Below, piece after piece: positions 1 through 39,061 of a DNA stretch of 39,061 nucleotides. Position 1 is the first letter of the stretch; every line of letters begins with the position of its first letter. The stretch is from Planctomycetota bacterium (GTDB lineage Bacteria > Planctomycetota > Planctomycetia > Pirellulales > Pirellulaceae): contig CAUJKE010000012.1 of the NCBI GenBank assembly GCA_963205385.1, forward strand, positions 1 to 39,061, in the 5' to 3' direction. The notes beneath the pieces are model-generated. The model searched no databases, had not been told where the DNA came from, and was given only the letters and a program-made list of their open reading frames with translations. A program made the position numbers and the translations under genes.

Positions 1-60
1 CGCAGCCAGCAAAATGGCCAGCGGCAACACAATCCGGCACAAGCGTTTCTGCATGTTCAT
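1..60 (-). CDS. 5' end of a secreted protein gene (partial)
   Basis: Only the first 20 codons lie in the window; the gene runs off the left edge. Read on the minus strand from an ATG at 58-60, it gives a basic start (MNMQKRLCR) followed by a hydrophobic run (IVLPLAILLAA), which is the shape of a Sec signal peptide. A GGTGAGG Shine-Dalgarno-like sequence lies 3-4 bases upstream of the ATG, which supports this start. It is co-directional with gyrB and begins 370 bp downstream of the gyrB stop. The product cannot be identified from this fragment. Confidence 0.55.
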   Translation of the reverse strand, partial: MNMQKRLCRIVLPLAILLAA

Positions 61-430
61 AATCCTCACCAGTTCGGCGCAGCGCGCAGCCATCGGTCTC
101 CAACTCAACGTTACGTCACAAAAGCGCGCGCCAAGATAGGCGCGAAAGACTTCGCGCGCCGCAACGGCGCGCAGTAGCGAGCATGCCGGAAAAGCCGTTT
201 GTGACGATTCTTCGAGGCAATGTAGCGGTTCTACACCCAAGCTGAGCTGTCACCCCAAGAGCGAGATGACCAGGCAACCGCTGAAGAGCGCGGTGCTGAC
301 GATATTAACGATCGCACGGCCTCCGCCCCGGCGGTCCACTCAACCGGGGTGGCGTTGCGCAGATCAACACCGCTCCCGCTAACCCGCATGTGGCCTACAG
401 CGTAAGGCGCACAGAGTAGCGCCTGCGACT
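61..430. other. Intergenic gap downstream of gyrB
   Basis: No gene is seen in these 370 bp. Two small hairpins are visible: a 7-bp stem with a 4-base loop (140-146 with 151-157), and a 6-bp stem with an 8-base loop (405-410 with 419-424) six bases after the gyrB stop. Neither has a T-tract in the minus direction, so calling either a terminator would be a guess. The leader of the partial secreted gene occupies the left end. Confidence 0.5.
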
Positions 431-2989
431 TTACACATCCAAGTTCCGTACTTCCAGCGCGTGTTTCTCGATGAATTCGCGGCGGGGTTCGACGTGGTCC
501 CCCATCAAGACGCGGAACATTTCATCGGCGGCGCCGGCGTCTTTCATTTGCACTTTGACCAAGGTGCGGTTGGCCGGATCGAGCGTGGTTTCGCGCAATT
601 CTTCGGCGTTCATTTCACCCAGACCCTTAAACCGTGTTAGCTGGAGGCCCTTTTGCCCGGCTTCGCGCACGGCTTGTAATAGCCCGCGGAGATCTTCGAT
701 CCCCTTTTCGTCTTCGCCGCGGCGGAGCACGTAGCGCGATTCCTGGCTACCGGTCCGTTCCTGCGGGATGAGCGCGGAGAGATCGAAGCCCATCGTCGCG
801 AGATCCTTCAGCGCGCCGTTGATCGTCCGGACTTCGTGCAGTTCGGTGATGTGCAAGTGCGTCGGAGGCTGGCCATTGGTTTGGCCGTTGGCGCCGGTTG
901 TTCTGGGTTGGGCGACGTCCGCAGCCGTGTCAGGCGCCGCGCCGGAGTGTACGACATCGACCGCCAACTCGCCGCCGGCTTGTTCTTCCTGATGTTCGAG
1001 GAACGCATCGAGTTCCGGCCGTGAGGAGAACCAATATTCCTTGCCGGAGACGATTACGTGAAACACAGGGAGCCGGCCGGCATCGTCGATGCGCGTGGCG
1101 TGGAGCTTGAGGCTGATGCCGCGGCGTTCGAGCGCTAGCAGTGCTTCTTCCACGGTCGCGAGCGTAGTGCAGAGTTGGCGCATTTCCTCGCCGCCGATCG
1201 TGCGGCCGTCGCGCGGATCGAACATGGCGTCGGCCAGGCCCTTTTCCAAGAGTTGCGCCTTCATCTCCTCTTCGGTCTGCACGTAATACACCTTCTTGCC
1301 CACCCGCACGCGATACAGCGGCGGCTGCGCAACATAGACATGCTCTTCCTTCACGAGCTGATACATCTGCCGATAGAAGAAGCACAACAGCAGGGTGCGA
1401 ATGTGCGAGCCATCGACGTCGGCGTCGGTCATGATGATGATTTTATTGTACCGCCGCTTGGAAATATCCTGATCCTCGCCGATCCCGCAGCCGATCGCCG
1501 CGATAATGCTTTGCACTTCCTCGTTGGCGAGCACTTTATCTTCGCGCGATTTGTAGGCGTTGATGATTTTACCCCGGAGCGGCAAAATCGCCTGAAATTC
1601 GCGCAGGCGGCCCCCTTCGGCGGAACCGCCGGCCGAATCGCCTTCGACCAGGTACAGCTCGCACTTTTCCATTTCCTTGCTACTGCAATCGCGCAGTTTG
1701 CCGGGCAGCGCGCCGCCGCCGAGTGCGTTCTTTCGCGTGCGGAGCGCGTCCTTCGCCTTGCGGGCGGCCTCGCGCGCTTCGGCTGCGAGAAGTCCCTTGC
1801 GAACGATCGTCTTGGCGACTTTGGGATTCTCTTCGAGATACTTGTTGAAATACTCGCCAAACGCCGCGTTGATGATCCCTTCCACTTCCGCGTTGAGCAG
1901 CCGCGTTTTGGTTTGCCCTTGGAACTTGGGTTCGGGAACCTTCACCGAGACGATGACCGTCAACCCTTCGCGGAAGTCTTCGCCGGTGGGGGTGACGTCC
2001 TTGAACAGATCTTCCCGCTTACCGTAGGCGTTGAGCGTGCGAGTGAGCGCGGCGCGAAAGCCGGAGACGTGCGTGCCGCCGTCGGGCGTGTTGACGTTGT
2101 TGACGTAGGAGTTGAGGTTCTCGGTGTATTCGTTGGCGTACTGAAAGGCGATTTCGTAGATGACATCCTCCGACTCGCCGTGGATGTAGATCACGTCCTT
2201 ATGGATCGCCTCGCTGGCCCGGTTGAGATACTCGACGAACTCGATGATCCCGCGCTCGTAGTGGAATTCCTCCCCTTGGCCGGTCCGCTCGTCCTTGAAG
2301 ATGATCCGCACGCCGTTGTTGAGAAACGCGAGCTCGCGGAGCCGCTTGTGGAGTACGTCGTACTGGAACTTGGTGCTGGCGAAAATGGTGGCATCGGGCT
2401 TGAAGGTCACGCGCGTGCCCCGCTTGCTCGTGGCGCCCATGCGGCGCACCGGGCCCTGCGGCACGCCGCGCTCGTACTCTTGCTGGTACATGTGGCCGTT
2501 GCGGCAAATCTGCACCTCGCACCATTGCGAGAGGAAGTTCACCGCCTTGACGCCGATGCCGTGCAAGCCGCCGGAAGTCTTGTAGCTCTTCTTATCGAAC
2601 TTGCCGCCGGCCTTGAGGTTGGTCATGGCAACTTCAAGGGCGGTGATCTCGCGGCCCAGCCGGATGGATTCGTCCTCGTGCCTCTCCACAGGGATGCCGC
2701 GGCCGTCATCCTCGACGGAGACGGAACCGTCGTTATTGATAATTACGGAAACATGCCTGGCATGCCCGGCCATCACTTCGTCGATGCAGTTATCGACCAG
2801 TTCATAAACCAGGTGATGCAAGGCCGCGCCGGTGTGGACGTCCCCCACATACATGCCGGGGCGAAGGCGGACGTGATCGACATCGGACAGATGTTGAATC
2901 GCCTCGGAGCCGTAATCGCCCTCGAGATTCGGCTTGAGATCGGGGTTGGGCGTCGAGGTTGGTTCTTCAGGTAGTTCGGCGTTACTCAT
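431..2989 (-). CDS. gyrB: DNA gyrase subunit B
   Basis: ATPase subunit of gyrase (GyrA2B2), which introduces negative supercoils. The 852 residues show the GHKL ATPase domain first: ELVDNCIDE with the catalytic Glu/Asn around 63-71, DDGRGIP at 94-100, and GLHGIGVKAVN at 141-151. The transducer follows (QTKTRL around 359-363), then the TOPRIM domain with LVEGDSAGGSA at 447-457 and DADVDGSH at 522-529. The C-terminal GyrB tail includes RFKGLGEMN at 786-794. A segment of roughly 200 residues (about 568-780) separates TOPRIM from the tail. The comparable insertion in E. coli-type GyrB explains the length, against about 640 residues in Bacillus. The ATG at 2989 has no obvious Shine-Dalgarno. The gene follows dciA by 79 bp at the end of the dnaA-dnaN-dciA-gyrB series. 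ParE is a theoretical alternative, but context and motifs favour GyrB. Confidence 0.97.
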   Translation of the reverse strand: MSNAELPEEPTSTPNPDLKPNLEGDYGSEAIQHLSDVDHVRLRPGMYVGDVHTGAALHHLVYELVDNCIDEVMAGHARHVSVIINNDGSVSVEDDGRGIPVERHEDESIRLGREITALEVAMTNLKAGGKFDKKSYKTSGGLHGIGVKAVNFLSQWCEVQICRNGHMYQQEYERGVPQGPVRRMGATSKRGTRVTFKPDATIFASTKFQYDVLHKRLRELAFLNNGVRIIFKDERTGQGEEFHYERGIIEFVEYLNRASEAIHKDVIYIHGESEDVIYEIAFQYANEYTENLNSYVNNVNTPDGGTHVSGFRAALTRTLNAYGKREDLFKDVTPTGEDFREGLTVIVSVKVPEPKFQGQTKTRLLNAEVEGIINAAFGEYFNKYLEENPKVAKTIVRKGLLAAEAREAARKAKDALRTRKNALGGGALPGKLRDCSSKEMEKCELYLVEGDSAGGSAEGGRLREFQAILPLRGKIINAYKSREDKVLANEEVQSIIAAIGCGIGEDQDISKRRYNKIIIMTDADVDGSHIRTLLLCFFYRQMYQLVKEEHVYVAQPPLYRVRVGKKVYYVQTEEEMKAQLLEKGLADAMFDPRDGRTIGGEEMRQLCTTLATVEEALLALERRGISLKLHATRIDDAGRLPVFHVIVSGKEYWFSSRPELDAFLEHQEEQAGGELAVDVVHSGAAPDTAADVAQPRTTGANGQTNGQPPTHLHITELHEVRTINGALKDLATMGFDLSALIPQERTGSQESRYVLRRGEDEKGIEDLRGLLQAVREAGQKGLQLTRFKGLGEMNAEELRETTLDPANRTLVKVQMKDAGAADEMFRVLMGDHVEPRREFIEKHALEVRNLDV

Positions 2990-3068
2990 GTATGGTGGCT
3001 GTCTGTGGAATGTTCGCGGCTTGGAGATGGAATCAAGCCATCAGGCCAAATCGTAGCGTGTGTTGCGA

Positions 3069-3428
3069 TTATTGGTTTGCCAGCACTCCCACCTTGAAGC
3101 GCACGTCCTTGAGCTTCTGGTCTACGGCGAGGGCTTGGAGTTTGGTAAGGATTTGTTTCTTTTGAAAGGTCAGTTCTTGGAGCACGGCGCAGTCGCGGAC
3201 GATCACTTCCAGCACTCCCCGCTTGATGTTGCCGGCGCGGGTGTCGGCCGCGAGCGTTTCCCCCACCGCCGCGCGCCAGGCGTCGTCCAAGGCGCTGGTC
3301 GCTAACACTCGCCCGTAGCCGCGCTTGCTGAGCAAGCTCGACATCACATTGCCGACATGCTGCGGCACGCGAATCCGCGGCCGCCGCTGGTTCACCAGGT
3401 GCTCCATCGAGTCGAGATCATCAGTCAT
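3069..3428 (-). CDS. dciA: DUF721 / DciA-family helicase-loading protein
   Basis: A 119-residue protein with the DUF721 pattern: an N-terminal helical segment (VPQHVGNVMSSLLSKRGYGR), then the conserved W-x-x-A-V-G core (DDAWRAAVGETLAADTRA), then beta strands (GVLEVIVRDCAVLQELTFQKKQIL). DciA proteins are the ancestral operators of the replicative helicase DnaB in bacteria that lack DnaC or DnaI; this is established for the family. The gene sits between dnaN and gyrB, 36 bp after dnaN, where many bacteria carry recF followed by a DUF721 gene. Its place in a replication cluster strengthens the call. The ATG at 3428 has no strong Shine-Dalgarno, but the conserved core begins soon after it, so the start is reasonable. 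Confidence 0.8.
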   Translation of the reverse strand: MTDDLDSMEHLVNQRRPRIRVPQHVGNVMSSLLSKRGYGRVLATSALDDAWRAAVGETLAADTRAGNIKRGVLEVIVRDCAVLQELTFQKKQILTKLQALAVDQKLKDVRFKVGVLANQ

Positions 3429-3464
3429 GGATAAATGATTTCTGGTAAGCGGCGACCCGGAGAC

Positions 3465-4577
3465 TTAATCGCGTGACAGCGGCATGACGACGTAGTTGTA
3501 GCCATCGGCGGTCGAGAGCAGCACGGGACCGTCGCCGTCGCCGAATTCAAACGTGAAGATCTTTTCAGGATCGAGCACCTTGCAAAACTCGGCGACAAAG
3601 CGGTTATCGAGCGTGACCCTCACTTCGGCTCCTTCGTAGGGCACAGGCAGTTCCACGCGAGCCTGACCCACCTCGGCGGTGAGCGCGACGAGCTCGAGCG
3701 AACCGTTGCCGAACGTGAAGTCGATGCCGCGGCTATCGTCGCTGGTGACAATCGCCGCTTGCCGCAGCGCCGAGAAAAACGGCCCCACGTTGAAATCGAC
3801 CTTGGCCGCATCGGTGCGGTTGGGGAGCACATCGCGCCACCGCGGGTAACGCCCTTCCACCAGGCGCGAGTAGATCGTCGCTCGCGGCGTTTGAATGAGG
3901 ATGTCGTTGGGTCGCGCCGCGATTTGCACTTCGGCGTCGCCGTCGGTGAGGATCCGCTCCAAGAGCGCCATCGAACGTGTCGGCACGATCGTCGTCCCGT
4001 CACCGCTGAGATGTCCGCCGACGCTCTTCGCGGGGCCTTCCATTTTGGCCAGCCGTCGCCCGTCCGTGCCGACGGCGATGATCTTGTCCTCATGAAACTC
4101 CAGGAGCACGCCCCCCAGTGCGTAGCGGCTGCTTTCGACATCGGTTGCGAAGATCGTCCGGCGAATCAACTCTTTCAGCAAGCGCGCGGGAATTTCGTGA
4201 TACTTTTCTTCGTTAAACGTGGCGACAGTTGGGAATTCGTCCGGATTTTCCGCGTTGAGCTTGAACTCGCTGCGATCTCCTTTGACAATCGTGCCGCGGT
4301 CGGTCGTCTCGATGCGCAGCTTGTCGTCGCTCGATTCGCGGAGAATCGAGCCGAACCTTCCCACGGGAAGCACCACGCTCCCCCCTTGGGCGATCTCAAG
4401 CCCCGCGACTGACAGGCGGATGCCGACTTCCTGATCGGTCGCCATCAAAATGCCGCCGGCGTCGGTCACGTCGAGCTTGACGTTTTGCAGGATCGCCTTG
4501 GGACTGCGGTTGGGCGCCACCGTGGCCGCGGCTTGAAAGGCCGGCAAGAACTGCTCGCGATCGCAGGTGATCTTCAT
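3465..4577 (-). CDS. dnaN: DNA polymerase III subunit beta (sliding clamp)
   Basis: The beta clamp encircles DNA and tethers DNA polymerase III and many partner proteins. The 370-residue length and the three-domain layout fit the family. The first domain starts MKITCDREQFL and includes AILQNVKLDV and the GSVVLPVGRFGSILRES segment. The middle domain has FATDVESSRYALGGVLLEF and the VGTDGRRLAK motif. The third ends with YNYVVMPLSRD, a typical clamp C-terminus (VMPxR/K). GAGGAAGAGAG lies 7 bases before the ATG at 4577. The gene lies 277 bp downstream of dnaA and 36 bp upstream of dciA, the conserved dnaA-dnaN order. Confidence 0.97.
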   Translation of the reverse strand: MKITCDREQFLPAFQAAATVAPNRSPKAILQNVKLDVTDAGGILMATDQEVGIRLSVAGLEIAQGGSVVLPVGRFGSILRESSDDKLRIETTDRGTIVKGDRSEFKLNAENPDEFPTVATFNEEKYHEIPARLLKELIRRTIFATDVESSRYALGGVLLEFHEDKIIAVGTDGRRLAKMEGPAKSVGGHLSGDGTTIVPTRSMALLERILTDGDAEVQIAARPNDILIQTPRATIYSRLVEGRYPRWRDVLPNRTDAAKVDFNVGPFFSALRQAAIVTSDDSRGIDFTFGNGSLELVALTAEVGQARVELPVPYEGAEVRVTLDNRFVAEFCKVLDPEKIFTFEFGDGDGPVLLSTADGYNYVVMPLSRD

Positions 4578-4854
4578 CGGCTGACTCTCTTCCTCTTAGT
4601 ATGTTTCTTGTAGGTAGCAGTAAGAATGCGTGAGCGAGAAGTGTTAGCAACGGCCGGCAGCCGACGGATAAGTCGTGTCAGCGGCGGCGGTTAGCGAGGT
4701 TTCGTAAGCGATCAATGGGGGTGGAAAACATGTTGGTTCGACGTTGGCGTGGCGTTGAGCGAATGTTGTGCGTGTCGCTAGTTCGCGGCGAATTGACGTG
4801 AATGTTGAAATTCATCCGTTTCGTGAACAACCGGCGACAATGGGCGAACAGGTT
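4578..4854. other. dnaA-dnaN intergenic region
   Basis: This 277-bp spacer holds the dnaN leader. In many bacteria oriC lies here or upstream of dnaA. I searched for TTATCCACA-like boxes on both strands and found only one poor match (GTTTTCCAC on the minus strand near 4727-4735). No AT-rich repeat array is visible. An origin therefore cannot be supported from the sequence alone. Confidence 0.4.
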
Positions 4855-5946
4855 TTACACGTGATGTTCTAAACGCTGGCGTAAGGTCTCGTACTGTTTC
4901 TGGAATTCATGTTCGGCGGCGAGCCGCGTGGTAGTCTTCTGGCAAGCGTGCATGACGGTCGTATGGTCGCGGTGGCCGAGCTGCCGGCCAATCTCTTGAT
5001 AACTGAGGCCCAACAGCTCGCGCATCAAGAGCATCGCCATGCCGCGGGCGGTGGTGAGTGATTGACGCCGCGACGGGCCTTTGAGGTCAGCCATTTTCAC
5101 GCGCAATTCCTTCGCTACGGCGGCGATGATCTCGCGCGGGGTGATGTTATTCGCCGTCGCATGGCCAACGAGCGCTGCGGCGACCATCGCTTCATCGAGC
5201 GGGCGACGCTGCACGCTGGCCGTGTGCAATAACTGCGCGAGCAGCGCGAACAGTTGCGATGGCGGCCCGCTCACGGCGTCCGCGAGTTGCGCCACACACA
5301 CCGCGGGGACGGATTGTTGTTGATTCGCGAGATACTGCGCGATCATTTCCTGCCGTGTGCTCGGCTCCGGCCAGACGAGTCCAACGGCTAAGCCCCCAGC
5401 GAGCCGGCTGGCGAGATCGGCCGTGAGCTCGTTTGCCGGCGGCGCGGCGCGTAACGTGATGATCGTGCGCGTCCCCTGTTCGGCCATCAGGTCGAGCATG
5501 CGGCGGAGTTCTGCTTGCGCGGGAATCTTGTTTGCCAGGTGATGCACGTCGTCGAGCACCACGAGTGAAGTCGCGGTAAAACGCTCGCGAAAGTCTTCCA
5601 AACCGGACGTCTCGAGCGCGGTCGCGTAGGCACGCGCGAAGTCCGCCGCGGTCATGAACAACGGTGGCTTGCTGGCGGCGTGCTCGGTTTGCCACTGCTG
5701 GGCCAGCGCCAGCGCGAGCATCGTTTTGCCGGCGCCGGTCGGTCCATAAATCACCAGCGGCTGGAGCCAGGCATCATGCTCTTGAAGCGCGGTGGGGAGC
5801 GTGCGGACGACGGCGTTTTCATCGCCGGCGATGAACGCGCGCAGCGGCAGCGCTGCCGTGCTGTGACGCGCGGCGCTGATGCGGGGCGAGAAGTTGAACT
5901 CCATCCCACGCGGACCTAGCGGAATCGAAAACGTGCCGCTAACCAA
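4855..5946 (-). CDS. dnaA: Chromosomal replication initiator DnaA, domain I-less form
   Basis: Initiator ATPase that binds and opens the origin. Only about 35 residues precede the AAA+ domain, so domains I and II of classical DnaA (about 450 residues) are absent. Walker A is GPTGAGKT (68-75) and Walker B is LVVLDD (128-133). The SRL...GLAVGLVWPEPSTR stretch matches the box VII region. The usual LEGAL sensor-2 helix reads GPPSQLFALL (227-236), without the expected Arg. Domain IV is well conserved: RGMAMLLMRELLGLSYQEIG and the signature GHRDHTTVMHA (324-334). I chose the TTG at 5946 because AAGGGAG sits 5 bases upstream. A TTG at 5970 is an upstream option with no nearby Shine-Dalgarno, and the first ATG is at 5904. 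Hda/DnaA-like regulators lack domain IV, so this is DnaA proper. Confidence 0.9.
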   Translation of the reverse strand: MVSGTFSIPLGPRGMEFNFSPRISAARHSTAALPLRAFIAGDENAVVRTLPTALQEHDAWLQPLVIYGPTGAGKTMLALALAQQWQTEHAASKPPLFMTAADFARAYATALETSGLEDFRERFTATSLVVLDDVHHLANKIPAQAELRRMLDLMAEQGTRTIITLRAAPPANELTADLASRLAGGLAVGLVWPEPSTRQEMIAQYLANQQQSVPAVCVAQLADAVSGPPSQLFALLAQLLHTASVQRRPLDEAMVAAALVGHATANNITPREIIAAVAKELRVKMADLKGPSRRQSLTTARGMAMLLMRELLGLSYQEIGRQLGHRDHTTVMHACQKTTTRLAAEHEFQKQYETLRQRLEHHV

Positions 5947-5982
5947 CGAGACTCCCTTCGATAACGACAATGCGAGGTCGCA

Positions 5983-5999
5983 GGCAGTCTCCGACTGCC
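5983..5999 (-). promoter_or_regulatory. Hairpin in the dnaA leader
   Basis: A perfect 7-bp inverted repeat with a 3-base loop (5983-5989 with 5993-5999) lies about 37 bases upstream of the chosen dnaA start. If transcribed it would fold just ahead of the ribosome binding site. No T-tract follows, so it does not look like an intrinsic terminator. A regulatory role is inference only. Confidence 0.3.
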
Positions 6000-6093
6000 G
6001 ATCGCGGAGCTGCGCCGGGCGCGCTGCTCCCGAGCTCTGGTTGGTGAACGACGCACCGGAGGATGCCTGCTACTTAGGCTCCAATTGTACCGC

Positions 6094-7305
6094 TTATCGG
6101 CCGTCCTGACGAGGTGGAGCAGGCGAATTTCGGCGGTTTTGGCGTGCGCGCAAGTCTTTGACAACACGTAAGATACGGCGAGTCGCCTCCTCGGCTTCCC
6201 CGACCGTGTTCAAAGCTCCAAAACTGAACCGTAGCGAACCCGAAATTACCGCCTGCGGCAGCCCCATCGCCATGAGCACCGCGGACGGTTCGCTCGACCC
6301 GCTCGCACACGCTGACCCGGTCGCGCAGGCTACCCCGGCCATGTCGAGGGCGAGGAGCAACTCTTGCCGATCCAGCCCCAAAAAGGCCAGATTCGACGTG
6401 TTGGGGAGCCGCGGAGCGAACTGGCCGTTGATGACGAGTTGGTCGCCGAGGGCCGCGCGGAGCAGTGTTTCGAACCGATCGCGCATCAGCCGCAATTGCG
6501 TCTGGCGCGCGGCCGTATGTCCCACGGCATGCGCCAGCGCCGCTTGAAAACCGAGCGCCAGCGCCACCGATTCGGTCCCCGGGCGGAGTCCCTCCTGTTG
6601 GAAACCGCCGAACAGGATCGGGGCGAGCGGGAAGTGGCTTTCGCCGCGGATGAGCAGTGCGCCGATGCCGAGCGGGCCGTGGAACTTGTGCGGGGCGATG
6701 GTCAACGCGGCCACGCCGAGCGCTGCGAGATCAAGATCGAGCTTGCCGATCGCCTGTACGGCGTCTGTCGCCAGCGCAGCGCCGTAGCGCTGGCACAGTT
6801 GGGCCAGTTCGGACAACGGCTGCACGACGCCGGTCTCGTTGTTGGCCAGCATGACGCAGACGAGACTCGACGGCGGCGAGTGCGCGAGCAGTGCGGCGGC
6901 CTGGTCCAGATCGATGACGCCGATGGAGGTGACCTGCAGATAATCGACCTGCACACCGCGCGTGGAGAGATACCGGGCGACGCCTATCACGCTGGGATGC
7001 TCGATCCGCGAAACGATCAACCGCGCCGGCGGCGACTGCAAATAGCCGCGCAACAGGAGGTTATTCGCTTCCGTGCCGCCGCTGGTGAAGATCAAGCGAT
7101 CGGCGGCCATTCCGCTGGTCTTTGCGCCCAACAGTGCGAGGATGGACTCGCGCGCCTCTTGCAAAACCCGCCGCGCCCGCTGTCCCGCTTGATGCTGACT
7201 CGCCGGATTGACATACCCGGCCGCCAGCGCGGCGTGCAGCGCCCCGGCCACCTGCGGCATGAGCGGCGTGGTGCTGTTGTTATCGAGATAAATCGCGTCG
7301 GTCAT
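6094..7305 (-). CDS. Cysteine desulfurase (NifS/IscS family)
   Basis: PLP enzyme that takes sulfur from L-cysteine as a persulfide for Fe-S clusters, tRNA thiolation or cofactors. It has 403 residues, normal for the family. Visible motifs: the N-terminal IYLDNNSTTP, FTSGGTEANN (73-82), EHPSV with the PLP-stacking His103, ANNETG (154-159), the PLP-binding Lys207 in APHKFHGP, and the catalytic loop ATGSACASGSSEPS with Cys333. The ATG at 7305 puts IYLDNN at the usual distance from the N-terminus. A TTG nine bases upstream would add three residues. The gene is co-directional with dnaA, 147 bp upstream of the chosen dnaA start. No iscU, sufBCD or rrf2-type partner is nearby, so the sulfur acceptor is unknown. 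The IscS/NifS type is clear, but which of the two is not. Confidence 0.93.
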   Translation of the reverse strand: MTDAIYLDNNSTTPLMPQVAGALHAALAAGYVNPASQHQAGQRARRVLQEARESILALLGAKTSGMAADRLIFTSGGTEANNLLLRGYLQSPPARLIVSRIEHPSVIGVARYLSTRGVQVDYLQVTSIGVIDLDQAAALLAHSPPSSLVCVMLANNETGVVQPLSELAQLCQRYGAALATDAVQAIGKLDLDLAALGVAALTIAPHKFHGPLGIGALLIRGESHFPLAPILFGGFQQEGLRPGTESVALALGFQAALAHAVGHTAARQTQLRLMRDRFETLLRAALGDQLVINGQFAPRLPNTSNLAFLGLDRQELLLALDMAGVACATGSACASGSSEPSAVLMAMGLPQAVISGSLRFSFGALNTVGEAEEATRRILRVVKDLRARQNRRNSPAPPRQDGR

Positions 7306-7617
7306 GTGTGGCAAGGTGCGTGCGGCGGACAGCCGGCCGGAAAGATTGCAGGCAGATGCTCATCTGATTCTAGTCCCAGTGGTCGCGGTTCGACACACCA
7401 GATGGAAACCCGCGAGGGAAACCCACGTCAAACCCAAACGTCGCGGCTCTGGGCACCGCGGTTCCACGCTCGTATTGCTATTGCCGCGAACGGATTTAGA
7501 ATTCAGCGCAGTTGCTGAGGTTCGGCGTATGGGATGACAAGGCGGGACCACTTGATGGACTCCTGGCATGACTTCTTCCACGGTTAACCTTCCACGGTTA
7601 ACACAGAACACATCCGC
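7306..7617. other. Divergent gap between cysteine desulfurase and DUF2442 gene
   Basis: This stretch of about 310 bp must hold the promoters of the two divergent genes. Apart from a 14-bp tandem duplication near its right end (listed separately), no convincing gene is seen. In particular there is no DUF4160 reading frame, the usual partner of DUF2442. Confidence 0.4.
7575..7602. repeat. Perfect 14-bp tandem duplication before the DUF2442 gene
   Basis: Two exact adjacent copies of CTTCCACGGTTAAC (7575-7588 and 7589-7602) end 15 bases before the proposed GTG start at 7618. Each copy contains the palindrome GTTAAC. Directly repeated sites in this position could be a paired operator, or a recent slippage duplication. 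The sequence does not decide between them. Confidence 0.6.
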
Positions 7618-7887
7618 GTGCAGACGCTCACCGTGACAGATAACTACGTCACGGCGGAACTCTCGGATGGTCGCACAATTGCCGTTCCGCTCTCTTGGTA
7701 CCCTCGCCTGTGTCATGGGACAGCCGAGGAGCGGCGGGATTGGCGGCTCATCGGCAGTGGCCGTGGAATTCACTGGCCACAGTTAGACGAGGACATCAGC
7801 GTCGAGAATCTCCTCTTCGGCAAACCATCTTCCGAGAGCCAGGCCTCGCTCAAACAATGGCTCGACAAACGGGCGGCGGGCGGATAA
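7618..7887 (+). CDS. DUF2442 domain-containing protein
   Basis: An 89-residue protein with the DUF2442 pattern: an N-terminal strand pair (LTVTDNYVTAELSDGRTIAVPLSWYPRL), then WRLIGSGRGIHWPQLDEDISVENLL. DUF2442 proteins are small and are often encoded beside DUF4160 proteins in a toxin-antitoxin-like arrangement. Their molecular role is not settled. No DUF4160 gene is seen here, so this copy stands alone. The GTG at 7618 starts just before the conserved strand; no strong Shine-Dalgarno is seen. The gene ends 6 bp from the convergent membrane-protein gene. Confidence 0.75.
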   Translation: MQTLTVTDNYVTAELSDGRTIAVPLSWYPRLCHGTAEERRDWRLIGSGRGIHWPQLDEDISVENLLFGKPSSESQASLKQWLDKRAAGG

Positions 7888-7893
7888 CGCTGG

Positions 7894-8679
7894 TTAAGAA
7901 GCGGTTACTTTCTGCGGCGCATCGTGCGCAGGCTCGGCTTCCGCCGGGGGCAATTGCTTTCGCGATGCTTCCAGCGCTTGCTGCCACTGCGTGTTCTGGG
8001 GCGCGAGCTTCACTGCCTCGGTCAGCAGTTCCACGGCCAGCAAGTGATGCTCCCCCTTTTGCTGCGCCAGGCCGAATTCATAATATTTTTCCGCTAACCG
8101 AACTTGCAGCGCCTGCGCGAACGCGTCGGCATCGCTAGCTTTCGCATTCAGTGCGAACTCGAACAGATCCGGCATGAAAATGTAAAGCTCTTGTTGCGCG
8201 AGCTGATGAATGATCGGCCAAAACTTCTTGGCGCCAGCGGGATGCGCTTGCGTCCACTTGAGCCAGACCCGTTCGCCTTCATAGTTTTGCAAGTCGAGAT
8301 AGTCGCACAAAAAGGCGGCGTCTCCCTTCTCGACCGGCGCGTTCCCCCGATAGCCGCGCACCAAGTCCCACCGAGCTTCCTCCGCGGAGGAAGCGGGGAG
8401 CAGTTTCTGGAGTTGGAGGCAGTCGTGCAGATCGCTCTCGACCTTGAACCGTTTGAGCGGCCAGACCTGCACGCCGACGACGGGGAGTTCGTAGTAGTGA
8501 AACGAGCGCCGCTCGAAATCGGTCGGCGAGAATTCCTCGCCGCTGACGCGCCCAAACATCAGCGTCAGGAGGAACACAAAGAATAACCCCAACAACGTCA
8601 AACCGATGCCGAGCAGCCAATTGGCCGCAGGCGTGCGTTGTGCGGCGCCGGTCGAGGGTCGAGAAGTCGTCGTGGCCAT
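7894..8679 (-). CDS. Hypothetical membrane-anchored protein
   Basis: No family recognised. From the ATG at 8679 the 261-residue product has a Thr/Ser/Pro-rich start, one transmembrane segment at about 21-43 (WLLGIGLTLLGLFFVFLL), and then a soluble part rich in Trp, Leu and Gln. The last third (about 190-245) is helical and ends with a TPR-like hairpin (KYYEFGLAQQKGEHHLLAVELLTEAVKLAPQN, cut by the membrane-distal end), which suggests a scaffold role. An ATG at 8724 would add 15 residues. Neither start has a good Shine-Dalgarno; I chose 8679 because it places the membrane segment nearer the N-terminus. It lies downstream of, and co-directional with, the TlpA-like gene across a gap holding a large dyad. 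Confidence 0.6.
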   Translation of the reverse strand: MATTTSRPSTGAAQRTPAANWLLGIGLTLLGLFFVFLLTLMFGRVSGEEFSPTDFERRSFHYYELPVVGVQVWPLKRFKVESDLHDCLQLQKLLPASSAEEARWDLVRGYRGNAPVEKGDAAFLCDYLDLQNYEGERVWLKWTQAHPAGAKKFWPIIHQLAQQELYIFMPDLFEFALNAKASDADAFAQALQVRLAEKYYEFGLAQQKGEHHLLAVELLTEAVKLAPQNTQWQQALEASRKQLPPAEAEPAHDAPQKVTAS

Positions 8680-8752
8680 AGGAAGTGGTGGGTTGGAAAG
8701 TAGCGCGGGAACCCTCCCTTCCATGCTACCAAACGCAGGCCAAGACGTGAAA

Positions 8753-8825
8753 CGACCAACCCGAACGCATCCGCGAGGGAACGCGGAAAAGGGGAAATAC
8801 CTCGCTTACGCATGCGGGTTGGTCG
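8753..8825. repeat. 73-bp nested inverted repeat (dyad)
   Basis: An 11-bp perfect inverted repeat (8753-8763 with 8815-8825) encloses a 6-bp inner pair (8773-8778 with 8800-8805) and a 5-bp pair (8766-8770 with 8812-8816). It fills the gap between two co-directional minus-strand genes. Transcribed from the TlpA-like gene it would form a long hairpin. No clear T-tract follows the outer stem, so it may be a repeat element rather than a simple terminator. Confidence 0.5.
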
Positions 8826-8839
8826 GGGGTTGAACGCCG

Positions 8840-9964
8840 TTATTTGCTGGCTTTCTTGTCGCTCAGCAGTTCTTTTAATAGCCCGCCGATGGCGTTGGCG
8901 TTGGCGTCGCCGCTGCCGACGCGAATCATGCGAACCTTGCCTTCCTGGTCGATCACGACGACGTGCGGAATGCCGCTGACGGCATAATATTCCGCCATGG
9001 CGGAGCCGTCTTGAATCGCGAAGCGATGCTTCAAGTCATGCTCCTCGGCGAACTTGGCGAGCATCTTCTGCTCTTCTTCCGGCGTGACTTCTTCACCAGC
9101 GGGGGCGCGTGCGGCCCGGTTGGCGTCTTCGTCCCACTTGTACTTGTAGTAGTTGGTCAGGCCGATGATCACGAGCCCCTTGTCGCCGTACTCTTCGTTC
9201 CACTCGCGCAAGTGGGGGAACGTCGCGATGCACGGTCCGCACCACACGGCCCAGAAGTCGAGCAGCACCACCTTGCCTTTGAGGTCCGCGTCGGTCAGCG
9301 GAGTGCCATTGACCCAGGCTTCCACGGCCAGCGGCGCGGCTGGTTTACCGACGAGCTCCGCCAAGCGCTTGCCGGAGTCAATCGTCCGCTCGAGCGACGC
9401 GAATTGGCGATTCATCGTCTCGATCAGATTCTTGACGCTCTCTACGGACGTCTTCTCGGAGACGGACGCCAGCGTCTCTTTCACTTTCGCGAGTTTCTCG
9501 CTAGCGGCTGCCGGTTCGGAGCGCGCCAGCGGCGCGATCTCTCCCATCGCCTTTTGAATGTATTGATTGATAACGCTGACGTCGTCGGGATTCTCAGCCA
9601 ACTTCTTTTCGAGTTGTTCGATGGGAATCTGCGCGATTTCCGCCCGCTCGCGGAACGACGCGATGGCCGTGTTGATTCGCGCGACCAGAGCTTTAGCCGC
9701 TTCATCTTCGACCTCGACGCTCGCGACGAACTTTTCCATCTCAGCGAGCTTCGCTAGGGCGGCTTTGGGATTCTGCGAGATTTGCTGAGCGACTTCCATG
9801 AAGTTTTCGCCGGCGTAGGTGTTCCACGTCGCGGCATTATTCGGCTCGGCTTTGACCTTGTCGGCTGCCGATTGCTCAGCGGCAGGCTTCGCATCGTCCT
9901 GAGCCCAGGTCGGCGCCACGCAGACGCCTAGCAAGAGGAACAGCATCAGAAACATTCGGGACAT
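8840..9964 (-). CDS. TlpA-like secreted thioredoxin-fold protein
   Basis: A 374-residue exported protein. A signal peptide (MSRMFLMLFLLLGVCVAPTWAQ) is cleaved around residue 21. A helical, Glu/Lys-rich region (about 30-200) follows, then a TlpA/ResA-type thioredoxin domain from about 205. The redox site is WCGPC (241-245) after VVLLDFWAV, and the cis-proline motif is GIPHVVVID (331-339). An insertion after the first half (NYYKYKWDEDANRAA) is typical of planctomycete TlpA-like proteins. It probably reduces or exchanges disulfides outside the cytoplasm; the substrate is unknown. GGAGAA lies 6 bases before the ATG at 9964. The long helical N-terminal region suggests a partner-binding or spacing role, which is inference. 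Confidence 0.88.
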   Translation of the reverse strand: MSRMFLMLFLLLGVCVAPTWAQDDAKPAAEQSAADKVKAEPNNAATWNTYAGENFMEVAQQISQNPKAALAKLAEMEKFVASVEVEDEAAKALVARINTAIASFRERAEIAQIPIEQLEKKLAENPDDVSVINQYIQKAMGEIAPLARSEPAAASEKLAKVKETLASVSEKTSVESVKNLIETMNRQFASLERTIDSGKRLAELVGKPAAPLAVEAWVNGTPLTDADLKGKVVLLDFWAVWCGPCIATFPHLREWNEEYGDKGLVIIGLTNYYKYKWDEDANRAARAPAGEEVTPEEEQKMLAKFAEEHDLKHRFAIQDGSAMAEYYAVSGIPHVVVIDQEGKVRMIRVGSGDANANAIGGLLKELLSDKKASK

Positions 9965-10201
9965 GATTTTTCTCCGCGGAGATAAGAGGAACTACCGGGC
10001 GCGACACCAACACCTCAAGCACGCCAGCGACTTCGAGAGGGCGCGCTGGTCAGCAAAAAGCATCTGGCCGTATTAGACGCCGCGCGCGAGCGGTTCGCAA
10101 CCAGCACCGCGAAACAATCCTTCGCCTGCGGCCCTCACAGACGAGGGTGCCGGTTGATATTAGAGAAGCTGAGTAGCCTATTACGCTTGGACGCCTTGGC
10201 C

Positions 10202-11278
10202 TCACGGCGAAAACACCGGCAAGTAGTTATTCGGCATTTGCAGAATAATGCAGCCCATCGCGGTGCCGAATTCGCTCCCCGCCTGGTCGTCGGTCCAGGA
10301 GCCGTCGCCCCCTTGCTTCTCCAGGAGCCGGTCGCGAATCGCCGTGTACCAGGTGTTCCAGTAGTTGCCGCCTGCATGCCACATGGCCTGACAGGCGTAG
10401 TAATGGCCATAGAAATAATAGCCGGATTCCGCCCCCTTGCCGGGCAAGTAGTTCATGAGGTACTTGAGCCCCTTGTCGATCGCTTCGCCGTCGTAGATGC
10501 CGGCGCTATAGAGCGAGCAGATGCCGGCCGCGGTGAGTGGGAATGTGCTGCCGCCGCCGCTGGAGAGCGTGTAGCGAAAACCGCCATCGGCGTTTTGGCT
10601 CTTCTTCACATATTCAATGCACTTGTTGCGCGTTTCGTCCGGGACGTTAATGCCTGCGTCGCGCGCGGCGCGGAGGGCCATGATCTGGCAGATGGTGATC
10701 GACAGATCGGCGTCGCTCTTGCGCGGCTCGTAGCGCCAGCCGCCAGCGTCGTTCTGGCACTCGACAATCAACTTCACGCTCTTGCGCAGCGCGTCGCCGA
10801 TGGTGGAGTCGGCATCGAGGCGCGTGGACATCCCATAGGCTTCCGCCAAAAAGAGTGTGGCGAAGCCGTGACCGTACATGTTGTCCCGACTGCCCCCTCC
10901 TGTGCTGACCGAGAGAAAACCGTTCTTGTCTTGATTCGCAACGAGGAAGTCGACGCAGCGATCAACGTTCTTGCCGTAAGGCCCTTGCCCAGGCGGACTG
11001 CCGCCACACATGAACGCCAAACCGCCCAAGCCGCAGACCGCCACGCCGCCGGAATAACCGCTCGTGCCAAAAGCCCCTTTGTCACGCCCCGAGAGAATCT
11101 GCCGCTTGGCCAAGAACGCCAGGCCTTGCTCCACCGCGCGATGCACGGCCGGCGTCATCATGTCGCTCGAATTCTTGCCCTGCGAGTTGTCTTGCGCCCA
11201 CATAGTTCGCGGGAGCATGCCTAAGGCACATGCGCCTGCGGAGAGGGAAAGGAAGTGGCGGCGATCGAAGTGGAGCAT
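10202..11278 (-). CDS. Tat-exported prenyltransferase/squalene oxidase repeat protein
   Basis: A 358-residue protein built from alpha-alpha barrel repeats of the prenyltransferase/squalene-oxidase type. Repeat cores seen in order are GLAFLAKRQ, CVDFLVANQDKNGF, VKLIVECQNDAGGWRY, CIEYVKKSQNADGGF, GLKYLMNYL and LLEKQGGDGSW. The N-terminus has a Tat-like signal, DRRHFLSLSAGACALG, so it is probably exported folded. In squalene-hopene cyclases the acid is a DXDD motif; the matching place here reads DADL (189-192), so cyclase activity is doubtful. I chose the ATG at 11278 because it puts the twin arginine at residues 6-7; an ATG at 11326 would add 16 residues. Such proteins are common in planctomycetes and their role is not known to me. 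Confidence 0.75.
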   Translation of the reverse strand: MLHFDRRHFLSLSAGACALGMLPRTMWAQDNSQGKNSSDMMTPAVHRAVEQGLAFLAKRQILSGRDKGAFGTSGYSGGVAVCGLGGLAFMCGGSPPGQGPYGKNVDRCVDFLVANQDKNGFLSVSTGGGSRDNMYGHGFATLFLAEAYGMSTRLDADSTIGDALRKSVKLIVECQNDAGGWRYEPRKSDADLSITICQIMALRAARDAGINVPDETRNKCIEYVKKSQNADGGFRYTLSSGGGSTFPLTAAGICSLYSAGIYDGEAIDKGLKYLMNYLPGKGAESGYYFYGHYYACQAMWHAGGNYWNTWYTAIRDRLLEKQGGDGSWTDDQAGSEFGTAMGCIILQMPNNYLPVFSP

Positions 11279-11384
11279 GGGGCTATTCTTCGGTGGGAGC
11301 AAAATGATTCGGATCGAACGCTTCATTATGCGCGATCCGTGCGCTATCAGGCCAGTGTTTTGTGTCGCGAATGCGGGTCATAGT

Positions 11385-11870
11385 TCAATCTTCCACCACC
11401 ACAAGGCTATGCGGCGCCTCGCAACGGACCGTCATCACCGGACAGGGGGACGTCCGAACCACCCTTTCCGTCACGCTCCCGACGAACACGTGCTCCAGCC
11501 CGCTGCGGCCGAATGTTCCCATCACCACCAGGTCGATCTGATTCTGGCGGGCATAACGGACGATTTCATCCGCCGGGCGACCATGCAGATGGACGCGCTG
11601 AACGTCCAAATCGCTCCACTGCGGTTGGCTGGCGAGCTGGGCCAGGTACTCGGTAGCGCCTTGTTCGAGCGATTGCAGAAAAGCTTGCACCGAAGTTCCT
11701 TGATGGGTGAGGTCGGGATGACGCAGCTTCTCGTGAATGTCTTGCACCACGTGCAGCAAATGCAACTGCGCCCCATTCTGTCGCGCGAGCGCCGCCCCAT
11801 ACTGCACCGCCAAATCAGCGCACGCGCTGAAGTCCGTCGGCACACAAAGGCGTTTAATCACCAGGTTCAC
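11385..11870 (-). CDS. Universal stress protein (UspA family)
   Basis: About 161 residues with the Usp alpha/beta fold. The N-terminal strand and loop IKRLCVPTDFSACADLAV match the nucleotide-binding start of Usp proteins. The C-terminal ATP-binding motif G-x2-G-x9-G-S is complete (GTFGRSGLEHVFVGS), followed by TERVVRTSPCPVMTVR. It is therefore likely an ATP-binding Usp of the MJ0577 type. I chose the GTG at 11870 because GAGGG lies 7 bases upstream and it starts just before the conserved strand. A longer reading from a TTG at 11906 has no support. Usp proteins help cells survive stress; the trigger is not visible here. Confidence 0.88.
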   Translation of the reverse strand: MNLVIKRLCVPTDFSACADLAVQYGAALARQNGAQLHLLHVVQDIHEKLRHPDLTHQGTSVQAFLQSLEQGATEYLAQLASQPQWSDLDVQRVHLHGRPADEIVRYARQNQIDLVVMGTFGRSGLEHVFVGSVTERVVRTSPCPVMTVRCEAPHSLVVVED

Positions 11871-11980
11871 AAGGCAGCCCTCGGGACGCGCGGCAGGGAA
11901 ATCCAAACTTCCATTCTATATTATTCGCAGCCAGCAGGCGCGAGTCAAAGCGTTCCGTCGGCGGCGCGGGCGGCCCCTGC

Positions 11981-12103
11981 CTAGCGCTCGTCGGGCGGAC
12001 CGGCCGTAATAAGACGCACGAACATCACCGTCCCATCCTGTTCGCGCGGATCGTGAAGAAACTCCACCGGCGCCGTGCGCCGATTTTCAGCCAAGAGTTT
12101 CAT
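11981..12103 (-). CDS. Possible 40-residue small protein
   Basis: An ATG at 12101-12103 opens a 40-codon frame ending with TAG at 11981-11983. It reads MKLLAENRRTAPVEFLHDPR in its first half and ends VRLITAGPPDER. A stop codon lies directly before the ATG, so the frame is complete as written. Codon choice looks like that of the neighbouring genes. No family is recognised and the Shine-Dalgarno is weak. It lies between the uspA-type gene and the VOC gene, on the same strand as both, so it could belong to that transcript. It may equally be chance. Confidence 0.3.
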   Translation of the reverse strand: MKLLAENRRTAPVEFLHDPREQDGTVMFVRLITAGPPDER

Positions 12104-12182
12104 TCACGATCCGCACCAGGCGGTTGGGTCCAGAAAGCGACGCGGGGCAAGTCCTGGCGCTAGAATCCACAAAGCCAAGAAG

Positions 12183-12596
12183 TTATTTACCGGACGCCCC
12201 TTCGCCGACAAAGTTGAGCTGCCAGGAAACGCCGAACCGGTCGTTTAGCCAGCCGAAGCGCTCACTGAATCCGTAGTTGCCGAGCGGCATGAGAATTTGG
12301 CCGTCTGCAGCGAGGGTCGCAAAGGCCTGGTCCAGTTCGTCTGGGGAACGGCATTCGACGAAGATCGAGGATGACGGCGTGAACGTGAAGTTGTGTTTGA
12401 TGGGGCTGTCTGAGCACATGAATTCGCGGCCACATAGCGTGAACGTGGCGACTTTGATCGTGCCGGCGGGGCCCGGTTCCCCTTCGCCATAGCGCTCCGC
12501 GTGGACAACGCGAGAATCCGGGAAGGTTGCGACATAGAGATCCATGGCCGCCTGCGCGTCCCCCTGGAACATGAGAAATGGTTTAGCGGTGGCCAT
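12183..12596 (-). CDS. PhnB-like VOC family protein
   Basis: A 137-residue protein of the vicinal oxygen chelate fold, PhnB / '3-demethylubiquinone-9 3-methyltransferase' Pfam type. Hallmarks are KPFLMFQGDAQAAMDLYVATFP at the start (shown here only as a motif), SRVVHAERYGEGEPGPAG, the strand FTLCGREFMCSD, and NYGFSERFGWLNDRFGVSWQL near the end. The Pfam name is misleading; these proteins are not proven methyltransferases and this one's substrate is unknown. I chose the ATG at 12596 because AGGAG lies 7 bases upstream. A reading from 12623 would add nine residues. Confidence 0.85.
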   Translation of the reverse strand: MATAKPFLMFQGDAQAAMDLYVATFPDSRVVHAERYGEGEPGPAGTIKVATFTLCGREFMCSDSPIKHNFTFTPSSSIFVECRSPDELDQAFATLAADGQILMPLGNYGFSERFGWLNDRFGVSWQLNFVGEGASGK

Positions 12597-12681
12597 CAAA
12601 GTGCTCCTGATTGGGATTGTCATCTCGACTCACAAGCCGAAGAAGTTTGGAACGGGATAAATGAAGACGCGTAGGGCGGAT

Positions 12682-12750
12682 TGCCTTCGTTTTGAATTTT
12701 GGATTTCCGTCATTTGGATTTGTTTCGGATTTCGAGATTCGAATTTCCCG
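12682..12750 (-). repeat. AT-rich dispersed repeat, copy 1
   Basis: AT-rich stretch in a GC-rich genome, made of short TTTCGGATTTCGA-like words. Its core at 12718-12741, read on the minus strand, matches 27483-27506 on the plus strand at 23 of 24 positions. The translated frames of both copies contain NPKQI, a chance effect of the shared DNA. The edges are approximate. It lies in a 259-bp gap between the divergent VOC and lipoprotein genes. Confidence 0.65.
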
Positions 12751-12855
12751 CAACTCAGCGCAGGCGCCGCGCGCGACTCCCGGGGAAATCGCATAGAATC
12801 AAGACCCCAGCGGTGATTCGTAGTCTCTCCACGATTCTTAAGAAGCGGTAATACG

Positions 12856-13032
12856 ATGTTGCGTCTTTCTTCCCTGCGACGCAGGTTAGGCGGTGCGTGT
12901 CTGGTGGCCATACTTGCAGTTAGCGGCTGCGGCCGAGTTGATAACTCGGCCGTCGCGCCGGAGCATCCGGTGCCGCCGCCGGCGCAGCAACCGAAACAGG
13001 CGAAAGCGACTAGCAGCGCGGAGTTGCCGTAA
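12856..13032 (+). CDS. Very small lipoprotein
   Basis: A 58-residue frame with a clear lipoprotein signal: basic start (MLRLSSLRRRL), hydrophobic core (GGACLVAILAV), and lipobox LAVSGC with the acylated Cys at 25. The mature part is only about 34 residues and is Pro/Ala/Gln-rich (APEHPVPPPAQQPKQAK). Such small lipoproteins are often missed in annotation. The ATG at 12856 has only a weak AGAAG-like Shine-Dalgarno. A strong terminator follows 20 bases after the stop, which supports a real transcript. Function unknown. Confidence 0.65.
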   Translation: MLRLSSLRRRLGGACLVAILAVSGCGRVDNSAVAPEHPVPPPAQQPKQAKATSSAELP

Positions 13033-13050
13033 GTCTCCAGCCGCCAGACG

Positions 13051-13086
13051 AAAAAACGCCTGCGAGCGCGAACTCACAGGCGTTTT
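13051..13086. terminator. Bidirectional intrinsic terminator
   Basis: A perfect 10-bp stem (13053-13062 with 13077-13086) with a 14-base loop. The A-run at 13051-13056 gives a U-tract for minus-strand transcripts, and TTTT at 13083-13086 gives a short one for plus-strand transcripts. It lies between the convergent lipoprotein and peroxiredoxin genes, where a two-way terminator is expected. Confidence 0.85.
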
Positions 13087-13153
13087 GGTGGGGGCTGATC
13101 GTGTCGCCGCGTGAGTGCGTTCCGACCACGCCGACGCGCCGGGAGTGCGCCTG

Positions 13154-13747
13154 CTACTTCGCGTACTCGGCGGCGAAGAATTCCTTGCTGTTCTTGGGGT
13201 CGGCCTTGATCGTGCGGGCGCCTTCTTTCCAGTTGGCGGGGCAGACTTCACCGTGCTTCTCGAAGTATTGCAAGGCTTGCACCATGCGGAGGGCTTCGTC
13301 GACGCTGCGGCCCAGCGGCAAGTCGTTGACGACCTGGTGACGGACCACGCCTTCTTTGTCCATCAGGAACAAGCCGCGTAGGGCAACGCCGCCGGGCAGC
13401 AGGACGCCAAAGCTGCGGGCGATTTCTTTGTTTAAGTCGGCCACGAGCGGGAACTGAATATCGCCCAGTCCGCCTTGGTTGCGCGGGGTGTTGCGCCAGG
13501 CGAGGTGCGAGAAGTGGCTATCGATCGAGCAGCCCAGCAACTGCACGCCGAGCTTCTCGAATTCCGCCGCGCGGTCGCTGAACGCGATGATTTCCGTCGG
13601 GCAAACGAACGTGAAGTCGAGCGGATAGAAGAACAAAATGACGTGCTTGCCTCGGTAGTCGGCCAAGCTCACTTGCTTGAAGGAACCATCCGGCATGACC
13701 GCTTGAGCTTTGAAATCGGGGGCTTGCTGTTGCACGAGAACGTTCAT
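13154..13747 (-). CDS. 2-Cys peroxiredoxin (AhpC/TSA family)
   Basis: Reduces hydrogen peroxide and organic peroxides through a cysteine pair. The 197 residues contain the peroxidatic site [14 protein letters not shown] with Cys49, the supporting Thr and Arg context ([10 protein letters not shown]), and the resolving Cys169 in GEVCPANW. This is the typical 2-Cys (Prx1/AhpC) class. AGAGGT lies 4 bases before the ATG at 13747, and [12 protein letters not shown] starts at the usual place for the family. Its electron donor (AhpF or thioredoxin) is not encoded beside it. Confidence 0.95.
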
Positions 13748-13852
13748 CGTTACCTCTTGAGGTTGAAGTCCAAGAAATCGCCAATTACCCCGCCATTAGA
13801 AGCCAAAGGCAACACAGGACAAGGGGTGCGGCGGCTATGGATGGCATTGGTG

Positions 13853-13942
13853 CTGCCTATGGAACTCGCCGTTGCCATAGGCAGAACAGGTTTCCAGCCT
13901 GTCGGCCATGTCGCCCGGAATAGGCCGAAAGCCGACCCTACT
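13853..13942. repeat. REP-like intergenic repeat element
   Basis: A palindromic segment next to the LssY_C gene. It has a perfect 10-bp inverted repeat (13853-13862 with 13875-13884), then a 5-bp pair (13886-13890 with 13898-13902), then an AGGCCGAAAGCCGACCCTA block. Translated frames read TGFQPV and TGWKPVLP, strings that I recall as frequent over-predicted peptides in planctomycete genomes. That recollection suggests a dispersed repeat family. It reaches the stop codon of the LssY_C gene at 13938-13940. Confidence 0.55.
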
Positions 13943-14687
13943 TTGCCTTGATCTCGCCCACCCAGAGCGCGCCGTCGGTGTGCCACTCGTCGCCGCCGCC
14001 ATTTTTCCCTGCCAGCGTCGTATGGAAGTCGGGAATCTTGAACATGTCGGACAGCTCGTGGGTTGCTTCCAGATCGGCGAACAGGCGATCGCGCTCCGTG
14101 TCGACGTCGCCTGCAATGTGATGGGTGATCTGTCCGGTGGTGTGGCTCAGGCCAACCCGCTTGTCGTACGAGGCCGAGCCGATCCAGATGGTGCGGCCGT
14201 CCTTGTATTTCTTCGGCGTCTTCCAAAACCGCACATGGTTGCGCTGCCGCGGATCATCACCCACCGGCTGCTCGAACGCCAAATCCTCCTTGCGGCCAAA
14301 GAGGAGCAGCGTGCTGACTGGTGCTTCGTCGTAGGGGCGTTTCAGCACCGTGTCGGCGGCAATTTTCAGGTCGCTGCGCAGGCCAAGCGGATTGGCCGGA
14401 TACCACTTGGCGGCGGCCATGATCGCCTGGACCTCGTCCTCGCTGCCAATGAGCGCCACGTTGAGCGGGTCGCCGGGATGGCCGTCGCCGGTCTCGGTAA
14501 TGCGCGGATTGGCGTCGAAGCTGGGATGGTGCTTAGCGTAGCCCTGCCAATACTTTGGCAGCAGTACATACGCGACCATGACGTAAATCAGCACCGCCGC
14601 GGCGATTCCCACGCCAACCCGCTGGAGCCCACTGACTCGTCTCTGGGAAACATTCGAAACCGACGATTTCGCCGCATCTGAATCCAT
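13938..14687 (-). CDS. Membrane-anchored LssY_C domain protein
   Basis: A 249-residue protein with one transmembrane segment (about 24-43, VGVGIAAAVLIYVMVAYVLL) followed by an extracytoplasmic LssY C-terminal domain. The domain runs from DPLNVALIGSEDEVQ through WYPANPLGL, PVSTLLLFGR, RNHVRFW and DGRTIWIGSASYD to TERDRLFADL. LssY_C is found alone or fused to PAP2 and DedA-type membrane proteins; its activity is not established. I chose the ATG at 14687 because GAGGAAG lies just upstream; an ATG at 14705 would add six residues. The stop codon lies at the edge of a repeat element, so the last residues could have been altered by its insertion. Confidence 0.78.
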   Translation of the reverse strand: MDSDAAKSSVSNVSQRRVSGLQRVGVGIAAAVLIYVMVAYVLLPKYWQGYAKHHPSFDANPRITETGDGHPGDPLNVALIGSEDEVQAIMAAAKWYPANPLGLRSDLKIAADTVLKRPYDEAPVSTLLLFGRKEDLAFEQPVGDDPRQRNHVRFWKTPKKYKDGRTIWIGSASYDKRVGLSHTTGQITHHIAGDVDTERDRLFADLEATHELSDMFKIPDFHTTLAGKNGGGDEWHTDGALWVGEIKAK

Positions 14688-14878
14688 CACCGCTTCCTCC
14701 CACATCGGTCATTGCCGCGCCAGCGAACCACCTTGCCACAACATACCTGAAAAATCGGCCGTTGACTGCTGAAGACCAGGTTCATCATTGTGGCTGAAGT
14801 TGACCAACGGAAGTGCCTCGAGTGCGCGCCGCCGAGGGGCGAACTGAGCTCGACGCCACCCACCGTCGCCACTATTCA

Positions 14879-14907
14879 TTGCTTGTCAATCGCGAATCCC
14901 CTAAACT
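14879..14907 (+). promoter_or_regulatory. Possible sigma70-type promoter of the glycine-rich protein gene
   Basis: TTGCTT at 14879-14884 and TAAACT at 14902-14907 are separated by 17 bases and lie 40 bp before the ATG at 14948. Both boxes are imperfect, so this is a weak match. Confidence 0.3.
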
Positions 14908-14947
14908 CAACTGTGGGGCGGCGACTCTCCAATCAGGAGGTAAGGTC

Positions 14948-15781
14948 ATGTCGAGATTTCATGGTTTCGCGGCGGCGCTTGGCCTGGTTGCTAGTGCGCT
15001 CGCATTTCCTAGCGCGGCTCAGGCGCAATACTCGTCCGTGACCGGGCCGCTGAATAATGTCGGCAGCAGCTACTACGAGCAGATCGGGCTCGGCTTCGGC
15101 GGCAATATTGGCAACCACGCGTTCTTCAACAACGGCGGCGCTGGCGGCGCCTGGCCGGGGTTTGGCGGCGGCGCACCCGGCGGCGGCGCGAATTTCGGCT
15201 GGGGCATTCAAGGCAGCGGCGTAAACCTCAACTTCGGCCTTCACGCGGATAGCGGCTCGGATCGTTCGATCTCCTCGGTCTCTCCCTCGGTGACGATTCC
15301 CAACGGCGGCACGGGGGGATTCTTCAGCGGCTCGCAACGCCCGTTCGTCACGGGGCTGGTTCCCGTCGTCGGTTCGTTTTCGCCCGGCGTGGGTTACACG
15401 ATGGCGCCGCCGCGGACGACCAGCCCGCTCGTTGAACGCTTAGTGCGGTTGCAGGATGAAATCGCCGTGGCCGCACGTAACAAGCGTCCCGGGTCCGCAA
15501 CTTCCGAAGATGACGCGCCAAGCGCCCCGCTTCGCCCCGCGAGCAGCGCGGAGCATGGCGATTTGAGTCTCTCGGCCATTCGGGCGCAACAGGCTAACGT
15601 TGTCGATGCTGAAGCGGCGGAACTCGCAGGGCACTTGGAAGCGGCGCGCTTGCGCGAAGAGGCCGGCGAGTACGGTCAGGCGCTCATCGACTATGGCCGC
15701 GCGGCCGCGCGCGCCGAAGGCCCGTTGCGCGAAGAGTTGCGGATCAAGATGCGCGAACTGCGAGCCCAAATGAAGAAGTAA
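14948..15781 (+). CDS. Secreted glycine/asparagine-rich protein
   Basis: A 277-residue exported protein of no recognised family. The signal peptide is MSRFHGFAAALGLVASALAF with a likely cut after AQA (about residue 25). Residues 30-150 are rich in Gly, Asn, Ser and aromatic residues (NNGGAGGAWPGFGGGAPG), like an extended or beta-rich wall protein. The C-terminal third is helical and charged (AAELAGHLEAARLREEAGEYGQ..., ending MRELRAQMKK), with a TPR-like look. AGGAGGT lies 6 bases before the ATG at 14948, which decides the start. The stop codon abuts the stop of the convergent gene with no base between. Confidence 0.75.
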   Translation: MSRFHGFAAALGLVASALAFPSAAQAQYSSVTGPLNNVGSSYYEQIGLGFGGNIGNHAFFNNGGAGGAWPGFGGGAPGGGANFGWGIQGSGVNLNFGLHADSGSDRSISSVSPSVTIPNGGTGGFFSGSQRPFVTGLVPVVGSFSPGVGYTMAPPRTTSPLVERLVRLQDEIAVAARNKRPGSATSEDDAPSAPLRPASSAEHGDLSLSAIRAQQANVVDAEAAELAGHLEAARLREEAGEYGQALIDYGRAAARAEGPLREELRIKMRELRAQMKK

Positions 15782-18151
15782 TCAAGACGCCGAGGCAGGC
15801 GCCGATTCCTGGGCGATATCGCGGAGCCGGCTTTCAGCGGCCAGGCGCGCGTCGTCGGTCAGATTCGGCAACGCCTGATCGAGCCAGAACTTGGCGCGCC
15901 AGAGGGAAGCGATGCGCGGCGGGCCGGACTTCTTCTTGGCGAGTTGATACCAGCGCTCCCCAATCTCCGCTTGCGCCGCCGCCGTCGTCGGCTTCGCCAG
16001 GTCCGCCTTGGCGAGTTGCGCCTCTTCTTCGAGTTCCCCCCGCGCGAGATGCGGCAGACCTTCGTCCCACTCGTTGCTGTAATAACAGAGAAATTGCCCC
16101 AAACTTTGATGGGCGGCGGGGTTTTGAGGATCGGTGGTCAACGTCGTCCGCGCAAGCGCCGCCCGCTGCGCGAGCGCTTGCCGTGCTTCCAGTTCGCGCA
16201 AGCGCTTCGTGAGGTCGCGTTGATCGCGATCTTTAATGCGGCTGCCGTTACGCAGCGCGAGATTGATGCACGCGATGGCCACATCGAGCCGGTCTTGCGA
16301 TTCGGCTTCCCGCGCTAACGACTCCGCGGCGTCGGTGACGCTTTCCAACGCAGGCCCCGTCGTGGGGCGGAACTTGTTCAACGCGAGTTGCTTCTCGCGC
16401 AAGGCGTCGACGCCTTCCCACTGGGCGGCTTTCAAGTCGAGCAGTGATAACATCGTATCCACTCGCAGTGCCACTGCGGCCAGGTCGCACGCCTGATCGA
16501 TCATCACGAGCTTCAGCGTGGAATTCTGTTCCTGCTCGATCTCTTGCACCAGGCGGTTAAGGAGCAACTCCGTGACGTCGGCCTTGCCGCGGGCTTGAGC
16601 CAGTTCGCTGCCATATTTCTTATCGAATTCCATTTTTGCTGAGCGGAGCGCCTCCGTGGTTGGCTGCGGTTGGCGCACGATGCGGGGCGTTTCCGACGGC
16701 GCGCCGTTGTCATTGAGTTTGACCTTAGGGGGCGGCGGCTGCGGCGCGGGCCCTTCCGGTTTGGAGCTGATGCTGGAAATAAACGCCGCATCCAGGCCCA
16801 GTTCTTTGGCGACCGCGAGATCTTTCACGCCCTGCTCTGCCGCTTTCACCCACAGCGCTTTCGCACGCTCGTTTCGCAACGCATCTTGCTGTTCGAAAAT
16901 CAGAAAAGTCGCCTGAGACAGCAACGCCTGGGGCGAATCTTCCAGGCCTCGCTGTGCGAACGCCAGCGCTACCTGCGGCGCGAGCTCCACGATTGCTGCC
17001 TCCTGCGGCGCGCTGCCGGCAAGCTTGTACGTCACGAACTCCCCGGCTCGTTTGACAAGCTCGACATCTTTCCCGTCGTCACTGGGGATGACTTCGCCTG
17101 CTTGCGTTTTCTTATACACGCCGTCACGCACGCCGCGCCAAAATTCATCCAGGTACTTATAGAGCGATTCCAGCCGCTGGTGCTCTTCCGCTTGGGCCTC
17201 GTCAGGCGTCATGGTGGCGAACTTGGCATTCGTCAGTTCAACCCTCGCCACGGCGAGTTGGCGATGCTCCAAAGCCGCGCGGGCCTTGTCCATCGCGGTG
17301 CGAAACTTCTCCGCCGCGGACGCTTCCGGCGGTTGCGGTGCGACCGGAGGCGGCTTCTGGCCGGCGTCTGCTGGGGCCTTCGGCGACGACAATCCAGGTG
17401 GCGGCGTCAGGCTCTCACCAGGCGAACCTGGCGGCGACTTCCTGGGGGAGTCGCGCGTCTCCACGGGAGCGTCCGTCCCAGTTCCGCCAACCGCCTTTTT
17501 GGCCTGCTCCGGCGGCGGTTCGGTCCCCATTTGGTTCACAACCAATACCAAAACGCCCACCAGTACGGCGCCCACCCCGATCAACCCGAGCACGAGCGGG
17601 ATCAAGTTGTTCTTGCGCCGGGCGCGGGCGCGCGACGTAGTGCCGCGAGCCTTGCCCACCACGGGCAAATGAGGAACTTCCGGCGCAAGCGGCGCCGTCA
17701 CCACATTCACCGCCGCTCCCCGCGGAATGTTGGGATACACCGCCGGTGGCAGTTCACGCTGAGGCGGCGACGGTCGCGCAGGAGGCGGCGGCGCTGGCAT
17801 GGAAGCGGGCGGCATCGCCGGCGGACGGCCCGGCTCTGGAGGGGGCGGCGCGCTCGGCGCTCCGGCTTCCGCCAAATCCTTCTGCAACTGCGCGTCGTAG
17901 GCGGTCTTTTTCTGCTCGTTCAGGAGCACGCCTTTGGCGGTCGCCAACTCGTTGAGAATTGTTTGCGAGAGTCGCCCGTGCTTGCCAGCCTGAAACGTGC
18001 GCACGTGGGCCATTTGCCGATCAGCGGCCCCCTCGATCACGTCCGGATCGTCTTCGAACAGCGCAATCCCCAGCAGCCTGTAATGATGGGGGGGCTGTTC
18101 GTGCGGCGCAATGCCCAGCCAGCGGCGATACGGATCAAAATCTTCCGACAT
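15782..18151 (-). CDS. Large membrane protein with J-like N-terminal domain
   Basis: A 789-residue protein of a type I associate with planctomycetes. Residues 1-95 (FDPYRRWLGIAPHEQPPHHY, then LLGIALFEDDPDVIEGAADR, ending AYDAQLQKDL) resemble a degenerate J-domain: the end fits, but no HPD is present. A Pro-rich stretch (98-140) follows, then one transmembrane segment at about 183-206 preceded by RARARRKNN. A second Pro/Gly-rich linker leads to a long helical C-terminal region with TPR-like pairs, probably outside the cytoplasm. It may sense or scaffold at the membrane; no activity is shown. GGGAG and GAGGAA lie close before the ATG at 18151; the longer reading to 18280 lacks support. It is convergent with the glycine-rich protein gene. 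Confidence 0.75.
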   Translation of the reverse strand: MSEDFDPYRRWLGIAPHEQPPHHYRLLGIALFEDDPDVIEGAADRQMAHVRTFQAGKHGRLSQTILNELATAKGVLLNEQKKTAYDAQLQKDLAEAGAPSAPPPPEPGRPPAMPPASMPAPPPPARPSPPQRELPPAVYPNIPRGAAVNVVTAPLAPEVPHLPVVGKARGTTSRARARRKNNLIPLVLGLIGVGAVLVGVLVLVVNQMGTEPPPEQAKKAVGGTGTDAPVETRDSPRKSPPGSPGESLTPPPGLSSPKAPADAGQKPPPVAPQPPEASAAEKFRTAMDKARAALEHRQLAVARVELTNAKFATMTPDEAQAEEHQRLESLYKYLDEFWRGVRDGVYKKTQAGEVIPSDDGKDVELVKRAGEFVTYKLAGSAPQEAAIVELAPQVALAFAQRGLEDSPQALLSQATFLIFEQQDALRNERAKALWVKAAEQGVKDLAVAKELGLDAAFISSISSKPEGPAPQPPPPKVKLNDNGAPSETPRIVRQPQPTTEALRSAKMEFDKKYGSELAQARGKADVTELLLNRLVQEIEQEQNSTLKLVMIDQACDLAAVALRVDTMLSLLDLKAAQWEGVDALREKQLALNKFRPTTGPALESVTDAAESLAREAESQDRLDVAIACINLALRNGSRIKDRDQRDLTKRLRELEARQALAQRAALARTTLTTDPQNPAAHQSLGQFLCYYSNEWDEGLPHLARGELEEEAQLAKADLAKPTTAAAQAEIGERWYQLAKKKSGPPRIASLWRAKFWLDQALPNLTDDARLAAESRLRDIAQESAPASAS

Positions 18152-18589
18152 CGCTCCCTGTTCCTCTTCCTGCGCCCAAATGAATACTAAACACCACGCT
18201 GCGTGCCCAAGTTCCGCGACCGGAGCGGGCCCGGCAATCCTCCAGTGTACCATTATCGGACCCGCCTGCCGTACTGGCAAGGACAGTCCGAAGTGGTTGA
18301 AATGCTATGACTTAAGTTCGCTTACCTGGTACGATCGAGCCGCTGCAACGGAGCATGGCGAAGCGCTGCCACACCATCGTCCTAAGACTCTACTCGCAAA
18401 TCGCAGGCCGCGTTTCGTGTTATTCCCGCGCCAGCGCGCCCCGTCAGCCTCAACTGCAGCGTCCCAACTCGTGGCCGGACGGGAAGTTCCACCGCGACCG
18501 CTGGCCGGGATTTTCTCGTACAATGGATGGGCTCTGGTACTTTTCATTGCACACGCGATCGGCGCACGGGATTGTGCCTTGTTAATTTT
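18152..18589. other. Divergent promoter region before the ABC ATPase genes
   Basis: These 438 bp separate the J-like protein gene (minus) from the ABC ATPase genes (plus). No gene is supported. A TACAAT at 18519-18524, 66 bp before the ATG at 18590, could be a -10 box, but a matching -35 box is not evident. Confidence 0.4.
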
Positions 18590-19270
18590 ATGCTGGCTTT
18601 ACACGACATTCAAAAATCGTTCATCGAACCGAGCGGGGAGCGGCTCCCGATTCTCGACCTGCCCCACTTTGCCGTTGCCGAGGGGGAGCAGATGGTGCTA
18701 TTGGGGCCGAGTGGCTGCGGCAAGACAACGCTGCTCCACATCATTGCCGGCATCACGCGGCCTGATTCCGGGCGGATCGAGTTGGACGGCGTCGAGACCA
18801 CCAAGCTCTCCGAGGAAGCCAGCGATCGCTACCGCGCGGCGAAGCTCGGCTATGTCTTTCAGACGTTCAACCTCCTGGCCGGTTTTACCGCCTACGAAAA
18901 CGTGCTGCTGGGGATGACGTTCGCCCGCGGACGAAAAGACCCCGCCCGCGCGCGGAGTCTCTTGGAGCGGGTCGGCCTCTCTCATCGGGCGAGTCACAAG
19001 CCGGGCGCGCTCTCGGTCGGCGAACAACAACGGGTCGCCGTCGCGCGGGCGTTGGCGAATCGCCCCCGGTTGCTCTTGGCCGATGAACCGACCGCCAACG
19101 TCGATCCAGCCAATCAAGGGAAGATCATCGACTTGATTCGCGCCACCTGCGGCGAGGAGCAAATCGCGCTCATTTTAGTCACGCATTCGCGGGAAGTCGC
19201 GGGCCAATTTTCCCGCATGGATCGTTTGGACGAAATCAACCGCGTCGCGAAACCCGCGCTCGCCAACTGA
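18590..19270 (+). CDS. ABC transporter ATP-binding protein (LolD/MacB type)
   Basis: A 226-residue ATPase. Walker A is GPSGCGKT (39-46), the Q-loop is FQTFNLL (90-96), the signature is LSVGEQQ (141-147), Walker B is LLLADE (161-166), and the H-loop is VTHSRE. The FQTFNLLAGFTAYENVLLGM segment is typical of the LolD/MacB/FtsE-like class, which pairs with FtsX-like permeases. No such permease lies in the window: upstream is a divergent gene and downstream is the Opp-type ATPase. Its partner must be encoded elsewhere, or lost. The ATG at 18590 starts just before LHDIQKSF; no good Shine-Dalgarno is seen. The next gene begins 23 bp later, so they are likely co-transcribed. Confidence 0.85.
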   Translation: MLALHDIQKSFIEPSGERLPILDLPHFAVAEGEQMVLLGPSGCGKTTLLHIIAGITRPDSGRIELDGVETTKLSEEASDRYRAAKLGYVFQTFNLLAGFTAYENVLLGMTFARGRKDPARARSLLERVGLSHRASHKPGALSVGEQQRVAVARALANRPRLLLADEPTANVDPANQGKIIDLIRATCGEEQIALILVTHSREVAGQFSRMDRLDEINRVAKPALAN

Positions 19271-19293
19271 ACCTCGACAGGTAAGCCTCTCGC

Positions 19294-21174
19294 ATGACCA
19301 CCACGCTCGAAAAGAATCAGCCGCTCGTCGAAGTCGAAAACCTGGCCACCTATTTTTACACGGAAGATGGCGTCGTCCGCGCGGTCGATGGCGTGTCGTT
19401 CAACATCGAGCCTGGCAAAACGCTGGGGATCGTCGGTGAATCCGGCTCCGGCAAGAGCGTCACGTCGTTCTCGATCATTCGCCTGCTCGCCGGCGCCGCG
19501 AAGATTTCCCCTCAGAGCAAAATCAGCTTTCTCGGACGCGACTTGATCGGCCTGCCTGAACCGAGCATGCGGAAGATTCGGGGCAAAGACATCAGCATGA
19601 TCTTTCAAGAGCCGATGACGTCGCTCAACCCGGTCTTCACAGTCGGCAGTCAGGTGATGGAAGCAATTCTGCTGCACCAAAAAGTAACCCGCGCCGAAGC
19701 CCGCCAAAGAACCATTGAACTGTTTGCCGAAGTCGGCATCCCGAAACCTGAGCAGCGCGTCGACTCCTATCCCCATCAACTCTCCGGCGGACAGAAGCAG
19801 CGCGTGATGATTGCCATGGCTCTCTCGTGCGAGCCCAAGCTGCTGATCGCCGATGAACCCACAACCGCGCTCGACGTCACCATTCAAGCGCAAATCCTCG
19901 ACATCCTCCGCCGCTTGCGCGATAATCGCGGCATGGCCGTGCTGTTCATCACGCATGACCTCGGCGTGATTGCGGAAATCGCCGACGATGTCGCCGTGAT
20001 GTTCCAGGGGAAAATCGTGGAGTACGGTAGCGTGCTCGACATCTTCAGCCACCCCCAGCACCCTTACACCAAGGGCTTGCTCGCGTGTCGCCCACGGCTG
20101 GATACCAAATTCAAGCTCCTGCCGACCGTTTCCGACTTCATGGAAACGGTCCCCGGTAAGGATGGCGAGTTGAAGATCATCGAGAAGAAGCTCGACGCGG
20201 CGCGCCTCAAGCAACTCGAAACCACCGGGCGTGGACGATATCTGCATCCCAAGCGTGAACTAGCGGCGCTGGGGCATCCGTGGCGGGAAGTTCAGGACGA
20301 AACGGACGCGACGACCGTGGCGGAAGAGGAAACGCCGCTGCTGGCCGTGCGCGATTTGGGCGTGTACTTTCCCGTACGCCGGGGTGTGCTGCAGCTCGTG
20401 GTCGATCACGTCAAAGCGGTCGATGGCATCAGCTTCAACGTCTATCGCGGCCAAACCCTGGGGTTGGTCGGCGAATCCGGTTGCGGCAAGACCACGGCCG
20501 GGCGGGCCATCCTGCGCCTGGTCGAGCCGACACACGGGGAAGTGCTGTTCGCAGGCCAGAACCTCGCGCACTATTCCGGCGAAGCGCTCCGCCGCATTCG
20601 CAGCGATATGCAGATTATCTTTCAAGACCCCTACGGCTCCATGAACCCGCGGATGACGATCGAGTCGATGCTCGTCGAACCGATGGTGATTCAGCGGATT
20701 GGCAAGAACTATCGCGACCGCCGCGATCGAGCGGTCGCGCTCTTGGACGAAGTCGATATGTCCAGCGAGCACTTGCTCCGCTATCCGCACGAATTCTCCG
20801 GCGGGCAGCGGCAACGCATCTGCATCGCCCGCGCGCTCGCGGTGGAACCGAAGTTCATCATCTGCGATGAATCGGTCTCGGCGCTCGACGTGAGTGTGCA
20901 AGCGCAAGTTCTCAACCTGCTGAAATCGCTGCAAGCCAGGCGGGGGCTGACCTACATCTTCATCAGCCACGATTTGAGCGTCGTGAAATTCATGGCCGAC
21001 ATGATGGCCGTCATGCAGGCAGGCAAGATCGTCGAGTTTGGCCCGTCCGAAGCGATTTACGCCCATCCGCAGCAGGCCTATACGCAAAACCTGATCGCCG
21101 CGACGCCCAAAGACGATCTCGAGCATATCCGCGAGCGACAAGCGGCGCGCGTCGCGGCGCGTGGTGAGAAATAA
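19294..21174 (+). CDS. Fused OppD-OppF type dipeptide ABC transporter ATPase
   Basis: A 626-residue protein with two complete nucleotide-binding domains. Domain 1 has GESGSGKS (48-55), LSGGQKQRV and [14 protein letters not shown], with an oligopeptide/dipeptide C-terminal segment around [13 protein letters not shown]-like residues. Domain 2 has GESGCGKT (about 393-400), [15 protein letters not shown] and [14 protein letters not shown]. This tandem arrangement is that of GsiA- or YejF-type peptide importers, where one polypeptide replaces the D and F pair. No permease or binding protein gene is adjacent, so the imported peptide is unknown. The ATG at 19294 has AGGTAAG about 12 bases upstream. 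The ATPase motifs look intact in both halves. Confidence 0.9.
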
Positions 21175-21259
21175 AAAGACGGCTCTCGCGCAGCGCCGCC
21201 AGCGATAGATAAGAGATAGACAATAGACAGCGGCCGCGCCCTGAATCAGAATCTCAAGT

Positions 21260-22060
21260 GTGAACTCTTGGCATTCCCTCATCGATGCGAGCGCGCGGGA
21301 AACGGCGCATGTGGCCGCCCCGCCGCCACATCATATGCATTTGACCGTTCCCAATCGCGCACAACTCGCGACCGCGGTCGAGGCCTGGCAACAGGCCCAA
21401 GCCATCCCCATTCCGCGGCGGATTCATCAAATCTGGATCGGGCCGCGCCGTCCGCCGTGGCGCTGGATTAACACCTTCCGCGAAGCGTTTATCCAAGCGC
21501 ATCCGGCGTGGGAGTACAAGCTGTGGCGCGAGCCGGAGATTGCGGAACTGTCGCTCGTCAATCGGGAGCTGTACCAACAAGAACCCACGTTGTACGGCAA
21601 GGCCGATATCCTCCGTTACGAACTGCTCGAACAGTTCGGCGGCATCTACGTCGATGCGGATATGCGGTGGCTGCACAAGCCGCTGGATGAGCTGCGGCAT
21701 TTGGCGCGCGAGCGCGGCATCTTCGCGGCGTGGGAAAACCAATGGGATTTGGCCAATAGCGTGCTGGGCTGCGCGCCGCGCCATCCGCTGATGCGCTTGG
21801 TGGTGCGGACGCTGGCCGCCACTTACCGTCGCCTGCGCATCGAGCGCGGCTGGGCGCCCTGGGTGGCGACCGGCCCGCGGTTCTTCTCAGAAGTCGTTCG
21901 CGAGCTACCGATCGAGCGGTTCCCGACAACGTTCTTCTATCCCACGTCCTGGCACGGCCTCGCGCCCGACACGGATGTTTCGGCATTCGCCGGCAGCTAC
22001 ATGGTTCAGTACGGCTATTCGACGAATCATCTCGCCGCGCAGCACGACCAATTCACTTAA
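21260..22060 (+). CDS. Glycosyltransferase, GT32 (Och1-like) family
   Basis: A 266-residue enzyme with the GT32 layout: RRIHQIWIGPRRPP near the start (53-66), WEYKLW (84-89), then KADILRYELLEQFGGIYVDAD with the sugar-nucleotide/metal DXD motif DAD at 132-134. Later conserved parts are AWENQWDLANSVLGCAPRHP and ATGPRFFSEVV. It likely transfers a hexose to a surface glycan or lipid; donor and acceptor are not visible. The GTG at 21260 has no clear Shine-Dalgarno; an ATG at 21335 is a later option that keeps all motifs. No other glycan genes flank it, so it may be a lone decoration enzyme. It begins 85 bp after the ABC ATPase. Confidence 0.85.
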   Translation: MNSWHSLIDASARETAHVAAPPPHHMHLTVPNRAQLATAVEAWQQAQAIPIPRRIHQIWIGPRRPPWRWINTFREAFIQAHPAWEYKLWREPEIAELSLVNRELYQQEPTLYGKADILRYELLEQFGGIYVDADMRWLHKPLDELRHLARERGIFAAWENQWDLANSVLGCAPRHPLMRLVVRTLAATYRRLRIERGWAPWVATGPRFFSEVVRELPIERFPTTFFYPTSWHGLAPDTDVSAFAGSYMVQYGYSTNHLAAQHDQFT

Positions 22061-22389
22061 ATGCCGCGCTGGAAGCACATCCATCACGCGCTCGAAGCCT
22101 GCGCAATAACATAGCATGTGCTCACACAGTACTCAGCCGTTGTTCAAAAGTTTCTGTGCAGTGTTTCGCTATTTAGCCTCTTCAGTCCACTGCTTAGCGC
22201 TATCCCCTTGGACTCGCTACTACCACGCGCCGCTAGCAAGGCGAAGAATCATTTCTTGATTTTACCGAGCAAACCATTGCATTTATTCGTAAATCACTTA
22301 CAGTTGGCAGACACCTCAACGGATTAGAGATGAACGGAACACCATCGCAGAGGAGGCCCACCATCTTTCCTACCGGTCACACAAATACA

Positions 22390-22409
22390 TGGGTTGATAC
22401 ATCAACCCA
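22390..22409. promoter_or_regulatory. Operator-like 20-bp palindrome
   Basis: A perfect inverted repeat with 9-bp arms and a 2-base centre: TGGGTTGAT, AC, ATCAACCCA. The symmetry and length match a site for a dimeric helix-turn-helix regulator. It lies 330 bp after the glycosyltransferase and 600 bp before the tandem-95 gene, so the target is not obvious. Confidence 0.45.
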
Positions 22410-22503
22410 GCCTGTTGCGAAGCGGCAGGTTGTCAATCGAAACTGTGGCCACTTGCGGCCCAGTGTGAACGCTCCGCGTTCCAGTGTGTGAATGTTTCGT
22501 CCC

Positions 22504-22529
22504 GTGCCAGATTCGCTTGCGAATGGCAC
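22504..22529. repeat. Hairpin-forming element
   Basis: GTGCC and ATTCGC (22504-22508, 22511-22516) pair with GCGAAT and GGCAC (22519-22529), giving an 11-bp stem with a 2-base bulge and a 2-base loop. No T-tract follows. It resembles short dispersed palindromes in intergenic DNA. A second copy was not found in this window. Confidence 0.4.
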
Positions 22530-23009
22530 CGACCAAGAGCGGCGGTTGAGACAAGCGCCACACGTGGCGGAGGAATTGCCAGCTCTTGGTTTACCCTGTG
22601 CTTCGGGATCTGACGGGTTCGGAAGCATCGGCTGACTGTCAACGGCGGCGACGCCACGCCCCGGTCGTGTCCACACATCAGCGGGACTCTGCCAGGGCAT
22701 CGCCCCACTGACTTGCGCGGGCAAGTCGGCGCACCTCGCAGGGATACGGATTGCGCGGTGCAGGATGCTTTGAATGCTGGGATGCAAACACCGGTCACGA
22801 TCACGCGATTGCCTTGGAAGGCGATCTTCGTCCAGTTCTGTTAAACGCCCCCGCGGCCAACAGGGCTGACGTTGCGCGCCGATCGCGACCCACACCTGTT
22901 CACGACGCATAACTTCCGAGCGCCACGCGCTTGCCGCGCGCAAATTCATGCATGGCAAGGCTGCGCTGGAGGTGCGCCGTGACTTTTCTGGCAAGAGGAG
23001 ACTTACGCC

Positions 23010-26000
23010 ATGAAATCGTTCGACAAGTTACGACAGAGTTCCCGTCACGCTCGACGCCGCATCGGCCGCCTCGAAAACCTGGAGGACCGCCGCCTGCTCG
23101 CCGCGTTGCCCCCGGACGCACTGAACGACCTTTATCAAGTCCAGGCCGATCAACCGCTCGACGTCAGCGGTCCCGGCGTGCTCGCGAATGATGCTACTTA
23201 TGGCGCGTCGCTCAGCGCGCATCTGTTTAGCGGACCAAATCACGGCCTGTTGAACCTCACGGAAGACGGCGCCTTCAATTACACGCCTGACGCTGGTTAC
23301 GTTGGGCTCGATAGTTTCGTCTACTGGGCGCAGGACGGCGACCTGGCAAGCATGCTCGCCGCGGTGACGCTTCGCGTGAGCGCCAACGGGGGAGCGCCGA
23401 CAACGCTGCCGGATAGCTACACAGTGAACGAGGATGACGTGCTCGGCGTGACAGCCTCGGCCGGCGTGCTCGATAACGACACAGCCAATGGCGGAGCGAT
23501 GATCGCCGAGCTCGTGACCGGGCCCGAACAAGGCGAGCTGGAACTCAATGCAGACGGCTCGTTCACCTATACCCCAGCGCCGAACTTCAACGGCAGCGAC
23601 TCGTTCGTCTATCAAGCGCGCACCGGCGACGCGGTCAGCGAGCCGACCACCGTCACGCTGACGGTTCGCCCGCAAAACGATCGTCCGACCGCCGCAAACG
23701 ATCGCTATTCCGCCACGGAAGACCAGCCGCTCGTGATTGAAAGCGGTGGCGTGCTAGACAACGACGCGGACGTTGATGGCGATCCGCTCACGGCGCAACT
23801 GGTCAGTGGGCCGCTCCACGGCAGCGTTACCCTCAACGAGGATGGCACGTTTACCTATACCCCGAGTGCCGATTTCCACGGTATCGACGGTTTCAGCTAT
23901 CTGGCCCACGACGGAACCATCGCTAGTCAGGTCGCCACGGTGACAATCAACGTCGCCGCGGTGAACGATGCGCCGCTCGCCAATAATGACGAGTACACCA
24001 TCGACGAGGATACGGAACTAACGATCGACGCCGCAGGCATTCTGGCGAACGATAGCGATGTCGATGGAGATTCGCTTACGGCAGTCCTGGTCGATGGTCC
24101 GCAGAACGGCGAGCTCACGCTGAACGCCGACGGCTCGTTTAGCTATATCCCCAACGCCGACTTTAACGGCGTCGACGGCTTCAGCTACATGGTCAACGAT
24201 GGAACGACCGAGAGCGCCGTCGCCACCGTGACGATCAACGTCAACCCGGTGAACGATGGCCCGGCGGCAGCGGACGATGCTTATGAAGTCGACGAAGATG
24301 CGACGCTCATCGTCGACCCGACCGGCATCCTCGGCAACGACAGCGACCCGGATGGCGACGCGCTGACGCCGGTGCTGGTCGAGGGGCCGCTAAATGGAGC
24401 TTTGGTGCTCAGTGAAGACGGTTCGTTCACCTATACCCCGAACGCGAATTTTCACGGCTCAGATAGCTTCACGTACCAAGTGACAGACGGCGAAGCGACA
24501 AGTTCGCTCGCCACGGTCTCGATCACGGTCAATCCGGTGAACGATGCGCCGCTCGCCAATAATGACGAGTACACGATTGATGAGGACACGGAACTAACGA
24601 TCGACGCCGCAGGCATTCTGGCGAACGATAGCGATGTCGATGGAGATTCGCTTACGGCGGTCCTGGTCGACGGTCCGCAGAACGGCGAGCTCACGCTGAA
24701 CGCCGACGGTTCGTTTAGCTATATCCCCAACGCCGACTTTAACGGCGTCGACGGCTTCAGCTACATGGTCAACGATGGAACGACCGAGAGCGCCGTCGCC
24801 ACCGTGACGATCAACGTCAACCCGGTGAACGATGGCCCGCTCGCCAATAATGACGAGTACACGATTGATGAGGACACGACGCTAACGATCGACGCCGCAG
24901 GCGTGCTCGCTAACGATACGGATGTCGATGGCGACGCGCTCACGGCGGTCCTCGTCGATGGCCCGCAGAACGGCGAGCTGACGCTGAACTCCGACGGCTC
25001 GTTCGTCTATACGCCCAACGCCGACTTCTTCGGCGTCGATGGTTTTAGTTATCTGGCGAGTGATGGCGAAATGGAGAGCGCTGTCGCGACGGTCACAATC
25101 AACATCACCCCGGTGAACGATGCGCCGCTTGCAGTCGATGACGCCTACAGTGTGAACGAGGACGAAGCGCTCGTGGTCGAACCCGCGGGGCTGCTCGCCA
25201 ACGATAGCGATCCCGAAGGGGATCTGCTGACGGTGATCATTCTCTCACCGCCAACGGCCGGCATGGTTATCGCCAACGACGACGGCTCGTTCACTTATAC
25301 GCCGCTCGAAAACTTCCACGGCCTCGACTCCTTCACTTACAAAGTGACCGACGGCACAAGTGAAAGCAACGAAGCGACGGTGACGATTGACGTCGTGAGC
25401 GTCAACGACTCGCCTGTCGCCGCGGACGATGCTTACGAGTTGGATGAAGACACAACGCTAACCATCGACGCGCCGGGACTGCTGGCCAACGATAGCGATC
25501 TCGAAGGGGATCCGCTCACGGCGGTTTTGGTTTCAGGGCCGGCGCATGGCGCGTTGACACTGAACCCCGACGGTTCGTTTAGCTATACGCCGGCGGCGAA
25601 CTACTTCGGCGAGGATGCGTTTACCTATAAAGCGAACGATGGCGCGGACGATAGTGAAGCCGCCACCGTGGTCATCACGATCAACCCCGTGCCGGACGCA
25701 CCCCACGCGAACGACGACGCTTATAGCATCGGCGAGGACTACGTCCTCGCGCCAGGCAGTTCGCAAGGCGTGCTGGCCAATGATTTCGATCCCGAAGGCC
25801 AGACGTTGACGGCGGAACTCGTTTCCGAGCCTGAGCATGGAACGCTGGTGTTCAGCAGCGACGGCAGTTTCAGCTACACGCCGGACGAACACTTTCACGG
25901 GAGTGACAGCTTCACCTACGTGGCGACCAATGGCCTCGAGTTGAGCGCGACCCGGACCGTCTCGATCACCGTCGAGCCGATCAACGATCGGCCGGTCGCG

Positions 26001-27323
26001 GAGTCGGAAAGTTACGACACGGCGGCTGATAGCCTGCTGGTTGTGGAAGCCGCTAGCGGCGTGCTGGCCAACGATAGCGACGTTGATGGCGATCCGCTGA
26101 CGGCGATTCTGTTGTGGGCGCCAACGCATGGCGAATTGTCGTTCGCAGGCGACGGCAGCTTCACTTACACGCCCGCCGCCGGCTTCGTCGGCCAGGATCG
26201 CTTCTTCTATCAAGCCAGCGACGGGTTGGCGAACAGCAATGTGATGGAAGTCGTGATCAATATCGGTGGCGCCACCGGCGGTGGCGACGGCGGTGGTGAC
26301 GGTGGTGACGGCGGCGAGGAGACGAACTCCGCTCCGCAAGGCGTGGCCGATAGCTACACGGTTGCCAGCGGGGCCACACTTTCGCTCGACGGGCCAGGCG
26401 TCCTCGCCAACGATAGCGATGCCGACGGCGACCTGCTGACCGCGGCGCTCGTCGAGGGACCGGCGCACGGCGCGCTCACGCTCGGCAGCGATGGTTCGCT
26501 GAGCTACACGCCGGACGATGGCTTTTTAGGCGAAGACAGCTTCACCTACGAGGCCAGCGATGGCGTCGCTGGCAGCGGGCCGGTGACGGTGACGATCAAC
26601 GTCACCGATTCCTCGACCGGCAACGTCGCGCCGGTCAGTGCGAACGATAGTTTCGGCACCAGCGTCAATACGCCGCTAGTGATTCCAGCCGCAGGCGTGT
26701 TGGGGAACGATAGCGACGCCAATGGTGATACGCTCACCGCGATCCTCGTCGATAGCCCTAGCCATGGCGTGCTCGCGCTCGCAGCGGACGGCAGCTTCAG
26801 CTACACGCCGGAGCCTGGCTATACCGGGGTCGATGCGTTCACCTATCAGGCGACCGATGGCGCGCAAACAGGCAACATCGCGACCGTGACCATCACCATC
26901 GCCTCAGGCGACAACTCTCGCCCCAACGCGGTGAACGATCAGTACACCATAACCGGCGACTCGACGCTGAACGTCGAAGCGGCCGGCGTACTGACCAACG
27001 ATAGCGACGCCCAAGGCAGCCTGCTGACGGCGCTCTTGTTCAGCGCCCCACAGCACGGCACGGTCTCGCTCGCGGCCGATGGCTCGTTTGCGTACACGCC
27101 GGACGCTGGCTATACCGGGCTCGATTCGTTCATCTACCGCGCGTTTGACGGGCAAACCTACAGCGCGCTGGCGGCCGTGACGATTCGCATTAGCCCGGCC
27201 CAAGCTCCGCTGTCGGCGCCGGTCAACCTGGCGCTCGACATTGTGGCCGAGGGTCAACATGAGGACGACGGCACAGCCGAACTGTTCGACGCCCTCTACG
27301 GCAACGATGAGTGGTTGCTGTAG
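23010..27323 (+). CDS. Tandem-95 repeat surface protein (14 Ig/cadherin-like repeats)
   Basis: A 1437-residue protein. The N-terminus (RRRIGRLENLEDRRLLAALP) is the planctomycete-type export segment. Fourteen repeats of about 96 residues follow, with the pattern P-A-x-D-x-Y, E-D-x-x-L, GVLANDSDVDGDxLTAxLV, HGxLxLxxDGSFTYTP, GxDSFTYxxxDG, ATVTITV and PVND. This is the tandem-95 / Ig-like family near cadherin-type folds. The NDSDxDGD loops could bind calcium. A Gly/Asp linker (GGGDGGGDGGDGGEE, coded near 26278-26320) splits repeats 11 and 12. The C-terminal about 38 residues are non-repeat, with no anchor seen. Repeats 4 and 6 are identical in protein. AGGAG stands 9 bases before the ATG at 23010. 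A terminator follows 51 bases after the stop. Adhesion or surface-layer roles are inference. Confidence 0.9.
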   Translation: MKSFDKLRQSSRHARRRIGRLENLEDRRLLAALPPDALNDLYQVQADQPLDVSGPGVLANDATYGASLSAHLFSGPNHGLLNLTEDGAFNYTPDAGYVGLDSFVYWAQDGDLASMLAAVTLRVSANGGAPTTLPDSYTVNEDDVLGVTASAGVLDNDTANGGAMIAELVTGPEQGELELNADGSFTYTPAPNFNGSDSFVYQARTGDAVSEPTTVTLTVRPQNDRPTAANDRYSATEDQPLVIESGGVLDNDADVDGDPLTAQLVSGPLHGSVTLNEDGTFTYTPSADFHGIDGFSYLAHDGTIASQVATVTINVAAVNDAPLANNDEYTIDEDTELTIDAAGILANDSDVDGDSLTAVLVDGPQNGELTLNADGSFSYIPNADFNGVDGFSYMVNDGTTESAVATVTINVNPVNDGPAAADDAYEVDEDATLIVDPTGILGNDSDPDGDALTPVLVEGPLNGALVLSEDGSFTYTPNANFHGSDSFTYQVTDGEATSSLATVSITVNPVNDAPLANNDEYTIDEDTELTIDAAGILANDSDVDGDSLTAVLVDGPQNGELTLNADGSFSYIPNADFNGVDGFSYMVNDGTTESAVATVTINVNPVNDGPLANNDEYTIDEDTTLTIDAAGVLANDTDVDGDALTAVLVDGPQNGELTLNSDGSFVYTPNADFFGVDGFSYLASDGEMESAVATVTINITPVNDAPLAVDDAYSVNEDEALVVEPAGLLANDSDPEGDLLTVIILSPPTAGMVIANDDGSFTYTPLENFHGLDSFTYKVTDGTSESNEATVTIDVVSVNDSPVAADDAYELDEDTTLTIDAPGLLANDSDLEGDPLTAVLVSGPAHGALTLNPDGSFSYTPAANYFGEDAFTYKANDGADDSEAATVVITINPVPDAPHANDDAYSIGEDYVLAPGSSQGVLANDFDPEGQTLTAELVSEPEHGTLVFSSDGSFSYTPDEHFHGSDSFTYVATNGLELSATRTVSITVEPINDRPVAESESYDTAADSLLVVEAASGVLANDSDVDGDPLTAILLWAPTHGELSFAGDGSFTYTPAAGFVGQDRFFYQASDGLANSNVMEVVINIGGATGGGDGGGDGGDGGEETNSAPQGVADSYTVASGATLSLDGPGVLANDSDADGDLLTAALVEGPAHGALTLGSDGSLSYTPDDGFLGEDSFTYEASDGVAGSGPVTVTINVTDSSTGNVAPVSANDSFGTSVNTPLVIPAAGVLGNDSDANGDTLTAILVDSPSHGVLALAADGSFSYTPEPGYTGVDAFTYQATDGAQTGNIATVTITIASGDNSRPNAVNDQYTITGDSTLNVEAAGVLTNDSDAQGSLLTALLFSAPQHGTVSLAADGSFAYTPDAGYTGLDSFIYRAFDGQTYSALAAVTIRISPAQAPLSAPVNLALDIVAEGQHEDDGTAELFDALYGNDEWLL
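23969..25130 (+). repeat. 288-bp DNA repeat units inside the tandem-95 gene
   Basis: Repeats 4 to 7 of the protein occur at an exact 288-bp period; the same word begins at 23981, 24557 and 24845. Units 4 and 6, 576 bp apart, differ at only about seven positions over about 290 bp, all silent. Unit 7 shares the first ~35 bases of unit 6 exactly. This points to recent duplication or gene conversion. Confidence 0.85.
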
Positions 27324-27373
27324 GACGAATCGGTCCGCCGAGCGGGTCGCTGGATCGAAGCGACCTGTGCGCG

Positions 27374-27410
27374 AGGCACTGCTGGAGCAATCCGGCAGTG
27401 CCTTGTTTTT
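27374..27410 (+). terminator. Intrinsic terminator of the tandem-95 gene
   Basis: A perfect 9-bp stem (27374-27382 with 27395-27403) with a 12-base loop, followed by TGTTTTT. It begins 51 bases after the stop codon of the tandem-95 gene, in the right orientation. Confidence 0.85.
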
Positions 27411-27436
27411 AGTGCGATCGGTTGCGAGGCTGGGGG

Positions 27437-27545
27437 AGAAATTTCAAATTCCAAGCACCAAATACCAAGGAAATCCGAAATCCGAATATCGAAATCCGAA
27501 ACAAATTGAAATTCGGGAAATTCAAAGGCTCAAAACAAAACGTGA
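27437..27545 (+). repeat. AT-rich dispersed repeat, copy 2
   Basis: An AT-rich run built from words such as CGAAATCCGAA and AAATTCAAA, in the gap after the terminator. The core 27483-27506 matches 12718-12741 on the opposite strand at 23 of 24 bases. The two copies are therefore in opposite orientation, 14.7 kb apart. The edges are approximate. No gene is supported here; the frames through it are repeat-derived. Confidence 0.7.
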
Positions 27546-27645
27546 AGTGTGAAGACCAGTCATGTCGTGGCGTCCCCTTCATACTCGCCGCGCTGTCGTG
27601 GTTTCCCTGCCTCTTTCCTGCCTGACATTTCCAGTTCAAGAAGCG

Positions 27646-27684
27646 ACCACGGCCTGCACGTTGCAAAACGCGCAGGCCGGTGGT
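27646..27684 (-). terminator. Possible terminator of the Gfo/Idh/MocA gene
   Basis: A 12-bp stem with one bulged base (27646-27657 with 27672-27684), 28 bases after the stop of the minus-strand oxidoreductase gene. The following minus-strand bases (CGCTTCTTG) are only mildly U-rich, so termination efficiency is uncertain. Confidence 0.45.
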
Positions 27685-27712
27685 GGTTGCACAATCGTCA
27701 CGCGAAACGCGC

Positions 27713-29089
<1,377 letters not shown>

Positions 29090-29403
29090 GGGAGAAACCT
29101 CGAACGATAGGAGTGAGGGAATGGGGTGGGAGCAACGGAATTAGAGTGCGCTCAGCGACCTTTCTTTTACTCCAGCGGCGCGCTAAATGCAATCAAACCG
29201 CCAGCTTGCGCGGCCCCCGGCGGCGATTTATTGCGTATTTTCCGCCCCTAGAAGCGGGTGGCGAGTTGAATCTAACGAGCGCGTTAGAATCGGCCGCAAG
29301 CGCCCCTGGACGATGGCATGGGTGGGACTTTTTTTCGCGGGGCCGATTAGTAAAATACCTCCCAGGCGAAGTCTCATCCCTCTTTTCCAACAGCGAGCCT
29401 GCC
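29090..29403. other. Divergent promoter gap (oxidoreductase / VOC gene)
   Basis: No gene is supported in 314 bp. A small dyad, TCTAACG and CGTTAGA with a 4-base spacer (29271-29277 with 29282-29288), could be an operator. An A/T-rich word (TAGTAAAAT near 29348-29356) lies about 50 bases before the VOC ATG and might be a -10 region. Both are weak. Confidence 0.35.
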
Positions 29404-29871
29404 ATGAGCGTTCAGCCGATCCCCGCGGGATATCACTCCGTAACGCCGTACCTCATCCTCCGCGATGCGTCCGCCGCGATTGAGTTCTACAAGCAGGCAT
29501 TTAATGCCACCGAGATCATGCGCCTCAACGGGCCCGACGGTTCGATCGCGCATGCCGAAATCAAGATCGGCGACTCGCCGGTGATGATGTCGAACGAATG
29601 TCCCGAAATGGGTTTTAGTAGCCCCGCGAGCTATGGCGGCACGCCGGTCAGCCTGATGATCTATGTCGAGGATTGCGACCGGGTCTTCGCCCAAGCACTG
29701 GCCGCCGGCGCGACCGAGGTGAAACCGTTGCAAGATCAATTCTACGGGGATCGTTCCGGCACGCTAACCGATCCTTTCGGCCATGTGTGGACAGTCGCGA
29801 CGCATAAGGAAGAGGTTTCGCCGGAAGAGATCCACAAGCGGTTAGCGGCGATGATGCCGCCGGCCAGTTGA
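29404..29871 (+). CDS. VOC family (glyoxalase/bleomycin-resistance-like) protein
   Basis: A 155-residue protein of the VOC superfamily, in the PhnB/YdeM-like group. Features in order are HSVTPYLILRDASAAIEFY, ATEIMRL-GPDGSIAHAEIKIGD, PVMMSNECPEMG, TPVSLMIYVEDCDRVF, and YGDRSGTLTDPFGHVWTVATH. The DPFGHVW end is a hallmark of the group. Such proteins often bind a metal and small toxic or odd substrates; none can be named here. The ATG at 29404 places the conserved strand close to the start; the Shine-Dalgarno is weak. Longer in-frame readings upstream lack family likeness. It converges on the P-type ATPase gene with 33 bp between. Confidence 0.87.
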   Translation: MSVQPIPAGYHSVTPYLILRDASAAIEFYKQAFNATEIMRLNGPDGSIAHAEIKIGDSPVMMSNECPEMGFSSPASYGGTPVSLMIYVEDCDRVFAQALAAGATEVKPLQDQFYGDRSGTLTDPFGHVWTVATHKEEVSPEEIHKRLAAMMPPAS

Positions 29872-29904
29872 GTGCGAAGCGTCGCAACTCGCGTGTGGAA
29901 TCGT

Positions 29905-31761
29905 CTAATAATCCGTCAACGTCTTAGGCGGCCACGCGACACGGAGCGCGTTGAGCACCGCCAACACGTCGATGATCTCTTGAGACACCGCCCCGGCGAC
30001 CGGAGACAGATAACCAAACGACGCCAGCCCCATCCCCAGGATGCTCAACGCCATGCCGCCGAGCGCGCTTTGCAAGGCGATGATGCGCATTCGCTGGCCG
30101 ATATGCAGCAGCTCATCGACCCGACTGAGCGAGCTGTCGAGGATCACGACGCCGGCGGCTTCGGTGGTGACGTCGCTGCTTTGCCCAAAGGCGACTCCCA
30201 CGGTCGCGGCGGTCATCGCCGGGGCGTCGTTGATGCCGTCCCCCATGAAGATCGTCGGCGCGAGTTTCGTTTCCCGGCGGACGAGTTCCAGTTTCTGCTC
30301 CGGCGATTGATTGGCGTAAACTTCCGATATGCCCACTTTCTCTGCGAGGTAGCGGACTTCGGACTCGCGATCGCCGGAGACGAGCAGCACCCGCGTGAAG
30401 CTGTGCTTGGGCCGGAGATGGCGGACAAACTCCTTCCCATCGCGGCGCGGCTCATCGCGAAACCCAAACCGCGCGGCATAACGCTCGTTCACGATTAAGA
30501 GACACTCCAGCCCGCCGATGTGCTCCGGCAACAGCGGTTCATCCTCGGGGCGCTGTTTGAGCCACTTCTTGCGGCTCGTGATTTCCAACTGTTTGCCGTC
30601 GAGCGTGCCGCGCAAGCCTTCTCCAGGCCGTTCGCTGATCGCCGTCGGCTCGATGAGTTCGATGTTCTCTTCGCGCGCTGCGGTGAGAATCGCTTCCGCC
30701 AGCGGATGCTTGGAGAAACGTTCGAGACTCGCCGCCCAGAGGAGGACCTCTTCGCGCGCAAACCCCGCCGCGGGATCGATGGAAGTGACCTGCGGCTCGC
30801 CATAGGTGAGCGTGCCGGTCTTGTCGAAGATCGCCGTGCGGCACTCGCTGATCCGTTCGAGCACGACGGGGTCTTTGATGATAATGCTCCGCCGGGCCGC
30901 GAGCGAGATCGCGCCGATGATCGCGACCGGAATCGCGATCAGCAGCGGGCACGGCGTCGCGACGACCAGCACCGCCAGAAAGCGATGGGCGCTCCCGCTG
31001 AGCGCCCATGCCCCCAGGCCAATGGCGACCGCGAGCGGCGTATAGAACGCGCCGAGTTGATCGGCCAGGCGGCGCATTCGGGGGCGGCGCTGCTCGGACT
31101 CGCGCATCACCTGCATGATTTTGGCGAACCGGGAGTCGACCGCGAGCTTAGTGGCTTCGATGGTGATCGTGACGCTGCCGTTGATTGCGCCACTGAGCAC
31201 GTCCGAGCCCGGCGTCTTCTCGATGACGTACGGTTCGCCGGTGAGATACGATTCGTCCATCGTCCCCCGCCCCTCGACGACGACGCCATCGACCGGGCAA
31301 ACTTCGTGCGGAAACACCGCCAACGTGTCGCCTATGGCGATCTCCTCGATGTCGATGTCCACCGTTTTGCCGTCTTGCTTGCGATGTGCGACCGAAGGCA
31401 TCCGTTTGGCCAAAAGCTCCAGCACCAGCGAAGCCCGCCGCACCGCGTACGCTTCCAGCGCCTCGCCGCCGGAGAGCATCAGCACGACAATCGTGCCCGC
31501 GAGGTACTCGCCGAGAATCACCGACGTGACGATCGAAATGCCGGCGAGCAGATCCGAGCCGAACTCCAGCTCAATGACTTTGACGAGCAGCTCGACGACC
31601 AGGACCGTGCCGCCAGTGAACAACGCGAACAGGAGCGGCCAGTCGCGCACCAAAAATCCATACTGCTCCGTCGCGCCGAAACTGCTCATCCACAACAGCA
31701 AATGCAAGGCAATCGCGGCAATCGCGACGGCGGCTATTAATCCCTGACGATAATTGATCAC
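29905..31761 (-). CDS. Heavy-metal P1B-type ATPase with TPC motif, no N-terminal metal-binding domain
   Basis: A 618-residue transport ATPase. It has about eight membrane segments, the actuator TGEP, the membrane motif [11 protein letters not shown] (about 267-277), the phosphorylation site DKTGTLT (about 312), the HP motif SKHPLAEA, and the hinge GDGINDAPA (about 500). CopA- and ZntA-type pumps have CPC; here the first Cys is Thr (TPC), a change that I recall for one of the minor P1B subgroups, so the metal is uncertain. No HMA domain or Cys-rich N-terminus precedes the first membrane helix. I chose the GTG at 31761 ([12 protein letters not shown]) because upstream sequence to 31872 looks non-coding; its Shine-Dalgarno is weak. 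No metal regulator gene is nearby. Confidence 0.88.
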
Positions 31762-32013
31762 GGTCGAGTCCGGCTCGAAGGGTGAGGGGAAATCGCGGCA
31801 ATAGGGGGTAAAGCAGGGGCATTGTAGCGGCTGATGGCCTCCCGCGCGCACCGTGGCTCGCGGCGGAACCAAGCCGCACCGTGTCCAACTGCACCGCCTG
31901 GACGATAGTTGTCTGAACGACTATCATGTTCAGCGTGCAAGGCAGGCGCGCGTTTATGCGCGCTCTCCTGCGCGCCCCCCTCCATCATCATTTTCACCCC
32001 GGAGTTGCTCCCG

Positions 32014-33273
32014 ATGATTGCCTCTTCCTCGCCCGATGTGATTGTGATTGGCGGCGGTCCGGCGGGGGCCACCACGGCGACGATCCTGGCCCAAGCGGGT
32101 CACAAGGTGACGCTCTTCGAGCGCGAGCGTTTTCCGCGCTTTCACATCGGCGAGTCTCTCATTCCGCAAACCTACGACGTGCTCCAGCGGCTCAAGATGC
32201 TCCCGAAGATGAAGGGGAGCCACTTCGTCAAGAAATATAGCGCCCAGTTCATCGACCAGCGCGGCCGACTTTCGGAGCCGTTCTACTTTGTCGATCACAA
32301 GCCGCACGAATCCTCGCAAACCTGGCAAGTACTTCGTAGTGAGTTCGACCAGCTCATGCTCGACAACGCCCGCGAGCAAGGCGTGGAGGCGCATGAAGGG
32401 GTGCGCGTGATTGACATCCTCTTCGATGGCGACCGGGCGATCGGCGTGCGCGTGAAGGGGGACGACGGCCGCGTGCGCGACGTGCGCGCCTCTGTCGTCG
32501 TTGATGCCAGCGGGCAAAGTTCGCAACTGCTCGATCGGCTCAATTTGCGCTCGTGGGATTCGTTCCTCCGCAAGGCGGCCATCTGGACGTATTGGAAAGG
32601 CGCCTTTCGCGACCAAGGGCAAGACGAAGGTGCGACGGCGGTGATCCAGACCCAAGGGAAGACCGGCTGGTTCTGGTACATTCCCCTGCACAACGACATT
32701 GTCAGCGTCGGCGTCGTCGCGGGGAATGACTATCTGCTCCAGAACCGCGCGACGAAAGATCTCGAGACGATCTACTTCGAAGAAGTCGCCAAGTGCCCCG
32801 GCGTGGCCCCGCGGATCGAGAGCGCCGAGCGGTGCGACATCTTCCGCGTCCAAAAAGAGTTCAGTTACCGCGCCAGCAAAGCCGCCGGCAATGGCTGGGT
32901 GCTCGTGGGAGATGCGTTTGGCTTTCTCGATCCACTCTATTCGTCCGGCGTGCTGCTAGCGCTGACGTCCGGCGCAATGGCCGCCGATGCGATTAGCCAA
33001 GGGCTGGCCGCGGGGGACACGTCGGAAGCGCAATTGCGCAAATGGGAAGCGCCGTATGTCGCCGGCATGAACCGGATGCGCCGCCTGGTGTTCGAGTTCT
33101 ACGAAGGCTTCAGCTTTGGCCGCTTCATCCGCAAGCACCCGCACCTCAAAGGCTACATCACCGACGTCCTCATCGGCGACGTCTTCAAGGAAGATATCGA
33201 CATTCTCTGGCCGCTGATCGACGAAATGCGCGCGGAAGACGCCGCGATGCCAATGCCGATGGAGAGGCAGTAG
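32014..33273 (+). CDS. FAD-dependent oxidoreductase, flavin-halogenase-like
   Basis: A 419-residue flavoprotein. The FAD-binding motif VIVIGGGPAGATTA lies at 9-22. FPRFHIGESLIP (40-51) is the typical start of the flavin-dependent halogenase/geranylgeranyl reductase group, and GWFWYIP (about 219-225) matches the WxWxIP motif used to recognise halogenases. GNGWVLVGDAFGFLDPLYSSGV (shown in part) is the second FAD motif. The family includes phenol/tryptophan halogenases and prenyl reductases. A halogenase is possible, but substrate and halide chemistry are not proven. GGAG lies 9 bases before the ATG at 32014. It precedes the sulfatase set by 157 bp on the same strand. No carrier protein, PKS or NRPS gene is near. 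Confidence 0.82.
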   Translation: MIASSSPDVIVIGGGPAGATTATILAQAGHKVTLFERERFPRFHIGESLIPQTYDVLQRLKMLPKMKGSHFVKKYSAQFIDQRGRLSEPFYFVDHKPHESSQTWQVLRSEFDQLMLDNAREQGVEAHEGVRVIDILFDGDRAIGVRVKGDDGRVRDVRASVVVDASGQSSQLLDRLNLRSWDSFLRKAAIWTYWKGAFRDQGQDEGATAVIQTQGKTGWFWYIPLHNDIVSVGVVAGNDYLLQNRATKDLETIYFEEVAKCPGVAPRIESAERCDIFRVQKEFSYRASKAAGNGWVLVGDAFGFLDPLYSSGVLLALTSGAMAADAISQGLAAGDTSEAQLRKWEAPYVAGMNRMRRLVFEFYEGFSFGRFIRKHPHLKGYITDVLIGDVFKEDIDILWPLIDEMRAEDAAMPMPMERQ

Positions 33274-33430
33274 CGACTTCAAAACCCGTCCGCGTTGTAG
33301 GGATGGTCTCCAAATCGCCGGGCCGAACCGTTCGCAGCAGTTCCGAGAAAATGCTTTCGCACCGCGCGCGATCCGGGTATGCTGAAAATCCCCAAATAAC
33401 CCCCTTCCCCTAGCCTGTGGTTCGCTCGCC

Positions 33431-34813
33431 ATGCGTTGTCGTGTTCATGTTTGCTTGTGGCTGCTCACCGCCTTCGCGGTGGGCACCCTGCTGGCCAGGC
33501 CGCTCGCCGCCGCGGAGCTTCCCAACATCCTTGTCATCCTCACGGACGATCAAGGGCGCGGCGATTATTCAGCCTATGGCACGCCGGACATTCATACGCC
33601 GAACATCGACCGCATCTTTCACGAAGGCATGGAGCTGACAAACTTCTACGCCAATTGCTGCGTCTGCTCGCCGACGCGGGCGTCCCTGCTGAGCGGCCGC
33701 TATCCAGATCGCGCAGGCGTTCCCGGCGTGATTCGCCACACGCTCGATAACTCCTGGGGTTATCTGTCTCCCGAGGCGACGCTGCTCCCGGAACTGCTGA
33801 ACAAGCGGGGCTATCACACGGCGCTCATCGGCAAATGGCATCTGGGCCTCCAGTCTCCCAACACACCGACCGAGCGCGGCTTTCAATTCTTTCACGGCTT
33901 CCTCGGCGATATGATGGACGACTACTGGTCGCATCGTCGCGGCGGGCACAACTTCATGCGCAAGAACCTGGAAGTCATCGATCCCAAAGGGCACGCGACC
34001 GACTTGTTCAGCGACTGGGCCTGTGACTATCTGGCGGAGCGCGCGAACTCCAGCCCAGACCAACCCTTCTTTCTTTACCTGGCGTACAACGCGCCGCACG
34101 ACCCGCTCCAACCGCCGCCAGAATGGTTGAAGAAAGTGCAAGCCCGCGAGCCGCAAATGACCGCGCGCCGCGCCCAGCTTGTGGCGCTGATTGAGCATCT
34201 CGATGACGGTATCGGCCGCGTCTTGAAGCAGCTCGACGAACAGAACCTCGCCCACAACACGCTCGTCATCTTCATGTCCGACAACGGCGGCGTCAGCGGC
34301 AACGGGGCGATCAACGGTCCCTGGCGCGCCGGCAAGCAACACATGTACGAAGGCGGACTTCGCGTCCCTGCCGCCGCGCGCTGGCCTGGCCAGATCAAGC
34401 CCGGTAGTAAAGCCGAGCGCAGCCTGCTGACGATGGACACCTTCCCCACGGTGTGCGCGGCCGCCGGCGCGGGAATTCCCCACAACATCGACGGCGTGAG
34501 CTATCTCGGCGAGCTAGTAGGCCAGGCGAGTGAACATCCGCCGCGCGATTTGTATTTCGTGCGCCGTGAAGGGGGCGCGAACTATGGCGGTCTCGAAAGC
34601 CACGCTTTGCGGCGGGGGGATTGGAAGTTGGTTCAAGACGGCGCGTTCCTCCCGCTGGAACTGTATAACCTGGCCGATGATCCGTATGAAAAGACGAATC
34701 TCGTCGAGCGTAATAAGCCTAAAGTCAACGAACTTCGCGCCGCGATGTCTCGGCAAATTCAACAAGCCGGCCGCGTCCCATGGCAACCGCCCGTCGATCA
34801 ACCTGTAAAGTAG
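33431..34813 (+). CDS. Secreted sulfatase 1
   Basis: A 460-residue type I sulfatase that would cut sulfate esters, likely on polysaccharides. The signal peptide is MRCRVHVCLWLLTAFAVGTLLA with cleavage near LAAAE (about residue 28). Metal-binding LTDDQG (38-43) and the formylglycine site C-S-P-T-R with Cys79 (VCSPTRASLLSGR) are present, with a second block HTALIGKWHLG and MSDNGG later. The Cys must be changed to formylglycine by a maturing enzyme that is not in the window. The ATG at 33431 matches the start of the signal peptide. It is the first of three tandem sulfatases. Confidence 0.93.
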   Translation: MRCRVHVCLWLLTAFAVGTLLARPLAAAELPNILVILTDDQGRGDYSAYGTPDIHTPNIDRIFHEGMELTNFYANCCVCSPTRASLLSGRYPDRAGVPGVIRHTLDNSWGYLSPEATLLPELLNKRGYHTALIGKWHLGLQSPNTPTERGFQFFHGFLGDMMDDYWSHRRGGHNFMRKNLEVIDPKGHATDLFSDWACDYLAERANSSPDQPFFLYLAYNAPHDPLQPPPEWLKKVQAREPQMTARRAQLVALIEHLDDGIGRVLKQLDEQNLAHNTLVIFMSDNGGVSGNGAINGPWRAGKQHMYEGGLRVPAAARWPGQIKPGSKAERSLLTMDTFPTVCAAAGAGIPHNIDGVSYLGELVGQASEHPPRDLYFVRREGGANYGGLESHALRRGDWKLVQDGAFLPLELYNLADDPYEKTNLVERNKPKVNELRAAMSRQIQQAGRVPWQPPVDQPVK

Positions 34814-34843
34814 CTTACGACCCTCTTGGAAAAGAACCCTCCC

Positions 34844-36430
34844 ATGATCCGTTTCGCGTTCCTGCTTACGCTGGCCGTGTGGTTGACTGCGAACAGTCCG
34901 TTACACGCCGCGGACCAGCCGAACATCGTCGTAATCCTCTGCGATGACCTCGGCTATGGCGACGTGCAGTGCTACGGGGGCAAAATCCCCACGCCCCACA
35001 TCGATGCCTTGGCGACCTCAGGTCTCCGCTTCACCGATGCTCACACCAGTTCGTCCGTCTGCTCGCCGACGCGCTACGGCCTGATCACCGGGCGATACAA
35101 CTGGCGCTCCCCTTTGAAGCGCGGCGTGCTCGGCGGCCTTAGCCCGCGTTTGATTGAACCCGGCCGCGCAACCATCGCCTCGCTGCTCAAAGAACACGGC
35201 TATCACACCGCGTGCATCGGCAAGTGGCACTTAGGCATGGATTGGTCCCGCCCCGCAGACAAGCCGGTGTCCGAACTCAACATCGAGCCGCGCGGGCAAG
35301 TGTTCAATGTCGATTACGGCGCCCCGATCAAGAACGGCCCCAATAGCGTTGGCTTCGATTATTACTACGGCATCAGTGCGTCGCTGGACATGGTCCCCTA
35401 CACGTTCATCGAGAACGATCACGTGGTCGAACTGCCGACGCTGGACAGTTCCTTCTTGATGATGCACGGCCGTGAAAATGGCGGCACGACGCGCAAAGGC
35501 CCCACCGCCCCCGGCTTCGACGCCGAGGATGTCTTGCCGCGCCTCGCGGAGAAGTCGTGCGAATACATCACCCAGCATGCTCCGCAGGCAAAGCAAGGGA
35601 AGCCGTTTTTTCTCTACGTCCCGTTCGCCTCGCCCCACACGCCGATCCTGCCGACCAAACCGTGGCAAGGTAAGAGCGGCATGAATCCGTATGCCGACTT
35701 TGTCATGCAGACCGATGACGCCGTCGGCCAGATTCTCGACGCGCTCGCGCAGAGCGGCGTCGCCGACAACACGCTTGTCATCTTCACCAGCGACAACGGT
35801 TGCTCCCCCCAGGCGAAATTCGACGAACTCGCCAGGTACGATCACCATCCCAGCGGCCCCCTGCGCGGCCATAAAGCCGATATTTTTGAAGGGGGCCTCC
35901 GCGTGCCGTTTATTGTGCGCTGGCCGGGGCGCGTCGCGGCGGGAAAAGAATCGGCGCAGGTGGTCTGCCTGATCGATATTCTCGCAACGGCGGCGGACAT
36001 TCTCGACATCCCAGTGCCGGAGAACGCCGCCGAGGATAGCATCAGCTTTCGGGGCGCGCTCCAAGGGGACGCCGAGGGCGGGCGTCAGCAACTTGTCTCG
36101 CACTCGATCAACGGCTCGTTCGCGATTCGTCGCGGCCCGTGGAAGCTCGCGCTCTGTCCGGATTCTGGCGGCTGGAGCGCGCCGCGTCCCGGTAGCAAGG
36201 AAGCCGAGAGTCTGCCGCCGCTGCAACTATTCAATCTGAATGACGACCTCGGCGAGACCAAGAACGTGGCCGCTGAGCATCCAGAAGTGGTCGCGGAACT
36301 CACGCAGATTCTGGAAACGCTCGTCGCCAACGGCCGCAGCACGCCAGGCCCAAAACAGGCCAACACCGGCGAAGTGAATATCCGCGCCGGCTTGCCGAAG
36401 CAGGACCGGCAGAAAGGCAAGAAGTCATGA
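34844..36430 (+). CDS. Secreted sulfatase 2
   Basis: A 528-residue type I sulfatase, 30 bp after the first. The signal peptide is MIRFAFLLTLAVWLTANSPL with cleavage near HAA (about residue 23). Motifs are ILCDDLGYGD (31-40), the formylglycine site SVCSPTRYGLITGR with Cys73, YHTACIGKWHLGMDW, and TSDNGCSP. Its size and the long insertion after the active-site block (SELNIEPRGQVFNVDYGAP) fit arylsulfatase A-like enzymes. I chose the ATG at 34844 because the signal peptide begins there; a TTG at 34826 would add six residues. The last codons overlap the next gene by four bases. Confidence 0.93.
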   Translation: MIRFAFLLTLAVWLTANSPLHAADQPNIVVILCDDLGYGDVQCYGGKIPTPHIDALATSGLRFTDAHTSSSVCSPTRYGLITGRYNWRSPLKRGVLGGLSPRLIEPGRATIASLLKEHGYHTACIGKWHLGMDWSRPADKPVSELNIEPRGQVFNVDYGAPIKNGPNSVGFDYYYGISASLDMVPYTFIENDHVVELPTLDSSFLMMHGRENGGTTRKGPTAPGFDAEDVLPRLAEKSCEYITQHAPQAKQGKPFFLYVPFASPHTPILPTKPWQGKSGMNPYADFVMQTDDAVGQILDALAQSGVADNTLVIFTSDNGCSPQAKFDELARYDHHPSGPLRGHKADIFEGGLRVPFIVRWPGRVAAGKESAQVVCLIDILATAADILDIPVPENAAEDSISFRGALQGDAEGGRQQLVSHSINGSFAIRRGPWKLALCPDSGGWSAPRPGSKEAESLPPLQLFNLNDDLGETKNVAAEHPEVVAELTQILETLVANGRSTPGPKQANTGEVNIRAGLPKQDRQKGKKS

Positions 36431-37779
36431 TGCGCTCTCTGATTGTTGTGGTCGCAGTCGCGCTGCTGAGCGCGCTCGGTGCTGAAGTCGCCATCGCGCG
36501 CCCGCCGAACGTGATCATCATTTACGCCGACGATCTCGGCTCGGTCGATCTCGGCTGTTATGGCGCTGCGGACTTGGAGACGCCCCACACCGACGCGCTC
36601 GCCGCGCGGGGCGTGCGCTTCACGCAGTTCTATTCGGCCGCGCCGGTCTGTTCTTCTTCGCGCGCCGCGCTCCTCACCGGGCGATATCCCGTCCGCTGCG
36701 GTGTGCCGGCGAACGCTGGTTCGCAACGGGGGCAGAAGTCCGGCCTGCCGGCGGCGGAGGTCACGCTCGGCGAGATGTTCGCCAGCGCCGACTACGCAAC
36801 CGCGCACATCGGCAAGTGGCATCTCGGCTACGACGATGGCCTGCTCCCCAACCAGCAAGGCTTTCAACATTCGTTCGGGCACATGGGAGGCTGCATCGAC
36901 AACTACTCCCACTTCTTCTACTGGAGCGGACCCAACGTCCATGACCTGTACCGCAACGGCCAGGAAATTCACGAAGACGGCAAGTACTTTCCCGATTTGA
37001 TGGTCGCCGAGGCGAAGACGTTTATCGATCACCATCGCGATGAGCCGTTCTTCATCTATTTTGCGATGAACTTGCCGCACTATCCGTATCAAGGGGAAGC
37101 CAAATGGCTCGAGCGGTTCAAGGACTTGCCGCACCCCCGCAATCTGTACGCGGCGTTTGTGGCGTCACAAGATGAGCGCATCGGCGCGTTGCTCAAGGCC
37201 GTCGACGATGTGAACCTCACGGACGAGACGATTGTCATCTTTCAGTCCGATAACGGTCATTCCACCGAAGAACGCGCTCACTGGGGCGGCGGCAGCGCGG
37301 GGCCCTATCGCGGCGCGAAGTTTAGCCTGTTTGAAGGGGGCATTCGCCTCCCCGCGATCATTTCCTGGCCGGGACATGTCCCAGCGGGAGAAACGCGCGG
37401 CCAGCTCGCGCACGCCTGCGACTGGCTGCCGACCTTGGCGGAGTTGTGTCAGGTGAAAATCGTGAATCCCGAGATCGACGGCGCGAGCCTCGTGGAAGTG
37501 CTGAAGGACCATCAATCCCCTTCGCCCCACAAAGTCGTGCATTGGCAAGTTGGCCTTGGTCCCGGTGCGCAGTGGGCGGTGCGGGACGGTGACTGGAAAC
37601 TGCTCGGCAACGCTCTTGACACGACCGACGGCCACAAGACCACGAAGTTCGATCTGTTTTTGGCGAACCTCGCCGACGACCCCAGCGAGCAAACGAATCA
37701 GATAGCAGCGCATCCCGACATTGTGCGACGACTTCAAGCCGAGCACGCACAGTGGGTGAAAAGCGCGGCGCAGAAGTAG
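36427..37779 (+). CDS. Secreted sulfatase 3 with CSSSR active-site variant
   Basis: A 450-residue type I sulfatase that starts inside the stop of sulfatase 2 (ATGA overlap), so the two are translationally coupled. The signal peptide is MMRSLIVVVAVALLSALGAE with cleavage near IARP. Metal site IIYADDLG (31-38) and IGKWHLGYDDG are normal. The formylglycine motif reads C-S-S-S-R with Cys75; the usual third position is Pro or Ala, so Ser here is uncommon. The rest (AALLTGRYPVRCG, QSDNGHS) is standard. Whether the maturing enzyme accepts it cannot be told from sequence. Confidence 0.92.
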   Translation: MMRSLIVVVAVALLSALGAEVAIARPPNVIIIYADDLGSVDLGCYGAADLETPHTDALAARGVRFTQFYSAAPVCSSSRAALLTGRYPVRCGVPANAGSQRGQKSGLPAAEVTLGEMFASADYATAHIGKWHLGYDDGLLPNQQGFQHSFGHMGGCIDNYSHFFYWSGPNVHDLYRNGQEIHEDGKYFPDLMVAEAKTFIDHHRDEPFFIYFAMNLPHYPYQGEAKWLERFKDLPHPRNLYAAFVASQDERIGALLKAVDDVNLTDETIVIFQSDNGHSTEERAHWGGGSAGPYRGAKFSLFEGGIRLPAIISWPGHVPAGETRGQLAHACDWLPTLAELCQVKIVNPEIDGASLVEVLKDHQSPSPHKVVHWQVGLGPGAQWAVRDGDWKLLGNALDTTDGHKTTKFDLFLANLADDPSEQTNQIAAHPDIVRRLQAEHAQWVKSAAQK

Positions 37780-37813
37780 CGCCCACGCGAATACCTCTTA
37801 CCGAGAGAGCCCC

Positions 37814-38059
37814 TTGAAAGCCTTGGAAGTCTCACGCAACGGAGTCAAGCTCTTCACCGCCGGCCTCGAGTACGGCATCGTCACCGCGAAGTTCGTACTG
37901 AGAAACCAGGTCGATCCCGTCTGGCTCAACGTCGATGGCCGCGATCAAACGACCGGCGGCCACCAGCGCTGGGCGCATCTTGCGATCGCGCTCGGCGACG
38001 AGTTCACGGTGCGCTTGGTCGATTGCGATGCCGTCGATGTTGATGCGAACCGTGATTGA
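37814..38059 (+). CDS. Small hypothetical protein after the sulfatases
   Basis: An 81-residue frame that begins with TTG (37814) preceded by GAGAG about 6 bases upstream. The sequence is strand-rich: LKALEVSRNGVKLFTAGLEYGIVTAKF (in part), VWLNVDGRD, AHLAIALGDEFTVRLVDCDAVDVDANRD. I have seen similar small proteins with an 'EVSxNGxxLxxAG' start but cannot name the family. It starts 34 bp after sulfatase 3 on the same strand and may share its transcript. Confidence 0.6.
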   Translation: MKALEVSRNGVKLFTAGLEYGIVTAKFVLRNQVDPVWLNVDGRDQTTGGHQRWAHLAIALGDEFTVRLVDCDAVDVDANRD

Positions 38060-38221
38060 CGTTTCTTGAATGAACGTCTGCGTACACGACTCTTTTCAAT
38101 ATCCCCATCACCAGGAGTATCCGCCCCAGGCGAAATGACCGATGAGCCGTTTGCGTTGTTTCTCGAAGGGCGCCGGGTCCAATTGTGCGAGAATCCTAAA
38201 TACATCCCGAAGGAGAACCCG

Positions 38222-38440
38222 ATGAAACTCACGGCCGTTTTTATGGAAGTTCCCGAAGGTTATATCGCCTTTATCGAGGAACTCCCCGGTGCGAACACAC
38301 AGGGCGAAACGCTCGAAGAGACGCGCAAGAACCTCAAGGAAGCGGTTCAGATGGTACTTGACGCGAATCGCGAGGTCGCGGCGCGTTCCATTGCCGGTAA
38401 GCAAGTATCCCGCGAACCCTTTAATCTCTCGTCATCATGA
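38222..38440 (+). CDS. HicB-like antitoxin (orphan)
   Basis: A 72-residue protein with the HicB fold pattern: MKLTAVFMEVPEGYIAFIEELPG, ANTQGETLEETRKNLKEAVQ (each shown as a motif), then a short tail. The strand-strand-helix start and the GETLEEA-like helix are typical of HicB antitoxins, which normally pair with a HicA ribonuclease. AAGGAG lies 6 bases before the ATG at 38222. An ATG overlaps its stop codon (38437), as in hicBA operons, but the 58-codon frame there does not resemble HicA. This is therefore an orphan or a decayed locus. Confidence 0.75.
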   Translation: MKLTAVFMEVPEGYIAFIEELPGANTQGETLEETRKNLKEAVQMVLDANREVAARSIAGKQVSREPFNLSSS

Positions 38441-38492
38441 AGCGAGTCGAATCGAGGAAGCATCCACACGGCGCCAATCTCAACCGCGGCGT

Positions 38493-39061
38493 CTACCTCA
38501 CCCGCGTCATCTCGAACAAATTTGTCGCTTGCGGCCCGAGAAAACCTTCGAAGCGGCTGTATTTGCCGGAGGCGGGGTCGGGGAGTAGGTCGCGCTGGGC
38601 GAGTTCAAAGTAAGCGTAGGTCCAAGGCATGGTGGTCGGCTGGCCGTGGTCGAGCACGTCGACGTCGATCGTCACCGCTTCGGTCGCGGTCTGGCGCAGT
38701 TTGCTGCCGGGATCGCCTTCGATCTCTTCCTTCATCGGCACGCCCGCCTTCTTGAGCGCGGCGACGGTCTTCTCGATGTCGTCGAGTGCATCGACCTGGT
38801 GCGAATTGACGAGCGACGTGAAGTGGTTGACATTATACCCATGCACGAGCGTCCAGGCCGCATACTGGCTCTCCTCGTTGGCCTTGGTCACAAGCTCCTG
38901 CTCAACCAGCGGCCAGGGCAACTCCTGGAATTGCTTGACGATGGTGGCCAATAGCGCGTTCCGCGCGTCTGCGTCGAGTTGCTCCACGTCGCGCAATTGG
39001 GCCAGCGTGTTGAGTTCGACCTCGGGGCGATGTCCGACAATCGCCGCCGCGATGCCGTCGC
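38493..39061 (-). CDS. DUF1338-type protein, C-terminal part (partial)
   Basis: The frame stays open to the right edge, so the start lies outside the window. About 189 residues are visible. The segment WTLVHGYNVNHFTSLV contains the His of the DUF1338 metal site, and it is followed by VDALDDIEKTVAALKKAGVPM and, near the end, PWTYAYFELAQRD and GFLGPQATNLFEMT. DUF1338 enzymes (YdcJ/HglS group) are iron-dependent 2-oxoadipate dioxygenase/decarboxylases that form D-2-hydroxyglutarate in lysine breakdown; this is established for characterised members. It is convergent with the orphan hicB-like gene. The rest of the metal site cannot be checked. Confidence 0.8.
   Translation of the reverse strand, partial: DGIAAAIVGHRPEVELNTLAQLRDVEQLDADARNALLATIVKQFQELPWPLVEQELVTKANEESQYAAWTLVHGYNVNHFTSLVNSHQVDALDDIEKTVAALKKAGVPMKEEIEGDPGSKLRQTATEAVTIDVDVLDHGQPTTMPWTYAYFELAQRDLLPDPASGKYSRFEGFLGPQATNLFEMTRVR

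Follow-up and report, generated by a model that had tools for sequence, protein, structure and literature searches.

A short, domain-I-less DnaA at the replication origin of Planctomycetia, and a full-length partner with which it may share initiation

DnaA is usually seen as a single protein for every step: finding the origin, sensing ATP, melting the DNA and recruiting the helicase. What, then, is to be made of a dnaA gene whose product begins almost directly with the AAA+ domain? Such a gene lies in the window considered here (the whole 39,061-nucleotide stretch of planctomycete DNA that was analysed), and an earlier note, made from the sequence alone, had read it as a sign of initiation without DnaA domain I. 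The question is whether this conclusion follows, and the surroundings of the gene are the place to start. In the window, the features are:

431 to 2989, minus strand: gyrB, assigned by translation and by synteny with relatives
3069 to 3428, minus strand: dciA, helicase operator/loader (PF05258, 65.1 bits, cut-off 24)
3465 to 4577, minus strand: dnaN, beta clamp (three Pfam DNA_pol3_beta domains)
4613 to 4652, minus strand: basal-unwinding-like element, a GC-rich spacer and then a DnaA-trio-like repeat, CATTCTTACTGCTACC (trio part 4613 to 4628)
4720 to 4861, no strand: oriC array, a divergent pair of DnaA boxes at a distance of 133 bp, from which GT/AC half-sites run inward in 11-bp phase (leave-one-out model)
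4720 to 4728, minus strand: DnaA box TTTTCCACC on the dnaN side, GT steps at 4720, 4731, 4742, 4753 and 4764
4853 to 4861, plus strand: DnaA box TTTTACACG, which overlaps dnaA-S at its 3' end, with AC steps at 4859, 4848, 4837 and 4827
4855 to 5946, minus strand: dnaA-S, short DnaA of 363 aa, AAA+ domain III and domain IV (Pfam, alignment, AF2)
6094 to 7314, minus strand: class-V aminotransferase, cysteine desulfurase-like (PF00266, 205.8 bits)

The order aminotransferase, dnaA, dnaN, dciA, gyrB is that of an ordinary origin cluster, and the aminotransferase upstream of dnaA is a conserved neighbour both in genomes with the short gene and in planctomycetes with a single DnaA. The helicase operator that had been proposed next door is indeed DciA, although a position beside dnaN and gyrB is its usual place in 15 phyla, Planctomycetes included (PMC5109545). 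Open reading frames of up to 599 aa run antisense to gyrB (471 to 2974, plus strand); they are a side effect of the 61% GC content and not genes.

The short protein (hereafter S) is encoded by an open frame at 4855 to 5970, minus strand, which codes for domains III and IV only, with Pfam matches to Bac_DnaA (PF00308, 69 bits, cut-off 23) and Bac_DnaA_C (PF08299, 85.6 bits). Because a Shine-Dalgarno-like AAGGGAG lies five bases 5' of the TTG at 5946, this codon is the most likely start and the product most likely has 363 aa; the alternatives (TTG 5970, ATG 5904) do not add domain I. From stop to stop there are just 77 residues ahead of the AAA+ domain, against 127 to 304 in the long paralogs described below. 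The departures in sensor-2 that the note had pointed out are also real: Ser stands where E. coli has R334, and LFALL takes the place of the LEGAL core. In the pocket that captures DnaA-trios, Glu183 and Ile190 are both replaced by Ala. Domain IV is as normal as had been described, with R399, R407, D433, H434, T435 and H439 all present. The Walker A motif does read GPTGAGKT, but the significance once attached to it had to be given up: residue 176 is free to vary in either paralog family, with Val, Thr, Ser and Cys common and Leu nearly absent, so the variant is uninformative.

Structure prediction gave little beyond confirmation of the fold. The AF2 model, built with 24 family members, has a confident AAA+ domain and domain IV (mean pLDDT 90.8), and among solved structures it best matches the B. 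subtilis DnaA of 8btg, an origin-opening complex. The protein scores 205.4 bits against the DnaA equivalog TIGR00362, below the cut-off of 343.9. Hda is likewise an AAA+ relative in which domains I and II are absent, but S has a domain IV where Hda has none, and its 58.3 bits on TIGR03420 are far below the Hda cut-off of 194.8. At the extreme N-terminus (window 5906 to 5946) a short motif, G.FSIPL, recurs in many S proteins of the family. AF2 predicts it as a small beta hairpin (pLDDT about 75 to 88), and family f21 has lost it; it is possibly a docking peptide.

Could the shortness be an artefact, the result of a wrong start codon, of an exon-like part missing upstream or of a contig that is chimeric? 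The TTG start and a draft assembly of 417 contigs would allow for it, but the short gene is there in complete single-contig genomes too, where the stretch before the AAA+ domain, from stop to stop, can be as little as 6 to 32 residues. This also disposes of an in-frame upstream extension, and the artefact reading, already refuted by these genes of relatives, can be set aside. Among the S proteins examined, 35 of 36 have 6 to 95 residues ahead of the AAA+ domain, stop to stop, and in the one with a 180-residue open frame the starts leave 125, 76, or at most 47 residues. The absence of domains I and II thus stood up for the window protein, and all 36 are without domain I; in the domain I test of the S proteins, DnaA_N was not among the Pfam families listed for A1.

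The origin-linked DnaA is without the helicase-recruiting domain, and another protein must therefore supply recruitment. A candidate is at hand in the same genome (6.03 Mb, 97.6% complete). The separate full-length dnaA that the note had named as fatal to its proposal is there: a second gene (G000:C352:6392-7825) encodes a DnaA of 477 aa, hereafter L, with intact ATPase motifs and sensor-2, whose AAA+ domain scores 144 bits where that of S scores 71. Its domain I is modelled by AF2 with the fold alpha-alpha-beta-beta-alpha-beta, and Pfam DnaA_N is found in 21 of 25 L orthologs. A GNAT-like acetyltransferase gene lies upstream of L in this genome (locus L264), and the same-strand upstream neighbour clusters with this gene in 13 of 19 genomes.

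How general is the pair? Exactly two DnaA C-terminal domains occur in 56 of 60 relatives; of the other four, three carry additional weaker domains and G043 carries a single one. The usual pair consists of S, short and linked to dnaN, and L, long and unlinked, and L is present in 60 of 60. With a full-length, domain-I DnaA in this genome and in all of these relatives, initiation without domain I is not implied for the organism, and only half of the earlier proposal survives, namely that the DnaA linked to the origin truly is without it. In genomes drawn over the phylum, about 115 of 148 have at least two DnaA. Of 148 genomes of the class, 19 have one; the 11 of these inspected, and G043, have the L type only. 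G043 (loci L285, L289, L292), a relative from the same order with a genome of 3.0 Mb, has neither S nor a box array in its dnaN region, where another gene lies upstream of dnaN; trios had seemed visible there, but the match was dropped, with a model score of 5.2. In five genera (G010, G012, G027, G035, G036; for example loci L270, L269, L092, L271) L lies directly upstream of dnaB on the same strand, and since these form one subclade the arrangement may go back to a single event.

Which copy, then, marks the origin? GC skew was sampled in four complete relatives (G027, G005, G176 and G041) as 20 pieces of 20 kb each, a coarse survey of about 6% of each chromosome. In G027 it stays mostly above zero from 0 to about 4.2 Mb and mostly below zero between 4.6 and 8.2 Mb; G005 shows positive values up to 2.3 Mb and negative ones from 3.0 Mb onward; and in G176 the skew is positive to 2.4 Mb, then mixed, then mostly negative. 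In these three of the four, the turn from minus to plus falls at base 0, which is the S and dnaN locus; L lies at 3.53, 5.32 and 1.26 Mb in G027, G005 and G176, that is, 1.3 to 3.5 Mb from the S locus. Because of this skew and of the box arrays described next, the S locus is the replication origin.

The stretch between dnaA-S and dnaN is built to a strict plan. At 29 S loci two DnaA boxes, one minus-oriented and one plus-oriented, enclose 132 to 137 bp (27 loci) or 145 bp (two loci), and in an unselected histogram 27 of 81 minus-plus pairs fall at 130 to 139 bp, with at most 6 in any other 5-bp bin. From each box an AC step recurs inward every 11 bp, in 52 of 58 arms at -5, 49 at -16, 23 at -27 and 16 at -38, against typically 0 to 8 elsewhere; the remaining sequence cannot be aligned. 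An array model trained each time without the genome tested gives the window 52.0 bits at 4720 to 4861, with 4.1 as the next best score in 39 kb, and gives held-out relatives 20.9 to 56.7, while the regions around L and random controls stay at or below 12.6. Beyond the array, a trio-like repeat and then an AT-rich tract lie 79 to 81 or 87 to 94 bp from the plus box, two positions about one helical turn apart; the trio-like element is found at 79 to 94 bp in 27 of 28 relatives, and the bin of the AT-rich tract is 34 points richer in AT than the mean of the locus. In the window this element scores 25.1 bits on the trio model, leave-one-out, and the next best site 11.8; in G176 and G041 it does not stand out on that model. 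At the sequence level it has what defines a basal unwinding system, that is, one or more DnaA boxes, a short spacer, and at least three trios with a central A, in the strand order of B. subtilis, although in the window the box adjacent to the trios is degenerate (TTGCTAACA).

These parts recall two well-studied origins. As at E. coli oriC, where R1 and R4 are the anchors, two opposed arrays start from strong outer boxes and the sites follow at 9 + 2 bp, or 11 bp (PMC6070618); in E. coli the low-affinity sites are filled inward from R1 and R4 (PMC6070618). The S origin differs in a spacing near 134 bp throughout the class, in half-sites reduced to AC/GT and in its place between dnaA and dnaN, and E. 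coli oriC itself scores 5.7 on the array model, which is no match. As in B. subtilis, a box-like element, a GC-rich spacer, CTA-type trios and an AT-rich tract follow in the same order and orientation (PMC8287927, PMC10721633), but here the element lies outside a two-armed array, 79 to 94 bp from its outer box, and the DnaA linked to it is without the residues that hold trios. Judged from its sequence, the S origin combines opposed arrays of the E. coli type with a basal unwinding element (PMC6070618, PMC8287927). Similar phased arms upstream of dnaN were also seen in Selenomonadales (101 to 102 bp apart), Chlorobiales (124 to 125 bp), Clostridium and planctomycetes without S (loci L186, L204, L231, L314, L319, L320, L324), with 203 and 214 bp among the other spacings of these non-S loci; such arms in a few other phyla make the design principle wider than Planctomycetia.

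A further question concerns what each copy has kept. Residues were counted in 36 S, 23 L and 26 canonical proteins, the last being 12 outgroups, 7 single-copy proteins and 7 dnaN-linked proteins of deep planctomycetes; outgroups and controls are canonical DnaA of other phyla, which made up most of the matches in a scan of contigs with the S alignment. The Walker Lys and the Arg finger R285 are present in every protein of the three groups, and R399, R407, H434 and T436 are likewise invariant in the 36 S. The sensor-2 Arg, R334, is kept in all outgroups (12/12), single-copy (7/7), deep dnaN-linked (7/7) and L proteins (23/23), 49 of 49 together, against 12 of 36 S, and Asp269 in 26 of 26 canonical, 20 of 23 L and a single S protein of 36. 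The trio pocket follows the same course. Glu183 (B. subtilis numbering) is found in 25 of 26 canonical and 23 of 23 L proteins but in 1 of 36 S; Asn187 is kept in none of the 36 S, of which 26 have Arg; and position 190 is Ile or Val in 26 of 26 canonical proteins, Leu in 13 of 23 L and Ala in 23 of 36 S, with Ile in 3. In domain IV the losses are on the other side: D433 is present in 26 of 26 canonical and 31 of 36 S proteins (Asn in 5) and in no L of 23 (Ser in 16, Asn in 5), while H439 is present in 18 of 26 canonical proteins (Tyr in the others), 35 of 36 S and no L of 23 (Ser in 19). That each copy lost features that the other keeps suggests that initiation is shared between two DnaA proteins. 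The S pocket carries a FARxYA motif and is remodelled under constraint rather than plainly decayed; S may therefore have a single-stranded DNA contact of its own. In 21 of 23 L proteins Arg281 (E. coli numbering), at the AAA+ interface, has become Glu, which reverses the charge and may reflect an altered interface between subunits.

Over one shared set of 24 genomes the mean identity of S is 32% in the AAA+ core, against 51% for L, and lower in 276 of 276 pairs; in domain IV it is 48% against 60%. By these identities S evidently evolves faster than L. S (36 rows, SH-aLRT 99) and L (23 rows, SH-aLRT 97) each form one clade, the branches of S being long, and tree tests accept both an S + L clade (p-AU 0.62) and a clade of S with the canonical dnaN-linked proteins (p-AU 0.63). 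Although the tree accepts both origins, synteny and D433/H439 favour descent of S from the canonical gene. Among deep planctomycetes, those with a single DnaA carry it full length in the same synteny, and where there are two the dnaN-linked one is full length. Two deep planctomycetes (G067, G100; loci L262, L286, L287) have one dnaA that does not adjoin dnaN, and in G067 the array model gives the region upstream of dnaN a score of 39, at 157 bp.

How could two such proteins work together? In the B. subtilis complex subunits 1 and 2 sit on boxes and the others along the trios, with the Arg fingers pointing away from the boxes (PMC10721633); there Glu183 and Asn187 bond the trio adenine, and the I190A protein is dead for single-stranded DNA and cannot open the origin (PMC10721633). 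Set against this complex, the residues that S has lost make it resemble subunits 1 and 2, and L the others. We therefore propose, at a probability of roughly 45%, that S is a box-binding platform and L the subunit that binds ATP, captures trios and recruits the helicase. S would nucleate through domain IV on the two divergent boxes of the adjacent oriC and spread inward along the 11-bp-phased half-sites, its AAA+ domain having kept Walker A and the Arg finger. L, which retains domain I, the pocket for capturing trios and the whole ATP site, would use the AAA+ interface to stack on S, so that the Arg finger of box-bound S would reach the ATP of L; it would then extend onto the DnaA-trios and open the duplex, and its domain I would bring DnaB, with DciA. 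The two genes, their distribution, their residues, the origin sequence and the GC skew are observations; the presence of S and L in one filament and every activity named here are what we infer. In favour of a division of labour are the S/L pair, the skew at S, the reciprocal residues, the kept boxes and trios, the adjacency of L and dnaB and the fold of domain I in L. Against a strict one are the single-DnaA genomes with L only, the constrained pocket of S and the limitation of the L-dnaB adjacency to one subclade. The stronger version, in which throughout Planctomycetia S is limited to recognising the origin and L to ATP sensing, capture of single-stranded trios and helicase recruitment, and in which a mixed S-L filament opens the origin, is doubtful.

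Lost box recognition by L had been considered as a firm claim, and it was weakened by several S-less genomes of family f74, which have L only and keep box arrays upstream of dnaN. L can therefore serve alone there and presumably reads boxes. In S-less genera of family f21 (G258, G269, G308; loci L302, L303, L304) L has Asp433, unlike most L, which may be a return to box binding after the loss of S. S is therefore helpful yet dispensable on an evolutionary time scale, a picture that fits a regulator as well.

Is S, then, such a regulator? On this view it would sit on the boxes and cap or titrate the L filament, acting as an on/off switch both at oriC and at its own operon, with L alone responsible for initiation. 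L is universal, and lineages that lost S kept their viability; S has no sensor-2, trio pocket or domain I, yet keeps the Arg finger and box contacts, and its faster evolution would suit this role. But most genomes of the class retain S beside an elaborate origin, and a pure repressor would not need 11-bp-phased arrays like the assembly sites of E. coli, so that we regard this reading as unlikely, if still a serious competitor. Fast evolution, long branches and repeated loss would also be expected if L were the sole initiator and S a relic or a box-binding transcription factor controlling the dnaA-dnaN region, DnaA being known to act as a transcription factor. A relic, however, would lose the six residues that are invariant in 36 of 36 S, and skew and box arrays place S at the replication origin; this reading is improbable.

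Slightly more improbable still is the proposal of the earlier note, that S initiates alone without domain I and that DciA or another adaptor recruits DnaB. S does sit at the origin with DciA adjoining, domains III and IV of E. coli and B. subtilis DnaA open an origin in vitro (PMC5448010; PMC10721633), and DciA acts after open-complex formation (PMC5109545). Yet every genome searched has a full-length, domain-I DnaA, S is without the residues that hold trios and sense ATP, the same N-terminal truncation is lethal in E. coli (PMC5448010), and genomes without S survive. With the canonical proteins of E. coli and B. subtilis S has in common Walker A and B, the Arg finger, the box contacts of the domain IV helix-turn-helix and the dnaA-dnaN location; it differs in being without domains I and II, the sensor-2 Arg, Glu183, Asn187 and Ile190, and in being partnered by a full-length DnaA. 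The smallest characterised DnaA reported has 399 aa (PMC5448010). Several dnaA genes are also known from Kuenenia, which is reported to have three and where the copy by dnaN and gyrB marks the origin (PMC7709395), and from the chlamydia Waddlia, with DnaA1 and DnaA3 (PMC4989314), but no short domain-I-less copy is described there. In the literature searched there was no description of an origin-linked DnaA without domain I paired with a full-length one, which is weak evidence of novelty, subscription papers being mostly outside that search.

What would such a pair mean? The tasks of DnaA appear to be separated onto two proteins across a class of cultivable bacteria, and a mixed S-L filament, if true, would be a bacterial parallel to the heteromeric ORC. 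Each task of initiation could then be removed and measured singly, with a bearing on why domain I is essential elsewhere. In Planctomycetes, the assignment of origins and the annotation of dnaA would then have to tell two genes apart, and their two-armed, 11-bp-phased origin offers a clean test bed for DnaA filaments on double-stranded DNA.
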